Shown here one piece after another: positions 1 to 64,000 of a DNA stretch of 64,000 nt (the stretch's first letter is position 1; every line of letters begins with the position of its first letter). Made by a program: the position numbers and the translations under genes. The notes under the pieces are model-generated. The model saw only the letters and a program-made list of their open reading frames with translations, searched no databases and had not been told where the DNA came from. The stretch comes from a virus. The stretch is from positions 42,616 through 106,615 of IMG/VR virus record IMGVR_UViG_3300044624_001054; one strand, given 5' to 3'.

Positions 1-626
1 ATCTACAGCCTTTACGATATCTATGATATGAATGAAATCACGAACTTGTGTTCCATCTCCCCAGATATCAAATGGATCTGCTCTGTCCACACCTCGCTTG
101 ATATAGGATGGAAAGGGGTAGGAAAGATCTTGATCTGTGCCGTATCCAGAGAAAGGTCTAAATACATGAACCTTAATCCCTTCTGCTTGAGCAAACTGAG
201 CAAGATATTCTCCCGTTAATTTTGCCCAACCATAAGTAAGGTCTGGGTTAGATACGTTTGTTAGATCTATATCTGATTCTTTTAGTTTAATATTAGACCC
301 AGAAGTCTGCAATTTAATTGGATAGGCAGCGGAACTAGAGAAGTATACAACTCTTCCTGGGCGAGTAAGAAGCACCCATTGGAAGAAATCACTATCTATT
401 GCTAGATCTGTTGCAACACTAAGAGGATTGCCTTCAATAGTTTTCCTGCCGCCTACTATCGCGGCTAAATGAATTACAAGATCATAATACTCTCTGTTTA
501 CTTTAAAGAAATCTCTACAGTCATTACCACTTTTGATATCAATAATTGTTAGATCATGATCTTTATAGTGCATCTGGAAATATTTTCCAACAAACCCCTC
601 ACCACCAGTAATTAGTATCTTCACAT
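1..626 (-). CDS. NAD-dependent epimerase/dehydratase, C-terminus cut by window edge
   Basis: Reading from the ATG at 626 gives 208 residues that run off the left edge. The N-terminus MKILITGGEGFVGK is the nucleotide-binding GxxGxxG loop of extended short-chain dehydrogenases, and YGWAK near residue 140 is the catalytic YxxxK. An LAAIVGG segment near residue 56 fits the cofactor fold. Such enzymes epimerise or dehydrate nucleotide sugars in the cytoplasm. The ATG overlaps the stop region of the upstream glycosyltransferase, so the two are probably co-translated and feed sugars to the neighbouring transferases. Sugar specificity cannot be told. Confidence 0.9.
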
Positions 627-1280
627 ATCTACCTTAAACTTATTTAATTCATCTGCAATGTTGTACATAAGATACTGCTCCCAAGCAATTTTGTCATTAT
701 CATTCATGGCAGCGCTGTTAACTTCTTTATAAAGTTCATCTGCATTAGATTTACCTACAGAATAATGCATATGTTCTATGGTTACGTCTGAGTAATACTG
801 TAGTGTATTAAGTCTACGACCTAACTCCATCCAGAAATTATCTAAATAAAGATGTTTCATCTTTGGCGGAGCCATGTAGCCTAGAGTTCTAATAATATTA
901 GAGTCCAGCATAGCGGCTGTAGCAAGACGCTCTCCCTGAATTAAATCATTTCCATAAGAAACAGTATTCTTCTTAGCATGACGCATGAAGATTTTGTCCC
1001 AGCCTGAAGTTCTAATTCTATGATCATCGCCCATGAATGTAATGTAGTCGTACTGATCGGAGTACTTATTGGCAACCAAATTTAGCGTTCCATTCATTCC
1101 TTTTCTATCATTTACTTCCCAGATTACATCGTCATACCGCTCTGAATAATTTTGTGCATCATCAGAATCGATGGCAAAACATAGGGTGGTTTGATCTGAA
1201 GTATTCTGGACAAAGGAATCATAGAATTCCGCTGCATTATGTGGTCGCGATCTTGTTGGAACTATTAACAGGTTTTTCAT
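621..1280 (-). CDS. Glycosyltransferase-like protein (GT-A type)
   Basis: A 219-residue protein that begins MKNLLIVPTRSRP, the first beta strand of a GT-A fold. An acidic FMGDDHR motif near residue 83 sits where the metal-binding DxD is expected. It has no membrane segment, so it is probably cytosolic. It lies between a second glycosyltransferase (sharing one base, 1280) and a sugar epimerase, which supports a role in making or attaching a glycan. Acceptor and sugar are unknown. Very distant family members of this type also include phage proteins of unknown substrate. Confidence 0.75.
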   Translation of the reverse strand: MKNLLIVPTRSRPHNAAEFYDSFVQNTSDQTTLCFAIDSDDAQNYSERYDDVIWEVNDRKGMNGTLNLVANKYSDQYDYITFMGDDHRIRTSGWDKIFMRHAKKNTVSYGNDLIQGERLATAAMLDSNIIRTLGYMAPPKMKHLYLDNFWMELGRRLNTLQYYSDVTIEHMHYSVGKSNADELYKEVNSAAMNDNDKIAWEQYLMYNIADELNKFKVDM

Positions 1281-2065
1281 TAATATCCTAACTTCTTCTT
1301 TTCATTTTCAGTAGACGACCAAGTATGAGTATTCTTATAGAAATCATACTCTTCTTCCGTCATCGGTTGCTTTTCCCACCAACCCATGTGGCGACAGGTA
1401 AATCTCCCAGCAATTCTAATTGCACTTGTATTACATGTCATTCTACCAGGGACATGATCTATTTCTTCAAGGAATTTATCTCTATTATAGAGAGAAAATG
1501 TCGTATCAATCGGGGCGGCGTACAAATCGTCTACCTCTGGTAACTGATCAACCTTTCTAGACCAGTAACTTCTTTCCCATAGATCCACTTGATTGGGATT
1601 AAAAAATCTTTCTCTTTCTTCTGGTGTGTCAATGTCTATTGCGAGGCCAACCTTTGACACGCCGTACATATCAACGATCCTTCTCATTTTATCAATTGCA
1701 TTATGAGGCATTTGCTCGTTGAATAATAAATCTGGATCTGTCACGATGAAATACTTGGGCATCCGTGAACAGATATCTTTATTTTCTGTGTAGTATCTTG
1801 GGCCATGGTTTTCTGACCAACGAACTACATGATATTTTTGTGATAGTTTTTCTAATAAATCTATCATTGGCGGGTAAGATGAATTATTATCGCATATGAT
1901 AATATTCGTCCACCCACGACTCTCTAGTTGATCAATCATAGACTTAAGATACGTTGGTGCATTGAACGTTGGGATAATAATAGGTACATCATCTGGAATA
2001 AGTGTTGATGAATCATTATCTTTCTGGTATTCCAGCGCAACCCTAATATCTTCATACATCGGCAT
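1280..2065 (-). CDS. Family 2-like glycosyltransferase
   Basis: A 261-residue protein. VPIIIPTFNAPTYL (from about residue 28) is the classic GT2 nucleotide-sugar-binding start, followed by NIIICDNNSS. FIVTDPDLLF (near 106) holds the DxD that binds metal and sugar diphosphate. The stop shares a base with the next gene and the start shares a base with the gene upstream, so translation is coupled. It belongs to the left-end glycosylation island. The acceptor could be virion protein, host envelope or modified DNA; the sequence does not say. Confidence 0.85.
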   Translation of the reverse strand: MPMYEDIRVALEYQKDNDSSTLIPDDVPIIIPTFNAPTYLKSMIDQLESRGWTNIIICDNNSSYPPMIDLLEKLSQKYHVVRWSENHGPRYYTENKDICSRMPKYFIVTDPDLLFNEQMPHNAIDKMRRIVDMYGVSKVGLAIDIDTPEERERFFNPNQVDLWERSYWSRKVDQLPEVDDLYAAPIDTTFSLYNRDKFLEEIDHVPGRMTCNTSAIRIAGRFTCRHMGWWEKQPMTEEEYDFYKNTHTWSSTENEKKKLGY

Positions 2066-2676
2066 TATCTATTTTCTCCTAAAACCTCTGGTATGTGGAC
2101 GTATCCGTACTTTGAAATTATTTCTTCAAATAGAAAGCCGTCAGCAGAATGATCATACCTGTGCCAGCCGCCAATAGACTCCCACGCTTTTTTACTAACA
2201 ACACATTGTAAAAGATCAATCTTACCCATAACGGGAGGTATACCAGAAAAGTAATTTATGCCAAACTTCTCATGCTTACACGCAAAAACTACAACGTCTG
2301 CCTTTGTTTTATCTATTTTGTCGGATATCTTCTGCAACGCTTCTGGATATAATATATTATCTATATTAAAGTGTAGGATATATTCTCCAGCAGCCTGCTT
2401 GATTCCAAGATCTCTGGAGTGATGGCCCCATCCATATCCAGCATAAAACTGGTCTAAGCCATAGATTCCATAATGCTTTTCTGTGTTTATAAATCCAGTA
2501 TTTTCTGGTACATCATCTAACTCATTATCATACGAGCCTTCTCTAGGTCCGTCATGAATAATTAATAGTTCAAAGTCTTTAAAAGTCTGATTGTTTAATG
2601 ACTCTATGCCTTCACGCATTCTATCTCTTGGCACATGATTCTCAGCGTCAGTCGCAACTATTGTAAATCTTGTCAT
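2065..2676 (-). CDS. Family 2-like glycosyltransferase
   Basis: About 203 residues from the ATG at 2676. A longer frame opens at 2721, but only the 2676 start (MTRFTIVATDAEN) has an AAGGA ribosome site, five bases upstream, and it sits just past the preceding stop. The protein shows the GT2 pattern: a first strand FTIVATD, then SLNNQTFKDFELLIIHDGP, and HFNIDNI in the place of the DxD. It probably acts on the same glycan as its neighbours. Confidence 0.8.
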   Translation of the reverse strand: MTRFTIVATDAENHVPRDRMREGIESLNNQTFKDFELLIIHDGPREGSYDNELDDVPENTGFINTEKHYGIYGLDQFYAGYGWGHHSRDLGIKQAAGEYILHFNIDNILYPEALQKISDKIDKTKADVVVFACKHEKFGINYFSGIPPVMGKIDLLQCVVSKKAWESIGGWHRYDHSADGFLFEEIISKYGYVHIPEVLGENR

Positions 2677-2677
2677 C

Positions 2678-3322
2678 TTATTCCTTAAAGTACCAGTCGT
2701 CCCATGCAGATAGTTCTTCAAGTATTCTAGTATACCCTTTAGATACCATCAGATCATATATTTTTTCTCTGCTGTCTGTGTAATTATGCTCTATTGTGAA
2801 TAGTTTAATGTCTTTATTGAATGAGAATGCTGAGAGGATATCAAATTCTGACCCCTCTGTATCTATAGATACATATTCTATAGTGCTAGGAGCATTGTGA
2901 AATTCTAATAAATCATCAAGGGACACCGTTTCTACCTCAAACTGTGTGCCCCGTTTTCTATTACTAGCCCACCTATCTGATTCCGTATAATCGGTAATGG
3001 TTGATAGTTCAGACATTTCATCAACAGATGTAAATGAAATAAGTTCTCCAGTTTTGGTATACACACAGCGATGATCTACTATGCATTCTCTACTCTTTAG
3101 TGACTCATGAAAGATAGGATTTGGTTCTACTAAAATGCCCTTCCATCCATGATCTTTTTCTAAAAGATATGTATTAGAAATGTTTTCTGCGTCGGCGGCA
3201 CCAAACTCAACAAAGAATCCGTTGTCTCCAAAAATACTGGCGACAAGAACATCCTGACCTAGTTGAGACTTGCGTTCTTTAGATTTTAGTTGATCTGAGA
3301 TAAACTCTAGATTGATATTCAA
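2678..3322 (-). CDS. FkbM-family SAM-dependent methyltransferase
   Basis: A 214-residue protein with the FkbM signature: SQLGQDVLVASIFGDNGFF, then FVEFGAADAENISNTYLLE (SAM-binding motif I), ILVEPNP, and the late EYVSIDTEGSEFDIL motif near residue 150. Members O-methylate sugars or other small glycan units. The start is a TTG at 3322 that overlaps the upstream TGA (TTGA), with GGAAG just ahead. Its position next to three glycosyltransferases suggests that it caps or decorates the phage-encoded glycan. Confidence 0.88.
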   Translation of the reverse strand: MNINLEFISDQLKSKERKSQLGQDVLVASIFGDNGFFVEFGAADAENISNTYLLEKDHGWKGILVEPNPIFHESLKSRECIVDHRCVYTKTGELISFTSVDEMSELSTITDYTESDRWASNRKRGTQFEVETVSLDDLLEFHNAPSTIEYVSIDTEGSEFDILSAFSFNKDIKLFTIEHNYTDSREKIYDLMVSKGYTRILEELSAWDDWYFKE

Positions 3323-3531
3323 CTTCCTACCTTATCATTAATTATGCAATCCATGCAGTAGAATCCTGCATAATCATTATATGCTATATCTGTAAGAAGA
3401 TGAGATAATTCATTAAATTGGGCTACTTCATTGACACAATTTATATTAGAGCAGTAGTATTCTTGAGGTTGCTTTATATCTTCAATACGCTTTTTCTTAA
3501 AAGATAAAGGAAAAGACTTAATCAGATTCAT
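3319..3531 (-). CDS. Small protein with zinc-ribbon-like cysteines
   Basis: A 70-residue protein of unknown function. Cysteines occur as CSNINC (near residue 27) and CMDC (near 59), a plausible four-cysteine metal site separated by about 27 residues. The N-terminal 20 residues are basic. It overlaps both neighbours by a few bases within a run of tiny genes (3319-4415), so it is probably expressed with them. Confidence 0.65.
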   Translation of the reverse strand: MNLIKSFPLSFKKKRIEDIKQPQEYYCSNINCVNEVAQFNELSHLLTDIAYNDYAGFYCMDCIINDKVGS

Positions 3532-3688
3532 AGTCTATCCCCATCTCTCTAACATCGGTGAGATCATCATTCTCAATGATCTCCTCATAGTTTATCCCGT
3601 CCTTATAGTACTTAACAAGACAGAAATTTGCATAGTATTTAATGACCTTGCCCCAACATTTTTCAGACTCTATCCATACCAGACTCAT
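3518..3688 (-). CDS. Hypothetical small protein
   Basis: 56 residues from ATG 3688 (MSLVWIESEKCWGKV). A longer frame exists, but this ATG forms an ATGA overlap with the upstream stop and has AAGGA seven bases before it. The content VWIESEKCWGKVIKYY...NFCLVKYYKDG looks like a small beta-barrel (SH3/KOW-like) followed by an acidic tail. Function is unknown. Confidence 0.65.
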   Translation of the reverse strand: MSLVWIESEKCWGKVIKYYANFCLVKYYKDGINYEEIIENDDLTDVREMGIDYESD

Positions 3689-3936
3689 CTTACCGTCCTT
3701 GGCGGATCTCCTGGCACTCCTTGAAAATCGCAAGCATATCCAAATTTCTCTACCAATCCCTTTAGTTTATAAAGATATTCCATAACAGTCATTTGTTTTT
3801 CTTTAGATAAAGACATTACCTCATTTTCATAAACCCTGAGCGCAATAAATTTTGGCATCTCAACAAGGTCCACGACTATATTATACGGAGGCTTATGCTC
3901 TTTCAATATCTTATAAACTAATGGATCATAGATCAA
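3685..3936 (-). CDS. Hypothetical protein
   Basis: 83 residues with a beta-rich start (NIVVDLVEMPKFIALRVYENE) and a helical second half. Its start overlaps the end of the WhiB-like gene by 11 bases, and its stop overlaps the next gene as ATGA. No family was recognised. Its position directly behind the WhiB regulator makes it a possible regulatory partner, but only by location. Confidence 0.65.
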   Translation of the reverse strand: MIYDPLVYKILKEHKPPYNIVVDLVEMPKFIALRVYENEVMSLSKEKQMTVMEYLYKLKGLVEKFGYACDFQGVPGDPPRTVR

Positions 3937-4234
3937 TGTCTTCTCCTTCAGAGACTAGTTCTAGAACTCTAGCCCAGATTTCCTGGGTTTTATGAGAATT
4001 TCTTACATTGTCTAGTTTACCATCATTTAGAAAAACGCCACCCCATACACCAAAAGATTCTGTTTTCACGCCATAATCAAAACATTCTTTAATTACTGGG
4101 CACGACAGGCATTGTCTATCTATATCTCTTGCGATATCCTGATCTAATTCATATTTGTCAAAATAGAGTTCTGTGTCAGTTCCAGCGCATAGCGCTTCAC
4201 TTAGCCACATATTTAGAGGGAACTTTCCATCCAT
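3926..4234 (-). CDS. WhiB-family iron-sulfur transcription regulator
   Basis: A 102-residue WhiB-like (Wbl) protein. The four cluster-binding cysteines are C16, C42, C45 and C51 (C-x25-C-x2-C-x5-C), followed by GVWGG at residues 62-66, the conserved turn that contacts sigma factor region 4. Wbl proteins bind a [4Fe-4S] cluster and work with the principal sigma factor; they are essentially confined to Actinobacteria and their phages. The basic C-terminal DNA-contact tail is weak here (the C-terminus is acidic), so it may act through sigma alone. It probably redirects host transcription. Confidence 0.93.
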   Translation of the reverse strand: MDGKFPLNMWLSEALCAGTDTELYFDKYELDQDIARDIDRQCLSCPVIKECFDYGVKTESFGVWGGVFLNDGKLDNVRNSHKTQEIWARVLELVSEGEDIDL

Positions 4235-4415
4235 TACTGCCTGGGTAATACTTGTTTGTTACCCCCCACTTTCCATACCGAAACATACCGTTCTTCTTGT
4301 AGAATCCATCCTTAAGAGGCTTCCAATCTACAATAGTCCAACCATCCCAAAATAGATTAGTATTAGAATCTACAATAGCATGGGCAGCGTTGTAATCGAT
4401 AAATACCTGGCTCAT
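4197..4415 (-). CDS. Hypothetical aromatic-rich small protein
   Basis: 72 residues, rich in tryptophan, tyrosine and glycine (FWDGWTIVDWKPLKDGFYKK, then FRYGKWGV and SNGWKVPSKYV). It overlaps the WhiB-like gene by 38 bases and shares a base with the deaminase gene upstream. No family was recognised. The short length and Trp/Gly pattern suggest a small beta-sheet protein. Confidence 0.6.
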   Translation of the reverse strand: MSQVFIDYNAAHAIVDSNTNLFWDGWTIVDWKPLKDGFYKKNGMFRYGKWGVTNKYYPGSNGWKVPSKYVAK

Positions 4416-4799
4416 TATTCCTCACTTGTTGTATAGACGATTTTCTTTATTCCATTTTTTCTTATTGCTTCATAACATCTCTTGCAGGGTCGGCTATCTC
4501 TAGCCTCTCCTCGCCTATTTACTCTAGCAACATAAATAGTTGCCCCGCTTACATCCTTAGCCTTCTTTATTGCATCCACTTCTGCATGTACTGAGCAATG
4601 ATCTTTGATATGCTCACTAGATACAATTCGTGGATGACTTCTATCCTTATTCATTCCTGTGGAAATAACTCTTCCACCCTTTACAATTACAGATCCGTGC
4701 TTCATGCGACAGTCTGACTGGGATGCCAGGTAGGACGCAACTGAAAGATATGCTTGGTCGCGCTTAGATACGGCGACCTGCTCCTTTGATAATTCTCAT
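4415..4799 (-). CDS. dCMP/cytidine deaminase family protein with out-of-frame start
   Basis: The catalytic part is intact: CSVHAEVDAI supplies the zinc His and the proton-shuttling Glu, and RPCKRCYEAI is the PCxxC zinc motif. In frame with these, the open frame reaches back to about 4795 and encodes a typical deaminase N-terminal helix (RDQAYLSVASYLASQSDC), but it has no ATG, GTG or TTG there. A well-placed start (AGGAG, six bases, ATG 4799) lies one frame away and reads only MRIIKGAGRRI before TAA at 4764-4766. A +1 shift would join them. The in-frame ATG at 4705 lacks a ribosome site and would delete the helix. The enzyme probably supplies dUMP for dTTP. Confidence 0.8.
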
Positions 4800-4807
4800 G
4801 GTATCTC

Positions 4808-5176
4808 CTATACCTTGTATATGCTTACGGGAATATTTTTATTCTCTGCTTCAGAGATGACAACATCAAAAATCTCTGACCTATCATTCTTCGTTGATAG
4901 ATATACTACACTATTAAGGTCGTAGTTGTCAAAGTTTTCTGCAACATCATTTTTAAGTACACGATAGAATCGTGACTTAATTCCCTTCTGCCGGAAAAAT
5001 CCTTCAGTTTTGTTTACAAATTCGGCAGCGAACTGATTAATTTTGTACGGTCCTGCAGTATAAATATCAATTCTATTGTCATCACTAGAGACATTGTTGT
5101 CAATAGCCACGACAACTGCACGGGTAAAAGTATCGTAGTCTGAGAACTTATTGTTCCCATAAACAAGAATTTTCAT
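4808..5176 (-). CDS. SLOG/DUF2493-like Rossmann protein
   Basis: 122 residues. It starts MKILVYGNNKFSDYDTFTRAV, resembling the beta1-loop-alpha1 of DUF2493/SLOG proteins, which bind nucleotides or nucleotide-derived ligands. Further strands are IDIYTAGPY, SRFYRVL, SVVYLSTKND and IPVSIYKV, in alternating alpha/beta order. It sits just upstream of the deaminase with nine bases between. A role in nucleotide sensing or salvage is inference from fold and place. Confidence 0.55.
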   Translation of the reverse strand: MKILVYGNNKFSDYDTFTRAVVVAIDNNVSSDDNRIDIYTAGPYKINQFAAEFVNKTEGFFRQKGIKSRFYRVLKNDVAENFDNYDLNSVVYLSTKNDRSEIFDVVISEAENKNIPVSIYKV

Positions 5177-5185
5177 TATTATTCC

Positions 5186-5683
5186 TTAGTATAGGTCTCT
5201 AAATTCGCCTTGTATAAGCCAAGTGTTTGTAAAAATTTTATTTAAAATTATTGCGTCCCACCTAGATGTTAAGTATACATCAGAGGGTGTCTCAATTTCA
5301 ATATTTTCAGAGCCTGCCACGATATTAACATCTCCTTCTCCTCCACGAACAATGGTAATCCTAGACCCATTGTGTATATTTGGATCAGAAGAGTTATCTG
5401 GGATGATGACGTTGCAATATGATGCGGAAAAAATATAAAGTATGTTTTCTGAATACCCTTGGTTTAATGTAAAGTTTAACGATGCTGTTGAAGGACTTCC
5501 TATTACAAATGTTTCTGGGGCTATAAGTATTTTTAAGTTATCATAGTTTACTACATCTGTCCAAGATCCATCAACCACCATTCTATAGGTTAGATTTATA
5601 TCATTATAATATAATGCACCATCTTCTGCCTCTACTGGATCTTCAGATAGGGTTACTGGTTTTATTAATGAATAAAAGTCCAT
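5186..5683 (-). CDS. Putative virion-associated beta-rich protein
   Basis: 165 residues, mostly beta strands and turns, rich in Ser, Asn, Ile and Tyr, with no signal peptide or enzyme motif. The DGALYYNDINLTYRMVVDG stretch resembles head-domain segments of tail fibre or appendage proteins. It shares a base with the next gene upstream, which carries a capsid-linked C-terminal motif, so a structural role is likely. No family was recognised. Confidence 0.5.
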   Translation of the reverse strand: MDFYSLIKPVTLSEDPVEAEDGALYYNDINLTYRMVVDGSWTDVVNYDNLKILIAPETFVIGSPSTASLNFTLNQGYSENILYIFSASYCNVIIPDNSSDPNIHNGSRITIVRGGEGDVNIVAGSENIEIETPSDVYLTSRWDAIILNKIFTNTWLIQGEFRDLY

Positions 5684-6189
5684 TACAATTTACCTTCATT
5701 AACATTAACAAATCTACCGCCCCAGATACTCTTATTTACATTAACGTATCCAGGGGGAATTGCTGCTAAACGACATTTGCCCATCTCTTGTATTTCATAA
5801 GAAAGAATCTTACACCCCAAGCCACCGTCTTCTTTCTCAAAATGTAAAGAACAGTTGCCACACATTACACCAATAGATGCTTCTTCATTTTGAGCAGCAG
5901 TTTCATAGCCGATCCAAATGCCTGTTTCTTCTGCATTTAGGGGGCCGTAGTTATATGCTATAGATACTAGGGAGTCGTGGAATTGTTTCTCTGCGTCGGA
6001 CAATTGTTCGTACAAATTATGCTCTGCCTTAGAAATATCTTTCTTAGATCTTGCTTCAGCGGCATAGAGGGCACGCTGTTGCTCTATAGCCTCACGACGG
6101 GTTCCATGAGTTCCACGAACGGTTCCATCTGGACTTATTACGGAATACCCAGATTTTCCACGATAGTTTTGTCTAATATCATACGGCAT
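5683..6189 (-). CDS. Cysteine-cluster protein with C-terminal KSIWGGRF tag
   Basis: 168 residues. The N-terminal part (GYSVISPDGTVRGTHGTRREA, then IEQQRALYAAE) recurs in phage head-protein fusions. Residues 107-145 hold C110, C113, C126 and C139 (MCGNCSLHF...GLGCKI...GKCRLA), a small metal or iron-sulfur-binding knuckle like that seen in phage prohead-associated proteins. Residues 153-160 read KSIWGGRF, nearly identical to KSVWGGRF at the end of the prohead protease/scaffold (57736-59967). It probably associates with the capsid. The ribosome site GGGAGG lies seven bases ahead. Confidence 0.6.
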   Translation of the reverse strand: MPYDIRQNYRGKSGYSVISPDGTVRGTHGTRREAIEQQRALYAAEARSKKDISKAEHNLYEQLSDAEKQFHDSLVSIAYNYGPLNAEETGIWIGYETAAQNEEASIGVMCGNCSLHFEKEDGGLGCKILSYEIQEMGKCRLAAIPPGYVNVNKSIWGGRFVNVNEGKL

Positions 6190-6219
6190 AGTTCAGCCTC
6201 CCAAGCATTTTATAAATCT

Positions 6220-6225
6220 ATTATA
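6220..6225 (-). promoter_or_regulatory. TATAAT -10-like box
   Basis: AAGGTATAATAG on the minus strand, overlapping the last codons of the glycosyltransferase upstream and about 30 bases before the ATG at 6189. No good -35 is visible. One of several GGTATAAT boxes in this genome. Confidence 0.35.
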
Positions 6226-7378
6226 CCTTAAGCAAAGGAATTTTTTCTTTCTTGGATTCCTTAGCCTTTATGTCAATGAGTTCGATAGCCTCTGACCATT
6301 TATATTTAACTGTAAATATATTATATTTCTCTGCTACAGTTTTATAATTTTTCTCCCGCTCAAATTCCCTGACTTCTGGGTCTAGCAATTGTTTAAGATT
6401 CTTTAGCCACTCTTTATTATTTTTAGCGACTCTTCCTGCCCCAGCATCTGCCAGGTCACGATATTCCTGTGTGTTGGAGGCTACAAATGGCACCCCCGAA
6501 AGGGCATACTCAAGCCCCTTGAGATTACTCTTAGCCTCATTAAATGGGCTAGGTTGTAGAGGAACAATTCCAATATCCATAGGCATAAATAGATTGCCAT
6601 AGTACTCTGGCCTAGCACCAGTATAGCCAGTAATTTTATCTGGATCTATATTTAATGCTTCTGCCGCCCACTTTGGTCTATCTAACATGATTCCAGAATG
6701 ATGAAATCTTAAATCATTCTGCTCAATAACAGTTTTTAGTGGAGCAGAGACTTCAACAAGGTCATTTACTCGCCACATCATTATGCCTACCCAGCCAACA
6801 GTAGGTTTATTTCCAGATAAATCAATGCGGTACATAAACGATCTTGGGTCTAATGAATTAGGAACAATATAAACATTATCGTTATACTGAAGCATTCTTT
6901 TTTCTAAGAATTTGGTGCTTGCAATAATTCCATCAGCGGCGGAGTAGGTAGCAATTAGATGCGCCCTATTATTATCTGGAAACTTCTCTGGATCTGTAGT
7001 GATAAAGGCTAGGTTATCTTCTGGAAGTTGCTCAAAATGATCATCAGTATCGACAATTACTGTTTGCCCTAATTTTCTGGCTTCTCTAATATACTTTGGC
7101 GCATCCTTGTGCATAAAAAGTTTGAGAATAACTACGTCTAACTTATCAAAGCACCAGTCATAATTTTTAATTACACCAATTCTTCCAGCCTTTAATCTTT
7201 CATAGGGCTTAACTGCAACAAAACCTTCCCCATCCTTCCACCCAATTTCACCAACCATAGTTTCATGACCGATTTGATTAAGATTATGTGCGGGAAGCAT
7301 CATGCGTATGTTAGTACAGCCACCAGGCTGACCTTCTATATGGTCCCCCCAGTCGGTGGACAAAAAACCTATTCTCAT
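6221..7378 (-). CDS. Family 4-like (GT-B) glycosyltransferase
   Basis: 385 residues. The start MRIGFLSTDWGDHIEGQPGG is the N-terminal GT-B strand and glycine loop. VGWVGIMMW near residue 200 opens the second Rossmann domain, and NLKGLEYALSGVPFVAS (about 288-304) is the nucleotide-sugar-binding helix and strand of GT4 enzymes, although the first Glu of the usual E-x7-E appears as E (FNEAKSNLKGLE). It is cytosolic, with no membrane segment. Together with the left-end cluster it gives this phage four glycosyltransferases on this side. Confidence 0.85.
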   Translation of the reverse strand: MRIGFLSTDWGDHIEGQPGGCTNIRMMLPAHNLNQIGHETMVGEIGWKDGEGFVAVKPYERLKAGRIGVIKNYDWCFDKLDVVILKLFMHKDAPKYIREARKLGQTVIVDTDDHFEQLPEDNLAFITTDPEKFPDNNRAHLIATYSAADGIIASTKFLEKRMLQYNDNVYIVPNSLDPRSFMYRIDLSGNKPTVGWVGIMMWRVNDLVEVSAPLKTVIEQNDLRFHHSGIMLDRPKWAAEALNIDPDKITGYTGARPEYYGNLFMPMDIGIVPLQPSPFNEAKSNLKGLEYALSGVPFVASNTQEYRDLADAGAGRVAKNNKEWLKNLKQLLDPEVREFEREKNYKTVAEKYNIFTVKYKWSEAIELIDIKAKESKKEKIPLLKV

Positions 7379-7386
7379 TGATTTCC

Positions 7387-7728
7387 TTAAGATCTGTCTT
7401 GAACGACTATAAAAGAAAGAGAGATGGATGATCCATTAGTAATGCTTGAGGTCACATCTCTAAAATATATTGTAGCAGTTTGGCAGTTGGCTGCAACAGA
7501 ATAACTATAAGAAAGTTTTGCTCTGGATGATTCGGCAGAATCCAACTGGCCTATAGTAATATAAGTTTTTGCAGCAGCGCCACTATGCATAGTAGAAGGT
7601 AGGTTGATGGTAGCACTACCTAAATAACTTGTTATATTAGTAGAAGTAACAGAACCAAAATGTAACTCTCTTGGTGATAACGAGGCCACATTATTTGATA
7701 AATTAATTGTTACGCTTGCACTATACAT
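7387..7728 (-). CDS. Putative virion protein, Ig/jelly-roll-like
   Basis: 113 residues of short beta strands rich in Ser and Thr (SVTINLSNNVASL, then KLSYSYSVAAN and ATIYFRDVTSS). It has one cysteine and no catalytic motif. It lies six bases downstream of a similar-sized structural-looking gene and is probably co-transcribed with it. Accessory tail or capsid decoration protein is the most likely role, but no family was recognised. Confidence 0.5.
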   Translation of the reverse strand: MYSASVTINLSNNVASLSPRELHFGSVTSTNITSYLGSATINLPSTMHSGAAAKTYITIGQLDSAESSRAKLSYSYSVAANCQTATIYFRDVTSSITNGSSISLSFIVVQDRS

Positions 7729-7734
7729 ATTTTT

Positions 7735-8127
7735 TTAATCAGAGAGTTTCGACTCTACCGATATATCTCCTTTTGCAAAAGTGAATCGATCATTCCTACC
7801 ATTATGAACTAATGAAAATTCATACACGGCGCTCGCGGTAGAAAGTAATTCTGTGCTTAGTAAATTACTAATGGTTACTTCTGTAATTCCATTGGCTGTT
7901 TGTGCTGGGCTAACTACTGTTTCGTTAGTTGTCGGTGAAATAGATATTCCTGTAGGAGTAACATCTACAAGAGATGAGTTCTGTTTATTATAAATTTTAA
8001 ATTGCCAACTTCCAGTAGTAGAATACACAGCATTATCTGGATTTAGTATTTTGAATGATATCTTAGATGTGTCCCCAGCATACAGCAATAAATCAATTAC
8101 TTCTGGTCCAAACTCTATGTTTCCCAT
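7735..8127 (-). CDS. Putative baseplate/appendage protein (BppU-like start)
   Basis: 130 residues. The segment IDLLLYAGDTSKISFKILN near the start, then GSWQFKIYNKQ, resembles the N-terminal domain of baseplate upper (BppU-type) proteins, where a polynucleotide of beta strands begins just after such an AGD turn. The ATG at 8127 lies exactly seven bases after a TATAAT box (8134-8139) and has no ribosome site, so the message may be leaderless. Confidence 0.5.
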   Translation of the reverse strand: MGNIEFGPEVIDLLLYAGDTSKISFKILNPDNAVYSTTGSWQFKIYNKQNSSLVDVTPTGISISPTTNETVVSPAQTANGITEVTISNLLSTELLSTASAVYEFSLVHNGRNDRFTFAKGDISVESKLSD

Positions 8128-8133
8128 ATAAAA

Positions 8134-8139
8134 ATTATA
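8134..8139 (-). promoter_or_regulatory. TATAAT box placing the start at the ATG (leaderless)
   Basis: TATAAT on the minus strand. Its last base is seven bases from the A of the ATG at 8127, the usual distance to a transcription start. No -35 is seen. It follows directly after the 8162-8212 hairpin, as expected for a new transcription unit. Confidence 0.5.
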
Positions 8140-8161
8140 TCATCATTAATCTATTTAATAT

Positions 8162-8212
8162 GGTATGGCGGGGGAGTTGCCGCACATTTTATTGTGTTTC
8201 CCCCGCCATACC
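8162..8212 (-). terminator. Strong 14-bp hairpin after the transglycosylase gene
   Basis: A perfect 14-bp inverted repeat (8162-8175 with 8199-8212, GGTATGGCGGGGGA) around a 23-base loop, with a second short CACA/TGTG stem inside. It begins ten bases after the stop of the secreted transglycosylase gene. The downstream bases are A/T-rich but not a clean U-run, so it may be a terminator or a transcript-protecting structure. Confidence 0.6.
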
Positions 8213-8221
8213 GTGATAAAA

Positions 8222-8845
8222 CTATATTTTTTCAGGTGTGCATTTCTTAGGGAATAGTGACCATCCAGTATTGAACGGTGCAATCACCCATGAATATGTC
8301 AATGAAGATCCCCAGAGGGAATAATACATTCCTGCATCAACATACCATGAGTCCTTCTTATGAGAATATCCATACCCCCAGTTATGCATTAAGCCATGAT
8401 CAAAGAAGTGTTTCTTTACAATTACGGCTTGTTGATATCTATCTAACATTGCAGACCTGGACCACCAAGATTTTCCAGACCAAGCGCTGGTCTGTATCTG
8501 GGCCCACCCTAGGGCACCTGAATACCAAGGTGAACTTTCATCTAGGCTCTGATGCTTAGACTCACGGTAGGTAATAGCCCACATTCCTCTAAGCATTCCA
8601 GGCTTTGTAAATCCTGCCTTAAAAAGAATTTTTGATGGCTTGTCATTACACTTTTCTGGTAACGTCCAAACCTTTTCTTTTTGCGCTGTTCTTTCTAGTG
8701 TATCAGCGGTGGCAGGATTACCTGCACTTTCCGCCAAGGGCGCAGACTTAGCATACGCCATGCTTGGTGCAGCAATAAAAGTAATTGCCAAAACTGCGGC
8801 GGCAATCCAATCTACTGCCAAACCAATTTGGTTTTTTGTCGTCAT
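8222..8845 (-). CDS. Secreted transglycosylase-like cell-wall lytic enzyme
   Basis: 207 residues from ATG 8845, which has AAGGAGGT four to five bases ahead (a longer frame from 8866 lacks this). Residues 8-31 are a hydrophobic signal segment (VDWIAAAVLAITFIAAP) with an AYA cleavage site. The mature part has WAITYRESKHQ (catalytic Glu), GALGWAQIQTSAW and NWGYGYSHKK, the arrangement of actinobacterial lytic transglycosylase/resuscitation-factor-like lysozymes. It would cut peptidoglycan outside the membrane, as an endolysin exported by the host Sec system. No separate holin was identified nearby. Confidence 0.8.
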   Translation of the reverse strand: MTTKNQIGLAVDWIAAAVLAITFIAAPSMAYAKSAPLAESAGNPATADTLERTAQKEKVWTLPEKCNDKPSKILFKAGFTKPGMLRGMWAITYRESKHQSLDESSPWYSGALGWAQIQTSAWSGKSWWSRSAMLDRYQQAVIVKKHFFDHGLMHNWGYGYSHKKDSWYVDAGMYYSLWGSSLTYSWVIAPFNTGWSLFPKKCTPEKI

Positions 8846-8904
8846 GTTGACCTCCTTGGGCGGCAACAGTATTCTACTCTACAGTAGAAATTTATATAAG
8901 TCAA

Positions 8905-9228
8905 TTAATTATAGTAATCTGCATGACCACTATCAATCATTAATTTGTTTATACTAGATATTTGATCGGCAATAAATATTTCTCCCAGAACCCGACCATA
9001 TTTATCGTCTTTATCTAATTGTGTTTTTATGGTTACAGTAGATCCTGCTGGCAGAGTTTTTGTTAAAAATTCTGCCGATCTTTTACCTGGCTCAGTATAT
9101 TTTTCTGGAGCATCAATAAGGGAAAGTCTCACCCTTTTAGTAATTTTTATATGAAATCCCAGGTCGATTATTAAATCGACTGTATCGCCATCCACAACCC
9201 TGGAAACTTCTGCACTATATGTATACAT
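8905..9228 (-). CDS. Thermonuclease (staphylococcal nuclease family)
   Basis: 107 residues from ATG 9228 (MYTYSAEVSRVVDGDTVDL); an upstream ATG at 9252 has no ribosome site. SNase motifs are present in order: VVDGDTVDL (calcium Asp), VRLSLIDAPE (Arg), and DKYGRVLGEIF (Glu/Arg region). No signal peptide is seen, so it would degrade nucleic acid in the cytoplasm or act in DNA processing. It lies between a lipoprotein and the lytic enzyme. Confidence 0.88.
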   Translation of the reverse strand: MYTYSAEVSRVVDGDTVDLIIDLGFHIKITKRVRLSLIDAPEKYTEPGKRSAEFLTKTLPAGSTVTIKTQLDKDDKYGRVLGEIFIADQISSINKLMIDSGHADYYN

Positions 9229-9336
9229 TTTTATCCCATTTAACAATTTCAATCATATTATTGTAGATATTAATATGAGGTTTCATCGTATATTTATTAT
9301 CTGATTTAATCAAACAATAAAATGTAAAGTATGACA

Positions 9337-9735
9337 TTAAAACGTTGGGCCACACAGATAGTTTTTAGCACCAACAATTAGGGCTGCGCCAAACTTAGCA
9401 CCATTATCGTTACCCATATTGTTATTTACTAATGCCTCTGCAAGAATATATGTAATTTCATCTTCAGACAGCCCTTCTGAAAGTCCAGCGCAGATGGTAT
9501 TTCCAAGAGAAATAATGTCTGACTCATTGGCAATCTGTCCATACGTCCCGCCGTTTTCTTTAACAAATTGCACAAACTTTTGTGTGCTTGTTGTGACACC
9601 ATCATCAACACTTGGTGCTGGAAGGGGCGCTGGCACTTGCTCAGTAATAGTAACGGTTGGTACTGGCTCTGTCTGTGATGTACATCCAACTAGTGCCACC
9701 GCAGAAATAGCGGCTGCAACAAAAATCTTCTTCAT
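9337..9735 (-). CDS. DUF732-like lipoprotein
   Basis: 132 residues. MKKIFVAAAISAVALVGC is a lipoprotein signal with lipobox LVGC and acylated C18. After a Pro/Thr linker comes a small helical domain: FVQFVKENGG...LGNTICAGLSEGLSEDEI...AALIVGAKNYLCGP, the two-cysteine pattern of DUF732, a family common in mycobacteria and relatives. It would sit on the outer face of the membrane. Phage lipoproteins often block superinfection; that role is inference here. It has its own promoter, overlapped by a palindrome. Confidence 0.85.
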   Translation of the reverse strand: MKKIFVAAAISAVALVGCTSQTEPVPTVTITEQVPAPLPAPSVDDGVTTSTQKFVQFVKENGGTYGQIANESDIISLGNTICAGLSEGLSEDEITYILAEALVNNNMGNDNGAKFGAALIVGAKNYLCGPTF

Positions 9736-9760
9736 ATTAATCCTTTTCTATAAATGACTT

Positions 9761-9793
9761 GCCCACGATACTAAGCATATAGTAATCGTGGGC
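9761..9793. repeat. Operator-like palindrome over a promoter
   Basis: GCCCACGAT (9761-9769) is repeated inverted at 9785-9793, with a further ACT/AGT match inside offset by one bulge. The 15-base centre contains the -10 of the lipoprotein promoter. It could be a repressor operator or a stem-loop. No U-run follows. Confidence 0.6.
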
Positions 9794-9803
9794 GGTGTGT
9801 CAA
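9774..9803 (-). promoter_or_regulatory. SigA-type promoter for the lipoprotein gene
   Basis: TTGACA at 9798-9803, then an 18-base spacer and TATGCT at 9774-9779 (or 16 bases and TATATG at 9776-9781). It faces the lipoprotein start at 9735 and begins just after the stop of the 52-residue gene upstream. Confidence 0.6.
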
Positions 9804-9806
9804 TAA

Positions 9807-9965
9807 TTATGACTGGCGAGAAAAGATAGCATCAATTTCTGCTACATGGGACGGGCCAAATCGTGCAGCCTCATGCCTTGCTCTTTCCCATTCACTCTGA
9901 AGTTTATAGTTGCTTGTGGCATCTGTCTTAAACATTCCAGAGAAAAGTATTCCAAGTGCTTTCAT
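9807..9965 (-). CDS. Small 52-residue protein
   Basis: A short frame, MKALGILFSGMFKTD at the start and AEIDAIFSRQS at the end. It is strongly supported by a near-perfect ribosome site (AAGGAGG, spacing five) and a promoter at 9994-10022. The first 12 residues are hydrophobic but too short for a membrane segment; the rest is a charged helix (LQSEWERARHEAARFGPS). Function is unknown. As the first gene after a strong promoter, it is probably expressed early or at high level. Confidence 0.75.
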   Translation of the reverse strand: MKALGILFSGMFKTDATSNYKLQSEWERARHEAARFGPSHVAEIDAIFSRQS

Positions 9966-9993
9966 TATATCCTCCTTGTGGGTTGATACTTTA

Positions 9994-10022
9994 ATCTTAT
10001 CAGGGTAACTCTAAGGGGTCAA
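9994..10022 (-). promoter_or_regulatory. Strong SigA-type promoter
   Basis: TTGACC (10017-10022), exactly 17 bases, TAAGAT (9994-9999) on the minus strand. The predicted start is near 9987, about 22 bases before the ATG at 9965. It is the best canonical promoter seen in the window. Confidence 0.75.
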
Positions 10023-10048
10023 GTTTAGAAGGCTTTTTGTGACCAGCC

Positions 10049-10222
10049 TCACTCATCATGGTCCCACCGAATAATCATCATTGCATATTTCAGCCCCTGT
10101 CTAAACCATTCTGATTGTTGAGAATATTCTTCCATGTATGGGGCTTCAATACATTCTTCTATCTGTTCTGAAAATCTGTCCCGCCAATATTTTTGGCATT
10201 CATTATCACTATGCATTTCCAT
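10049..10222 (-). CDS. Small hypothetical protein abutting a tRNA gene
   Basis: 57 residues from ATG 10222, MEMHSDNECQKYWRDRF at the start. Earlier in-frame codons lie inside the tRNA-Asn gene, so they are not coding. The ATG starts one base after the tRNA end, leaving no ribosome site; the message may be leaderless after tRNA cleavage, or the next ATG at 10216 may be used. The protein is charged and helical, with WFRQGLKYAMMIIRWDHDE at the end. Function is unknown. Confidence 0.5.
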   Translation of the reverse strand: MEMHSDNECQKYWRDRFSEQIEECIEAPYMEEYSQQSEWFRQGLKYAMMIIRWDHDE

Positions 10223-10223
10223 G

Positions 10224-10295
10224 CTGGCCTGGTAGGATTCGAACCTACAACCCATCGGTTAACAGCCGATTGCGCTGCCATTGCGCCACAGACCA
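10224..10295 (-). tRNA. tRNA-Asn (GTT)
   Basis: A 72-base cloverleaf on the minus strand. Acceptor TGGTCTG pairs with CAGGCCA; anticodon stem ATCGG/CCGAT around CTGTTAA gives anticodon GTT. The T-arm is GTAGG-TTCGAAT-CCTAC. The 3' CCA is not encoded. Confidence 0.96.
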
Positions 10296-10307
10296 CTACT
10301 TAAAACG

Positions 10308-10378
10308 CTGGAGAATCAGGGGTCGAACCTAAACTAAATGTTCCAAAGACATTTGTGCTGCCATTACACCATTCTCCA
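10308..10378 (-). tRNA. tRNA-Gln (TTG)
   Basis: A 71-base cloverleaf. Acceptor TGGAGAA/TTCTCCA pairs perfectly; anticodon stem AATGT/ACATT around CTTTGGA gives anticodon TTG. The T-arm is TTAGG-TTCGACC-CCTGA, with one U-G pair. CCA is not encoded. It lies 12 bases upstream of tRNA-Asn in the same transcript. Confidence 0.93.
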
Positions 10379-10381
10379 TAA

Positions 10382-10483
10382 CCGATGTGCCAGCGGGTAA
10401 CTACACCATCCCAAGGTTTTCTGCACGTTTGACTAACTTCATGCTGGTATCAACCGCGTAACTCGGCATTGCTGGCACATCGG
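10382..10483. repeat. 13-bp perfect inverted repeat enclosing 76 bases
   Basis: CCGATGTGCCAGC at 10382-10394 is matched inverted at 10471-10483, three bases from the tRNA-Gln 5' end. On the minus strand the interior encodes a 22-residue frame (ATG at 10469, stop at 10401-10403). It is not a recognisable tRNA, because it has no TTCGA arm. A structured RNA or tRNA-processing element is possible. Confidence 0.5.
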
Positions 10484-10486
10484 GGC

Positions 10487-10861
10487 CTATTCTGTTATAT
10501 CGAAAGCGGAGCCTTTCCACATTTTATTGGATGACTCTCTTCTCCTCATAATAGCATTCCTCTTCGATTCTGCCCAGGATCTTCCTGAGTCTCCTCCCCA
10601 AAGAAGCCATGCGATAAGACCATTAGATGGATACCCCTCCTCACCTTGACTCCACCCCTTGCCTTTTTTATCAACGGCGTGGCGGCTAAAGAATGAATGC
10701 ATCCTTAATACTGTAGACTCACTTAGATTCTTTTTATTAGCAATGTCTCTTGCGCGTGCAATTCCTACTGAGGTTCCCCCACGATTAAATTCGTCGCGCA
10801 AGGCTAGGCCACGACGGGCATTAGATGCCATGGAATCTGTTGGAACATATGATTCAGCCAT
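10487..10861 (-). CDS. Conserved phage protein with ARRGLALR/LWGGDSGRSWA domain
   Basis: 124 residues. The order NARRGLALRDEFNRGG, ARARDIANKKNLSEST, MHSFFSRHAVDKKGKGW and GLIAWLLWGGDSGRSWA matches a helical domain that I know from phage prohead protease and head-protein fusions, here as a separate protein. The biochemical role of that domain is not established. It overlaps the small zinc protein upstream by eight bases. A GGGAG site precedes the ATG by eight bases. Confidence 0.6.
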   Translation of the reverse strand: MAESYVPTDSMASNARRGLALRDEFNRGGTSVGIARARDIANKKNLSESTVLRMHSFFSRHAVDKKGKGWSQGEEGYPSNGLIAWLLWGGDSGRSWAESKRNAIMRRRESSNKMWKGSAFDITE

Positions 10862-10985
10862 CGTATTTCTCCCATCTCCAAAAACTTATATAGTATGCAT
10901 GAAAATGTGTATCACAAGCATGAGTCTTGGTTTCATTTCTTTCTCCAACCCATGCCGCTGGTTGTTCACAAAATCTGCATTCCAT
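10854..10985 (-). CDS. 43-residue zinc-finger-like protein
   Basis: A short frame, MECRFCEQPAAWVGERNE at the start. CRFC and a later CDTHFH give a Cys2-Cys-His metal site within 30 residues. It starts four bases after the stop of the RNA methyltransferase and overlaps the next gene by eight bases, fitting translational coupling, as no ribosome site is present. A TATAAT lies four bases ahead. Function is unknown. Confidence 0.6.
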   Translation of the reverse strand: MECRFCEQPAAWVGERNETKTHACDTHFHAYYISFWRWEKYDG

Positions 10986-10989
10986 AATA

Positions 10990-11550
10990 TTATAGCATTC
11001 CAAGTTTGGTCGCATAATCATACATCATAATTCCGCTAGCGACACTAACGTTAAGACTCCTGACGCTACCAAGTTGTGGAATCATTACAATATCATCAGC
11101 CATGCCAAGCCCCATTGGACTTACCCCTCGCGCCTCTTCACCAAAAATCATAAATGTATTGGGACTCCATTCATATTGAGTGACAGGAATAGCACCAGGA
11201 ACATTATCTACTGCTACCCACCGCATATCCCTAATATGAGGCTCATTAAGATAAATATGGTCTAGTGACGGTGCATATTTGAGATGAATATAATTTTGTG
11301 TTCCTACCGCGCCACGGCGGTCCCATCTTTTGTTACCAATGATCCAGGATTCTTTTGCTAGAAACGCATTAGAGTTTCTAATTCCAGACGCTTTATTAAA
11401 GTCTCCAGAAATATTCTCAAACCCTACAACGAATGGAAGACGCTTAGTATCAAGGTCCGCCTTTATCTGATCATTCTCCCACTCTTTATAATAGTCAATC
11501 ACGTTCCTTGTATCCTGGGTCAGGGAATCCACCGTTCCACTCTCCTCCAT
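10990..11550 (-). CDS. SpoU/TrmH-family RNA 2'-O-methyltransferase
   Basis: 186 residues of the SPOUT (trefoil-knot) type. Motif 2 is TFMIFGEEARGVSP (about residue 130) and motif 3 is IPQLGSVRSLNVSVASGI (about 157-175). The SAM-binding knot is complete, and the N-terminal part is short. It would methylate a ribose in tRNA or rRNA. The ATG at 11550 has AGGAG six bases ahead, despite a 56-base overlap with the gene upstream. The tRNAs nearby make tRNA a reasonable target, but this is inference. Confidence 0.9.
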   Translation of the reverse strand: MEESGTVDSLTQDTRNVIDYYKEWENDQIKADLDTKRLPFVVGFENISGDFNKASGIRNSNAFLAKESWIIGNKRWDRRGAVGTQNYIHLKYAPSLDHIYLNEPHIRDMRWVAVDNVPGAIPVTQYEWSPNTFMIFGEEARGVSPMGLGMADDIVMIPQLGSVRSLNVSVASGIMMYDYATKLGML

Positions 11551-11875
11551 TGTACGCTCCTGTGCTATAGATTAAATACATCATTGATTTTTCATCTTCA
11601 TTAAGTTCATCTGCCTGCACCCAGTCTTCAGATTTATTAGTAAGATAGATGAAGGCATTGCCGTCCTCGTCCATTTTTAAATCTATGAATCCTTTGAACC
11701 ATAGGGAGTTCAATATGTCTGAATCCATCTGTCGCATCCACTCTACAAGTTCTTGTTGTTCTTTGTAAAATAGTTCAGTAACTTTATATACTGGATCTCC
11801 AACAGGATTATATCCTACCACCTCAATGTACCCTCGTTCAAGCATTATCTCTATTAACTCTTCATTCATATCCAT
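11495..11875 (-). CDS. Hypothetical protein downstream of the terminase
   Basis: 126 residues, acidic. The N-terminal third (MNEELIEIMLERGYIEVVGYNPVGDPVYKVTE, broken by beta turns) looks like a winged-helix fold, and the C-terminus is glycine/tryptophan rich (NGGEWNGGFPDPGY). It starts one base after the large terminase stop, so it is co-translated with it. A packaging or regulatory role is guesswork. Confidence 0.55.
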   Translation of the reverse strand: MDMNEELIEIMLERGYIEVVGYNPVGDPVYKVTELFYKEQQELVEWMRQMDSDILNSLWFKGFIDLKMDEDGNAFIYLTNKSEDWVQADELNEDEKSMMYLIYSTGAYNGGEWNGGFPDPGYKERD

Positions 11876-11876
11876 G

Positions 11877-13655
11877 TTAAACCATCCCTATAGATTGGAT
11901 ATAGTCATCTATATTGTTTTGTCCGCCTGATGGAGGCTGAATGATATTTCTTTTTGCCTCTTGCTCTCTCTGATCTCTGATAAATTGTTTATATGTGTGG
12001 ACTTCTATCTCAACCTCGCCAGATTCTTTTCTGGTGTTAGATATAGAATTATAAATAGATCCACATACAGCATCAGATAGGTCTTTACTTCCCTTTCTAG
12101 GATGGTCAACTTTATCACGAATGATTCTTAACTGCAATAGTTCGTCAGTAAGAAGTTTAATGCTTGGGCCAATGATTCTTTCTTCTCCCACCAACATAGC
12201 CATATCATCATAGTGTTTTTTTGCTACAGATAATGTCTCTGTCTCTATACCAATCATTCTAAGTTCTGTCATAATATCGTGAGAGTTCCATCTATCAAAG
12301 GTTACCTTTTTAATATTAAAGCCGCGAGACCTAAGATCAATGATGAATTGCTTTACTTCAGAGAAGTCTACAGATTTATCTGATGTGGGTGTCCACCATC
12401 TAACACAATCTACAACAACTATTGGGCTTACAACATTATGATTCATAAAACTTTTAAGATGAACCCATCTATCAACGTGGGCCATAGCGACGGCGCAATG
12501 ATCGTGTTTCTGGGCTAGGTCAACATGTATGTAGTATTCTTTTTCATCCTGTGGAATGAACCAATCCTTAAACCTACCGTCATCGTCTACGCCATTCATT
12601 GGCTGATTAAAGCAGGCGAGAATCTTCTCTTTTGATTTAAAGAATGCATCGACTGCATCGGGAGGCATACACGCAAATCTTCCAAGTGCATCTGTTGGGT
12701 TATTGTAAAAAGCAATCTTAAAGTCATTGATTGATCTAGTTGGATTTACTTCCCAGGTTGGTCGCTTTAAGGCAAATACTTTAGGGTATTTATAAGCATT
12801 TATTTGATCTTCTTCCCACTCAATCGTGAACTCATTTTCTTTTACACCATCTAGTTCATCATCTAATTTGAAAGTATGAGATCTAATAACTACATCTTTA
12901 TCGGCAATAACAGCGTTGTATCTTTGCTGAATAAAATCATCACGATACCTAGGGAATGAAAGAAGAACAACCTTCCCAACATCTGGGAATCGTGAATCTA
13001 CGGAGGCTCTATACATATCATAGATCGCCTGACCAGTCTTTGCCTGCTCGTTACCACTTGTTGAGACTGTGCTAAAACCAGAGATCTCGTCCAGGATCAC
13101 GCAGATAACATTGTAGCCCTCCCAGGACTCTCGCTCCGAATGTCCTGAGTGACATGTAATAGATTTATCAAATGATACACTCTGAGCGGTAATGTTGTAC
13201 TTTCCAACAAACCAAGGAGAGTCTTCAATCCTTTTACGGAAACCTTTGAAGAATACGTTCTTTGCCTGTTCAGAGTTAATAGCGATATTAATAATATCAA
13301 TCGAGTCACCAGGGGGCTTACCAAAATATTTAGCAGGGTCTTTTAAGCACAGCAATAAATATACAAGGTAGGTCACAGAGATAGTGGAAATATAATCTTT
13401 TCCACTTCCCTTTCCAAGTTGAAGAATAACTTCATTACAGGTTTGACGGCTTCTTTTTACGCCCTCCTCTTCCCCATATAGTTTTACCAATGTATCTTTT
13501 TTATACACTTGAGTCATGGCTTTGATTGCTTGATATTGAAATGCTGAAAGCGGGGGGAGGTGGAGGTAGTCTTCATTTGTAACAAACTCTTCAATGTTTA
13601 CTGGATGCTCATCAAATTCATCCTCTTCTAGAGCAGAGATAAAATCATCAAACAC
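11877..13655 (-). CDS. terL: Terminase large subunit
   Basis: 592 residues. The ATPase domain has Walker A GKGSGKD (residues 81-87) and Walker B VICVILDE (about 183-190). The RNase H-fold nuclease has HVDLAQ with D379, VTFDRW with D454, and a late KDLSDAV with D528, the expected acidic triad. It powers DNA translocation into the prohead and cuts the concatemer. The start is GTG at 13655, within a TAGTG overlap with the gene upstream, with GAGGG about seven bases before. Confidence 0.95.
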   Translation of the reverse strand: MFDDFISALEEDEFDEHPVNIEEFVTNEDYLHLPPLSAFQYQAIKAMTQVYKKDTLVKLYGEEEGVKRSRQTCNEVILQLGKGSGKDYISTISVTYLVYLLLCLKDPAKYFGKPPGDSIDIINIAINSEQAKNVFFKGFRKRIEDSPWFVGKYNITAQSVSFDKSITCHSGHSERESWEGYNVICVILDEISGFSTVSTSGNEQAKTGQAIYDMYRASVDSRFPDVGKVVLLSFPRYRDDFIQQRYNAVIADKDVVIRSHTFKLDDELDGVKENEFTIEWEEDQINAYKYPKVFALKRPTWEVNPTRSINDFKIAFYNNPTDALGRFACMPPDAVDAFFKSKEKILACFNQPMNGVDDDGRFKDWFIPQDEKEYYIHVDLAQKHDHCAVAMAHVDRWVHLKSFMNHNVVSPIVVVDCVRWWTPTSDKSVDFSEVKQFIIDLRSRGFNIKKVTFDRWNSHDIMTELRMIGIETETLSVAKKHYDDMAMLVGEERIIGPSIKLLTDELLQLRIIRDKVDHPRKGSKDLSDAVCGSIYNSISNTRKESGEVEIEVHTYKQFIRDQREQEAKRNIIQPPSGGQNNIDDYIQSIGMV

Positions 13656-14173
13656 TAGAAGCCCTCTGCCTTACCTGTAACTTCTTCTAGTCTTTTAAAG
13701 ACTTCTCTCTTACAATGCTCACAGTCTGCAACGACTTCCTTTAAAATCCTAACTAAGATCTCTTGCTTCCGCTCGGTCTCAATGATCTGTTGAGCAATTT
13801 CGCTGTCCTCAATAAGGCCAGCCTTCTGAAGCATATCTATTTGTTTTTGCTGGATATCTGCAACAATTTTAATGCCAGCAGTTTTTTTACCAAGATCCCC
13901 GATTGTCCCCGCCTGACTAATAACATCCCAGCCCTCTTCAATAAGCATGGAGTAATGTCTATCTGCGCCAGATAATGCCTCTCTTGCACGCATCTGAATC
14001 TGTCTATCGCTTTGAATAACAGAACGCCACTCGTCAAGATACTCTTGAACCTCTGCTCTTTTAAAGCCAGTAAGTTTAGCGATAGATGCTGGATTAGTAG
14101 TTCCTTTTAAGAATACATCTACAACCTTATTTATTTTTTCCCACCGTTCGGCAAGAACTATATCAGTTGACAT
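13655..14173 (-). CDS. Probable terminase small subunit
   Basis: 172 residues, helical. Residues 25-55 (LKGTTNPASIAKLTGFKRAEVQEYL) form a helix-turn-helix suited to DNA-end recognition. The middle and C-terminal parts are long helices likely to form an oligomer, and CEHC lies near the end. It is placed directly before the large subunit with a one-base overlap. Assignment rests on position and the HTH; sequence conservation in TerS is always low. Confidence 0.75.
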   Translation of the reverse strand: MSTDIVLAERWEKINKVVDVFLKGTTNPASIAKLTGFKRAEVQEYLDEWRSVIQSDRQIQMRAREALSGADRHYSMLIEEGWDVISQAGTIGDLGKKTAGIKIVADIQQKQIDMLQKAGLIEDSEIAQQIIETERKQEILVRILKEVVADCEHCKREVFKRLEEVTGKAEGF

Positions 14174-14465
14174 TCATCTTCTTCCTAATACTCTTCTTTG
14201 CGTGGACCACTCCTTTAAGTTTTTCCACATAGAATGATCTATATTCCCCAGTAGTAGGAGAATAGCAATCTATCCAAGTAACATCTTTTTTAACATTGTG
14301 AGCGAGTCTAATAAATCTAAAAGATCCACGAACATCCTTAAATTTTAAGGAATCACCAGGCTTAATAACTGTTTTACCAAATTTAAGTTCATAGAACACA
14401 GATATGTCTGGATTTACTTTATATGTTGGCAACTCTTCTGAATCACCGACTCTTTTTTTAGACAT
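14163..14465 (-). CDS. Hypothetical basic protein
   Basis: 100 residues from ATG 14465 (MSKKRVGDSEELPTYKV), chosen for its AAGGAG site five bases ahead. It has a beta-rich core (LKFKDVRGSFRFIRLAHN) and a very basic tail (KGVVHAKKSIRKKMNVN), so nucleic-acid binding is plausible. Its stop overlaps the small terminase start by 11 bases. No family was recognised. Confidence 0.65.
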   Translation of the reverse strand: MSKKRVGDSEELPTYKVNPDISVFYELKFGKTVIKPGDSLKFKDVRGSFRFIRLAHNVKKDVTWIDCYSPTTGEYRSFYVEKLKGVVHAKKSIRKKMNVN

Positions 14466-14476
14466 GACTCTCCTTG

Positions 14477-14653
14477 TTAGGTGGCGAATCCACTTCCGCC
14501 ACGGGTGGGAGCCCAAACCATTCCTGGGGAATCAATGTTTCTGACTAGCCTCAGTCCGCAGTCGGGGCATATAGCATTGTCTCTTTCTTCCATCTTCATT
14601 AACATCTCATGTGACTTATCACAATCAATGCATGTAAATGTGTAAAGCGGCAT
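14477..14653 (-). CDS. FmdB-type zinc-ribbon protein
   Basis: 58 residues from ATG 14653 (MPLYTFTCIDCDKSHEM), the usual FmdB/CxxC_CxxC_SSSS start. CIDC and CPDC form a four-cysteine zinc ribbon. The start overlaps the upstream stop as TAATG; an ATG three codons earlier is also possible. Members are small, widespread and of unclear role, thought to be regulatory. Confidence 0.8.
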   Translation of the reverse strand: MPLYTFTCIDCDKSHEMLMKMEERDNAICPDCGLRLVRNIDSPGMVWAPTRGGSGFAT

Positions 14654-14997
14654 TACTTCCATGTCTCCTTAAGTGCAATACTCAATAATACCAGATAACC
14701 CATCAGGTCGTCAAGGTCGTTCTCCTTAAAGGTATCATCCCCATTCATAAATCTAGATAGTTTATCATCTATACGAACCTTTATCTGTTCAGTTGTGTCT
14801 GATCGTGAAAATATTCTTACTGGGTTAAGCGCTGAGTTACCGTACGATCTATTCTTTTCTATAAGTAAAGAGGTTACTCTAGTACATTCATCTTGAATTG
14901 CCATCTCAACGGTGTTACGAGGAATTAATTGCACACCTTCTTTTATATCATCCATAATTTTCTCAGCATACATGCGCTGTAGGTCTTGTTCAATCAT
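14653..14997 (-). CDS. DUF1599/Nmad1-like nucleotide-associated protein
   Basis: 114 residues, all helical. The pattern EKNRSYGNSALNPVRIFS...EQIKVRIDDKLSRFMNG...DLMGYLVLL is that of the DUF1599 family, also called nucleotide-modification-associated domain 1, related to MazG-type pyrophosphohydrolases. It may act on (modified) nucleotides. It lies in an unbroken chain of overlapping genes (ATGA with the gene upstream). Confidence 0.75.
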   Translation of the reverse strand: MIEQDLQRMYAEKIMDDIKEGVQLIPRNTVEMAIQDECTRVTSLLIEKNRSYGNSALNPVRIFSRSDTTEQIKVRIDDKLSRFMNGDDTFKENDLDDLMGYLVLLSIALKETWK

Positions 14998-15161
14998 TTT
15001 TTACCAAACTTTCTTAGGTCACGGATGAGATTATATTTTACTAAGTATCGATAGATAGTCTGATGACTTACCCCGCATTCTTTAGCAATCTCTTCTAAAG
15101 ATTTTTTATCTACAAGATATCTTTTTGTAAGGAATGCTTTGTTTTCATATAATTTAGCCAT
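14994..15161 (-). CDS. 55-residue helix-turn-helix protein
   Basis: A short frame, MAKLYENKAFLTKRYLVDK at the start. KSLEEIAKECGVSHQTIYRYL is a clear helix-turn-helix of the resolvase/Hin type, followed by VKYNLIRDLRKFGKK. It is probably a small DNA-binding regulator. Both ends overlap neighbours (ATGA at 14994-14997 and eight bases at 15154-15161). Confidence 0.8.
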   Translation of the reverse strand: MAKLYENKAFLTKRYLVDKKSLEEIAKECGVSHQTIYRYLVKYNLIRDLRKFGKK

Positions 15162-15720
15162 AATTTACCAGATTCTTGTGAGCATAATAGGCTAGTCCAA
15201 AGGCATCTCCAACATCATTATCTTCTAGATTTATGTTAAACATATTATTGAAATGATCTAAAGTTTTTTGTTTTCTTGTAGTCCTTGCATAATTTCTATA
15301 CCAATTGTCTGATTTGCCTGGATTGTCTAGTCTTATCTGAGCCTTCTGAGCCTTTGTTAAATTATTATTGTTAATGTATGACTGCCATTGTATTGGAGGG
15401 ACAGTAATAATTCTTTTAGAATCTAGTGCCAGTTCTGAAATCAGAACTCCCACTATCATAGCCATGTGTATCGCTACTGCTTGAGACTTTACCATAATGG
15501 CTGATTCTATACAAATATAATCGGGCTTTATCTCTTCTTTGATAAACGGCATCTTATCCCTACAGTCAATTACCTTATCGTAGATATTGTTGCCATGAAA
15601 ATCTATCTTACCCCATTTAATTGGCTTTCCATCAAACAGGCAGAAGGCAAAGGAGTTTGTTGATGAATCTACTCCAAGTACTGTGCTAGCGTTTTGTTTT
15701 ATAAGTTTTTTTAGCGACAT
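15154..15720 (-). CDS. RuvC-like Holliday junction resolvase
   Basis: 188 residues with an RNase H-like fold. VLGVDSSTNSFAF (near 15-27) supplies the first Asp, YICIESAIM (near 68) the Glu, and NDVGDAFGLAYYAHK at the C-terminus the last Asp. It is close in size to RuvC (about 170). It would resolve branched DNA before packaging. A second, unrelated resolvase-like protein is encoded at 17074. Confidence 0.85.
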   Translation of the reverse strand: MSLKKLIKQNASTVLGVDSSTNSFAFCLFDGKPIKWGKIDFHGNNIYDKVIDCRDKMPFIKEEIKPDYICIESAIMVKSQAVAIHMAMIVGVLISELALDSKRIITVPPIQWQSYINNNNLTKAQKAQIRLDNPGKSDNWYRNYARTTRKQKTLDHFNNMFNINLEDNDVGDAFGLAYYAHKNLVNYG

Positions 15721-15982
15721 TGTTTATTACCTCTAATATATTTCCACGGCTGTTTTTATTATCCTGATCTACGCAAATAAAGCATTTATTATTTTCATTG
15801 TATCTGCTTAGTAATTGACCGCAGCCACAGTATCTTTTTTCTCCATTGAGTCTTTTTTTATTTTCATAATACTTACTCATTATCTTTTTATTTGTTGCTA
15901 GTCTACAACAAGCAGGATTACAATACTTTTGGTTCTTTTTATTTGACTCAAAGGGTGTACCGCAGTTAGCACAATTTTTCAC
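15686..15982 (-). CDS. Double zinc-finger small protein
   Basis: 98 residues. CANCGTPFESNKKNQKYC and NPACC form one treble-clef-like site, and CGCGQLLSRYNENNKCFIC a second. The tail is basic. It resembles zinc knuckles attached to HNH nucleases but has no HNH itself. The start is GTG at 15982 in a GTGA overlap with the nuclease gene, and it runs 35 bases into the resolvase gene. Confidence 0.7.
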   Translation of the reverse strand: MKNCANCGTPFESNKKNQKYCNPACCRLATNKKIMSKYYENKKRLNGEKRYCGCGQLLSRYNENNKCFICVDQDNKNSRGNILEVINNVAKKTYKTKR

Positions 15983-16755
15983 TCTACCCCAACCTTAAGG
16001 TTAGTTATTTTTAATGTACCTGCATCTTTTTCTAAACAAGTTTCCGATACTGGGCAGCCTTTACATGTCCAGGTAGATTTAGTGTAACCCCTTTTAGGAA
16101 TTACATCATCTTTATATGATCGGTATACTTCCTGCATCCAGCCAAAAACATAGTCTATATAGTCTTTATTCTTTTCATTCATTTTGATGGGAATCGCAAG
16201 TAACTCATTGTCATTTTTATTTTCATAAAGAATGAAACCTTCTTCCGCCCCCTCAATCTTCATATAAATTAGTAATTGAAGAAAATGACTTGAAGAAGGT
16301 ACTCCCTCGCCCTTTCTTTGAATGAAATATTGGTCTTTAATTGTTTTGATTTCTCCAATGATTTCTTCATCATTTATCTCCAATACTACGTCAGCAAATC
16401 CTCTGACGGGAGGGTCTTCACTTTTAATCTCCCGCTCTTTTTGTTTTAATAAACCCGTGCTTTCTATAAGTTTTTCAATTCTTTCATGAGCATCTGTACC
16501 AGATCTCATAGATGCAATGTTGGCGGCGGGGATATTCTCAGTAAATTCTGCACCGTTAAAGGCTATATACCAATATCTTGCACAAGTTCCATGACCATAT
16601 CCAATAGTGCTAGGAGCAAAAGTTTTCTTTTGTTTAAACTCTTTTACCGTATTGGTCTTTTGATATGCAGAGTTTAGCATTTTAACAAATTTTTTAGCAT
16701 CCAGCCTAGTTTCTTTTGGCTGGCTAAGTAATGAAGATATTAGATTTTTAGCCAT
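15979..16755 (-). CDS. Cas4/RecB-like PD-(D/E)xK nuclease with iron-sulfur cysteines
   Basis: 258 residues. HGTCARYW (C58) and the late CKGCPVSETC (C231, C234, C240) give the four-cysteine iron-sulfur clamp of Cas4/AddB-type nucleases. Between them lie AHERIE, RGFADVVLE and EEIIGEIKT, the His, Asp and ExK of the nuclease core, then SSHFLQLLIYM (Q motif). It is likely a 5'-3' exonuclease for recombination with the RecA-like protein nearby. Confidence 0.88.
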   Translation of the reverse strand: MAKNLISSLLSQPKETRLDAKKFVKMLNSAYQKTNTVKEFKQKKTFAPSTIGYGHGTCARYWYIAFNGAEFTENIPAANIASMRSGTDAHERIEKLIESTGLLKQKEREIKSEDPPVRGFADVVLEINDEEIIGEIKTIKDQYFIQRKGEGVPSSSHFLQLLIYMKIEGAEEGFILYENKNDNELLAIPIKMNEKNKDYIDYVFGWMQEVYRSYKDDVIPKRGYTKSTWTCKGCPVSETCLEKDAGTLKITNLKVGVE

Positions 16756-16757
16756 AA

Positions 16758-17090
16758 TTAACCTAGATTATACCTTACTGTATATTTGAGCGAGTCTACT
16801 AATTTATCTAGAGCCTCTTTAGTTGAATAATATATATTCTTTTTAATATTGTTTGGAGAACCTGTAGGACCCTTTGCTGCCGTTGAATACCATGCTGCTA
16901 GAATTCCAAACTTAGCAGACAAAGCCTGCAGTTTTGCGATTAAAGTAAGTGCCTGAACAGGAGGAATATCTGGCTTTGAAATAATTTTTACAATGGCAGC
17001 CATCGCCTCATCTAGTCCGTCATCGCCTACAAAATCATGAATGTCAGCGAACTCTGATACCTGATTGATTAAATCAATTGTGTTTTCCAT
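16758..17090 (-). CDS. Hypothetical helical phage protein
   Basis: 110 residues, mostly amphipathic helix (MAAIVKIISKPDIPPVQALTL, then AKLQALSAKFGIL). It has no cysteines or catalytic motif. It sits between the nuclease and resolvase-like genes and overlaps the latter by 17 bases, so a role in recombination or as a partner protein is possible, but the family was not recognised. Confidence 0.65.
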   Translation of the reverse strand: MENTIDLINQVSEFADIHDFVGDDGLDEAMAAIVKIISKPDIPPVQALTLIAKLQALSAKFGILAAWYSTAAKGPTGSPNNIKKNIYYSTKEALDKLVDSLKYTVRYNLG

Positions 17091-17382
17091 CTAATTCCTC
17101 CAATAACTCTTCAAGTACTTCCCACTCAATAACGGCAAGTCTAGTTTTTCTACCGCCACTTCCTATTACAGCCATAAGTAAAGGATTTTTTTTATTATCT
17201 GTTCTCAGGCAATCTGTAACTATCTTTGCCCACATATCTTCACTTAAAGATAGAGACTTCCCATATTCTTTTACATCTACTACAAATCTAGGCAGATTTC
17301 CATCGGCCTTTTGATATTGCCCCCGACCGCTATTTTTATGAGACTTAGCACCCATTCTTCTAAGTTCTGATCGCTCACTCAT
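17074..17382 (-). CDS. Holliday junction resolvase-like PDDEXK protein
   Basis: 102 residues. The order RRMGAKSHKNSGRGQYQKADG, RFVVDVKEYGKSLSLSEDMW and IEWEVLEEL is the pattern of a small phage endonuclease with a PD-(D/E)xK core (D-x-K as VVDVKEY). It is shorter than archaeal-type Hjc (about 130). It probably cuts branched DNA. It overlaps both neighbours in the recombination block. Confidence 0.75.
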   Translation of the reverse strand: MSERSELRRMGAKSHKNSGRGQYQKADGNLPRFVVDVKEYGKSLSLSEDMWAKIVTDCLRTDNKKNPLLMAVIGSGGRKTRLAVIEWEVLEELLEELDGKHN

Positions 17383-17572
17383 AAACTAATCTAGCGCTTC
17401 CATCATGACCATTGGGGCAGGTCCAATAAACTTTCTTATTTGATGAATCATACATACCTGTGGTCGCCACTTCAAAGCAGCCTTGCTCTGGGCAAGAGAA
17501 TGACCCACCTATTTCTTTAAACTTTGCATTAGATTTACTTGGAGCAGTAATAAAAGCCTTAGGGTCAATCAT
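17375..17572 (-). CDS. Zinc-ribbon small protein
   Basis: 65 residues. CPEQGC and CPNGH make a four-ligand zinc ribbon around a short beta hairpin (TTGMYDSSNKKVYWTCP). The N-terminus is basic. It overlaps the RecA gene end by four bases and the resolvase-like gene start by eight. Function is unknown. Confidence 0.7.
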   Translation of the reverse strand: MIDPKAFITAPSKSNAKFKEIGGSFSCPEQGCFEVATTGMYDSSNKKVYWTCPNGHDGSARLVYE

Positions 17573-18576
17573 ATTTTTTCATAAACCAATCTAGTTAATT
17601 CTTCCTGCATGTCAAGATCCTCTCTGGCTCTTGCAATAACATTAGCACGGCCTTGGATTCTTTCACCTAAAACAGTATACCAGGCACCACCGCGCTCAAT
17701 AATTCCAAGCATTTCAGCGGTGTCTACTAGGTCAGCGACACTGTCTACACCTACATGATTCCCTTGGAAGTAAAAATCATACGATCCTGTAATAAACTGT
17801 GGGCCAGTCTTGTTATAGTCAATGGTCCAATTAACTGGTCTTCCAACCTTCTGCTCAATTAACTTATCACCGACAGAAATTTTATCCTTGATTGATGAGG
17901 CTTCTGCTTCACTAGACCACAATTTAATGATAGTACTAGAGAAAAACTTTACAGCCATTCCTCCAGTAGGAATATGGCTAGCGTGCATTGATCCAAATTG
18001 ATTTCTTTGCTGAGAGATAAGTATCAGCAGGGTCTTATCGTTTACATAATTTAACATCTTTACAGCATGGGTCATATCTTTTGCTTCCGCACCAATTTGT
18101 TTAGTATCTTGCAGTTGTTTAAGTTCTGACCCATCTTTTTCAAAGTAGATCGCTGGTAGTAGTGCAGAAATAGAATCTACAACTAGAAGATCTACTCCTG
18201 ACTGAATAAGTTGAGTGCCAATATCAACCATTTCATTAATTGTTTTAGCGGGGGAGTAGATCAAGGATCGTGAGTCTACACCTAACTTTTCTGCCCATTC
18301 TGGAGAGTAGGACTGCTCTGAGTCTATCCAAGCACATAGTTTACCCTCTTTCTGTGCTTGTGCAATAATTTGTAGGCAAAATGATGACTTACCAGCCGAC
18401 TTATTGCCCCAGATAAGTACCTGTCTGCCATAAGCAAGGCCTCCTTTTAACGCTGTGTTCAAGGATAGGCTTGGTGTTTTCTGCTTATGTATTTCTACGT
18501 CAGCGGCGCTTCCTACCATCTTTCTTATTTTTGGGTCTAGCCTGGATAGAACTTCCTCCATCATCATGTCGCTCAT
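17569..18576 (-). CDS. recA: RecA/UvsX-family recombinase
   Basis: 335 residues. Walker A is GNKSAGKS (57-64) and Walker B DLLVVDS (129-135), followed by SALLPAIYFE. The segment TLLILISQQRNQFGSMHASHIPTGG holds the L1/L2 DNA-binding loops region and the conserved Gln. It lacks the long C-terminal domain of host RecA. It would drive strand exchange in phage DNA repair and recombination-dependent replication. It is the hub of a block with two resolvases and a Cas4-like nuclease. Confidence 0.93.
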   Translation of the reverse strand: MSDMMMEEVLSRLDPKIRKMVGSAADVEIHKQKTPSLSLNTALKGGLAYGRQVLIWGNKSAGKSSFCLQIIAQAQKEGKLCAWIDSEQSYSPEWAEKLGVDSRSLIYSPAKTINEMVDIGTQLIQSGVDLLVVDSISALLPAIYFEKDGSELKQLQDTKQIGAEAKDMTHAVKMLNYVNDKTLLILISQQRNQFGSMHASHIPTGGMAVKFFSSTIIKLWSSEAEASSIKDKISVGDKLIEQKVGRPVNWTIDYNKTGPQFITGSYDFYFQGNHVGVDSVADLVDTAEMLGIIERGGAWYTVLGERIQGRANVIARAREDLDMQEELTRLVYEKI

Positions 18577-18730
18577 TAAAATGATTCTCCAATACTTCCG
18601 CTAATTCTTTTACGCTCTCATGTCTGGAACGTTTTAATGTGTCTATAATTTGTATTATTGCATCTTCATCATGCCCACGAATTACCATAAGTTTTTCTCC
18701 GTCTGAGCCATGAAGAAAGTAAGCCTTCAT
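18500..18730 (-). CDS. Hypothetical small protein
   Basis: 76 residues from ATG 18730 (MKAYFLHGSDGEKLMVIRGHDED), five bases past the upstream stop; earlier in-frame ATGs at 18751 and 18778 are possible. It is a small alpha/beta domain ending in a very basic tail (ARPKNKKDGRKRR) that overlaps the RecA start by 76 bases. That long overlap makes the C-terminus uncertain. Function is unknown. Confidence 0.55.
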   Translation of the reverse strand: MKAYFLHGSDGEKLMVIRGHDEDAIIQIIDTLKRSRHESVKELAEVLENHFNERHDDGGSSIQARPKNKKDGRKRR

Positions 18731-18734
18731 TATA

Positions 18735-19073
18735 TCATCCACGAACGCCATGCAGCCTTGGGCGATCTTGATTAACAATGGATTTTTTCATAAGAACTTC
18801 ATCTAGAGATGGCAGTTCCCCCGAATAAAGTTTAATACCTTTATATAAATCTAAGGTTCTAATAATAAGATCTGCAATTTCTTCCACCACCGCTTGATCA
18901 CCCTTGTCTTTCCTCAGGGCTTCTAGGATTTCTGTAGCCTCTGAATGGATCATAGCGATCTGCTTTGAGTAAAAGATAAAAAAGTCTTGCTCTTGCATTC
19001 TAGATAGTGGTTCCCAGAATCCTTTTTGCTCTGCGGTATGGTGAAGTCTATCTGCCAATGTATCTAAATTCAT
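18735..19073 (-). CDS. MazG-like nucleotide pyrophosphohydrolase
   Basis: 112 residues from ATG 19073, an ATGA overlap with the polymerase stop; a longer frame would run into the polymerase gene. The helical core has IHSEATEILEALRKDKG and VVEEIADLIIRTLDL, the ExxE...ExxD metal-binding motif of MazG proteins. Phage MazG may lower alarmone or clear non-canonical dNTPs. It is co-translated with the DNA polymerase. Confidence 0.82.
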   Translation of the reverse strand: MNLDTLADRLHHTAEQKGFWEPLSRMQEQDFFIFYSKQIAMIHSEATEILEALRKDKGDQAVVEEIADLIIRTLDLYKGIKLYSGELPSLDEVLMKKSIVNQDRPRLHGVRG

Positions 19074-22000
19074 CTTATAAAACCTTTTAATGTAGTAGCG
19101 CCAGCGGCAGTTTCTCCAAATATTGGGCGGCAATTAGTTCCTGGCTTCATCTTTGCAATTGCCTCTGCATACATAGTGGGAAAAATTACTATGGATATGA
19201 GATCTTTATCTTCGTTGGCGAGAACAGCATTAGCCATCTTGTCGCCCTTCTTAGTCTTTCTAGGTTCCATATCTACAACAAAATATTCTTCTGGACCTAG
19301 AACCATAGTCTTTGCCTTTAGAAATTGTACAAAAGAATTGTTAGAAGAGTCAAGAGAATCTGGGGTAAGGTAAGAAAGAATCCTGTTATCAGATATTAGA
19401 AAGATGTACATCTTACCAGGCTCAATTACTGTGTCCTGATTATGGAAAACTCCAACGCTTCCCGTCTTATCTACAATTTCTACCCTGCTCCAGCCATCGC
19501 CTCGCTTAATAGATTTCACCATACCCATAACAATAAAGGCTCCGCTTTCATCATATTCTTCTAAAGGTCTAAAGTATGACTCTACCCAGCGAGGAATATT
19601 AGTAACAAACTCTGGAATATTAAGGTACTCGTACAGATATTCTCGCTCGTTACCCGACCTGGGATTGTCATCAAATGCCGCAGCACCGATTCTATTAAGC
19701 CCTTCAATCGCCCTGCTATTTACGCCAGATCCCTTTTTACTTGTGAATTCTGTGAATTCTTTATAGGAACTGAATGGCCTTTTAGCAATAATCTTCTTAG
19801 AGATTCCCTCAGACAGGTACTTAATGTTGCCTAGGCCAAATCGAATGGCGTCACCCTCTAGAGTGAAGTCTTCTCCAGACTCATTGATGTGAGGTAGACG
19901 AATCTTAATATTCATTCTCTTAGCCTCAATTAGATAGTCTGTCCTTTTGTCTTTATCTAATTCATTCTTTAGTAGCGAGAACATGAACTCAGTTGGATAG
20001 TACCTCTTTAGCCAAGCCGTCCAATAAGATAGCGTAGAATAGGCAACAGCGTGACTCTTATTAAAGGAGTATCCAGCATGGGCCTCAAACATATGCCAGA
20101 GTTTTTCCGCTGACTCCTTAGAGATGTGCTTAGAAGCGCCAGAAATAAACTTATCCTTGAACTGGTCGAATTCTTTTGCATCCTTCTTCTTTCCAATGAT
20201 CTTACGAACTTTATCTGCTTCTGTCATTGTCATTCCACCAAGATAGACGCAGGCCTGCATAACTTGCTCTTGGTACAGAATACATCCATAGGTATCCTCA
20301 GTAAACTCTTTAAGAATAGGATGTAGATAGGACACCGCCTGACGCCCCTTCTTTCTCTTAATATAATCAGCACCAATAGTATTCATAGCACCAGGACGAA
20401 CCAGCGCATTAGAAGCGGCTAGTTCATTTAGATTACTAACACCCATTTTAATTATAAGGTTTGTGTATGGAGTTGCTTCTGCTTGGAACACACCCTTAGT
20501 AAACCCTGCGCTTAAGTCAGCGTATACCTCTGGATCATCCATAGGAATCTTATTAAGATCAATTTCTATCCCCTTGCGATCCTTGATACTATTAATGGTA
20601 TCTTTTACTACCGTCAAGGTTTTAAGTCCTAGAGCATCGATCTTGATTAGACCAATTTCAGCAGCCTGATCCATATCCACGGCGACCACAGGAATTCTAT
20701 TATCGCTATGGGCATCTTTTCTAGTTTCAATAGGGGCATACGATGAGATATCTGTCTTAGATGTAACGATTCCAGCAGCGTGCAAACCAGTACCACGAAT
20801 TCTGCCACGGAGTTTGTCGGCATACTTTACTACCTCTGGGTACCTCTCTCTGAAATCTTTGGCCCCTGGCGTACGGATAAATTCTTCCCATGTCTCAATA
20901 CCCTTCAATGCTTTATTTACCTCTGAGAGTGGGATGTTAAAGGCTCTAGCAACGTCCCTAACAACACCCTTATCTCTAAAAGTATTAAACGTTGCGATAG
21001 AAGCAACATGCTTATACTCTTCAATTAGATACTCTTTTACTTCTCCACGACGGCGATCTTCATAGTCTGTATCGATATCGGGGAAATCATTTCTGTCTGG
21101 GTTAATGAATCGGAAGAACAATAGATTATGTTCAATAGGGTCCACCTCTGTAATACCTAAAGCATAACAAATTAAACTTCCTGCTGCCGACCCACGCCCA
21201 GGACCAACCAAAATACCTTGTGTCTTAGCCCAATTAATCATGTTTGCAACGACTATAAAGTAAGAGGCAAAGTTCTTCTGCTTAATAATCTCTAACTCTT
21301 CTTTGGCACGATCTAAGTATTCTAATTCAATAAGTTCACGACTTCTAAGACCATCCATAACACGCTGCCTTAATTCTGCGTCGGGGTCTTGATGACTTAC
21401 TGGAAGAAGATCTACGCCAAATTTAATATCATAGGGCTGGATCTTATCACTTATTTCAACACTATTCTCATAGATATCTTCTCGGTCGATTCCTTGGGCA
21501 AGCATTCTATCTTTAACGTCCTGATATCCCATAAGCCAAATATCTAAATCCTTAAATGACATTTGCCTTTCGCCGTAAATGTATTCTAGTCTCTCTAGAA
21601 GATCCTTAATCTTACGGCTTTTATTAAAGTCTGCATCCTTAAGAACCTTAGGGTGAGTGCCCAGGATAAGCATGATTTCTTCTGCAATCCTGTCTTCTGG
21701 GGAAGCGAAATGACAGTCTAGTGTAACTACAGGCTTAATACTCAACCTGTCAGCCAGATTCAAAAGGGAATGATTCAAGGATGCAGGATTGTGCGGCTGA
21801 ATTTCCATATAGAAATCATCACCGTATACGTCTTTAAACCACTTTGCATATTGTACCGCTGCCGCCTCATTGTCATTCTCAATGGCCTTTGAAATCATTC
21901 CATTCATGCAGCCAGAAAGTATAACTAGGTCTGATCCAAACTTTTCTAGCATATCAAAGTCGGTACGCGGCTTAATGAAAAAGCCTTCTTCCCAGGCGTT

Positions 22001-22327
22001 TTCTGATAAACGATTAAGATTGTTTAGGCCGTTATCATTCTTAGCCAAAATGATCAAATGGTTGTAGATCTGATCATCGGGAGTTCTTTCCTTGCGAGAT
22101 CTCTTGTCTAGTCTGTCGGTAGTAAAGTAAGCCTCTAGTCCAAGGATAGGCTTAATGCCATGATCCTTACCAGCCTTTACCATCTCTCTATGTCCGCTTA
22201 GAGTGCCATGATCTGTAACACTAAGGGCAGTCATACCAACCTCTGCTGCCCTTTTGATCAATTCCTCTGGCGACGAGTACCCGTCTAGAAGAGAATAAAA
22301 TGAATGTGAATGATGGTTATGAAACAT
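19070..22327 (-). CDS. dnaE: DNA polymerase III alpha subunit-like replicative polymerase
   Basis: 1085 residues, slightly shorter than host DnaE (about 1160). The PHP domain opens with FHNHHSHSFYSLLDG and SVTDHGTLSG. The C-family palm has GPGRGSAAGSL (about 371-381) and PDIDTDYEDRRR (about 415), the metal-binding aspartates, and the third Asp region follows. An OB-fold lies near 926-962 (GAFIVMGMVKSIKRGDG). The PHP histidines are retained, so it may proofread. A GGAG site precedes the ATG. It copies the phage genome with the helicase, primase and SSB encoded upstream. Confidence 0.96.
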   Translation of the reverse strand: MFHNHHSHSFYSLLDGYSSPEELIKRAAEVGMTALSVTDHGTLSGHREMVKAGKDHGIKPILGLEAYFTTDRLDKRSRKERTPDDQIYNHLIILAKNDNGLNNLNRLSENAWEEGFFIKPRTDFDMLEKFGSDLVILSGCMNGMISKAIENDNEAAAVQYAKWFKDVYGDDFYMEIQPHNPASLNHSLLNLADRLSIKPVVTLDCHFASPEDRIAEEIMLILGTHPKVLKDADFNKSRKIKDLLERLEYIYGERQMSFKDLDIWLMGYQDVKDRMLAQGIDREDIYENSVEISDKIQPYDIKFGVDLLPVSHQDPDAELRQRVMDGLRSRELIELEYLDRAKEELEIIKQKNFASYFIVVANMINWAKTQGILVGPGRGSAAGSLICYALGITEVDPIEHNLLFFRFINPDRNDFPDIDTDYEDRRRGEVKEYLIEEYKHVASIATFNTFRDKGVVRDVARAFNIPLSEVNKALKGIETWEEFIRTPGAKDFRERYPEVVKYADKLRGRIRGTGLHAAGIVTSKTDISSYAPIETRKDAHSDNRIPVVAVDMDQAAEIGLIKIDALGLKTLTVVKDTINSIKDRKGIEIDLNKIPMDDPEVYADLSAGFTKGVFQAEATPYTNLIIKMGVSNLNELAASNALVRPGAMNTIGADYIKRKKGRQAVSYLHPILKEFTEDTYGCILYQEQVMQACVYLGGMTMTEADKVRKIIGKKKDAKEFDQFKDKFISGASKHISKESAEKLWHMFEAHAGYSFNKSHAVAYSTLSYWTAWLKRYYPTEFMFSLLKNELDKDKRTDYLIEAKRMNIKIRLPHINESGEDFTLEGDAIRFGLGNIKYLSEGISKKIIAKRPFSSYKEFTEFTSKKGSGVNSRAIEGLNRIGAAAFDDNPRSGNEREYLYEYLNIPEFVTNIPRWVESYFRPLEEYDESGAFIVMGMVKSIKRGDGWSRVEIVDKTGSVGVFHNQDTVIEPGKMYIFLISDNRILSYLTPDSLDSSNNSFVQFLKAKTMVLGPEEYFVVDMEPRKTKKGDKMANAVLANEDKDLISIVIFPTMYAEAIAKMKPGTNCRPIFGETAAGATTLKGFIR

Positions 22328-22342
22328 TTGTCTCCAATAATA

Positions 22343-22375
22343 AGTAGGCAGTAGGAGTATATCCTACTGCCTACT
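22343..22375 (-). terminator. 14-bp hairpin between SSB and polymerase genes
   Basis: AGTAGGCAGTAGGA (22343-22356) pairs perfectly with 22362-22375 around the loop GTATA. TTATTATT follows on the minus strand. It lies 17 bases after the single-strand binding protein stop, so it may end most transcripts and lower polymerase expression. Confidence 0.7.
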
Positions 22376-22391
22376 CAACGATCAATATTAT

Positions 22392-23045
22392 TTACCAATC
22401 AACTGATGTGGTTGAACTAGTGTCTACGTCTAGCCCCATGTAGAAGGCTTCCTGATCTGGATATGATACCTGGCGAACTGCTACCTTCTCAAGTTCAAAA
22501 GGCTCAACGCCTGACCAATCAAACTTCTCTGTGTCTGGTGCGAGGGGAATAAGGGTATAACTTGTCTGAGTACCCGTTCCTGAGCGCTTGAGACGCCATT
22601 GAAGGTTGGTAATTGACTGAGTATCACCAGCATACTCAATGAGAATATTCGTGGCTGGAGACTTCTGACCGACGCCCTGAGACCATACAGCAACATACTG
22701 ATCTGTACCGTCATCTACAAGAACATTCGTGTAAAAGCGTAGGCGAGACTTCCATCCAACCTTAGGATCTTTACGGTGCATTTCACAGCCAAAGCATCGA
22801 CCCTCATCGTCTAGGCTACAAAGCCCCTTGCGACGGTAATCCTTTGGGTTAGTATGCTCTGCCACAACAATGGCAAGCCCACGACCCTTATCATAATGCG
22901 GTGAGTCTGGATCTAGTTCATTAACAAAACGAATTTTAACGCTCTGACCATCTTCTAACTTGAGCCAGCGTGCGCGGGAGCCTTCTTCCACTTGGGGGCG
23001 CTCCATCTTACTCTTGATATTCTTCAAACCTGTAATAACTGACAT
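22392..23045 (-). CDS. gp32-like single-stranded DNA-binding protein
   Basis: 217 residues. A zinc site like that of T4 gp32 is suggested by H64, C76, C84, C87 and H90 (CSLDDEGRCFGCEMH). The surrounding OB-like core has basic and aromatic strands (RARWLKLEDGQSVKIRFVN; SRLRFYTNVLV). The C-terminus ends acidic and hydrophobic (GLDVDTSSTTSVDW), as in SSBs that recruit partners. It lies between primase and polymerase. TAGGAG precedes the ATG by seven bases. Confidence 0.8.
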   Translation of the reverse strand: MSVITGLKNIKSKMERPQVEEGSRARWLKLEDGQSVKIRFVNELDPDSPHYDKGRGLAIVVAEHTNPKDYRRKGLCSLDDEGRCFGCEMHRKDPKVGWKSRLRFYTNVLVDDGTDQYVAVWSQGVGQKSPATNILIEYAGDTQSITNLQWRLKRSGTGTQTSYTLIPLAPDTEKFDWSGVEPFELEKVAVRQVSYPDQEAFYMGLDVDTSSTTSVDW

Positions 23046-23093
23046 GATGTTTCTCCTAAAAGTATTTGACCCTATAAGTGGATCGATGAATAT

Positions 23094-23099
23094 ATTATA
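23094..23099 (-). promoter_or_regulatory. TATAAT box upstream of the SSB gene
   Basis: GCGGTATAATATATT on the minus strand, overlapping the last codons of the primase gene. A start near 23087 would give a 42-base leader with a good TAGGAG site. No clear -35. Confidence 0.45.
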
Positions 23100-24045
23100 C
23101 CGCTAATATTAAAGTATTTCCAGAGTATTTATTAAATAAATCCTTCATTTCTTGGTCAGACAAATCCCCTACGTCTTTAGCCTTAGTAAGAGATACTACT
23201 TCTACTATTTTGTTTTTAACTCCACCAACTATTCTTTCCACCATTTTTTTACCAGCGTCGTCTGAGTCTGGACAAACAATTATACTCTTTGCATACTGTT
23301 GTAGCAAATGAATTTGAGTTCTACTTACTGTAGCCCCAAGGGTTGCAACAGCATTAAAACCTGATTGATTTAGACGAATCGCATCAAAAGAGGACTCAAC
23401 TACGATTATCGATGATCTCTTAACTTTATTTAAGTTAAATAGCACCTTGCTCTTAGGTAGTCCAACGCTATTCTTAAATGACTTTCCTTCTACTGATCTC
23501 GCCACAAATCCTAGGCATCTATTAAATTCATCAAATACTGGAACAACGACCATATCTTGCTTGTCTGAGTATCCTAGTTTAAAGTCAATAAACGACTGAT
23601 GGTTAATATTTCTTGAGTAGAAGTATTCTTTAGCCCGTTGGCTTTCTAGTAAATTATTATGAAGTCTGTTGATTGTATCGATATCAAACTCTGGGTGATC
23701 TAAAGAGGTGTCTATTGTTTCAGATACTACGCGCTCAATATCTACTGAATCTCTTTTTGAATGTATTATCCTACTGGCCTCAAAGTAATTTCTATTTGTA
23801 GTCCTCATTACCATGTCGATGATAGAGCCAGATTCGCCACATGAAAAGCAGATAAACATTCCATTGTTCTTATCTACTTCACAAGCGGGAGTATGTATAT
23901 TGTAATGGAATGGACAGAATATAAGGAAGTGTGTGTCAATTTCCCCGCCGACTTTAATATCACAGGATTGTAGAATCGATGCTATTTGTCCCGATGTGTA
24001 GTATTCATCGGAATTAGATTGTTTCCGCTTACCGCTAGATAGCAT
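23095..24045 (-). CDS. DnaG-type primase
   Basis: 316 residues. An N-terminal CHC2 zinc domain has C44, H47, C66 and C69 (CPFH...CFSC). The TOPRIM core has VVESSFDAIRL (E217) and VCPDSDDAG (D260, D262). It lacks the C-terminal helicase-binding domain of host DnaG (about 600 residues), as do many phage primases. It would lay RNA primers at the fork. It overlaps the gene upstream by 64 bases. Confidence 0.92.
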   Translation of the reverse strand: MLSSGKRKQSNSDEYYTSGQIASILQSCDIKVGGEIDTHFLIFCPFHYNIHTPACEVDKNNGMFICFSCGESGSIIDMVMRTTNRNYFEASRIIHSKRDSVDIERVVSETIDTSLDHPEFDIDTINRLHNNLLESQRAKEYFYSRNINHQSFIDFKLGYSDKQDMVVVPVFDEFNRCLGFVARSVEGKSFKNSVGLPKSKVLFNLNKVKRSSIIVVESSFDAIRLNQSGFNAVATLGATVSRTQIHLLQQYAKSIIVCPDSDDAGKKMVERIVGGVKNKIVEVVSLTKAKDVGDLSDQEMKDLFNKYSGNTLILAV

Positions 24046-24284
24046 TGTGCTTTAGACCTTCCAACATATACTCCATATATTGTTAACAAGAATGTGTACT
24101 TATCTTCCTTGTATTCTAGACTAAACGCTGGGTCTATGTCAAGGTGGGGGACATATCCATTTGATCTCATCATATCTACAAGGATAGTTTCATATCTTTC
24201 TCTGACACTAGGAATGGCTGAGTCATCCTCTATGAGGCCATCAATATGAAATTCTTTTATTCTTTTGTGTCCCACAAACGACAT
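23982..24284 (-). CDS. Hypothetical protein
   Basis: 100 residues, alpha/beta: helix ERYETILVDMMRSNG and strands FSLEYKEDKYTFLLTIYGVYVGR. No family was recognised. The ATG has no ribosome site but lies exactly seven bases after a TATAAT box, so translation may be leaderless. The long overlap with the primase start suggests coupled expression. Confidence 0.6.
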   Translation of the reverse strand: MSFVGHKRIKEFHIDGLIEDDSAIPSVRERYETILVDMMRSNGYVPHLDIDPAFSLEYKEDKYTFLLTIYGVYVGRSKAQCYLAVSGNNLIPMNTTHRDK

Positions 24285-24290
24285 AATTAT

Positions 24291-24296
24291 ATTATA
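24291..24296 (-). promoter_or_regulatory. TATAAT box placing the start at the ATG (leaderless)
   Basis: ACGGTATAATATAATT followed by ATG at 24284: the A is seven bases after the box. It sits between the helicase stop (24308) and the next gene. No -35 was recognised. Confidence 0.5.
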
Positions 24297-24307
24297 CCGT
24301 TTGTTAA

Positions 24308-25531
24308 CTATTCAATTGGATCTAATATTTCTTTAAACGTTCCTTTATCAAAGTCTATTTCTAGATAGAAGTCACCCATGTATCCATGACGATTCTTTCT
24401 AAATGCTGCCTCTAGAATATCTGAGTTAGCCTTACGCCCCATACTTAAAACCCAATCAGCATCATATGCAATTTGTCGTGACCATGCAACCTGACCAAGT
24501 TGTGGCACAGATTCTAGATCAGTAGAATCATCTGGAGTTGCTGACGCAATTGCAAGAATTGGTGTCTGCTGAGAGATAGCAAGAAGTTTTAATTCTCTAG
24601 ATAGATTCTTAATCTTTACTGTTTCATTCTGAGAAGTTCCAGCATTATCTGTCATCAACTGCAGGTAGTCCACAATAACAATGTCTGGCTGGTATTGATC
24701 TATCTTAGAGGCAATAAGGTTAGGTGTCATCTCTGCACCAGTATCATTAGAAATAATTTTAAAAGGCTGCTTATTATTCAGAGTTTTATCCGCCCATAGT
24801 TTAAACTCATTGTCATCTACTCTGCCTGCACTAAGTGCGCGATGACTAAAAAATCCATCTCCAATAATTGTAAAGATTCTATTACGAACCTCATACTCAG
24901 TCATTTCAAGGCTGATAACCATAGGCTTGTACCCATGCTTCCAGGCCTGTACTGCAAAGTACAATGCCAGCCAAGACTTTCCGATGGCTGGATAGGCGAG
25001 CAAGATCCCTAACTGACCTTTAGCAATACCCATAGGAAGGCATACGTCAAACGATGTGATATCTGTTTTGATACCCACCTCACCATTCTCCGCAGACTTT
25101 CTTGTCTTCTCAAAATAGGCCAAAGCATTATCTACATCTGTTACATCGATATCTCTAACCTTGGCTCCAATGCGAGCCATCTTTGCAACATCCTTAGAGA
25201 GTTCTTGAAGCGCTTTAGTTGTCTCGTTTTCATTTACCATCTGAGCAGTTCTACGCAAAGAAAGTCTAATAGATTCGTCTAGGTATGCTTGACGCAACTT
25301 ATCCATATGATAAACGGTTGGCCCAGACTCTACTGCATCAAAATCACGGAACCGCGTAGTAATGAGGCTGGCGTCTGGGACCTCTCTAGTTTGATCATAG
25401 TAATCTTTAATGAAGAGCCAAATGTCAGAGCAGTCTTTTATAAGTTCATCAGCATTGCTATCAAACATCACATGAATATCTTTGTTTTTACATACTGATG
25501 AAATAACCTCTATCTCTTCAAGATAGGCCAT
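24308..25531 (-). CDS. dnaB: DnaB-like replicative helicase
   Basis: 407 residues. The N-terminal helical domain is reduced. The RecA-like ATPase has a P-loop AYPAIGKS at 179-186, where the usual first Gly is Ala, and Walker B DIVIVDYLQLM with D288. MVISLEMTEYEVRNR is the DnaB motif H1a-like segment, and AFRKNRHG near the C-terminus the arginine-finger region. It unwinds the fork and recruits primase. It is shorter than host DnaB (about 450-470). Confidence 0.93.
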   Translation of the reverse strand: MAYLEEIEVISSVCKNKDIHVMFDSNADELIKDCSDIWLFIKDYYDQTREVPDASLITTRFRDFDAVESGPTVYHMDKLRQAYLDESIRLSLRRTAQMVNENETTKALQELSKDVAKMARIGAKVRDIDVTDVDNALAYFEKTRKSAENGEVGIKTDITSFDVCLPMGIAKGQLGILLAYPAIGKSWLALYFAVQAWKHGYKPMVISLEMTEYEVRNRIFTIIGDGFFSHRALSAGRVDDNEFKLWADKTLNNKQPFKIISNDTGAEMTPNLIASKIDQYQPDIVIVDYLQLMTDNAGTSQNETVKIKNLSRELKLLAISQQTPILAIASATPDDSTDLESVPQLGQVAWSRQIAYDADWVLSMGRKANSDILEAAFRKNRHGYMGDFYLEIDFDKGTFKEILDPIE

Positions 25532-25856
25532 TTAAATACTCCGCTCTTAGTTGACGAGTTTTCTCTCTTGACTCCGCCCTGATTCTATCATCTTTTTCTG
25601 AGGACAGTCTAGATAAATGTATAGTAGAAAAATTATTATAGAACCATGACAAAGAGTGACCCTCACGGCTTGTTTTGAAATAAAAAGTAAGTGTTTTACA
25701 CACTTCATCTCTGCCAAAGTCTTCGACAAGTGAGGACATACCCCACTTTTCCTTATACTTATTTAGGACGGGGCTCTGCCCATACTTTATCCTATATAGA
25801 CCAGAGTAATCTGACAATAATGAATATGCTTCTTTATCGCTTTTACTTGCTGCCAC
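25518..25856 (-). CDS. Possible helicase-loading or replisome accessory protein
   Basis: 112 residues, helical, basic, starting with GTG at 25856. Features are LSDYSGLYRIKYGQSP, then FYFKTSREGHSLSWFYNNFS, and a charged C-terminal helix (SEKDDRIRAESREKTRQLRAE). It overlaps the helicase start by 14 bases. Small helical proteins at this position are often helicase loaders; no homology was recognised, so this is inference from place. Confidence 0.5.
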   Translation of the reverse strand: MAASKSDKEAYSLLSDYSGLYRIKYGQSPVLNKYKEKWGMSSLVEDFGRDEVCKTLTFYFKTSREGHSLSWFYNNFSTIHLSRLSSEKDDRIRAESREKTRQLRAEYLNGLS

Positions 25857-26061
25857 TTAAATCTGCCTCAATCTCTTGAACACGGCGGATAAGTTGCTCT
25901 TCTACAAAATCATAAACTCTGTCCATGGCCTGGGATACCGTTTCGTGATTACGAACATAATCTTCTACCCCAAGATCTACATGAATGTTTTCATAATTTC
26001 CGAGATTTCGTACGAACTTCAATCCCACCTTCACCCTCGTCAGGTTCATCTCCTGGCTCAT
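25843..26061 (-). CDS. Conserved small phage protein
   Basis: 72 residues. The pattern NLTRVKVGLKFVRNLGNYENIHVDLGVED, followed by a helix (AMDRVYDFVEEQLIRRVQEIE), is one I associate with small replication-region phage proteins of unknown function. The ATG at 26061 has GGAG eight bases ahead, despite a 71-base overlap with the gene upstream. Confidence 0.6.
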   Translation of the reverse strand: MSQEMNLTRVKVGLKFVRNLGNYENIHVDLGVEDYVRNHETVSQAMDRVYDFVEEQLIRRVQEIEADLSGSK

Positions 26062-26311
26062 CTAATGTCTCCAATCCCGTAGTAAATCCAATTGGATTAC
26101 TTTTCTCTTCTTCTTCATCTCCACCTAAATATCTGGCTAAATCATACCATGCTCTTGCCACCTTGAGCAATCCATCTGAGTCATGCGATTCTTTTGCAAT
26201 GTTTCCTGCACGCATCAATGTCAGCGAGCAGGCTAGCAAGGCGCTTTCTGTAGATATTGTTTCACCGATAAAGTCTATTAACTCATCTTCTTCAGTTTTC
26301 TTTTTAACCAT
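25991..26311 (-). CDS. Hypothetical acidic protein
   Basis: 106 residues from ATG 26311, which forms TAATG with the upstream stop. It is helical at first (ALLACSLTLMRAGNIAKE, then GLLKVARAWYDLARYLGG) and then strongly acidic (GDEEEEK; DEPGDEPDEGEGG). Its end is encoded in overlap with the next gene. An acidic tail could bind a DNA-binding partner. No family was recognised. Confidence 0.6.
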   Translation of the reverse strand: MVKKKTEEDELIDFIGETISTESALLACSLTLMRAGNIAKESHDSDGLLKVARAWYDLARYLGGDEEEEKSNPIGFTTGLETLDEPGDEPDEGEGGIEVRTKSRKL

Positions 26312-26844
26312 TAAAAATCTACCGTCCTCCACACAGGAATATAGTCTCCATTTTCTGTTTGGACGTAGAGAACGTCCCTGCGTCCAAGTCTAGCATCTAC
26401 CTCGTCTTTTGTCACGGTTCTATGGAGTGGAGTTATTGCCCCATCTTTTCTTGGTCGCCCATAATGGACATTTGCAAAATAGTCCTGAATGTCTAAAATG
26501 TCATCTTCATTAAAATAAAATTTACCGTTAGGTCCAGACTGTTGTGGACGTTTAATATTACCCTCTGTAATTGCTATTCTAATTCTTTCTGGGTGGCGGC
26601 TGACCATCTTAGCCACTTCATTAATAAGATATGCTTTCTTAGAGTGTTTTTTCATAGTCTTATATGGATATCTAATCATCTTATCTTGAATAAAGTTCCA
26701 TGTTGTAGCAACGTCTGCGGGTATATTAATATGAAGGATATGATGCAACTCGCCGTTGATAAATATTTTACGGCGGCGTTTAGGGGTTTTTAATACCCCA
26801 TATCTCTTCCCATCAGGTACAGAGTCTCTTTCTTCATTATCCAT
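26311..26844 (-). CDS. DNA-binding protein with MerR/excisionase-like helix-turn-helix
   Basis: 177 residues. The central part, KAYLINEVAKMVSRHPERIR then AITEGNIKRP...GKFYFNEDDILDIQDYFA, is a winged helix-turn-helix of MerR/excisionase type. Flanks are basic (KTPKRRRKIFINGE), and the C-terminus is mixed beta. It may be a transcription regulator or a replication-origin binding protein, given its place upstream of helicase and primase. Confidence 0.65.
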   Translation of the reverse strand: MDNEERDSVPDGKRYGVLKTPKRRRKIFINGELHHILHINIPADVATTWNFIQDKMIRYPYKTMKKHSKKAYLINEVAKMVSRHPERIRIAITEGNIKRPQQSGPNGKFYFNEDDILDIQDYFANVHYGRPRKDGAITPLHRTVTKDEVDARLGRRDVLYVQTENGDYIPVWRTVDF

Positions 26845-26981
26845 CTTCCAAAGCCTCCATATTTTTCTGGGTATCTAAGCGACCATCTTTTACCACAACG
26901 TAAACAGTATAACTCAACATGTATCTCTGAACCCAAAGTCCTATCCACCATGACTTTGCCGTCACATTTCTTACATAACAT
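26790..26981 (-). CDS. Zinc-ribbon small protein
   Basis: 63 residues. MLCKKCDGKVMVDRT and ELYCLRCGKRWSL form a classic CxxC...CxxC zinc ribbon, and the rest is basic and aromatic. It shares a base with the phosphoesterase stop and overlaps the next gene by 55 bases, so its last third is dual-coded. Confidence 0.65.
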   Translation of the reverse strand: MLCKKCDGKVMVDRTLGSEIHVELYCLRCGKRWSLRYPEKYGGFGRWIMKKETLYLMGRDMGY

Positions 26982-27736
26982 TATGCAGTAAATACCTTTC
27001 CATCTACCACACAGGTATAGTCATGAATCTGAATCAACTGGATATGGGGGTAATCATTTACAACATGCGCTACAGCGAATCCTGGCTGCCAATTCTTTCC
27101 AATGGAATAGTCCATTGCATCTTCATCACAAAGATGACCAATTTCATACCCTCTCAATTTTTGTCCGGTGATATGATAGGTTTGGAAGTAGGCTCCCATG
27201 CGGTGCGAATGGCCGCGTACAAGAGAAACGCCCCAATTATTAACATCGTTACGAACAGATTCTCCAGCGTGCTTAGAGATAGACTCGCCGTGATGAGCAT
27301 AGATATCGCCAAATCTTTTAACAGGAGGATCTTGGTATAGGTGCCACTCAAAACCCACCTTAGAGTACTCATAAAGTGAGTCTGGTGTGACTACATCTAA
27401 AAAGGCTGGCGCTTTCTTTGCCAGATAGTCCCCGTGACGAGTCCAGCCATGATTCCCATCATGAAAATGGCAATCAGCCTTGGGGACGATAGCCCTGATA
27501 TCTTGAAGGAATTTTCTAGTTCCATCTACACCTCCATCATTAATTGATACCGACATTTCTGCTGGTTTATCAGCCGCCCAGCGGCTAGTTGAATCAGCAT
27601 CGTCAATGTCGCCAAGTAGATCTACGGCATCTGGCTTAAACCACTTCATTACCTTAAGAAATAATTCTACCTTGCGCGGGTCATGTCGTGGAAAGTGTAC
27701 ATCAGATACCATCATCCACTTAAGATCGTTTGTCAT
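26981..27736 (-). CDS. Calcineurin-like metallophosphoesterase
   Basis: 251 residues. Metal-binding motifs occur in order: MVSDVHFPRH (D12, H14), VDLLGDIDDAD, FHDGNHGWTRHGD (Asn-His), YAHHGES and RGHSHRMG. It is the full two-metal set. Such phage enzymes hydrolyse phosphodiesters or phosphomonoesters; some resemble SbcD/Mre11 but none of that family's extra domains is present. It overlaps the HNH gene by 17 bases. Confidence 0.88.
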   Translation of the reverse strand: MTNDLKWMMVSDVHFPRHDPRKVELFLKVMKWFKPDAVDLLGDIDDADSTSRWAADKPAEMSVSINDGGVDGTRKFLQDIRAIVPKADCHFHDGNHGWTRHGDYLAKKAPAFLDVVTPDSLYEYSKVGFEWHLYQDPPVKRFGDIYAHHGESISKHAGESVRNDVNNWGVSLVRGHSHRMGAYFQTYHITGQKLRGYEIGHLCDEDAMDYSIGKNWQPGFAVAHVVNDYPHIQLIQIHDYTCVVDGKVFTA

Positions 27737-28181
27737 TATTCGCCTTTCGTCGGCATATTCGTGAGCAAAAGTCCCATAAATGTTCTTTAATTACAGGAAC
27801 GGTGTAAATCTTACCACACCAGCCACAGGTCTTGTCAACCTTTATGGCTTTGCAATTCGCCCTACATTTTATTCTGTTCTTCATTAGGGACGGAGATCCA
27901 TAAAATTCTATCCCACAATACTTACATATCTTCTTAGTCCATGACGGATTAAGTTTATACATAGATACAGTTTTCATGCCATGCGCTTTATCATGCTCGC
28001 GGCGGTGGCACACAAAAAGATTTTCTAATCTATTATCTGTTTTTATTTCATTTATATGATGTACTGACTCATAATCTTTTAACTTCCTGCCTAGAAATTT
28101 TTCCATAACGAGAATATGCTCATAGTACAAACCGTTGATAGATTTAGGATGATCGGAAGGTATTAATTTATAGCCAGACAT
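27720..28181 (-). CDS. HNH endonuclease with extra zinc fingers (homing-type)
   Basis: 153 residues. The HNH core is ESVHHINEIKTDNRLENL then FVCHRREHDKAHG. It is followed by two treble-clef-like zinc sites (CKYCGIEF...CRANC and CGWCGKIYT...CSRIC). This combination is typical of free-standing phage homing endonucleases, where the fingers help DNA recognition. It is inserted between structural and replication blocks, a common location. Confidence 0.88.
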   Translation of the reverse strand: MSGYKLIPSDHPKSINGLYYEHILVMEKFLGRKLKDYESVHHINEIKTDNRLENLFVCHRREHDKAHGMKTVSMYKLNPSWTKKICKYCGIEFYGSPSLMKNRIKCRANCKAIKVDKTCGWCGKIYTVPVIKEHLWDFCSRICRRKANNDKRS

Positions 28182-28184
28182 TAA

Positions 28185-28622
28185 TTATTTAGATGTATAC
28201 CCAAAAGCAACATAGTTTACTTTTACGTTCGTTGTATTAGTTCTTTTTCTAATTAACTTAACTCTGCAATCAAAGTTGCTGTTGGTGGTCTTTGTTACTA
28301 TAAGGTAACCGATTGGTACGCTCCCACCCGCTTCTGGATCTACTAATGTTGCTAATACTATGGGGTTTTCGTTACTGAAATTAGTATTACCCTGAAAGCC
28401 TATAGTTTCGGTTTTTCCCGTCTGATTTTCAGGAATAGTAATTTCTCGACTCCCAAATATAATCAGAGGTTTATTCTTAGGATTTCCACCTAGGCCAACT
28501 ATTTCAATAATGCTATCGTCGCCCTCTTCAGGGACCTTAATTGAATTTATAGATTCAATTATTTTATTTAAAAGTTCATAGGTAAAGGGCTGCCCATCTG
28601 AAATACTATTAAGACGACTCAT
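28185..28622 (-). CDS. Putative tail appendage protein
   Basis: 145 residues. A helical start (FTYELLNKIIESINSIKVPEE) is followed by a beta-sandwich with PKNKPLIIFGSREITIPEN, RVKLIRKRTNTTNVKVNYVAFGYTSK at the end. Such a short-stem-plus-sandwich form is common in fibre tips. It is downstream of three coiled-coil genes and one fibronectin-type protein. No specific family was recognised. Confidence 0.55.
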   Translation of the reverse strand: MSRLNSISDGQPFTYELLNKIIESINSIKVPEEGDDSIIEIVGLGGNPKNKPLIIFGSREITIPENQTGKTETIGFQGNTNFSNENPIVLATLVDPEAGGSVPIGYLIVTKTTNSNFDCRVKLIRKRTNTTNVKVNYVAFGYTSK

Positions 28623-28779
28623 CTAATTTAGCCTCAAGTTCAATGATCTTCTTGTCGCGTGCCTGAATTTGCTCAGTAGCCTGAGCCTTCATTACTGCTA
28701 GTTTTGTTTCATAGTCGCTAGTCATTTGACCAATGCGCTGTTGTAGTTCCTGGACAATAAGTTCTAGTGTTTGTGACAT
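28609..28779 (-). CDS. 56-residue coiled-coil protein
   Basis: A short frame, MSQTLELIVQELQQRIGQM at the start, and a long heptad helix (KLAVMKAQATEQIQARDKK). GGGAG lies five bases ahead of the ATG. Both ends overlap neighbours by a few bases, matching tight packing. It is the third of three successive small coiled-coil proteins. They may form stalk or chaperone trimers for the fibre proteins. Confidence 0.7.
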   Translation of the reverse strand: MSQTLELIVQELQQRIGQMTSDYETKLAVMKAQATEQIQARDKKIIELEAKLDESS

Positions 28780-29004
28780 TTATGCTCCCTCAATAGTGGC
28801 TAGTTCTTCCTCTAAGGCTAAAATCTTTTCATCAGCCTCTTGTAATTGTATTGTAAAAGAATCAATGTTGGCCTGGTTAGGCATAGTAACTGCACTTTCA
28901 GCAATTAAAGATACTTCAACATTGTATCTGCTATATGCCAGATTTTTAATATTCTGACGTAATATGTGAACTTTTTCTTCTATACTTAAAATTTCTTCAT
29001 TCAT
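28780..29004 (-). CDS. Small coiled-coil protein
   Basis: 74 residues, two heptad helices (ILSIEEKVHILRQNIKNL and IQLQEADEKILALEEELA) joined by a short loop, so probably a helical hairpin. GGAGG lies right before ATG. TATAAT occurs just upstream of that site. It is one of three adjacent coiled-coil genes. Function is unknown. Confidence 0.7.
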   Translation of the reverse strand: MNEEILSIEEKVHILRQNIKNLAYSRYNVEVSLIAESAVTMPNQANIDSFTIQLQEADEKILALEEELATIEGA

Positions 29005-29031
29005 GGTTCCTCCATTATACTATTTTTTATT

Positions 29032-29235
29032 TTAGAGTCCAGTTAAAACGCTATTAAGGTACTGAATTTTTGAATTAATACTATTAATTTGATTATTAGT
29101 AGATTCTATCCATCCATCGCTTCCTGATCCTACAAAATTTTCTGCTGCTAGTTCTTGTTCTAAGTAATACTTAGTTGACTCTAAATTTTTAATTAAATTA
29201 TTAATTATTTGAGCCTTTTCTTCCTTAGTTAACAT
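29032..29235 (-). CDS. Small coiled-coil protein
   Basis: 67 residues from ATG 29235 (MLTKEEKAQIINNL), which has AAAGG about nine bases ahead. It is a helical hairpin (LIKNLESTKYYLEQELAAE, loop GSGSDGW, then NNQINSINSKIQYLNSVL). It is alike in layout to the next gene downstream, suggesting duplication with divergence. Confidence 0.7.
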   Translation of the reverse strand: MLTKEEKAQIINNLIKNLESTKYYLEQELAAENFVGSGSDGWIESTNNQINSINSKIQYLNSVLTGL

Positions 29236-29259
29236 GTTTATTCTACCTTTCATTATTTA

Positions 29260-31437
29260 TTATGCTGGGATTGCTATAGTATTAGACTGAGCCTGGAAGC
29301 CCTGGATTCCACCAGTCCTTGTCGCTATAACAATACAATACATGTTTCTTCCCCTCATTGCAGACGTAATGGAAAGGGTCTGACCACTTCCCGCAACAGC
29401 GCCGTTGCCAAAGTACCAAGTATATGAAAAAGATAAGGTTCCTGTTGGAGAATTAGTTACCTCTCCAATTCCTGCAAAATAACCTTGCCTTGTACTGGTA
29501 ACTCGCGTAGTTGCTGATGGCTGTGCAGTCCATGTTCCTGAAGTACATGTAACGCTTACGAGTGCATTTCTTGATGCTACTGGCGCTGCTGTATTAAGTG
29601 GTGGGATAACAATTGTATAAAATCCATCGCCCCATACACCGTCAAAATTAAACCCTCCATTAGTTACAATTCCGGTGTACCCCCATGAAGAATTATAATT
29701 AGAATGTGTAACATCATAGCCAAAGTTGGTTCTTGTTGATGATAGTGATGGGTCAAGCGCGGGGGATAAACCAACTGTAACACTACTTTGAGCAGAAGGA
29801 TTTCCAGTTACTGCTGCCTGAGCCGTTATAGTTACAGATCCATTAAATGCTCCAGTATTTAATGTGTTAGTAGCCTCCCCAGATGAATTTGTGGTGGTCG
29901 ATGATTGAGCAAGACTAGTTCCCGTCAATGCTGTTAATGACCAATTAACAGTAACTCCCGATTGAGAAACGTTATTTCCTGATATGTTTTTTAATTGCGC
30001 TGATACTCCCAATGAACTGAATGTAGTAATTGTAGCGGTTGCAGGAGTTAGGGTTATGCTAAATACAGTATTATTAGTAGTTAAATTAGCATAGGTATAG
30101 TCTGGACTATTGCCAGCATCACTTCTAGCAAATATTCTAAAGTTATAGGCGGTATTTGCAGTTAGCACTATTCCCTGCGAGGATATATTAAGTGATGTAG
30201 CATTTGCCACTATTTCATTACTTATTAATGACCATGTTGAAGAACTTGCTAATTTATACTGTATAGTATATCCAGTTCTTGTTGTACAGTTTGCAGTAGC
30301 ATGGGTCCAGTTAAGTGTAGCACTCTCTCCGTAAGTTGATGATGTTGCACTAAAACTTGGAACATTGCTAATAGATGCCGGAAGAGTATTTATGTCGATA
30401 GTTTGAACTGGAGTTTCAGTATTATCTAGGCTTCTTCCAAATATTTCTATCCTATAAATACCAGCAGTTGGACTATTTAAATACCCATAAGGAGTAAGAC
30501 TTATAAATGATTTAGAGTTTTGAGGAGATACAAAATTAAAGTTTTGTGTGTTCCCAAAAATAGGCATCCCTTGTTGAAACTGTATTGCCTCTGAAATACT
30601 TATAACTCCATTATCAATATCAGCATTATTTGTCCATGTTGCTGTAATTGAATTACAAGTAGATGTTGCAGAAAAGTTTGTAATTTGTGGATTATATCCT
30701 GCAGGAGTAGTTCTTATAACTTCTGACGTAGTGTATAAGAATTGTCCCGATCTTCGAATTCCAACAGTTACTCTATACTGGGTAGATCCTGCTAATGGTG
30801 GGGAAATACCTCCGCTTGCTGACCTTTTTGTTGAAGAAACTCCTTGCTCAAAGGTGCTACCTGACGGACCTGGGTTAACAGGGTTGGCATATATTGTATA
30901 CTCTTCCTGGCCTACAGCATCCCATGTTACTGAATATGATGTTGTCGTAATGGTTGCAGAAGTAATATTAACCGATAAAGCAATTGGGCTAATTGGATTG
31001 CTTACTACTGAAACAGAATTTTGAGTAATAGATGTTGCAGTAGCCTTTATTGTGTATGTTCCTGGAGATGGAACATAAAATCTAATATAATACTCATACC
31101 CCTCTAATATAAATGAATAATCAAAGTTTTGAGTTTGGATAGGAGTTCCGGTAGCAGTACTTCCAGAATATAATTCACCAACCATGCTTTCTAGTTCTGA
31201 AGTATTTAGAATCATCTGAACATAAAATCTATCTACAGTATTTACTTCCTCCCAACTTCCATTATCTATAACATTTACTAATGGAATAATTGGATCTGGA
31301 AATACTACCTTCCACCCCATATCATATACATAGCCAACCTTAGTAGTTTTCCAACCATTGTCGTATATTGATATTGCCGCTGGATTCTTCCAGTTTGGAT
31401 TATTTGGGTCTGATGATGTTTGTAATCTAAATGGCAT
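29260..31437 (-). CDS. Fibronectin type III/Ig-domain virion protein
   Basis: 725 residues, almost all beta. The start (DNGWKTTKVGYVYDMGWKVVF) is a short tail-attachment-like motif. Fibronectin-III-like modules occupy about 155-245 (YSVTWDAVGQEEYTIY), 250-350 and 355-460 (ATLNWTHATANC...GYTIQYKL). A Big_1-like domain follows near 470-560 (GVTVNWSLTA...SSGEATNTLNTG). The C-terminus is another Ig-like fold. Such domains on virions aid weak surface binding. Confidence 0.8.
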   Translation of the reverse strand: MPFRLQTSSDPNNPNWKNPAAISIYDNGWKTTKVGYVYDMGWKVVFPDPIIPLVNVIDNGSWEEVNTVDRFYVQMILNTSELESMVGELYSGSTATGTPIQTQNFDYSFILEGYEYYIRFYVPSPGTYTIKATATSITQNSVSVVSNPISPIALSVNITSATITTTSYSVTWDAVGQEEYTIYANPVNPGPSGSTFEQGVSSTKRSASGGISPPLAGSTQYRVTVGIRRSGQFLYTTSEVIRTTPAGYNPQITNFSATSTCNSITATWTNNADIDNGVISISEAIQFQQGMPIFGNTQNFNFVSPQNSKSFISLTPYGYLNSPTAGIYRIEIFGRSLDNTETPVQTIDINTLPASISNVPSFSATSSTYGESATLNWTHATANCTTRTGYTIQYKLASSSTWSLISNEIVANATSLNISSQGIVLTANTAYNFRIFARSDAGNSPDYTYANLTTNNTVFSITLTPATATITTFSSLGVSAQLKNISGNNVSQSGVTVNWSLTALTGTSLAQSSTTTNSSGEATNTLNTGAFNGSVTITAQAAVTGNPSAQSSVTVGLSPALDPSLSSTRTNFGYDVTHSNYNSSWGYTGIVTNGGFNFDGVWGDGFYTIVIPPLNTAAPVASRNALVSVTCTSGTWTAQPSATTRVTSTRQGYFAGIGEVTNSPTGTLSFSYTWYFGNGAVAGSGQTLSITSAMRGRNMYCIVIATRTGGIQGFQAQSNTIAIPA

Positions 31438-31475
31438 ATTATTATCCTATCAAATTATTTCGAAAATATCAATAT

Positions 31476-31481
31476 ATTATA
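31476..31481 (-). promoter_or_regulatory. TATAAT box upstream of the fibronectin-domain gene
   Basis: GTATGTATAATATATTGA on the minus strand, covering the end of the gene upstream. A start near 31469 gives a leader of about 32 bases containing AGGAT. No -35 was recognised. Confidence 0.4.
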
Positions 31482-32880
31482 CATACCTTAAGTATATATC
31501 TCCTTGGGCTGCGCCCGTAGGGAGAGTAGTGCTAGTTCCATATTTAATAGTATTGCCATTATTTGGGGTATCCGTTCCATTTTTATATCTATTGGCTATA
31601 GTTCCTGGTGTTTCAATCGGCTCACCATTAATTGTAACCGCTCCGTTAGTTCCAGTTTTTAAATTAATATTACTTCCCGCCCCTTGAGCATGTATTAATA
31701 TTTGACCTGGAGTATCGGTAGGGCTAGCATCTACTGCATTTGCCCTAATAACTAAAGTATTTGGGTAGGCTGTTCCTTCTCCACCCTCATCGTCAGAAAC
31801 TTCCCACCCAAGGTTAGCCCTTTGTCTAGAAGATGAATCTAGCCATCTTATTTTAGCAGGGTCTCCAGCAGCAGCCTTTAAAAATATATCCTTTCCATCT
31901 GATGATAAAATAGAATAAGTATCAGTCACGCTTGCCTGCGTCCCTGATGAATATCTTGTGTACCCAATAGATGCAGAAACACCCTCAATTATCAAGCCCG
32001 TACTTGTTACTTGTCCTTTAAAAAATGCAAAACCATCTCTATCTATTCTAAAGTTTGGAGCGGCTAAAGATCCATGGTCTAAATTAATTAACATTCCAGC
32101 AGAAGAAAATGCACTACCTGTTCCTGGGCCAGAATAACCTCCTGATTTAATATTTCCTGTTGAAATATTTCCACCAGTAATTGTAGTATTATTGGTAACT
32201 ATATCTCCAGCCGCCCCGCCATCATCAATTTTTCCATTTAACTCTGATTGCGTGGCATATCCACCTATCGTTACCGTTCCAGTATCTGCATCTATATTAA
32301 AGGTTTGCACCCCAGAAGTATTATATGAAGTAAATCCAGAATTATTTAAAACTATTCCGCCTGTTGTGGCAGCAGTTTCAGAAGTAAGAAGCCCACCATT
32401 TACTATGAGATTTCCAGATATTTCACCCTCTGTTGCCTCAATCCTACCTCTAACCGCCACGTTTGTAAAAATGGCATTTCCTTCAGCCGTGATCCCCCAC
32501 CCTTGGGAACCAAGAATTTTTTCCGACCAGTCTTCATAAACTACAGCAACCTGATCTGTTTCGCTATACTCTTCAGAAACAGTATTACCTGATTCATCAA
32601 TGTAATTAATTGTTACTAGGTCAGTATTCTCAATAGCAGGATCATCAAACTCTACTGAAACTACTGGATAGTACTGACCGCCTGCTTCTATTTGTATGAG
32701 ATACCCAGGCTTAATATCAATTGCATCTATGTTTCCGTCAAACTTTGGAATAGAGCCATCAAAATTAAATGAGGATAGCATTGGAGTGTTAAGTTTAAAA
32801 GTTCCATCTGGATCTATAAATGCTGGTAGTGGCTGGAACTGAAGGTTAATTTCCTGAGGATCAAAGGTGTTCTCAGACAT
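31477..32880 (-). CDS. Tail fibre/tip-associated protein
   Basis: 467 residues. The middle (GWGITAEGNAIFTNVAVRGRI then EATEGEISGNLIVNGG) is a repeat-like beta-helix segment seen at the C-terminal regions of siphophage tail tip/fibre proteins, and YATQSELNGKIDDGG is another such linker. The C-terminal part is Gly/Thr rich. It shares one base with the gene upstream. A receptor-contact or fibre-base role is likely. Confidence 0.7.
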   Translation of the reverse strand: MSENTFDPQEINLQFQPLPAFIDPDGTFKLNTPMLSSFNFDGSIPKFDGNIDAIDIKPGYLIQIEAGGQYYPVVSVEFDDPAIENTDLVTINYIDESGNTVSEEYSETDQVAVVYEDWSEKILGSQGWGITAEGNAIFTNVAVRGRIEATEGEISGNLIVNGGLLTSETAATTGGIVLNNSGFTSYNTSGVQTFNIDADTGTVTIGGYATQSELNGKIDDGGAAGDIVTNNTTITGGNISTGNIKSGGYSGPGTGSAFSSAGMLINLDHGSLAAPNFRIDRDGFAFFKGQVTSTGLIIEGVSASIGYTRYSSGTQASVTDTYSILSSDGKDIFLKAAAGDPAKIRWLDSSSRQRANLGWEVSDDEGGEGTAYPNTLVIRANAVDASPTDTPGQILIHAQGAGSNINLKTGTNGAVTINGEPIETPGTIANRYKNGTDTPNNGNTIKYGTSTTLPTGAAQGDIYLRYV

Positions 32881-33779
32881 TACTCTGCCTTCCCAAATAT
32901 AGCGTCACCTGAGTCATTTGTTTGCAGCCAATCGCCCTTCCAATTACTACCGTCGTAGGTATATCTAGCGATAGCAATATAGCATAGAATTTTTTCTCCC
33001 TTTTCATCATTAAGTGTAAATGATTTAGTGTGAGAAGCCTTTCCTCTAAATTTTGCAACGTCTGATCTAGACGGTGGATTCTTCAAATTAATCTCTGCTT
33101 CACTATCATCCATTAACTTATATTTAATTGATGCTTTATTAGGTCCATTAAACTGTTTGTATGCAAATACAACAATGTCCTCTACGTTACCTTTTTTAGG
33201 TGGCGTGCTAACTTCTGATATTAGTGAAGGAACTTTTCCTTCCTTACTATCTCCTATGATTGCTTCAGGAAGTTTTACTGTAATATTTCTGACCTTTATC
33301 TTTTTCTTATACTCTTGGATAGTTCCAGAGGTAGTCAAGTCTGTGGTTGGGGAAGGTTGGGTAGTTTTATTTATACTTACATAGACATAATTTTTTTTCT
33401 TACTGTCTCCTGGCATCACCACCGCCTGAACATTAGTAAACCCAGCATCTGAACAATTAATAATAACATCGTCATCTGGGGCCAGATCTCCTACCCCCTT
33501 GGAGTTTGTTAATATCATAAGAAACTTATATCTTCCGTCAGAGACATTTTCTTTCTTTGTATATTTATTAAAGTTAAAAGTTTTGTTATTGCCAACTTTG
33601 TATTGATCTTTATTCTCCACCACCAACTTTATTCCCTTTAATTTACTTACTAAAGGAGGCGCTTGAGGAACTGTAAAGTTTAATACATCATCTACTTCCT
33701 CGCCAAAAATATTCATCTCTATCATAAACTCTATATAATCCCCAGGGTTTAGATTCGAATCTAGACTAATATTAGACAT
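32880..33779 (-). CDS. Putative tail tip protein with Ig-like folds
   Basis: 299 residues, beta-rich, lysine-rich. The strand pattern (KGIKLVVENKDQYKVGNN, then YKFLMILTNSKG and CYIAIARYTYDGSNWKGDW) suggests two or three Ig/fibronectin-like domains. No enzyme motif is present. It is in the block between the tip protein and fibres, where small Ig proteins decorate the baseplate. Confidence 0.6.
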   Translation of the reverse strand: MSNISLDSNLNPGDYIEFMIEMNIFGEEVDDVLNFTVPQAPPLVSKLKGIKLVVENKDQYKVGNNKTFNFNKYTKKENVSDGRYKFLMILTNSKGVGDLAPDDDVIINCSDAGFTNVQAVVMPGDSKKKNYVYVSINKTTQPSPTTDLTTSGTIQEYKKKIKVRNITVKLPEAIIGDSKEGKVPSLISEVSTPPKKGNVEDIVVFAYKQFNGPNKASIKYKLMDDSEAEINLKNPPSRSDVAKFRGKASHTKSFTLNDEKGEKILCYIAIARYTYDGSNWKGDWLQTNDSGDAIFGKAE

Positions 33780-33781
33780 AT

Positions 33782-34735
33782 TTAACCAATCTGATTAAAC
33801 CCAAGAGATAAAGAATATTCTATTGTAAGAGGAATTCCTGGGGGCTTTCTAACTGGAGTTGTTAGCACAGCCCTGGAAATCATTCCAGTAATAGTGTCTT
33901 GAAGGTAGGAGCCAAAGTCTATTTTTAATCCATCTAAATATAATGCAGAGCCACTAGTTTGCCAAATTCTTGCTGAAGTAATATCCGTCCATCTTGGAGA
34001 TCCAGTAATTACTGCCGCCCCCTTTTCTGCTGACACAATAAAGTATCCAGATGAGGTTGGGGTAGTGAATGTATAGTCAAAGTAGTTGGTGTCATCTGTA
34101 TAGAATCTAAAGTACACGCTTGAAGAATAACTATTGAGGTCAAATCCCGCTAACCTAAAGGTATCAAATGCCGTATATCGATCTATAGATTCTAGAACAT
34201 TATTACTTGTTTGGTAACTTATGTATGAATTTGTTCCATCAGTTGTCGGGAGGGAAAACAACTGGGTTCCAATTCTTGCTTCTACCGCCTCAACTAGTGC
34301 CCCCGCACTAGCCGTTCCAACCTTAGTGAATAAGTCAACCCTATCAAAATCGAATATGGTAGATCCTGTAACGTCTGCATTAGTGTCTGAGATTCCGCCA
34401 GGGAATAGCCCCACTTCATGAATTAAATATTGAGCGGTGGAGTCGATCACTCCTCTGTATACTAGAACATCTGTGCTTGAAGATATGTCTAGTGAAGAGC
34501 CTATGACAGGAGTTCGTCCTATCTCAAACTGCAGGCCATTATTTGTAATTAAGTTAGTAGATGCGCTTATGATATTAGCCTGATTGCCAATACCATAGGA
34601 TATTACACCAGCAAAATTAGGTACAATCCCAAGAAGAGATTTTATTGCAATGGCACGACCCATTGAAGTAAGAGCATTCTTTTGCTCTGCAACAACTTCC
34701 CCATCTATTATAAATTTATATATGCCTTCTATCAT
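33782..34735 (-). CDS. Putative baseplate/tail tip protein
   Basis: 317 residues. The N-terminal FIIDGEVVAEQKNALTSMGR, with IGNQAN and the IHEVGLFPGG motif, resembles proteins that cap or extend siphophage baseplates, with a Concanavalin-like beta sandwich at the C-terminal half. It starts within four bases of the next upstream gene's stop. No enzyme signature is visible. Confidence 0.6.
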   Translation of the reverse strand: MIEGIYKFIIDGEVVAEQKNALTSMGRAIAIKSLLGIVPNFAGVISYGIGNQANIISASTNLITNNGLQFEIGRTPVIGSSLDISSSTDVLVYRGVIDSTAQYLIHEVGLFPGGISDTNADVTGSTIFDFDRVDLFTKVGTASAGALVEAVEARIGTQLFSLPTTDGTNSYISYQTSNNVLESIDRYTAFDTFRLAGFDLNSYSSSVYFRFYTDDTNYFDYTFTTPTSSGYFIVSAEKGAAVITGSPRWTDITSARIWQTSGSALYLDGLKIDFGSYLQDTITGMISRAVLTTPVRKPPGIPLTIEYSLSLGFNQIG

Positions 34736-36018
34736 GGATTTTCTAGTTCTCCTCCTGGCGTAGCGTTTTCCACTAGACTAATCTTAAAGTCATCAACGTT
34801 CTCTCCTACCAATTCGACATTAAATCTATAGTAAGCCTCTCCAGAATTATTATACCGTAGTTCAAATAAATCTATAAATTCTGCATAGTTGTATTTGCTA
34901 ACTCTGTCCCTATTTCCTTTATCTAAAATATCCTGTATTGCCCCCGATATTTCAGACATTCTTTCGTCTGCCATTCCAGAATTTACAGTTCCAGGAGCGT
35001 TATAATCTATTATCTCAAAAAAAGACTGACCATCTTCTGTTAGAATTTCGTCATCTGGAATTGAATCAATACCGTCATAATTTATTCCGCCTTCAATAAA
35101 TTCTTTTGTAGAATTAATTAACTGTTTTGTTATTCTCTGGATCTCTTTGGTGATTTTTTTATCCAGATTAGGCATATAAATTCGTTCATCAGAACCTTTT
35201 GGAAGAGTGTAATCTGCTTTATTAAAGGCTGACTTTGGAACGTCTATTTTTTTTCCGCCGCCCTTTACTGTTGGATTTGGGCCTCCATGAGCAGGCTCGT
35301 CCACATCCGGCAGGCCGTCACCATCATCGTCCGTATCGTCTTCATTTAAAATTCCATCTCCGTCGATATCTGGATCTACATTGTCTGGTATTCCATCACC
35401 GTCAGAGTCTACTACAGGAGTCTGATGGCCACCTCCACTCCCCTCACCGCCGCCTGTACCACTACCGCCGCCACCACCTGGGCCTTTTACTCCTTTGAAT
35501 AACTGCTTTAAATTCTTTTTTTCTGCATCATTTATTTTTCCATCTTTTACTGCATTAATTAACGCATCTTTTCTTTTATCACTAAGAGTTTGAAAGAATG
35601 CTAATTTTGAATCATCGGGTGGCCCGTTAAAAATATCTTTGACAACATCCCTGTCTTGTTTATTAGATAATTTTTCATATCCTGCTTGGAATGTTTCCCA
35701 TTTAGTTTTTGGCTTGTTTCCTCCGCCACCTGGCTTTTGACCAGATCCTGGTTTTTGCCCAGAGCCTTGCTTTGTGCCGTCTGTCTTACCACCAGTCGGT
35801 GGCTTAAGCCCAGTTTCTTTTTTAACCTCTTGTCCTTTTTTATTCAAGGCGCTGTTAAGGATGGCATTAATTTTAGTTCTTTCATCTTCTTTAAGATTGC
35901 CTTTATTATCTGCCATTTTTTTAGCACGGGAGCGTAAGTTTTCAGCCTCTTCTTGAGAAATAAACTTTTGACTTCTAGCATAATTAACTTTATCTAATAT
36001 TTTTTGCAAGTCAGTCAT
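34732..36018 (-). CDS. Virion protein with thrombospondin type 3-like calcium repeats
   Basis: 428 residues in three parts. Residues 1-60 are a helical hairpin; about 65-105 is Gly/Pro/Lys linker (GQKPGSGQKPGGGG). A helical EF-hand-like domain then leads to a GGGGSG linker. About 200-245 carries three D-x-D-x-D-G-x-x-D repeats (DSDGDGIPDNVDPDIDGDG and on to DDDGDGLPDVDEP), as in thrombospondin type 3 and Gram-positive surface proteins. The end is alpha/beta. Calcium may stiffen it as a tail appendage. Confidence 0.75.
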   Translation of the reverse strand: MTDLQKILDKVNYARSQKFISQEEAENLRSRAKKMADNKGNLKEDERTKINAILNSALNKKGQEVKKETGLKPPTGGKTDGTKQGSGQKPGSGQKPGGGGNKPKTKWETFQAGYEKLSNKQDRDVVKDIFNGPPDDSKLAFFQTLSDKRKDALINAVKDGKINDAEKKNLKQLFKGVKGPGGGGGSGTGGGEGSGGGHQTPVVDSDGDGIPDNVDPDIDGDGILNEDDTDDDGDGLPDVDEPAHGGPNPTVKGGGKKIDVPKSAFNKADYTLPKGSDERIYMPNLDKKITKEIQRITKQLINSTKEFIEGGINYDGIDSIPDDEILTEDGQSFFEIIDYNAPGTVNSGMADERMSEISGAIQDILDKGNRDRVSKYNYAEFIDLFELRYNNSGEAYYRFNVELVGENVDDFKISLVENATPGGELENP

Positions 36019-39000
36019 TATGCTTCACCAACCTCTACTATTGATACAGTCATCGATGGACCGCTTGGGCTTACTGAATGAGCGATAGAAGATACAACAA
36101 ATGTTTTATCGCCAAAGTTACTATTGCCCTCATAATACCCACGGGATTTATCGTATATCTTTACTTTATCTCCAAGTTCTATTAAGGGATTCTCAAAAAT
36201 CTCCATAGTTAGTTTTATTCTTTGTCTACTGCAATACTTCAAGACCCATTGCATCATAGATCGGGCCTGAGATAATGATTGGATGTATTGGCTGTCCAGA
36301 GAAAATGTTTGATCTCCATAGATAGAAATATTTTTCTCTCTTTCCGTCTGCTTTAATTTATCCTCTTCACTACTTTCATATAAATCTTTTGCTGTAACAG
36401 TCCCAGAACTTAATTCCTCTAAAGCAATTCCAACAATATATAGGGGAAGCGTCGCGTCAGCGCCTAGCCTCATGGCTCCGCCAGAAATATTGGCTACAAC
36501 CAATTTAGCGCCGAAGGCATTAGGCTCATATTTTTTAATTAGATACTTAGGATTAATTTCTGAAATATCTAGAAGAGATGTTGTTAAAGCAGGGCCAGCA
36601 AATCTAATCTCATATTCTCTTACTTGTCTCGCAAGTCTAGCAAAATCATTGTAATAAAAGAGTGCTTCATTCCTGTTATCTTTAAACAAGAAAGATTTAT
36701 TTACAGAAATAGCCCCTTGATTTAACACTTTTTCAAATTGCTTCTTACCCTTAAAGTATGATCCTGGATCATCTTCAAATGGTTTTGCCGCAGCAGCAAT
36801 GTATTCATATATGGCCTGAGAATCATTTCTTACAAACATACAAATATTTTTTGAATTAATACCTACTGACTCACCAATTTTTTCTACATAACTACCGATC
36901 TTATTGTCTCCGTAGTAAATTGTATACTTCATAGCGTCTTTAAACTGTTCGATTTCAATGTCAAGTTCGAATACAGGGTCTAATGATTGATTATCAGATT
37001 TTATAACTTGAACCGCAGTATCAGATACAGTTACCCCGCCAACGCTTGCTTTCATTAGAAGAGTCGGAGTGTATACAACACTATCCTTTTGTTTTTCTAA
37101 TTTAATTCTATAGAATCTAAGGTTCTTAGTAACATCATCTTCTTTATAAAAACCCTTCCCCGCCGCCGCGTTTTCCACCTCTAGATAGTATCCTTCACCT
37201 AGACTGTTTATGCCAAAACCTATGCCAGCAATTGAAGAGTTAGTGGATGATACTGTATAATTTTTATCTACTATCTTTCTAGGAGAGTACAGCCTCATTC
37301 TTGTAGATATAAAGTTTGGAGCAAATGGCAGAGTAATCTTCTGACCATATAATGCTTTTTCTCCCATAAGAGATACAAATGGGTCAAAGTCTTTTCCAGG
37401 AACATCATCGTTTACCTGATCATTTATTTTATTTAATTCTTTTACTACAGAATTAGATGGCGAGGCGCTTGTGACAGACTCAAGAACATCTCTATCCGAC
37501 TTGGGAGCAGTAGGCCCAGATATTTTAAGAAATCCAAGATAGGTATCTAGCGTATCGCTTGGAATAGTCCCCAAGAATTTTTTAGCAGACTTGTATTTAA
37601 CCTTATCTGCAAAATTAAATTTCGTTGTAGCGTCTAGTTGACCTGGAACATTATAGTTTGCTTTTTCCCCAAGAACTAGTTTAAATCTATTTGAAGGTTC
37701 TATTCCATCAGATTCTTCTACTACTGCATAATGTCTTGACACATCACTATTGAATTTACCTCTACCGTCGCCTATCACTTGATACTCATATTTATCATTA
37801 ACCTTGTTAATATTCTTAAATTTAACGTCTACTATTAAACCTCTAAATGATATTGAGTCACCTTTCCCTAAAGAAGACTTTAACTCAAAAAACTCTTCCT
37901 CAGTAAAAATTATCCTACTGCCATAAACTCCATTGGTGCCAGCGACATAAAATAATTTTCCACGATACTTGATATATTCATTATCTATAAGAACATATCC
38001 TTCATAATCTGGTATCGTAAAACCCTCATTTGTATCTAAATAAATTACTAAAGATCTTCTGTAGTTATCAGCAGTTTCGGTAGTAAACATTGCTCTAATT
38101 GCGTCTTCTTCATTAAATTTTGTATAAGTTTTTTCATCATACAAATCTTTTAACCTATATTCATATAGATCTTTAATGACATTAGCCGCCCCTAGAACAG
38201 ATGAGTTATCGTCTGATGGTTGCCACATTATGGTTGTTCCATATTCAAAGTTAGAGAAGGCCAGGGAGTTCATAGGGAATTGATCTAACAATAACTGCTG
38301 ATAAAGTTTTTTCTGCGTATCCTCAATGATATTAGACATTGGGGCTCTTTTAGGACCATAAAAATGATATGCAATATCTCCATCTGTTATGGGGTTAATT
38401 TTTTCTTCCGCTAAAGATACAACATTAGAAGTATAACTTGCAGTATATGGATATTCAGTCGCTGACGCAGAAACATTTTCATCCATAATAAACCAGAAGT
38501 CTGTCCCAGGAGACTGTGCTGGAACTGGATGATCCTCAGAAACCCAGAACCCATAGTAATCACTATAGGTCCATTCTGTCTCTGCTGGAAGAGCGTCAGT
38601 ATTACTACCGTAAAAGAACCAATTGTTGTTGTACCAGACATATTTATATGGATCTGGGTTTAAATTATTAATTTCTTGAACAGAGTCTTCTATTGCAGCA
38701 TTCTCTGTTAATCTTTCTTTTGTGAGTACGTTTAATTTACCTGTAGCATCATAGTACATAGAACATTGTGTTGCCACCGATATCTGTTCAAATACTTCTG
38801 CCACCGTTTGCTCTCTTTTACAAAAGAAATTCTTAATTAAGGTATCTTCTTTATCGTTTTTACTGTAATCGGAGGACTTCCTAAAGTCTAGGCCAGTCAC
38901 TCCAACATTATCTAATATCATTAAAATAATGGCTGATGTAGCAGCAAATGAAGATATCATAAAATCAGGGGCGGACAGTTGCCTGAGGTACTTCATACCA

Positions 39001-40250
39001 TCTTCTAAAGAAACTGATACAGAATAATCTTCACCTATATTCCATTGATTTGAGTATAGAACTCCCATTGGAATATTGAATGTCTGATTTACGTCTGGTA
39101 CATATACCTTTTGGTAGAAGTTAAATTTTACGTCTTCATTAAGCATTTTAGATGTACTTAAAATGCTAGCAAAAAGAAATTGTCCGTCCTCATTTGATAA
39201 AGATATATTACCAGTTCCAGATACGACCGTTCCGACTGGTAAACCAAAACTTGTAGAATCACCAATGGAAGAGGCTAAATTAAAAGACTCAACATAGTCA
39301 CTAACGTCTGCCTCTAGTCGTGGAGATATTTCTATAAGTTCTAGGGGTGCATTTTTAAGAGTGCTGACCCATTTTTCTCCAGTTGGCTTTTGAGGAGGTA
39401 AAACTACTGGAACCATTGAGTCTACTCTAAATCTTATCCCACGAATCTTTTTAAAATGAGTTGGAGATGCTGCTACGAGTTCATCAAAATCGTCTAGTCT
39501 TGTAACTGTTTTAGACCAAGTTCCATTTCTTTGATAGTATAAATTAAGTTCTCCTGATATAAAGTCATCGTTGCTATTGGCAATAGCACTTGGATTTGAT
39601 GATCTTGCTTCTGTTCTTGGTACATTATAAACTTGAGTCCATGTACTTCCGACTAAAATATCTATTGAAAAAGATGAAGGAATCACAAGATGATTTTGCA
39701 CCTTAATGACTATCTTATTGCACATAACATCTTGCTCGTAAACAACAAATGGGTTAACATCTAATATGATTCCAGCAATATTCGCTACCCCGACCATTTT
39801 TCTAGTTCCATCAAATCCTAAAAACTTTCCAGAATTATAGTAATCATATGTTCTGCCTTCTGATACTGGATAAAATCTAGCAGAAGCAGTAGAAAGTCTT
39901 GACACTCTAATATCAAATACGCTGTCTGAGAACACGGCCCCAGGATGTTTTTGAGCAAAAACAATTCCAGCGTTTGGTCTATTGGGTTTAAAAACAGATG
40001 ATAGTTGTGAATAAAATTCTGATTTAGGATCTATTTTTGTTTCATCTTCATTAAATAAGATTCTGTTTTTTCCGTCGATAATGTTTGAACTTGTTGATGA
40101 ATAATTAAATTCTTGACCATCAAGTTTATACAATCCATATTTTTCTATAGAAAAATATTTATTCATATTCCATTCAGCAATAACTTGATGCTCACTATTT
40201 ATTCTATCGGCATTTTTATATAGGTCACGAATATCGCTATAGTTTAGCAT
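36018..40250 (-). CDS. Large minor tail (tip/hub) protein
   Basis: 1410 residues from ATG 40250, which follows GGAGG by five bases and overlaps the upstream stop. It is a multidomain beta/alpha protein. Near 290-420 lies a galectin-like or tail-hub part (SPRLEADVSDYVESFNLASS then GTGNISLSNEDGQF). TVAEVFEQISVATQCSMYYD near 490 is typical of tail hub folds. It comes right after the distal-tail-like protein. It probably closes the tail and carries the fibres. Confidence 0.8.
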   Translation of the reverse strand: MLNYSDIRDLYKNADRINSEHQVIAEWNMNKYFSIEKYGLYKLDGQEFNYSSTSSNIIDGKNRILFNEDETKIDPKSEFYSQLSSVFKPNRPNAGIVFAQKHPGAVFSDSVFDIRVSRLSTASARFYPVSEGRTYDYYNSGKFLGFDGTRKMVGVANIAGIILDVNPFVVYEQDVMCNKIVIKVQNHLVIPSSFSIDILVGSTWTQVYNVPRTEARSSNPSAIANSNDDFISGELNLYYQRNGTWSKTVTRLDDFDELVAASPTHFKKIRGIRFRVDSMVPVVLPPQKPTGEKWVSTLKNAPLELIEISPRLEADVSDYVESFNLASSIGDSTSFGLPVGTVVSGTGNISLSNEDGQFLFASILSTSKMLNEDVKFNFYQKVYVPDVNQTFNIPMGVLYSNQWNIGEDYSVSVSLEDGMKYLRQLSAPDFMISSFAATSAIILMILDNVGVTGLDFRKSSDYSKNDKEDTLIKNFFCKREQTVAEVFEQISVATQCSMYYDATGKLNVLTKERLTENAAIEDSVQEINNLNPDPYKYVWYNNNWFFYGSNTDALPAETEWTYSDYYGFWVSEDHPVPAQSPGTDFWFIMDENVSASATEYPYTASYTSNVVSLAEEKINPITDGDIAYHFYGPKRAPMSNIIEDTQKKLYQQLLLDQFPMNSLAFSNFEYGTTIMWQPSDDNSSVLGAANVIKDLYEYRLKDLYDEKTYTKFNEEDAIRAMFTTETADNYRRSLVIYLDTNEGFTIPDYEGYVLIDNEYIKYRGKLFYVAGTNGVYGSRIIFTEEEFFELKSSLGKGDSISFRGLIVDVKFKNINKVNDKYEYQVIGDGRGKFNSDVSRHYAVVEESDGIEPSNRFKLVLGEKANYNVPGQLDATTKFNFADKVKYKSAKKFLGTIPSDTLDTYLGFLKISGPTAPKSDRDVLESVTSASPSNSVVKELNKINDQVNDDVPGKDFDPFVSLMGEKALYGQKITLPFAPNFISTRMRLYSPRKIVDKNYTVSSTNSSIAGIGFGINSLGEGYYLEVENAAAGKGFYKEDDVTKNLRFYRIKLEKQKDSVVYTPTLLMKASVGGVTVSDTAVQVIKSDNQSLDPVFELDIEIEQFKDAMKYTIYYGDNKIGSYVEKIGESVGINSKNICMFVRNDSQAIYEYIAAAAKPFEDDPGSYFKGKKQFEKVLNQGAISVNKSFLFKDNRNEALFYYNDFARLARQVREYEIRFAGPALTTSLLDISEINPKYLIKKYEPNAFGAKLVVANISGGAMRLGADATLPLYIVGIALEELSSGTVTAKDLYESSEEDKLKQTEREKNISIYGDQTFSLDSQYIQSLSQARSMMQWVLKYCSRQRIKLTMEIFENPLIELGDKVKIYDKSRGYYEGNSNFGDKTFVVSSIAHSVSPSGPSMTVSIVEVGEA

Positions 40251-40789
40251 TACACCTCCACCAAAGTCATGGAGATATCCCAAAGATCGTGTGTCGCCCC
40301 TCGCTTTGTAATGACATAACTAAAATCCTCAAAGAACACATTATAGTATTCTAATGAGTACTTCAGCGGTACGGCTGAAGATGATGTAGGGGTGTCATAA
40401 ACCAAAGTGAGATAGAAACTGTCTGTATGATCTTTATGCCAGTCAAGCATCTGTTGAGAAGACGCCCAGCCTGTTGTAGTTCCGCCAAATCTAGTCTCAG
40501 ATAATTCATCTCGTACGGAAGGAAGATCCTGCCATGACACAGAGAATGTTTTCTTATCTGCCACATGATAAGATCTCATTCTTCCATTAATCATTCTTTT
40601 CTTATATTCAATTCTTTCTATTGCTATCTGTAACTCTGATCTACTGTCGTCAGTAAGGTATAGGAAGTCTGTATCTGCTGCGCCAAGATTCCATTGGCCT
40701 GAGGCAGCATTAACCACCACGGGAGCATTTTCTGAAAATATCATTAATGCTGGACGAGTCCATATTCTTTGTAATGTCGTAGTAGACAT
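40250..40789 (-). CDS. Distal tail-like protein
   Basis: 179 residues. It starts with a helical segment and has strands like RMRSYHVADKKTFSVSWQDLP and DSFYLTLVYDTPTSSSAVPLKYSLEYY. Size and order (directly after the tape measure, before the hub protein) match a distal tail protein. No unique motif is present, so the call rests mainly on position. Confidence 0.65.
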   Translation of the reverse strand: MSTTTLQRIWTRPALMIFSENAPVVVNAASGQWNLGAADTDFLYLTDDSRSELQIAIERIEYKKRMINGRMRSYHVADKKTFSVSWQDLPSVRDELSETRFGGTTTGWASSQQMLDWHKDHTDSFYLTLVYDTPTSSSAVPLKYSLEYYNVFFEDFSYVITKRGATHDLWDISMTLVEV

Positions 40790-40792
40790 GTG

Positions 40793-43700
40793 TTAGATAC
40801 TCCTACTATGGTTTCTTCTATTGTTTGCAGAGTTAATCATACTAATAACTTTATTAGCAATTGCGTTAGCACCCTTGCCACCAGCACCATTTATAACAAC
40901 CTTAACCTTGGTGTTATTTCTTGTTGAAGAGGAATTTCCAGCATAGTTAGTGTTATTAACTCCAACAGATGTATCTGCCATTGCTGGCATACTAAATGCT
41001 GGCATAGGTGCAGATCCAACCATTCCACCGTCTGCAAACATTCTAGGTTGCATGGATGAACCCTGGAATGGATTGAGTGACCCAGAGTTAATCTGATCCA
41101 TAAATCCTTTACCATATTTTGCAACAGATGATGCTTTAACTACATATTCTCCATTAGAAAGCATTGCTGGAATCATATCAGATCTAGGTCCGCCAGGTCC
41201 AGAAATAAATCCTCCAGCCGCATAAGTATTGGGCCTATTGAATGTTCCATCTGGATTAATACCTAGACTAGCAATAGTTTGAGCAACCTGTGATGGAGAA
41301 ACTGATCTACTTTGACTAATTTGAGTATGCATCCAGTCTGCATTTCCATAATGATCTGTAATAAAACCGCCTAAACTTGTTGGACCAAACCATTGAAGAA
41401 CTTTATATTTATTCATCAAAGCGTTCATAGTTTTATACGGTTCTGGTGAATATGATTTCCATGGTGCAAGGGGCGATCTCTTACCTTTCCACCAATCTGT
41501 TACTGCTCGTTTTTCATCGTCGCTAACCCACGACCATCCAAAATATACACCCTCATCTGGTGCATTGATATCTACTGCCGTTCCAGATGGATGATTAGAT
41601 TTACCTGGCTCGTCTCTTCCTTCTAGCCCACCTATATAACTAATAGGTCTAATCAATCTATTATAATCACTAGCAAAGGCAAGGAATAATGGAAGAACAT
41701 CTTTATTCATTGTTAAAGACATATTGGTTCCAGGAATTTTACCAGTTGCGGACTGGAACCCAGAATGCGGCCAATTATTAGGGCCACCTTGAGCGCCAAT
41801 AGTTGTAGTTGTTGGTCGTGCAGCGGTAGCAACACCTGTAGTTCCAACCCCAGGAAGGAATCCACCATTAGCAGGAGCATTAGGATCATTTCTATTGATT
41901 AGCGATAGTTTCCCTCTAAGCCCCCTGTTTGGTAAAGTAAGTGCTTCTCCGCCGTCAGCAAACTTTTGAACTAGTCCACCATTAGCATAGCCTCTTACTC
42001 CTTCGACCATTGCCTTTAGACGTTCTGATAAAACAAATTTTAAGAATTTTGGATTAACTAATCTATGCTGTGGAGCCTGAAGTGCAAATTTTGCAACAAT
42101 AGGATCTATAAGACCACCTATCCCGCCTGCATCTCCAAGCATTTCTTCTAACCTAAGAACTTGTTGCTTATATACAGAACCAGTTACTTTTCCAAAACCA
42201 AATGAACTTCCGTGCCTCGGGTCAAGAATTTTTAATGGGTCGGTAGGATCATTGGGTATTGGCCTGCCGTCATGAGTTTGAAAAACATTGCTTCCAAAAT
42301 CTATTCTATATGGAATAAGTCTTCCTGGTACGCCAAGAGGAATGGATTCATCTTCTTTAATAACATAATTATGTATATGTGAATCTCTTAATCCAAATAG
42401 TGTATCTACAGCCTTTCCTATTCCACCTTCTCTTGCAAGCCTTGATTGCATACTGCTATCTAATTGTGATTCTACAAATGTTAATCCGTCCGCCCAATCG
42501 CGGTTTGGATTCTTTCCAAAAAATTCTGAAACATGTTTAACATTATCTAACATTGTGCTTGAAGTTACAAGTTCTCCAGGGGGAAAATAGTTTAGTCCCA
42601 TCGCAGCAAGTTCTGGTGTGAGGTTCTTCCCAGGGAAGTATCTTTCTTTTGCCCCAATATTAAGAAGGTTTACATCAGGTACATTCATATTAAGGGCCTT
42701 ATATGCATTTGCAATTAAAGACTCTAAATAAACAGATTTTGCTCCAGATTCAGAATCATACGGACCTTTAACATATCTACGAACACCGTCCTTACCAATA
42801 ACTAAGCCTCCAGGACTAATTCCCCCCTGACTATTAGGGACTGATGTTCCAAAAACATTATCTAGTTGATTTTCGTCAACAGCCATACCTTTTACCCACT
42901 CAAGGAGGAGCATATCCCTGGAGGGTACGGCTGCGGTTGGTTTTGATGATGGTGGTAGAATTCTGGGGGCACCCATTCCTAGAGAAAATCTTAGATCGCT
43001 AGTAATTTGTGATATCGCAATAGGCTTAGGTGGAATTAAACCAGATTGCAAAGGTTGCATTACGCTAGAAGTCGCTGCCCTTCTAGAGGCTGACCTTCCT
43101 AATAATGATGCACCCTTAAACCCTATACCTACCCCAGGAATAACTCCAAGAATTTCCATAAGTGCAGCGGCAGATGCAATATCCTTTCCTTGCTGGTTTG
43201 ATTGATCAATGCTAGACAATCCATAGAATGGAAGTAGTGAGGCTGGGTCTGCAGCAATAGAAGAAGCCATAGATCCCAAGGTTGAGAAAATGCCTTGCTG
43301 ATCAATGCTGTTCTTTATTCCCTGGAACATTAAGTTAAAGCCAGAGCCTGCTCTTCCGCCACCGCCTGCACCAGGCTGCATATATCCGCCACGAGTATAT
43401 GGGCTATTTTGCTCTCTCCTCAATCTCTTCTTTCCATATACATTTCCATATGCCTGCTGGCTAGCACCACTATAACCTGTTGCAGACATTGGTGTTCCGC
43501 CAGTATATTGCGGCTTAACCTTAACTCCACCAAGATATTTGTTTCCAGCAGCCGCTGTTTCAGCGCGGTCAGCAGATACATAGCCTCCCGCGTAAAATCC
43601 TCGCACAAAACCACCATTAGCAAAACTAGGAATATTGTAACCATATTTCTCCGCCATTTCTGACGCTTTACGATATGCTAATTCTGCTTCTGGCTTAGGT

Positions 43701-46700
43701 GTACTGGGGTGGAAAGCCTTTTGTAGTAGCGCTGAAATTCTAGCAGCCTTTGTTGGATTGGCCGCAGCACCAGTTTTAAGAGTTGGCCCAGTAAACTGAT
43801 CTCTTGACGGTCTGGGAGGAGGCTCTCTTCTGGGAGGAGGTTCATTACGAGGAGGTGGCTCTCTGCGTGGTGGCGGTTGCCTGCGTGGTGGCGGTTCATA
43901 CCGTGGGCCACTATTGCGTGGAGGAACAAATCCAGGTGGAGGGGGGTTATCAAATGGATTGGGGGCGGTTCTTTCTCCTGGCTTAAAGAACGGATTTTGG
44001 TTACGACTAGCCCAAGCCACTTCATCTGCGGTAGCCATTGGTGGCGCTCCATATTGCAACATCCAACTCTGACGCTCAGAAGTGCTCCAAGAACTCCATT
44101 CTTTTGCAAATCCTTCTGGATATTTTGTTGGGAAATCTTTTATATCCACAAAGTTCGGGTCGTCGCGTAATGTAAACCTATTTGTATTTTCTTTAGTTCC
44201 TGGACCTGATCTAAATAGTTTATCCTTTGCTTCAGAGAGTCTGGCTCTATCGGCCCTAGGAATTCCTCCTCGGGCACCAAATGGAAACACACCCATGGCT
44301 ATTAGACCTCTTGTTAGAGCATCGCTCTCAACATAGGACTGACCACCGATAAATCTTCCCAACGCTGTTGTATCTTGCGTATCTATTCCAAAGGCTCTTG
44401 CGGGAACCCTGAATGGAGCAAAGAATGAATCAAATATGGTGGCCCCAGCGGTTCGCAATACATTTACCAAGCCCTTAACACCAGTAGGATCTTCTGGGTT
44501 ATACCCAATAGATTCAAGATTTATAAGGTCGCGGCGACGGGCTTTAGGTTTATTGTATCCTGTGGATGAGGTTGGAGTGCCACCAAAATATGTTGGGGGT
44601 GGCTTATTATAACCAGTAATAGAAGTTGGGGTGCCGCCATAATATGTCGGTCTTTGTGATGCCTGATATTCTTCGCGGTCGGCAGAGATATAGCCACCGT
44701 AGGCAAACTTTCCGGCATTGATATTATCCATCATATCCTTGCCGTATTTACTTACACTAGAGGCTTGAATTACATATTCACCGTTTGATAGATAGGCTGG
44801 AATTACATCAGACTTCGGTCCACCAGGACCAGTTACTTTTCCGCCGCCCTCTAGCATTACACGACCGTTTTGGATATATCCACCAGTTGCTGCTCTATTT
44901 GGATCTAATGCAGCGGCATCGTAATCATCTGTAACACCATCTCCGTCAGTATCTTTAGTTGTTCCACCTACATCTCCATTAATTGTTACACTATCAGCAG
45001 TAACCGTCATATCTCTAACTTGTTGTGCAGTATCACCAACCCCAGTATCGCCAACATTTTCTGAATTATACATCCATGTTGGATCTCCTCTTAATCCAAG
45101 GTCTTGAAGAACAGCCTCTACTCCCATGGGAACGCCCTTTGGACCGCGAGGCGCTGCAAGGGCCCCAGCCTGCCTGACAGCCTCTCCAAGAGTTACACCA
45201 CCACGATAATAAATTTCTTCAATTCTTAGTCTTAGCATTTCTTTTCTTGCTTCTACATAGGGCTTACTCTTTAATTCGGCATAGTCCTTAGAATATCTTT
45301 CTTCGGCTGCTTTAGCATTATCTCGATAGTCTTGCTCCATAGTTTTGATGCCTTCTATTTCTTGGTCTTTATCTTCTAAGGCATTTTCTCTAGCAGTATT
45401 TGCTCTTTCAATTTGTTTGTCATAGAATTCCATTCGATCATCGTGGGCATCTTGTTCTATTTCCATGAGATCTTGAACACCCTTAATACGATCTTCCATC
45501 ATTTGTTCATACTCATCTTGCTCTTTCTGCTTTTGCTCACGAATTTCATCTATGGCTTCTAGTTCAAGATCTCTTCTTTCTTCAATCCCAGAGATCATTT
45601 CATCATATGAAAACTCTTGGGCGTCCGCAGACATTTGTTCGCGTTCCTGGAGGAATCCAAAAACATCTCCAGATGCAAGTTTTTCAAGTGCGCCGAAAGC
45701 AGTTTTTCTTTGTTGTGCGTAGAATGACTCTGCTTTTTGATTCTTTTCAAGAGATTCAATGTAGGCATCAGAAGATTTTTCAATGGCCTCACGGCGGTCA
45801 TCTAGTTGCTGCATCTGCTCATCAAAGTCTCTTCTTCTTACATCCATCTCCTCCTGCATGCCCTCAATGGAGTTCTGACGGCCTTCCTGTTCCACCTCAA
45901 ATGCGTCTTGTGCAGATTCTTTTAGACCTTCATATAACTCAATTCTTTCATCCATCGCATCTGAATAATTTTCGAATCTAAGGTTTGCAGCATCTCTTTG
46001 TTCCTGGGCAAACTGATCAATCATCCCAAAGTAACTTTCTTCTGCTTCTATTCTAAGAAGTTTAGTCGCATCTGCTAGTGATTTAGCACTTACTGCCGCT
46101 CGGCCAAGAGCAATGTCAAATTCGCCAGCATCATTGATGGCCTTATCTAAAGAAATTCCGGCAATAGCCATTTGAGTTGCAACTACAGTTTCTTCTGCGG
46201 TGTCTATTGTTTGTAGAACTGTTTCCCATTCTGCTCCATAGGTATCCCTCAGGTAATCTGATAGCCTTCCTATTGCAGCAGTCCTATCATCTGGATCTTC
46301 TAGATTATTAATTATTTCTGTTAATTTTTCAAATCCTTCTATGGCAGCGGTAGGGTCTTGCTGGTATGCCATAACTAATGAGTCTATTACTCCAGATAGC
46401 ATTTCTGGATTTACTGTTAATAGATCTTCTATTCTATTTCCTATGGCATCTAATTCATCGCCTATTGCCTTTAATCTATTTTCTTCTTCTCTACTTGTTG
46501 GAGCAATAGGTACATACCCTGGCCCATCTGGAGTTTCTGTTGGTCCTGCTGGACCAATCCTATTTTGTTCTGCACGAGTTTCTCCAGAAAGAATTTTTCT
46601 TCTTTCTTCTTCTAGGGCGGCACGTTCTTTTTCTAAAGTTTGTAAAATTGTTAAACCAGAATTTCCTATTTGTGTTTCTGCTGGAGAGAATTGACCAACA

Positions 46701-49700
46701 ACGTTATTAACTGCATCCTTAATCGTTAAGGATTCGTCAAGTAAACCCTGGCCTACGGCCTCAGTAAAAGCCTTTCCTCCCGCTAGCCCTGCCTCTGCAG
46801 CAATTGCCTCTATTGCTGCTTTAGCATTTTCTGCACTCATTCCAGAAATAATCATATTGCTGTATGCAATAGATAATTCTTGAGCGCCTGCTCCTGCAGA
46901 CAAAGATTTAATTTGCTCTATTAATGGGGCATAATCTTGGCTTACTGCTTCTCTAAGTGCTTTATCTATTTCCTGTAAATCTTCAGAGACATTGGACAAC
47001 CTATTCTTTTCAAGAATGTCGGATACACTCATAATTGTCTCGCCAAAATATTCTGCACTCTTTACTGGATCATTAAATGCTGCTATAGCCCTTTGCCTAG
47101 CCTCTTCTGCTGCATTTCTATACATCATAAACCCAGTAATAGCAGCAGTTATACTAATTCCTGCAGCAATGCCAACAGGACCGCCAGCCACACTAAGGAG
47201 TCTCCCTGCACCTAATAATGCTGCACCGCCCATCTGTCCGCCGCGTGCAGCAGCCATAGCCCCACCCATTTGAGCAGCCCTTCCAGCCGCAGCAGAGCCA
47301 GCCATTTTACCACCAAGAGATTTCATTCCTAAGAAATTAGTAAACGTTCCTTTTCCTAGCCCCATATTCATCATCATGGTAGCGGTCATCAAGGCGGTGG
47401 TAAATAGGCCAAGTTTTGCAGCGGCGTCAGAGGACGCCCCGCCCATCATTGAGATGCTAGAGGTAACCATAGATAAGGCAAACATTGCGTTCATTGCGTT
47501 CATGCCCCGCATACCGCTCTGTGCGGCATCTTTTGCATTACCTATTGCAACTGATGGACCAGTAGTTGGAGCAGTACCTCTTTGTAATAAATAGGACTCT
47601 CTTCTAGCAGCAGCAAGTTGTTTTCTTTCATCCAAAGTCATATTTCCAAATCTAGATGATTTTTCTGATACTGCCGAATACGGGGAAACTCCACCCATAA
47701 AGTATCCCATTGATCCGCTTGGACCTACTCCAAATGAAGAAGCGGCGCGTGCTACGTTTGCTCTTGATAATGCTTCGTCTGAACTTGCCTTAATACGGGC
47801 TGTTTCTGCTGCACGCTCTTCAGCACGTTGTCTTATAGTTACAATTCCAGAAAGTTTTTTCTCTAGGGCTAATCTATGTGCTTCTTCTTTAGCAAGTGCT
47901 TCTAGTGTTTCTGTTCTTTTCTTACCAGCAACTGCTCCATCTTTATGAACCCATAGCCCTGTTTCAAGGCTCTTTATCCAATTAGCAAGAGTTATATTCC
48001 CTTGTTTTTGAATTGCATCTGTTCTTAATTGGCTGTCTGTAATCATACCTTGTACAATTACTTCTTTTTGAAGGGCTTTTGTTACTACAGATCTTGCTGC
48101 AGCCTCATGGTGCATTGCCTCTCTTATTCTAGTAGCAGGGCCTAAAGATTCTGCTCCTGGACCTATGGCCCTTAATGACCCTAGTGGCCCCATTGCACCA
48201 CTTACTGATCTTGTTCCAGAGACTATTTCATTGCCAAGTTCTTTTCCAGCGGGTCTTCCGTCTACCTTGCTGGCTCCTTGAATAAATCCATCAGATAGAT
48301 TCTTACCAACTCTATCAGCCTCTAGTGACGGGGATGCTTGCTTAGAATATTTTTTAACACTATTAAGAACTTTAGTTGGAATTTCACTAGCGCTAACGCC
48401 AAGTTTTACAAAGTATTCTTCTAATGCAATTATTTGTGTCGCGAGTTTTTGGCGAGCCTTAAGCAATATTTCATTGCCTGGATCTGCTTGCAATCTTCTT
48501 TCAATGGCACCGTACTGCTGCAATTGAACTCTTTGTGCGGCCCTCAAGTCCGGTGTAGTGGCTCCAGTTAACCCTGTTGTTCTTGCATCTAATAAAGTTC
48601 TGTCTAATATTGCTCTAGTTTCTGCAGAAAAACCTTTCTTTGTTGCTAAAACTTCCAACGCCTTTTCATATGCATTCATATCTTTAGTATGAATCATGAT
48701 TCCGCCAGTCAATGAGGTCATAATTCTATCTATAGTTTTAGCATTAGCCCCTGTTTCTTTCAGGGCTGCCTCAAGTTTTCCCCGTAAAGAACTTGACAAT
48801 CCAAAAAGATTTGCCATTTGATTTTCAGAGTCAAGGATGGTCTTCCATAGTTGTGGGTGCCAAGCGATAGCCTGACTATCCAGCCTTAAATTCTTCATGA
48901 ATCCGCCAGAACCTATAAGGTGACCTCTTGCTTCGCCTGGGGAAAGGTTACCAAATGCTTTAGAAACTGATGCTGGACGACTTCTAACATATTCCCCGTC
49001 TTTTCTTCTTGCTCTAACTGAAGCCCTTCCTTTTCCTGTACCCTCTACTGCGGCAGAATATCTTTGCAGCCATTTTTCATCTTCTGGGGTGCCCTTTTGG
49101 AATCCTGGTAAAGTTCCGCGATTCATTTCCATTAAGACGGGGGCATATTTTTGTGTGGCAGCACGATTTACTACAAATTCACCAGGCTCAAGCATGGCGG
49201 GTATTTTATCTCCACGACCAGATCCTGGAACAGAGCCGCCTTTATTAAAGGTTAAAGGCAGACCATACTGCCAGGGAGCCATATCTCCAGTTTGCCTATT
49301 TTTTTCAACCTCTGCCGCTTCTTTTTTAGCAATTGCTGCAGCAGTTGGAGGCTTCTTTACCTCCGGCGCTATATCTTTGTGGAACCTATATACTGCCGCC
49401 CAATCTATCTTTTCGGCGTCTTTAAGATCCTGAACAAGACGCATATACATTTGTCTTTCTGTTTTATCTAAGTATGGAAGTTTATCAATGGCTCCGCGAA
49501 CCTTTACAGATGCTTGAGCAATAGCATTTTTAAATCCTTCAACATACTCTTTTTCTGTCATGGATTTTGCAAGGACTGCTGATTCTTCGGCAAACCACTT
49601 TCTAGCGCCGCCCTTTTTCATGAGGAAGTTTATTTCTGCCTGTTCTTGAACTGATGGCAAAGGGCCGCCAATTACTCTTGGCTGAGAGGCTTTGTTTGCA

Positions 49701-52363
49701 ACAAATGCTGCCCCAACGTCAGTAACAACATTTCCATAAAGATTATCTGGCTGAAGGTCTTTATCCCTTCTCATAATAGATGCAATAGATTGATTGAAGA
49801 AATTATCTTTATCTATGACTCCTGTGCTAGAAGCAAATTTTGCATCATACGGTGATCGTACTGCAAATACAATATCTCCTGTAACAGGATGCTTAATTTT
49901 TACAAGTTCTTGTATTGGGGTCTTAAGCCCAAAGATATCTCTTGTCAATTGTGAGCCACGAATTTCAGCAAGCGCTGAATCTGCTGAGTCATGAGTCTTA
50001 ATTACATATTGTTTTCCACCTTGCTCATACACTCCATTAATACCAGGAATGGCAGAACTTTTACCACCAATAGAGGATACTCTTTTACCCATATCAGAAA
50101 CGGGCAGGCTAGCAAATCTTCCTGTTGTTGCTTCTTGATTTACTCTGCTTAGGGTTCCTCTTAATTCTTTTGCTCTCTGTACGTCTTGATATTTTCTTGC
50201 CATTCCAAGGAAGACTGCACCTACTGAAAATCCTGGCAATTGACCTTTATTCATGGCAGAAATTACTGGCCAATATTTAGCGGTAGCCTCCTTAGTAACA
50301 ACTGATTCTCCTGGTTCTAGTAAGGCGGGAATTATATCTCCACCACCATATCCACCAGGAACACGCTCTGGAGATGTAGATCCCTTCTGTCTTCTTATTG
50401 GAACTTGTCCCCGTGGGCCAGGAATGGCCCCAGGAACAAATAATGCTGGGTTAGCAGTAGTTAATCTTCTAAGAGATGCTTCATAGGAAGAAAGAACTCC
50501 TGTAAGTCTAAGGAGAGCCTTTTCCTGAGTATCAAATGATGTTGTAAGTCTGTCTACACCAAGTTTTGCAGCCATAATATCTGCAGTAAGTAATTCGAAC
50601 TTTTCTGTTTTAATTCCTGCGATTCTTACGCCGATCCTAGTCAGCATCAAGCCAAATTTAAGGCCATTAGCAAAAAGGTTTCCAAACAGGCCCACCAACA
50701 TAATTATTGGACCAGCCAACGCTGCAATGGCTACACTATACTTAGCAAAATCCTTTACTGGCCCAGGGAGTGCTTGGAAGAATGATGTAAACATTTTTAC
50801 ACCCTTACCAATAAATTCAAATATTGGAATAAGTGTTTCAGTAAGTACCTCGCCTATTGGCATTATTGAATTTTTTAATTCCTCTAATGTTCTTTGGAAT
50901 TTGACAGCAGTTGATTCAGTTAGTGTTCTAATTTCTCCATTAGCAATGGCTGCTAACTCAGCAGAACTCTTAGATGCAAGTTCTACAACTTGTTGTGTCT
51001 GAGATCCAGCCCTACCAATATTATCAAACAGGGCTGTAATTCTTGCAAACTGATATTTACCAAATATTTGCTCAATGATACGGGATCTTGAAAAACTGTC
51101 TAGACCCGCTAAAGCATCTTTCATTGCATAAATAGTGGGCATTAGTTGTCCGCGATTTGCTTCTACTATCCCAACAAGATCTACCCCAAAACCTTTAGCA
51201 ACTGCAGAGGCTTGTTTTGTTGGATTAATGAGTGATGCAAGACCAGATTTTAATGCATTGGCTGCTTCTGCCGCTGGAATGCCACCTTCACGCATAGCAA
51301 CAAGAAGTTCTGCAAGGTCTCTAATGTCTCCACCTAGACTTCTAACAACTGGACCAACCTTAGGGATAGCAGTAGATAAATCTTGTAGAGTGGCAGATGT
51401 TGAATTTTCTACAGCATTCAAGAAGTTGATTGATTCTGCTAATTCGTTAGTATTAAGTCTAAACGCTGACTGTAGGGCTAAAGTTGCCTTCATAGCCTCT
51501 TGTCTATCTACTTCACCGAGTACAGCCAATCTTGTAGTTTGTTGAACAGCCCCCATTAACTGCTCGCCTTCTTGACCTGTAGCAGCAATGTCTGCGGCTA
51601 GAGCAGCAGTTTCTTTAGCAGCAATACCATATGTTCTTGAAATTTCATATGCTAATTCTTTAACATCATCCCTCATTCTTGCGGTAGCAGCACTCATTGA
51701 TCCGCCTAACTCTGATCCGTATACTTTTTGGAACCTAGTTAATTCTTTATCAAGATCTCTAAACTGTTTAGACGCGACGGCGGTAAAAAGCATCAAGGGT
51801 ACTGTGAAGCCAACCATCAATTGACGACCAGCCCATTGGGTATTCTTACCCCAGTTAAGCATTGCAGTTGCGCCGCCATTCACCAGTTGATTAAATACTG
51901 AGAATCTTTGTGATGCTAGTGCAGCAGCATTACTTGCTGCATTAATATTCTGAGGCGTCATCATCATTGCCTGTCCGCCGCCAACGGGTACAGCGATGGA
52001 CTGTTGATATCTTACTTGCTGTTCAGCAAGCCTACGCATCAAACTATTTTCACGAGTATACCCAGTAATCGCCTCGCGGAAATACTGACGCATAGTAAGG
52101 CGATTTGCAGCAAGTTGCCTGCCAAAAGTTTCTACAGCGCTTGTTGCTTTAATAGTTGAAGTTGTAAATCCGCCAGTCTGCCCTACTCCTGCCGCAAATG
52201 TTGCAGCAAGACTTCTTTGGGCAGTAAGGGCGGATTTATCAAGAGTGTTAAAGGCAGCAGTTAAAGCGCCAATCTGAGTGGTGAGGGCTTTGATCTGTGC
52301 CTGGGCAGCAGAAAGATTTGCGTTATAAGTAATAGTAGAGTGAATGTTAGCCAAATTCAACAC
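40793..52363 (-). CDS. Giant tape measure protein with embedded enzyme-like domains
   Basis: About 3856 residues, one of the largest of its kind. The start is GTG 52363 or TTG 52360; the TTG has AGAGG at five bases. Residues 199-430 hold the TP901-type core (ELTRFQKVYGSELGG; LAADIAATGQEG). Hydrophobic stretches lie at about 535-575, 1618-1668 and 1725-1750. A kinase-like segment A (about 765-910), a coiled coil (2112-2375), a DxDGDGVxDDYD loop (2470), a PPPRR repeat (2811-2854), a DUF2786-like stretch (2868-2911), a kinase-like segment B (3180-3400) and an M15 peptidase (3555-3680) follow. Four related GDxIPAxLxxGEyVv modules lie at 674-711, 1047-1088, 2511-2560 and 3720-3760. It sets tail length and may deliver enzymes. 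Confidence 0.9.
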   Translation of the reverse strand: MLNLANIHSTITYNANLSAAQAQIKALTTQIGALTAAFNTLDKSALTAQRSLAATFAAGVGQTGGFTTSTIKATSAVETFGRQLAANRLTMRQYFREAITGYTRENSLMRRLAEQQVRYQQSIAVPVGGGQAMMMTPQNINAASNAAALASQRFSVFNQLVNGGATAMLNWGKNTQWAGRQLMVGFTVPLMLFTAVASKQFRDLDKELTRFQKVYGSELGGSMSAATARMRDDVKELAYEISRTYGIAAKETAALAADIAATGQEGEQLMGAVQQTTRLAVLGEVDRQEAMKATLALQSAFRLNTNELAESINFLNAVENSTSATLQDLSTAIPKVGPVVRSLGGDIRDLAELLVAMREGGIPAAEAANALKSGLASLINPTKQASAVAKGFGVDLVGIVEANRGQLMPTIYAMKDALAGLDSFSRSRIIEQIFGKYQFARITALFDNIGRAGSQTQQVVELASKSSAELAAIANGEIRTLTESTAVKFQRTLEELKNSIMPIGEVLTETLIPIFEFIGKGVKMFTSFFQALPGPVKDFAKYSVAIAALAGPIIMLVGLFGNLFANGLKFGLMLTRIGVRIAGIKTEKFELLTADIMAAKLGVDRLTTSFDTQEKALLRLTGVLSSYEASLRRLTTANPALFVPGAIPGPRGQVPIRRQKGSTSPERVPGGYGGGDIIPALLEPGESVVTKEATAKYWPVISAMNKGQLPGFSVGAVFLGMARKYQDVQRAKELRGTLSRVNQEATTGRFASLPVSDMGKRVSSIGGKSSAIPGINGVYEQGGKQYVIKTHDSADSALAEIRGSQLTRDIFGLKTPIQELVKIKHPVTGDIVFAVRSPYDAKFASSTGVIDKDNFFNQSIASIMRRDKDLQPDNLYGNVVTDVGAAFVANKASQPRVIGGPLPSVQEQAEINFLMKKGGARKWFAEESAVLAKSMTEKEYVEGFKNAIAQASVKVRGAIDKLPYLDKTERQMYMRLVQDLKDAEKIDWAAVYRFHKDIAPEVKKPPTAAAIAKKEAAEVEKNRQTGDMAPWQYGLPLTFNKGGSVPGSGRGDKIPAMLEPGEFVVNRAATQKYAPVLMEMNRGTLPGFQKGTPEDEKWLQRYSAAVEGTGKGRASVRARRKDGEYVRSRPASVSKAFGNLSPGEARGHLIGSGGFMKNLRLDSQAIAWHPQLWKTILDSENQMANLFGLSSSLRGKLEAALKETGANAKTIDRIMTSLTGGIMIHTKDMNAYEKALEVLATKKGFSAETRAILDRTLLDARTTGLTGATTPDLRAAQRVQLQQYGAIERRLQADPGNEILLKARQKLATQIIALEEYFVKLGVSASEIPTKVLNSVKKYSKQASPSLEADRVGKNLSDGFIQGASKVDGRPAGKELGNEIVSGTRSVSGAMGPLGSLRAIGPGAESLGPATRIREAMHHEAAARSVVTKALQKEVIVQGMITDSQLRTDAIQKQGNITLANWIKSLETGLWVHKDGAVAGKKRTETLEALAKEEAHRLALEKKLSGIVTIRQRAEERAAETARIKASSDEALSRANVARAASSFGVGPSGSMGYFMGGVSPYSAVSEKSSRFGNMTLDERKQLAAARRESYLLQRGTAPTTGPSVAIGNAKDAAQSGMRGMNAMNAMFALSMVTSSISMMGGASSDAAAKLGLFTTALMTATMMMNMGLGKGTFTNFLGMKSLGGKMAGSAAAGRAAQMGGAMAAARGGQMGGAALLGAGRLLSVAGGPVGIAAGISITAAITGFMMYRNAAEEARQRAIAAFNDPVKSAEYFGETIMSVSDILEKNRLSNVSEDLQEIDKALREAVSQDYAPLIEQIKSLSAGAGAQELSIAYSNMIISGMSAENAKAAIEAIAAEAGLAGGKAFTEAVGQGLLDESLTIKDAVNNVVGQFSPAETQIGNSGLTILQTLEKERAALEEERRKILSGETRAEQNRIGPAGPTETPDGPGYVPIAPTSREEENRLKAIGDELDAIGNRIEDLLTVNPEMLSGVIDSLVMAYQQDPTAAIEGFEKLTEIINNLEDPDDRTAAIGRLSDYLRDTYGAEWETVLQTIDTAEETVVATQMAIAGISLDKAINDAGEFDIALGRAAVSAKSLADATKLLRIEAEESYFGMIDQFAQEQRDAANLRFENYSDAMDERIELYEGLKESAQDAFEVEQEGRQNSIEGMQEEMDVRRRDFDEQMQQLDDRREAIEKSSDAYIESLEKNQKAESFYAQQRKTAFGALEKLASGDVFGFLQEREQMSADAQEFSYDEMISGIEERRDLELEAIDEIREQKQKEQDEYEQMMEDRIKGVQDLMEIEQDAHDDRMEFYDKQIERANTARENALEDKDQEIEGIKTMEQDYRDNAKAAEERYSKDYAELKSKPYVEARKEMLRLRIEEIYYRGGVTLGEAVRQAGALAAPRGPKGVPMGVEAVLQDLGLRGDPTWMYNSENVGDTGVGDTAQQVRDMTVTADSVTINGDVGGTTKDTDGDGVTDDYDAAALDPNRAATGGYIQNGRVMLEGGGKVTGPGGPKSDVIPAYLSNGEYVIQASSVSKYGKDMMDNINAGKFAYGGYISADREEYQASQRPTYYGGTPTSITGYNKPPPTYFGGTPTSSTGYNKPKARRRDLINLESIGYNPEDPTGVKGLVNVLRTAGATIFDSFFAPFRVPARAFGIDTQDTTALGRFIGGQSYVESDALTRGLIAMGVFPFGARGGIPRADRARLSEAKDKLFRSGPGTKENTNRFTLRDDPNFVDIKDFPTKYPEGFAKEWSSWSTSERQSWMLQYGAPPMATADEVAWASRNQNPFFKPGERTAPNPFDNPPPPGFVPPRNSGPRYEPPPRRQPPPRREPPPRNEPPPRREPPPRPSRDQFTGPTLKTGAAANPTKAARISALLQKAFHPSTPKPEAELAYRKASEMAEKYGYNIPSFANGGFVRGFYAGGYVSADRAETAAAGNKYLGGVKVKPQYTGGTPMSATGYSGASQQAYGNVYGKKRLRREQNSPYTRGGYMQPGAGGGGRAGSGFNLMFQGIKNSIDQQGIFSTLGSMASSIAADPASLLPFYGLSSIDQSNQQGKDIASAAALMEILGVIPGVGIGFKGASLLGRSASRRAATSSVMQPLQSGLIPPKPIAISQITSDLRFSLGMGAPRILPPSSKPTAAVPSRDMLLLEWVKGMAVDENQLDNVFGTSVPNSQGGISPGGLVIGKDGVRRYVKGPYDSESGAKSVYLESLIANAYKALNMNVPDVNLLNIGAKERYFPGKNLTPELAAMGLNYFPPGELVTSSTMLDNVKHVSEFFGKNPNRDWADGLTFVESQLDSSMQSRLAREGGIGKAVDTLFGLRDSHIHNYVIKEDESIPLGVPGRLIPYRIDFGSNVFQTHDGRPIPNDPTDPLKILDPRHGSSFGFGKVTGSVYKQQVLRLEEMLGDAGGIGGLIDPIVAKFALQAPQHRLVNPKFLKFVLSERLKAMVEGVRGYANGGLVQKFADGGEALTLPNRGLRGKLSLINRNDPNAPANGGFLPGVGTTGVATAARPTTTTIGAQGGPNNWPHSGFQSATGKIPGTNMSLTMNKDVLPLFLAFASDYNRLIRPISYIGGLEGRDEPGKSNHPSGTAVDINAPDEGVYFGWSWVSDDEKRAVTDWWKGKRSPLAPWKSYSPEPYKTMNALMNKYKVLQWFGPTSLGGFITDHYGNADWMHTQISQSRSVSPSQVAQTIASLGINPDGTFNRPNTYAAGGFISGPGGPRSDMIPAMLSNGEYVVKASSVAKYGKGFMDQINSGSLNPFQGSSMQPRMFADGGMVGSAPMPAFSMPAMADTSVGVNNTNYAGNSSSTRNNTKVKVVINGAGGKGANAIANKVISMINSANNRRNHSRSI
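41320..41700 (-). other. M15/VanY-type peptidase domain in the tape measure protein
   Basis: About residues 3555-3680. SNHPSGTAVDIN matches SxHxxGxAxD with zinc ligands H3591 and D3598, and DWMHTQI supplies the third ligand H3679; the residue three before it is Asp where Glu is common. D-alanyl-D-alanine-type peptidases with this set cut peptidoglycan stems, which would open the wall as the tail tip penetrates. Confidence 0.85.
42150..42830 (-). other. Kinase-fold-like segment B in the tape measure protein
   Basis: About residues 3180-3400. RRYVKGPYDS (K3199) with a following Glu, then GLRDSHIHNYVI, a D-x4-N catalytic loop (D3327, N3332) like the DRHxxN of lipid-kinase-related enzymes, then PYRIDFGSNVF with D3355-F-G. 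The order and spacing fit an N-lobe and C-lobe of a protein/lipid-kinase fold. Substrate is unknown. Confidence 0.6.
49660..50070 (-). other. Kinase-fold-like segment A in the tape measure protein
   Basis: About residues 765-905. NGVYEQGGKQYVIKTHDS gives a glycine-rich hairpin and K789, SALAEIRGS the Glu helix, RRDKDLQPDN a D-x4-N loop (D869, N874), and VVTDVGAAF a D-x-G (D882). The final hairpin between loop and D-x-G is shorter than usual. This matches compact HipA/APH-like kinases; it is not a close copy of segment B. Confidence 0.55.
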
Positions 52364-52736
52364 CCTCTGCTAACTCATATATAACGCCCATATCTGGGGT
52401 AAACCCTTGTTCAATTGCTCCAGCCATGTTTGTATCACCAGTCAGCCTAGCGACTGCTCTAGCCTGAATTTCTTCTACACTAGGAATTCGGGCTTCCTCC
52501 TTCGGTTCTTCAGAATTTTCGTCAATGTCTATGCCCTGAAGAGCGGCCATAAACTTCTGCTTTCTTCTTTCCGCTTCATAAATTGCTTTTAATGTAGCGG
52601 CAAGTTCTGGCATAGATAGCGACGATTCAAGTTCTTCGTAGTCTTTCCAATGTCCTAGTAGAAAGACTTCTCCGAGCATGGAGGCTAGGTCTAGATCCTC
52701 CCAGCGAGTTCCTGAGCCGTCGCTACTAGGTTTGGG
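52347..52736 (-). CDS. Tail assembly chaperone, frameshifted C-terminal part
   Basis: The -1 frame after the CCCAAAC site (52730-52736) reads KPSSDGSGTRWEDLDLASM and continues through the 110-residue frame whose first ATG is at 52679. The whole fusion would be about 226 residues. HWKDYEELESSLSM and YEAERRKQKFMAAL are helical, with an acidic middle and a hydrophobic end. The ATG at 52679 has no strong ribosome site, supporting production by frameshift. It overlaps the tape measure start by 17 bases. Confidence 0.82.
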   Translation of the reverse strand, partial: PKPSSDGSGTRWEDLDLASMLGEVFLLGHWKDYEELESSLSMPELAATLKAIYEAERRKQKFMAALQGIDIDENSEEPKEEARIPSVEEIQARAVARLTGDTNMAGAIEQGFTPDMGVIYELAEGVEFG

Positions 52737-53026
52737 TCATTCAACTTGATATCGGCGGCAACCTCAAGAATCTTATACATTGTCTGAAGGTCTACTGCTT
52801 CTTCAAGTTCTTCCGTAGTCTCTGCCAAGTCTGGAGCAAATTGGCGGAAAGCAATGGATGTGCATTTAATAAGAACATCAAGGAACTCGTCCTCGTTCTG
52901 AACTTCTGAGGCCTTCTGCCATTCCTTCATAACCTCACGGAGGTTTTTAAGATTAAGGGGCTTGACAGTAATTGTTCTGCCGTCTAGAAGTTCTAGTTCT
53001 ACTGTTTCGTATACTTTGGTTGCCAT
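52691..53026 (-). CDS. Tail assembly chaperone (gpG-like)
   Basis: 111 residues, helical after a short beta start (ETVELELLDGRTITVKPL). It stands between the tail tube protein and the tape measure, the position of lambda gpG. It ends in-frame 12 codons after a slippery heptamer, as in other siphophages. The chaperone wraps the tape measure during tail assembly. AAGGA lies about seven bases before the ATG. Confidence 0.85.
   Translation of the reverse strand: MATKVYETVELELLDGRTITVKPLNLKNLREVMKEWQKASEVQNEDEFLDVLIKCTSIAFRQFAPDLAETTEELEEAVDLQTMYKILEVAADIKLNDPNLVATAQELAGRI
52730..52736 (-). promoter_or_regulatory. Programmed -1 frameshift site CCCAAAC
   Basis: In the zero frame the codons are GAC CCA AAC, so C-CCA-AAC is a perfect X-XXY-YYZ slippery heptamer. 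Slipping back one base enters the open frame that continues to 52347. This is the conserved arrangement between tail chaperone genes of long-tailed phages. Confidence 0.88.
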
Positions 53027-53052
53027 TAGATATCCTTTCGTTGTTTAGCAAT

Positions 53053-53058
53053 ATTATA
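53053..53058 (-). promoter_or_regulatory. TATAAT box upstream of the tail chaperone gene
   Basis: ACGGTATAATATTG on the minus strand, just after the terminator hairpin and about 27 bases before the ATG at 53026. A predicted start near 53046 leaves a leader with AAGGA. No -35 was seen. Confidence 0.5.
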
Positions 53059-53066
53059 CCGTATAA

Positions 53067-53103
53067 ATGATAAAGACGCAGCGTTTTGCTGCGTCCCTAT
53101 CAT
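53067..53103 (-). terminator. Rho-independent-type terminator after the tail tube gene
   Basis: GACGCAGC (53075-53082) pairs with 53088-53095 around GTTTT, extended by ATGATA/TATCAT across a two-base mismatch. On the minus strand TTTATCATTT follows. It begins 17 bases after the tail tube protein stop and probably limits transcription into the tape measure region. Confidence 0.85.
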
Positions 53104-53119
53104 AAACTGTGTTGAATTA

Positions 53120-53878
53120 TTAGAAGATACGGTCAACAATCTTGCCGTATGCAGCGTTGCCGTCAGGAGCCTCGTTAGAGGTAGATGGAAGAACGCGGAA
53201 GTTAACAGGGAATACTGTGGCATCGTCACGACGAACGCCAACACCAACTGCTTCAACAGAAACAGCGCGGTAAACCGTGTAGATTCTTTCTGCTCTCTTG
53301 TTTGCACCACCTGATTCAGCAACTGAGGTGGGTGCAGAACCAACGAAACACATGGAACGCTCCACGGGAGCAATACCAAGTGAACCACCATTAAGATGAA
53401 GTAGATTCTGAACCTGTGCATTAGCGGAACCACTAACGAAAACTGCACTAGCACCTGCTGCACCTAGGGCGCTTGCAGAGCCGTCTGCTGCGGTAATCTG
53501 GTTATATGATGCGCCTGCGGAAGCAGTTTGGTAGTCAGTTGCAGCACCACCAATAGCAATATAAAGATTTTCTAGCGTAGCCTCTGTAAGTGATGTAGCG
53601 ACAGTAACTCTTTGTTGAGTCTTGAACAGTCTTGCTGTGTCAAGCAACTGATCAACCATAACGTCGTTGAAGGTTGGTTCAATGTTGAGCGTAACGCCTT
53701 CCATTGTATAACCTAGGTGGTACCATTCACCGTCAGTAACTGTAGTAACGTTACCTGGATCTTGTGCGGTTGCAGTAGCAGATGAAACATTGATTCTGTT
53801 ATTCTCTACACCGTTCTTGCCGACATATACGGTTGCTGCGCCTGTAATAATATTCTTTGCATTAAAGTCTCTGGCCAT
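53120..53878 (-). CDS. Major tail (tube) protein
   Basis: 252 residues. The first part has TGAATVYVGKNGVENN and YHLGYTMEGVTLNIEPTFNDV, the start and beta-sandwich of siphophage tube proteins, and the C-terminal VYRAVSVEAVGVGVRRDDATV strand set with a Ser/Ala-rich loop between. It is placed between tail-terminator-like and chaperone genes, has an AAGGAGGT site and a terminator after it, all fitting a highly expressed product. Confidence 0.88.
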   Translation of the reverse strand: MARDFNAKNIITGAATVYVGKNGVENNRINVSSATATAQDPGNVTTVTDGEWYHLGYTMEGVTLNIEPTFNDVMVDQLLDTARLFKTQQRVTVATSLTEATLENLYIAIGGAATDYQTASAGASYNQITAADGSASALGAAGASAVFVSGSANAQVQNLLHLNGGSLGIAPVERSMCFVGSAPTSVAESGGANKRAERIYTVYRAVSVEAVGVGVRRDDATVFPVNFRVLPSTSNEAPDGNAAYGKIVDRIF

Positions 53879-53896
53879 TTATTTTTTCACCTCCTT

Positions 53897-53919
53897 GAAG
53901 CGATATTGTATTACGCTTC
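53897..53919 (-). promoter_or_regulatory. Leader hairpin before the tail tube ribosome site
   Basis: GAAGCG (53897-53902) and CGCTTC (53914-53919) form a 6-bp stem just upstream of AAGGAGGT. It may protect the message from degradation. A GATAAT box lies at 53931-53936. Confidence 0.45.
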
Positions 53920-53946
53920 CTCATATATATATTATCATATCTATGT

Positions 53947-54441
53947 TTATTTAGTATATTCATAAGTTAGTTTAAGACATGTGATGAACTTGGGGGCAAA
54001 ACTGCCAATTCTTTTTTCTTCCGCAATATAGTTTTCTTGGTCTACCGTTATGTATTTAAAATTAGTAGATACTGAAGCGGTAAGAAGATGGTTATTTACT
54101 TCCCGCGCACTCTCATCAAATTTTTGTAGAGCCTCAGTTATGTAGTTTTTTATGTAATATATTTGAGGTAAATCCCCAACAATAATATAATCTGCCTCTT
54201 CTTTTTCCATAGGCCAAAAAGTTCCTGGTTTTGGTAAAAATATGTAATCATAGAGGATGTACGGGATAGGCCCAGAATCAGGAGCGAGATTTTCACTTAC
54301 TGGATAGAATGGAGTGAAGGTATATGATGCTGTATTCCATACAGCACTTGCTATAGTAGGTTGACCCGCAACATTTCCACGGGCAAGATCCCACAAATAA
54401 TTATTAATAAGAACTATTGGAAGTTCTGTGTAACTAGGCAT
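53947..54441 (-). CDS. Tail terminator/completion-like protein
   Basis: 164 residues. The first half is beta-rich with many aromatics (TASYTFTPFYPVSENL, then YILYDYIFLPKPGTFWPM), followed by a helix and a last strand pair. Position, size and order (between connector proteins and tail tube protein) match the tail terminator of HK97-type phages. No specific motif is visible. Confidence 0.65.
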   Translation of the reverse strand: MPSYTELPIVLINNYLWDLARGNVAGQPTIASAVWNTASYTFTPFYPVSENLAPDSGPIPYILYDYIFLPKPGTFWPMEKEEADYIIVGDLPQIYYIKNYITEALQKFDESAREVNNHLLTASVSTNFKYITVDQENYIAEEKRIGSFAPKFITCLKLTYEYTK

Positions 54442-55138
54442 AGAATGCTCCCAAGCCTCCAGTTATTTGATCTGCATCTATTTTAGCACGACGCGCTGCC
54501 TCTGCAACAAGTCCAGAGTTTATCCTAGGAATCATAAGTTTCCTTTTGGCAATCATAGCCCCTTCAATTCTTTGAAAATATCTTGACTTAGTTAATACTG
54601 CATATGCTTGAGATACCATAAATCTATTCAATGTCGTTGTAAAACTATTAGCCACCCCAGGTCCACCAGGATTATTGACAACCACTTGTTTGCTTTTAAC
54701 AAATTTTCCATCCTCAAGCATGAACTGTAGATACTCCGATTTTTTAGGAGTGATGGTAATCGGGTTTCCAGCCTCCATGACCTCTGCTTTATTGGGGAAG
54801 GGATATCCTTCTCTATTAGGTCTTTTAGCGCTGGTAAATGAATAAGTTATTGTAGCACTTCCATCTGGCGTGCTATTAATATCTGCTTTAAATAACCTAG
54901 AAGATCTATCTCCAACACTATCAAACTCGTAAACGTGATGATACGACTGAGAATTCTGCTTGGATCTTGCATCCATATATTCGTCAAAATAGTTCTTTAT
55001 AAGAATGGCCGCGCCGCGATTAATTTTCTGAGCATTCAAAGGATTCAGGTATAGGTCTGTTAAAACTGTGTTGTCATAGACAGATAGGGCCATAACTTTT
55101 TCAGCAAATTTATCTGTGTTAAAAACTTTTAACGCCAT
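54434..55138 (-). CDS. Head-tail connector/neck protein (minor capsid type)
   Basis: 234 residues, starting with a helix (FNTDKFAEKVMALSVYDN) and containing a beta core with KSEYLQFMLEDGKFVKSKQVVVN, near the sequence of HK97 gp10-type neck proteins; a later helix has MIAKRKLMIPRINSGLVAEA. It overlaps the next gene by eight bases. It is probably a tail-side connector or minor structural protein. Confidence 0.6.
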   Translation of the reverse strand: MALKVFNTDKFAEKVMALSVYDNTVLTDLYLNPLNAQKINRGAAILIKNYFDEYMDARSKQNSQSYHHVYEFDSVGDRSSRLFKADINSTPDGSATITYSFTSAKRPNREGYPFPNKAEVMEAGNPITITPKKSEYLQFMLEDGKFVKSKQVVVNNPGGPGVANSFTTTLNRFMVSQAYAVLTKSRYFQRIEGAMIAKRKLMIPRINSGLVAEAARRAKIDADQITGGLGAFYA

Positions 55139-55581
55139 TAAGAAACATCCAGGCGTTGAATTTCTTGCCTCATTAGAACGGTTTCATACTCTATTACTGA
55201 GCCGTCAAAATTGATTATTGGGGTGCTACCTCTTGGCTCAAAGATGGTTGCTCCACCTACGCCGCCAGCAGAAGATGGGTCTTGTCCTTCTTTATAAACA
55301 GTTTCATAATCGTTTCTGATGTTTACGATTCTTTTATCTGCTGGAATAATTTTATTAGTTCTTACCTTGACCATAGAATTAAGAATATTTACATAATTAT
55401 TAATTTCAAATGCTGTTGAGTTTTCACCTACACCCTTACGCAGAATACCTCTGGCATAACAGTCTATAGTTTCTTCCTTGACCCAAGTTCTTATTACTTC
55501 ACCCGCCGCGCCCTGAGTAACAGAAGCAGAATAAATATCGGCTTTCATTGTATAGGCTGTTGAACTAATACACCCAGACAT
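55138..55581 (-). CDS. Head-tail stopper-like protein
   Basis: 147 residues. A beta-rich start (YTMKADIYSASVTQGAAGEVI, typical of head-closure proteins, whose 'DIYxxxxT' opening this follows) continues to VNILNSMVKVRTNKIIPADKRI and RNDYETVYKEGQD. Both ends touch neighbours by one base. It would seal the portal channel after packaging. Confidence 0.7.
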   Translation of the reverse strand: MSGCISSTAYTMKADIYSASVTQGAAGEVIRTWVKEETIDCYARGILRKGVGENSTAFEINNYVNILNSMVKVRTNKIIPADKRIVNIRNDYETVYKEGQDPSSAGGVGGATIFEPRGSTPIINFDGSVIEYETVLMRQEIQRLDVS

Positions 55582-56486
55582 TAAATCACCAAATATCTAG
55601 GCTCTTTATAATGAGCAATAAGGTTGTCTACAGCAAGGTTTCCTGTGCCTGTGGCGAAATCTGAGCCATATTTAATATCATATGAGTCGTTGGATAGTTC
55701 TGCAATATTTTTGTTTCTAATATTGAAATCATTGCATAAATAATCTTCTACTAGTAATGCCGTCGCTTGCTCAATATCGGCTGGAATATAGTCCCAGCCC
55801 CATATCCCATCTATTCTGTAGGCATGATCTTTTTTGAATACACCTTGATAATAGAATACTGAAAATATAGGTGATTCTGCCGTGTCTTTACTCTTAGATG
55901 AAGTATTAACAATCTTAATTCTATTTTTTGAGTCGGCAATTTCTATTGGATATTCTAATTGAACGTCTGAATTATCTCTTTCATACACTAGTAAATCGTC
56001 TTCATAAATTTTATCTATTCTATATAGATTTTCTGGAAGAGTAAGAACGTCTGTGTTATTGCCGTATACAGTTAGATCTTTCTTAAGTTTATAAAAACTA
56101 TGTCCAATAAATGCGTTAAGGCTGAGTCGTGCCCTACGTTCTAATTTAAGTAATGTAGATGATGCTGTATTAGGAGGAATAGTAGCCAGAGACTCAATTC
56201 TACTTACTGACGCATAAGGTCTTATCAAGGAAATATTTTGTATTTCATTGTAGGCATTGGCAGAACTTGTTGTGATTATTTCTAATTTGATATTTCTATC
56301 GTATGATGTTGAGTCTGCTGTAAAAGTAATTGAATATATAGAGGACCCGCTAGTTGTTGCCGCCCCGCTTTGGATAAACTCTTCTGTATCCAGGTCATAG
56401 GCCTCAAAATACACATTAGTAGCGTATGAACTCGCCGTATAGGATATTGTTAACGGAGAGTTATCTTTTCTTAAATATTCAAGCAT
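55581..56486 (-). CDS. Head-tail adaptor (gp6-type) with N-terminal Ig-like domain
   Basis: 301 residues. Residues 1-95 are a beta-sandwich (NSPLTISYTASSYATNVYFEA). The rest is helical, with LRRAR-type helix LLKLERRARLSLNAFIGHSFY and late ADIEQATALLVEDYLCNDFN, the core of gp6/gp15-type connectors. The extra domain makes it about twice the usual length. It sits after the capsid gene, before the stopper. Confidence 0.7.
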   Translation of the reverse strand: MLEYLRKDNSPLTISYTASSYATNVYFEAYDLDTEEFIQSGAATTSGSSIYSITFTADSTSYDRNIKLEIITTSSANAYNEIQNISLIRPYASVSRIESLATIPPNTASSTLLKLERRARLSLNAFIGHSFYKLKKDLTVYGNNTDVLTLPENLYRIDKIYEDDLLVYERDNSDVQLEYPIEIADSKNRIKIVNTSSKSKDTAESPIFSVFYYQGVFKKDHAYRIDGIWGWDYIPADIEQATALLVEDYLCNDFNIRNKNIAELSNDSYDIKYGSDFATGTGNLAVDNLIAHYKEPRYLVI

Positions 56487-56540
56487 TCAGCACCGCCATG
56501 ATTTAATTATTTATATTTTACTATATTTTGGAATATGGAA

Positions 56541-56564
56541 AGGGGGCCGCGTATGCGACCCCCT
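56541..56564 (-). terminator. Terminator-like hairpin after the major capsid gene
   Basis: AGGGGGCCGC (56541-56550) pairs with GCGACCCCCT (56555-56564) around GTAT; one pair is G-U. TTTCC follows on the minus strand. It lies about 20 bases after the capsid stop, consistent with high capsid expression and reduced readthrough. Confidence 0.75.
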
Positions 56565-56584
56565 AACCAAGAACTATTAAGTTA

Positions 56585-57703
56585 TCATCCAGTTACGGCG
56601 TTAGCCTTAGCCATTGCGGAAAGTTCCTCAATGTTGAGGCCCATACGGACGTAAACTGTGTATTCTACTGTGTCTTTCTTTGGCTTGAACTCACGATGTA
56701 CAGTAACATCTCTCTGGAAGCCCCAGATTCTGTTCTGTGGGAACGTAAGGTCAACGTAGTGGTCTGGGTATAGTGGAACTTCCATCACGGGAATACCGAA
56801 GATGGAGGTTGTCATACCAGCAGGACCGCCAACGCGAGGCTGTGCGCCACGAAGGATACCAGAAGCGATATCCTCAGGAACGCCGCCTGAACCAATTGCG
56901 CGGAGATCTGTAAGTAGGGTTTGTACGTTCTTTGTTGAAGCATAGAACTTCAACTCTTGACGACGAGCCTTGAACTTACGGGGCAATGCGTTGTACAGTT
57001 GCTCAAAGAAGGCAATTGCTGAACCACTCTTTAGTTGACCTGCGGTGGTAGCAGCGGTGAAGAATGTTGATGCTGTGGTAAGGGTTGCAGCGGTACCAAA
57101 GTGAGTACCACCAGCAGCGCCATCAGCAAGTTTGACAAACCCATCGATTGTGTATGGGTAAGTCGTACCAGCGTATGATGCAGTACCCTGAGCAGCGAGA
57201 CCATTGATGGCGATATCTTCAAGATCGTTACCGAATTGGCCAGCCATTAGGCGGACAATGTGATCTTCAAGGGCGGAGCCTTCAATGTTATCCTCAAGTG
57301 CCTCAGTTGAGAGTTCGTAGTCCAAGCGGAACTTAGTAGTGACAATTTCAACCTTGGTGAATTGTGCGCCACGGTTTGCGAAACCTGTTTCGCCTGCACC
57401 AGCATCAAAGATGTTTTCACTTGCTTGTGATGCTTTGCGGATCAAGCGCGTACCAACCTGAATCTTATCGAATTCAGCGGTATTTGAACGCATGACTTGT
57501 CTACGCCCATCGTTACCCAAGACCATCTGATCAAACACATAGTCAAGGAATCGACGGGATTGTTCTGGAAGTAGCACACCGCCGTTTTGTGTTAGTGGAT
57601 TGGTGGTCAAGTTCTCCATATCACCGCTTGAAGCGAGATCTGAGATGATTGCACCTGTACCAACATTTACTGCGGCAGCGGCTTTATTAATTGCGTCACT
57701 CAT
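56585..57703 (-). CDS. Major capsid protein (HK97 fold)
   Basis: 372 residues. GGVLLPEQSRRFLDYVFDQM is the usual end of the delta-like N-arm and start of the mature fold. FRLDYELSTEALEDNIEGSALEDHIVRLM is the spine-helix region, and GIPVMEVPLYPDHYVDLT with NRIWGFQRDVTVHREFKP the C-terminal beta/P-loop part. The N-terminal delta domain is short, the scaffold being fused to the protease gene just upstream. AGAGG precedes the ATG. It forms the shell. Confidence 0.93.
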   Translation of the reverse strand: MSDAINKAAAAVNVGTGAIISDLASSGDMENLTTNPLTQNGGVLLPEQSRRFLDYVFDQMVLGNDGRRQVMRSNTAEFDKIQVGTRLIRKASQASENIFDAGAGETGFANRGAQFTKVEIVTTKFRLDYELSTEALEDNIEGSALEDHIVRLMAGQFGNDLEDIAINGLAAQGTASYAGTTYPYTIDGFVKLADGAAGGTHFGTAATLTTASTFFTAATTAGQLKSGSAIAFFEQLYNALPRKFKARRQELKFYASTKNVQTLLTDLRAIGSGGVPEDIASGILRGAQPRVGGPAGMTTSIFGIPVMEVPLYPDHYVDLTFPQNRIWGFQRDVTVHREFKPKKDTVEYTVYVRMGLNIEELSAMAKANAVTG

Positions 57704-57735
57704 GCTTTTCTTTGCACCTCTCTTTCTTTAATTAA

Positions 57736-59967
57736 TTAGTTAAATACTTCTGCGGAACTGAGGAAGCGTCCGCCCCATACTGATTTCTTCATTATGGGTT
57801 GCTCTGGGATACTGGATTCCAGTTCGCCAGACTTCTTAATTGCCGTTTCTTCTTCTACTGATTCCACGCGATTAGCGATTTCTACAGCAGCAGAATTAAG
57901 ATCGGCTAAACTTTTGGTAACCTCTTCATATTTTGATTGAAGTTGACCAATCTTTTCGTCAACTGCCTTAGCAAGTTCGACTACTGCATTGGAGAACTTT
58001 TCAAGTGATTCGGTATTAGTTTCAATGGACTTAGTAATTGTCTCTTCTACGAAAGACTTAACTTCGCCAAGGGCCTTTTCCATGTCAAAAACTTCAGAGG
58101 TGGTATCATCGGCAACTTCAGCCTCAACACCATCGGACTTAGCCATAGCAAGGGCTTCCGTAACTACGTCCTCTACAGTTTCTTCTACTTCAAACGTTAC
58201 TTCCTCAGAAGTCTCGTCTGTTGCCTCGGCGGTGTCAAGTTCTTCATGGCTTGTATTATTGTCAGCCATTTCAACACCTCCTTCTCGTTTTTGTAAAGCC
58301 AGTTCATTTTCCTCTGAATTATCTGACTTTTTCGTTGACAATGGGTGACCCTTTGGCAACAAATCTGTGTCATATGGTCTGTTGTTGAACTTTCCTGATC
58401 TTACCGCCTGCAAGAATCCATTAACTCTTGCATACGCCCATTGCTCAGGAGAATACTCATCTGATTTTTGCATCTCTGGGTTAGCCTTAAATGCTGCTAT
58501 GCCGCGCTCAAAAACCTTACGCAGCATATCGAATGAGACATTCTTAGAATCAACATTACCATATTTTTCATTATGCTGAGAAATTAAGGTATTTAGATGA
58601 TCAATATCTTCATTTGATAATGACTTCTCTAATGCTTTTTTACTTGCAACCTTAATTTTTGTTAAGTCTGTAATATTTTTAGTTACGATGTTATTGGTTG
58701 GCTGGAACTTGTTATCCGCCACCTCTTTGTAAATTCTAACCGCTGCTTTCTCTGTATCAATAACATCCACACGGCCCTTAGAAAGTTTTGCATTGTCTGA
58801 AAATACTACATAGTCTCCAGACTTAACCATACCTTCATCTTTGCGGTACATACGCTTTTTCTTTCGTGGAGCCTTTGGAATTCCTCCAGGCAAACCTTGC
58901 TGTGCATTACGAGCAGGAGTATTTTCACTAGTTACTGTTTCTTTTTCTAGATCCTCGTCCTCCATGTCTTCATCGTGCATCTTAGCACTTAGAGCAGAGA
59001 TTCTTCTAAGAGTACTCATCTTGTGACCAACCCTTGTATCTGAAGGAGCCCATCCATCGGCACCCTTACGATAAACTCTAATTAAAACAGCAGGATTTCC
59101 TTCTTCTGCGTTAATGGTAAAGTCTGAGCCAGGAACATCAATAGAGCCTGATCGTACAACTCTTTCTACCTTTCCTCTAGCCGTTCCACCGCTTGAACCC
59201 CATGATACAAAATCTCCTACTCTTACTGAGTCTGCCTTTGAAATGAAGCCATCTACAAGTCTTCCAACCTCTTCATTCTTCTTTACATCCGTTGATTCTA
59301 CCCAACCGATTTCATTCATAGAGTTTTGGCAAACTGGGCAGTCCGCAGAGTCAGATTTTTCTGTCAAGGCAATCTTGTCTGAGGCGCACCAAAAAACATT
59401 TTCTGTAGAAAATTCTGTTGCAATTCCAGATGTAACGATTTCATCACCTAATTTTTGAATAGAGAAAATGTTAGCAAATTGATTGGCGGGGCTGTCAACT
59501 AGAGAGAGTTCCATAAGTTCATATTCTTTTACAACCCTTACTGCGCCACTATCAGCATCTTGATCGTCCATCTTATTTTCAAAATCTACAATTCTGCCAC
59601 CGATTGAAAAACCTGTAAGGGTACCATCTAGAACCATTTGCCAAATATTTTCTGCACCTTTAGAGATGTATGCGTCAACGAATATACCGCTGTACGTTTT
59701 TCCAGTTTCTTGATCATAGAAAGAATTTTCTCGGAAGGAAATAACTTTTCCAGCAGGAATTGGTTGATGCATCAAACGGACATTTCCTCTAAAATTCTCA
59801 AAGGCTTTTCTTGATGCTTCTGATAAAAGAATGTCACCTTGACGATCTATGTTGTCCAGGGTGGCGAATCCGCTAACTACTCTACGTTCTTCATCTACTT
59901 TAGCAATAGGCATAGTAAGACGGAGACTGTCTCCATCTACATCGAAATGTGCTTTATTAATAATCAT
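57736..59967 (-). CDS. Prohead protease fused to Tudor-like domains and scaffold
   Basis: 743 residues. Residues 15-180 are an XkdF/HK97-type protease: RVVSGFATLDNIDRQGD, RLMHQP (His) and GFSIGG (Ser), then ELSLVDSPAN. A zinc-ribbon-like CASDKIALTEKSDSADCPVC follows, then two SH3/Tudor-like barrels (VRVGDFVSWGSSGGTARGKV; MVKSGDYVVFSDNAKLSKGRV), a PEQWAYARVNGFLQAVR domain, a highly acidic stretch and a coiled-coil scaffold (KFSNAVVELAKAVDEKIGQL). The final KSVWGGRF (728-735) matches the small capsid-linked protein at 5683. It cleaves itself and the capsid arms during maturation. Confidence 0.88.
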   Translation of the reverse strand: MIINKAHFDVDGDSLRLTMPIAKVDEERRVVSGFATLDNIDRQGDILLSEASRKAFENFRGNVRLMHQPIPAGKVISFRENSFYDQETGKTYSGIFVDAYISKGAENIWQMVLDGTLTGFSIGGRIVDFENKMDDQDADSGAVRVVKEYELMELSLVDSPANQFANIFSIQKLGDEIVTSGIATEFSTENVFWCASDKIALTEKSDSADCPVCQNSMNEIGWVESTDVKKNEEVGRLVDGFISKADSVRVGDFVSWGSSGGTARGKVERVVRSGSIDVPGSDFTINAEEGNPAVLIRVYRKGADGWAPSDTRVGHKMSTLRRISALSAKMHDEDMEDEDLEKETVTSENTPARNAQQGLPGGIPKAPRKKKRMYRKDEGMVKSGDYVVFSDNAKLSKGRVDVIDTEKAAVRIYKEVADNKFQPTNNIVTKNITDLTKIKVASKKALEKSLSNEDIDHLNTLISQHNEKYGNVDSKNVSFDMLRKVFERGIAAFKANPEMQKSDEYSPEQWAYARVNGFLQAVRSGKFNNRPYDTDLLPKGHPLSTKKSDNSEENELALQKREGGVEMADNNTSHEELDTAEATDETSEEVTFEVEETVEDVVTEALAMAKSDGVEAEVADDTTSEVFDMEKALGEVKSFVEETITKSIETNTESLEKFSNAVVELAKAVDEKIGQLQSKYEEVTKSLADLNSAAVEIANRVESVEEETAIKKSGELESSIPEQPIMKKSVWGGRFLSSAEVFN

Positions 59968-59997
59968 AACAATTAAATTATATTATATCTAACTTTA

Positions 59998-61623
59998 TTA
60001 ATTTTGCTGCCTACCTTCTCCTTGGGTTGCTCTTCCTAACTCATCGTTATCTGGAGCATTTGAAGCACGCTGTTGATCTCTTACTCTATTTCTTGTTGAC
60101 TGTGCAGTTTGCTCTGCTTGTGCTTGAGCATTAAGAACAACGGGGGTGTCTCCACTAGGAAGGGTAGACATTCCAAGTCGTTCTCTTACTTCATTAGGAA
60201 CAATAACTTGCATCCTCAGGTACCGCTCATCAATCTTAGATCTTGTCTCCTCATCAGTAAGGGTGAGTTCATTAAACTCAAACTTGAATGCATCAGTTTT
60301 CTCAGCAATTATCTTGTTGATTTTCTTTTCTAATGCATCTTGGGCTGGTCTGCATACTTGTTCCTTAAAGGTTCTATCTGCTTCTCTAGCCGCCGCCAAA
60401 CCAATTCCTTCTGTAGATCCTACTTTTGAAGCAGGGACGCGGTGAGCCATAAGGATTTCATCCTTATTCATCTTTTTATAGTTATTAAATGATGAATCCT
60501 GGATATTGGTCTCAATAGGTTCCATTTTCATTTCTACCTTATGATCTGGGGTGTCGCCAGGAATAGGAATAATGGCTGTTCTATGAGACTGTCCGCGCAA
60601 GTTTCCTTGGAAGAATTCAAACAATCTTTCCTCTGCCGCCCGTGACATTTTTGCGCCCTTAAGCCAGAAAATATAACGTGGCACAGCCTTATTCTCAAAG
60701 TACTCCAGGTTAAATCGGGAGGCAAATTCATTTCCTGCCATAGCATTTTTAGCAGCAACAATTGCAGGGAGGCCATAATAAGTATTTGTTGGAGTGTAAT
60801 TCTTGATATGAATTATTTCGTTTGGCCTAGGGTCGTTAGTAATAGGATTCTTTTCTTCACCTTGGAAGTTACGGAAGAATACAGCCTTACCGTTAACAAT
60901 TTGAACAAATCCATCTCTTAAACGACGTACTCTCATTGTAGGAGCAGGGATATGACCGATGTAACCAATTTCTCCAGTTGTCTTTCTTCCAACTTCAATG
61001 TACCCGTTCCCCGTTGACTCTGCATCAATGTAGGCCTTCATCAGCGTCATGGTAAAGGTATCATCGTCATTTCTTGTTTCTAGCCAATCAATTACGCGAT
61101 GCTTCTGACGAGCGAGATTTCTTCTTACTCTCCCAAGTTCTTCTGTACTTGAGATAGACTCAAGTTTCTCCATAACATTAAGGGTGGGTAATAGGTCGTA
61201 CCCCAGACCAACAATATTTGCCACCTTAGCATTGATTGCTGAGTAGTTGGGGGCAGATAGTTCATAAATCTTAGCCAATGCATAAGGATTATAAAGAGGC
61301 TCTACAACATCAAAGATGCCGTATCCATACTTATCTGGAATAATTTGCTTAGATGTAGCATCATCTCCAGCATACATGTTATCTTCTGCTGTTACAATTT
61401 CTCCGCCTGCAGTTATAAGGCTTTTATTTAATTTACGCCTAACAGATCTTTTGAAATTTTGTGATAGACCATTAAGATTAAGAATTGTATCGGCATCCTG
61501 ATTAAAATCATCTTTATCTACAGGGATAAATGATTCTGGATTCATGGCCTTACTCAGGCCAACGTTATCTATCCAGGTCTCTTCTGGTTCTTGCTGCATC
61601 TCTCCACGCTCCTGTGTCGCCAT
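59998..61623 (-). CDS. Portal protein
   Basis: 541 residues of the HK97-type portal family. FDVVEPLYNPYALAKIYELSA and NYSAINAKVANIVGLGYDL open the wing, NEIIHIKNYTPTNTYYGLPAIVAAKNAM is the hallmark alpha/beta segment, and ADRTFKEQVCRPAQDALEKKIN the crown/stem helix. An N-terminal addition of about 60 residues is acidic. The ATG at 61623 lacks a ribosome site; ATG 61599 (MQQEPEE) has GGAG just before and may be the real start. It is the DNA gate of the capsid. Confidence 0.92.
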   Translation of the reverse strand: MATQERGEMQQEPEETWIDNVGLSKAMNPESFIPVDKDDFNQDADTILNLNGLSQNFKRSVRRKLNKSLITAGGEIVTAEDNMYAGDDATSKQIIPDKYGYGIFDVVEPLYNPYALAKIYELSAPNYSAINAKVANIVGLGYDLLPTLNVMEKLESISSTEELGRVRRNLARQKHRVIDWLETRNDDDTFTMTLMKAYIDAESTGNGYIEVGRKTTGEIGYIGHIPAPTMRVRRLRDGFVQIVNGKAVFFRNFQGEEKNPITNDPRPNEIIHIKNYTPTNTYYGLPAIVAAKNAMAGNEFASRFNLEYFENKAVPRYIFWLKGAKMSRAAEERLFEFFQGNLRGQSHRTAIIPIPGDTPDHKVEMKMEPIETNIQDSSFNNYKKMNKDEILMAHRVPASKVGSTEGIGLAAAREADRTFKEQVCRPAQDALEKKINKIIAEKTDAFKFEFNELTLTDEETRSKIDERYLRMQVIVPNEVRERLGMSTLPSGDTPVVLNAQAQAEQTAQSTRNRVRDQQRASNAPDNDELGRATQGEGRQQN

Positions 61624-61891
61624 AACTTAATAAACCGTTTTCCATGCGGTACTTATCTTCTTGGTATTCTTCTTCTGTTACCCGCCCAATACCAGGAATG
61701 AATACTGCTTGACCGTCTGGTTGACCATAATGTGCTGCTGCTTTACGAAGTTCAGCCATCTTTGTAATGTCACCACGCTCAGATGGAATATTAAGAACAT
61801 TATCGTCATCATCTTTGAAGACTCCACCTTCTGGTAGGAGCCATACATAGATGCCAAAATTACTTTTATCTCTTACTACTTCAAGTCCCAT
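61565..61891 (-). CDS. Hypothetical head-region protein
   Basis: 108 residues, alpha/beta with acid-rich loop (FKDDDDNVLNIPSERGD) and PDGQAVFIPGIGRVTEEEYQEDKY. It is directly upstream of the portal gene and overlaps it by 59 bases. No family was recognised; a packaging or portal-related role is suggested only by its place. Confidence 0.6.
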   Translation of the reverse strand: MGLEVVRDKSNFGIYVWLLPEGGVFKDDDDNVLNIPSERGDITKMAELRKAAAHYGQPDGQAVFIPGIGRVTEEEYQEDKYRMENGLLSYGDTGAWRDAARTRRDLDR

Positions 61892-61909
61892 GTACCAAAT
61901 AATACCACA

Positions 61910-62758
61910 TTAGGCATTATTTGACTGTATAGTGTTCAGGTATGAGTTAATTTTTACCACTATTGGCTCAACGCTGAACCCACTAGCAGTCTTTATGAAA
62001 GAAATTCGGTTGAAATATTGACCGTATAGAACTTTAACAACATCTCCTACAGAACTTGATACCGTAATAAGTTGTGAGGATGAGGTTAACTGATATATTT
62101 GATTATCTGCTAGAGATAAAATATTATCTCCAATACTTACATTTACTGAGTCTATGTACAAATTATCGTTTGTCATTACTGACGCAGAAACAAATTTACT
62201 AAGGCTATCTTCCGCCACGGCACTTATATCCATCAGATATTTGTTTTGTCCAAATGATGGCTGATAAATTACATTTGTAGAGGCAGAGGTGAAATTAGTT
62301 TCTGGGTAATCAATAATGTTGATAGAGTATGAAGCCGATGGTGGAACGGTCAATTTATTTGTTGTACCGCCTGTAAATTCTTGATGAAGATAGCCAACCT
62401 CTGAGTCAGTAAACGAGTTCTCTAGTATGTAAAGATTTTGTATGTTGAAGTTGCTTGATGCAGCATGTCCAAATCTAATTAGAAAATTATTAGTATCATA
62501 GGTAGCCAACTTATCGTTAAAAGAGAATGTAACATGGGTCCATTGTTGATTAGGTATAACTGACCCAGATACTCCGTTTACATATAAAGATGTTGAGGCA
62601 GAGTTAAATGTTACAGCACCAGATAAATTATTGACGCTTGCAGAAAATAATGATAATTGTGCGGCTGAAGAGGAATATATATTTAAAAGGGTATAGGTTT
62701 TATTTTCGCTATCATTAAGTCTAATAAATGCTCCGACTGAGCCTAAATATTTAATCAT
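61910..62758 (-). CDS. Putative structural protein with concanavalin-like domain
   Basis: 282 residues, Ser-rich beta sandwich. QQWTHVTFSFNDKLATY and FLIRFGHAASSNFNIQNLYIL follow the pattern of LamG/concanavalin-like jelly rolls (W-x-H-V-x-F-S-F). The second half is another set of beta strands. It is the first minus-strand gene of the head operon. TATAAT lies three bases ahead of the ATG. It may be a capsid decoration or a receptor-like appendage. Confidence 0.6.
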   Translation of the reverse strand: MIKYLGSVGAFIRLNDSENKTYTLLNIYSSSAAQLSLFSASVNNLSGAVTFNSASTSLYVNGVSGSVIPNQQWTHVTFSFNDKLATYDTNNFLIRFGHAASSNFNIQNLYILENSFTDSEVGYLHQEFTGGTTNKLTVPPSASYSINIIDYPETNFTSASTNVIYQPSFGQNKYLMDISAVAEDSLSKFVSASVMTNDNLYIDSVNVSIGDNILSLADNQIYQLTSSSQLITVSSSVGDVVKVLYGQYFNRISFIKTASGFSVEPIVVKINSYLNTIQSNNA

Positions 62759-62838
62759 GTATTATATTGTAGCCTATAAATATTGTTTTATTTCACTTGG
62801 CATTGGCTTACCTATCCTAGGGTACATTACAAGCATGA

Positions 62839-62844
62839 TATAAT
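62839..62844 (+). promoter_or_regulatory. TATAAT box for the plus-strand gene
   Basis: GATATAATTATT on the plus strand. Its last base is seven bases from the A of ATG at 62851, which begins a ten-codon leader frame. No -35 was recognised. Confidence 0.5.
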
Positions 62845-62850
62845 TATTTT

Positions 62851-62883
62851 ATGATGATTCACGATCAAGAAACCATTTCTTAA
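62851..62883 (+). CDS. Ten-codon leader peptide frame
   Basis: MMIHDQETIS then TAA, with the stop overlapping the glycosyltransferase ATG as TAATG. It starts at the predicted first base of the transcript, so it may be read as a leaderless message and pass ribosomes on to the next gene, which has no ribosome site of its own. Confidence 0.45.
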   Translation: MMIHDQETIS

Positions 62884-63803
62884 TGTCTAGCATATATATA
62901 TCTATCTGTAGTTTATATGATCGTGAACTTATTCCAACTATTAAACATGCGTTATTATCCAGCAGTGGTAAAAATAAAATTTATTTTGGAATAGCGCTGT
63001 CATCCACTTTGGCAGATGATTATGCGGTTGAAACAATTAAAAAAAATATAGAAAATTTATCTACTAACTTTAAATTTATTCATTTTGATATACATAAATA
63101 TAAAGGAACTGGTGTGGGAAGAAGAATCGCCTACAGCATGTATGATGGACAAGACTATTTATTACAAATAGATTCTCATAGTAAATTTTATGACGGGTGG
63201 GATGAAATTTTAATAGATCAACTTGATCGCGCTGAAAATCAGTATGGAGAATCTGTACTAACTGGATACCCCGACTCATACTTTTATAAAGATAAAAAGC
63301 CCTATGTTAAGAATGGTTGGATGCCATCGGCCCCCTATTTTGTTAACAGTAGTCTTTCTGAGCAATACTCAGACGTTCCTGATGTATATAGCCTTTTACC
63401 AAATTTTAAAGAACGATATGTAGAATGCGTTCCTGGAACCTTTCAACTTGCAAAAAAAATATCGGGAGGCTTTTTATTTGGGGGCAAGCGGTTTGCAGAA
63501 AATTATAATGAATTAATTAATTATGACTATACTCTTCCAGAAGAAGAACTTTTCATGTCTATTGAATTAATTAATTTAAATTTTAACTTAATCATTCCCA
63601 ATGAAATGGTGCCGATATCACACTTATACTATGAAGATATTTGTGGGGAAGAAGGCGGTAGAGAAATTTTATCAACTGAATATCTATATCGGGACGGGGC
63701 TAGAGATCTAATACTAGATTACATAGAAGAAAATATACATAAAATAAAAATATTTGAAAAATATGCAGCAATGAGCATGTTTAATCATTCCATGAATATA
63801 TAA
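62883..63803 (+). CDS. GlcNAc-transferase-like glycosyltransferase
   Basis: 306 residues, the only complete gene on the plus strand. YISICSLYDRELIPTIKHALL is the GT-A start, TGVGRRIAYSMYDGQDYLLQ and IDSHSKFYDGWDEIL hold the D-x-H metal motif, the arrangement of the family related to Skp1 N-acetylglucosaminyltransferases (pfam GlcNAc, PF11397). PEEELFMSIELI and PISHLYYED follow. No membrane segment. It converges with a minus-strand gene at its 3' end. A different strand and very A/T-rich codons suggest separate acquisition. Confidence 0.85.
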   Translation: MSSIYISICSLYDRELIPTIKHALLSSSGKNKIYFGIALSSTLADDYAVETIKKNIENLSTNFKFIHFDIHKYKGTGVGRRIAYSMYDGQDYLLQIDSHSKFYDGWDEILIDQLDRAENQYGESVLTGYPDSYFYKDKKPYVKNGWMPSAPYFVNSSLSEQYSDVPDVYSLLPNFKERYVECVPGTFQLAKKISGGFLFGGKRFAENYNELINYDYTLPEEELFMSIELINLNFNLIIPNEMVPISHLYYEDICGEEGGREILSTEYLYRDGARDLILDYIEENIHKIKIFEKYAAMSMFNHSMNI

Positions 63804-63999
63804 TATTATTTAAATTAAAAATTAATTCAATTTTATTTATTTCTTCATCCATTTTATGATTTCTATTATTTATATCTATCAAATGGATATCTTTTTTATT
63901 ATTTAAAAAATATTTATGAATGTTATAGAGTTCTGCACATTTTTTTATTTGATCTGAATCCTCTTGTTTTACATGATGAAACGTGTATGCATCATTTGA
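63781..63999 (-). CDS. C-terminus of a protein entering from the right edge
   Basis: The last 72 residues of a minus-strand frame open at the window edge: DIHLIDINNRNHKMDEEINK, then a hydrophobic-rich end. It overlaps the 3' end of the plus-strand glycosyltransferase by 23 bases, tail to tail. A/T-rich like its neighbour. No family can be assigned from this fragment; the IDINNRNH wording resembles the end of a nucleotide-sugar enzyme but that is not firm. Confidence 0.5.
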   Translation of the reverse strand, partial: SNDAYTFHHVKQEDSDQIKKCAELYNIHKYFLNNKKDIHLIDINNRNHKMDEEINKIELIFNLNNIIYSWND

Positions 64000-64000
64000 T

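Follow-up and report, generated by a model that had tools for sequence, protein, structure and literature searches.

A segment of a phage tape measure protein (TMP), designated here "segment B", is best explained as a compact atypical kinase of the HipA/CtkA/PI3-4-kinase/FAM20 fold, present as optional, exchangeable cargo in the C-terminal part of the modular TMP. We hold this explanation to be the probable one, though well short of certain. It is supported by conserved catalytic residues, by homology to a phage domain family named "K" in the present analysis, by a predicted kinase fold, and by exchange of the cassette that encodes the segment, each of which is documented below.

Tape measure protein and virus record

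The window, by which we mean the whole stretch of 64,000 nucleotides that was analyzed, comes from a virus record of 106,615 bases (IMG/VR record IMGVR_UViG_3300044624_001054, positions 42,616 to 106,615). All coordinates refer to the window. The TMP gene (40793..52363, minus strand) is an open frame of 3856 aa with a GTG start. Its product matches Pfam PhageMin_Tail near the N-terminus (4.6e-29, aa 237-435) and many PHROG tape measure families (best 9.6e-116), and the label "tape measure protein" is therefore correct. The surrounding genes, judged by order and sequence, are tail-like, and the protein qualifies as a TMP.

A WhiB-like regulator gene (3926-4234, minus strand), recognized by eye, suggests an actinobacterial host, and the phage probably infects actinobacteria. 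Also recognized by eye was a cluster of genes resembling those for nucleotide-sugar epimerase, glycosyltransferase and FkbM-like methyltransferase (1-3322 and 6221-7378, minus strand).

Sequence and conservation of segment B

Segment B spans approximately aa 3164-3456 (41996..42874, minus strand) and was recognized as a kinase-fold cargo domain from homologues in two viral sequences (L001 and L008), hhalign comparison with K, and AlphaFold2 modeling followed by Foldseek searches. The following elements all lie on the minus strand. The predicted ATP-binding lysine, K3199 (42767..42769), ends a strand at aa 3195-3199 and is invariant in 49 aligned relatives. E3214 (42722..42724), the predicted salt-bridge glutamate of helix C (aa 3205-3223), is at least 90% conserved in the joint alignment described below. 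The catalytic loop DSHIHN (42368..42385) has the form Dx4N, with D3327 and N3332, and its aspartate is invariant in the 49 relatives, as are the aspartate and glycine (D3355 and G3357) of the predicted metal-binding motif I-D-F-G (42293..42304). An earlier note, made from the letters alone, had proposed K3199, D3327, N3332 and D3355 as catalytic residues in kinase order, with a glutamate-bearing helix after the lysine; the four positions are exactly as given there, and the helix glutamate is E3214.

The motif was rejected as stand-alone proof of a kinase, since its loose form (K..E..Dx4N..DxG) was present in 72% of 500 shuffles of the TMP. A stricter form was present in 8% of the 500. Due to this high frequency, evidence independent of the motif was sought, and it is conservation, homology and fold, not the motif, that are confirmed to put segment B beyond chance.

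Searches of IMG/VR found the homologues in L001 (95% identity) and L008 (43%; 38-40% by BLAST), both within TMPs. L008 retains the equivalents of all six residues K3199, E3214, D3327, N3332, D3355 and G3357; its lysine lies in YIK, its helix glutamate is kept, its Dx4N loop reads DTKSSN and its metal-binding motif IDVG, although many other positions differ. In L001 the loop reads DSHIFN, with D and N retained. The earlier note had likened the DSHxxN wording to that of lipid-kinase-related enzymes. Because both histidines of DSHIHN are altered in L008, the PI3K-like "DSH" is not conserved and only the catalytic Dx4N frame survives from that comparison.

Segment B is otherwise hard to place by direct search, and only three of its sequences are known here (the window, L001 and L008). 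It had no match in Pfam, NCBIfam, PHROG or PADLOC, nor to the HipA family models PF07804 and PF20613 or the PI3/4-kinase model PF00454. A tblastn search with segments A (see below) and B against 50,697 phage records returned nothing, and a genome scan with alignment A3 gave no relative. Searching PDB sequences with segment B, with its alignment or with that of K turned up no kinase; matches to lectin, S-layer and vinculin sequences were put down to chance or composition. Another DNA pattern specific to segment B gave 0 matches in viral contigs. Note that this last result is uninformative, since the pattern, poorly built or overly strict, also missed the known L001 and L008 sequences. Comparison of the window with L001 gave dN 0.027 and dS 0.060 for segment B, a divergence too recent for selection to be judged from these values.

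Homology to family K

When viral contigs were screened with a DNA pattern for PGGx5DGx3YxK, the N-lobe motif of segment B, 101 stretches matched, nearly all of which belong to one family, K. Its consensus is GSNPGGxYxxxDGxxxYVK .. E .. LANWD....DN .. RIDxGG, and it has no model in Pfam, NCBIfam, PHROGs or PADLOC; the sole recurrent weak Pfam signals were HipA_C (7 of 46 K relatives) and HipA_2 (4 of 46), with best E values of 0.022-0.055. K domains occur in MuF, minor-capsid 2 or Mu-type portal proteins, several of which also contain an ADP-ribosyltransferase or NUDIX domain. The examples L066-L166 (L104:4131-5030, for instance) are phage head proteins. In cultured phages such proteins are annotated "hypothetical" or "ADP-ribosyltransferase", as with Gordonia phage Forza gp78 and Pseudomonas phage Dolphis gp117; Forza, too, has a WhiB-like gene, which lies near its K gene. 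K domains are also found in other bacteria and in very large ORFs of actinobacterial genomes, including Pseudonocardia, Actinomadura and other actinobacteria (L171, L172, L174, L176 and L180-L182). These large ORFs perhaps encode secreted polymorphic proteins or belong to prophages.

The profile-profile comparison that the earlier note had proposed was run with hhalign, and segment B matched K with a probability of 99.3% (E 2.4e-20) over the full profile. Since K had been discovered through the N-lobe pattern of segment B, comparison of the C-lobe only is the fair test; it gave 96.4% (E 1.1e-9), whereas none of 60 column-shuffled controls exceeded 1.6%. A joint alignment of 49 sequences has a mean identity of 24% and only 11 invariant columns, among them K3199, D3327, D3355 and G3357. 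Conservation of the catalytic residues extends over 46 relatives from family K. Segment B thus has the PGG-x5-DG-x3-YxK N-lobe motif, the profile homology across both lobes and the conserved K, D, D and G by which K is recognized. It does not have the NxD and Dx7N loop of K, having LRD and Dx4N in their place (D to N, 5 residues in segment B and 8 in K), which makes it a divergent sister lineage. As judged by sequence, segment B is a distant member of this large phage domain family.

Predicted fold

AlphaFold2 was run on segment B using the joint alignment, K relatives included, and gave a model with a mean pLDDT of 70.5 and a pTM of 0.75. All 18 Foldseek matches in the PDB at E≤1e-3 were kinases: HipA (4pu5, 4.8e-5), CtkA (3akl, 1.5e-4), PI4KII-alpha (3.5e-4), a FAM20-type Golgi casein kinase (5.4e-4), HipT (8ezs) and a bacterial kinase complex. 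TM-scores were modest (0.35-0.51) and identities were 11-13%. Against the BFVD viral models, the best matches were phage ADP-ribosyltransferase and portal proteins resembling those that carry K, and the matches also include phage proteins already named PI3-/4-kinase.

The modeled topology has K3199 at the end of a strand and E3214 in the helix after it; D3327 sits between a helix and a strand, and D3355 comes after a strand. The prediction meets the criterion of a two-lobed kinase fold, and its matches fall in families that the earlier note had guessed. That note had also asked whether the catalytic residues converge in one pocket. The order of strands and helices fits such convergence, which is inferred from topology alone, no distances having been derived. 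Taken together, residue conservation, K-family homology and predicted fold bear out the kinase-like identity first suggested for segment B.

A second kinase-like segment

Segment A (aa 733-1033; 49265..50167, minus strand) is a second kinase-like domain of the same TMP, recognized from its homologues, from AlphaFold2 and Foldseek, and from hhalign comparison with K. Its non-redundant homologues number 14, and every one lies in a very long TMP-like ORF; the three ORFs that were checked are all TMPs. K789, D869 and N874 (Dx4N), and D882 and G884 (DxG) are invariant across the homologues. The AlphaFold2 model has a pLDDT of 85.4 and a pTM of 0.81, with CtkA and HipA as top Foldseek matches. Comparison with L004 gave dN 0.14 and dS 1.2, values that indicate purifying selection on the sequence of segment A. 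In hhalign, segment A matched K over the full length (93.9%) and did not match it over the C-lobe alone (1.8%). Direct profile comparison of segments A and B was not significant, so that the relationship between them is supported only through the match of each to K. Probably, segment A is a smaller, more reduced kinase-like module of the same superfamily as segment B, with weaker evidence for it than for segment B.

Cargo slot and cassette exchange

The N-terminus of the TMP is well conserved among relatives and the remainder is mosaic. Segment B lies within an optional insert (aa 2558-3466; 41966..44692, minus strand) that is missing as one block from the L025 TMP, in which the alignment covers aa 1323-2557 and resumes without a gap of its own at aa 3467-3855. 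The TMPs of L009, L010 and L024 also lack the insert. In the L016 and L017 TMPs, the segment B slot is occupied by a protein with HEGGH, an HExxH-type motif; the metallopeptidase-like motif lies at aa ~2390-2420 of the L016 TMP (L016:15986-19258) and at aa ~2410-2450 of the L017 TMP (L017:13699-16401), without a Pfam match. In the L014 TMP an unrelated, unidentified domain (aa ~2260-2810) replaces most of segment B and joins sequence shared with L008 near the segment B end. A DUF2786 match above the gathering cut-off (2.7e-6; 43640-43744, aa 2874-2908) was also observed within the optional insert of the window.

On the 3' side of the slot, TMPs carry peptidoglycan hydrolase domains (Amidase_2, lysozyme-like, NlpC/P60 and a weak M15-like match). 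In the window, a weak M15-peptidase-like motif, HPSGTAVDIN (aa 3586-3620; 41504..41608, minus strand), adjoins segment B and is below the cut-off; the same Pfam family is also below the cut-off in L025 and L017. Four copies of a linker repeat with the pattern PGG..GD.IPA.L.PGE.V were found, all on the minus strand. Copies at aa 669 (50300..50359) and aa 1046 (49172..49228) bracket segment A, and copies at aa 2513 (44768..44827) and aa 3723 (41138..41197) bracket the slot with segment B on its 5' and 3' sides, respectively.

At the DNA level, the segment B cassette of the window is 93-99% identical to that of L001, with 62-74% identity 3' of the cassette and about 40-80% in the middle of the gene. 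The contrast between cassette and flanks implies recent exchange of the cassette. Sequence comparison thus places segment B in a variable cargo slot of the TMP, its cassette exchanged between phages.

Interpretation and alternatives

TMPs exit the tail at infection and enter the membrane. If segment B is a kinase delivered in this way, it would bind ATP and transfer phosphate, ride in the tail tube with the rest of the TMP and the neighboring peptidoglycan hydrolase, reach the membrane or cytoplasm upon DNA ejection, refold there, and modify a host protein or other substrate in favor of infection. ATP use, phosphotransfer, tail passage, refolding and the existence of a host target are inferred only. 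Counting against this explanation, a folded domain of ~300 aa would have to traverse the tail tube, probably in unfolded form. More broadly, and with slightly less than even confidence, we suggest that the TMPs of these phages are polymorphic effector chassis, in which constant regions and linkers frame a slot that is empty or holds a swappable, tail-delivered enzyme. The slot would hold segment B, an HExxH-type protein or an unknown domain, and some TMPs would have a second kinase-like module. If such cargo is delivered via the tail at infection, one or two kinases would be injected with the phage DNA.

That the motif arose by chance in a non-kinase segment is a reading that the shuffled TMPs and the absence of matches to curated kinase models might seem to permit. 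The C-lobe-only profile comparison and the Foldseek result, together with the independent evidence of homology and conservation, make it very unlikely, and we give it almost no weight. It is less easily dismissed, though still improbable, that the fold is genuine and the protein is a dead kinase or a purely structural module serving as spacer, plug or assembly element of the TMP. TMPs tolerate large structural variation, and segment B is missing from close relatives, so that it is unnecessary for tail assembly. A dispensable spacer, however, would not be expected to retain catalytic residues, and conservation is highest at exactly these residues, with identity elsewhere falling to 43% in L008 and about 20% in the joint alignment.

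Granting an active enzyme, the reaction might be other than phosphorylation of host proteins, such as AMPylation, glutamylation or phosphorylation of small molecules or lipids. The kinase fold is known to support other chemistry, as in AMPylation by SelO and glutamylation by SidJ; protein kinases and lipid kinases are both represented among the nearest folds (HipA, CtkA, PI4KIIa), and the K catalytic loop, with 8 residues from D to N against 5 in segment B, is longer than canonical. Segment B nevertheless has all of the canonical K, E, D, N and DxG in canonical order, and we consider this possibility unlikely, though it is the strongest of the alternatives. Somewhat less plausible again is action in the producing cell or virion, through phosphorylation of the TMP or tail at assembly or through superinfection exclusion, rather than in the new host. 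Translation of segment B presumably falls late, along with that of the tail genes, and for gut phages a late HipA-like kinase encoded between the portal and capsid genes has been proposed to act in superinfection immunity (PMC8008677). Yet segment B forms part of an ejected protein and adjoins wall hydrolases, and the related K domains occur as fusions with head proteins that bear ADP-ribosyltransferases of the injected type (PMC5512222). We retain an exchangeable, tail-borne kinase as the preferred explanation.

Comparison with known systems

Neither injected virion enzymes nor HipA-like kinases of phages are new. Enzymes injected from phage heads include T4 Alt and the MuF-ADP-ribosyltransferase proteins, and the enzymatic cargo known so far in TMPs consists mostly of cell-wall hydrolases. 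The earlier note knew of no described kinase in a TMP, and our search, limited to open-access literature, likewise found no published example. Kinase-fold modules swapped between TMPs in the manner of polymorphic toxins would open the tail as a second path for effectors of host takeover, and would partly explain why some TMPs greatly exceed the length that the tail requires. Since K is widespread and unnamed in phage head proteins, one biochemical test could annotate many "hypothetical" virion proteins.

The best structural matches, HipA, HipT and CtkA, have in common with segment B the Dx4N loop and DxG; segment B differs in being embedded in a TMP, in lacking a Pfam match and in its low identity to them (11-13%). 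PI4KII, the PI3-4-kinases and FAM20 share its fold neighborhood and an I-D-x-G motif, whereas at the sequence level segment B has no match to PDB kinases. K and segment B are both domains of phage virion proteins and are homologous across the N- and C-lobes, K being found in head proteins and segment B in the tail TMP. Segment B has a catalytic loop 3 residues shorter than that of K, and LRD or LTD where K has NWD. Kinases of polyvalent proteins, which are virion-borne and proposed to modify host proteins on entry, were described by Iyer et al. 2017 in Verrucomicrobia-Chlamydia and Bacteroidetes elements, and not in TMPs (PMC5512222). They are marked by loss of the whole C-terminal subdomain, by an insert between His and Asp and by a Glu before strand 2. 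Segment B, in its model, keeps the C-lobe helices.

Among actinophage TMPs and related proteins, motif 3 (mt3) of the TM4 TMP acts as a peptidoglycan hydrolase (PMC1796659). Exchangeable functional domains are found in the TMP-related effectors (Sle1) that Streptomyces contractile systems carry, and kinases go unmentioned in the paper on them (PMC13277306). These systems resemble the present one in having enzymatic motifs in actinophage TMPs and exchangeable domains in TMP-like proteins. The difference lies in the cargo, which is peptidoglycan hydrolases, a membrane-proteome modifier and a deaminase-like toxin in those systems, and a putative kinase in segment B.
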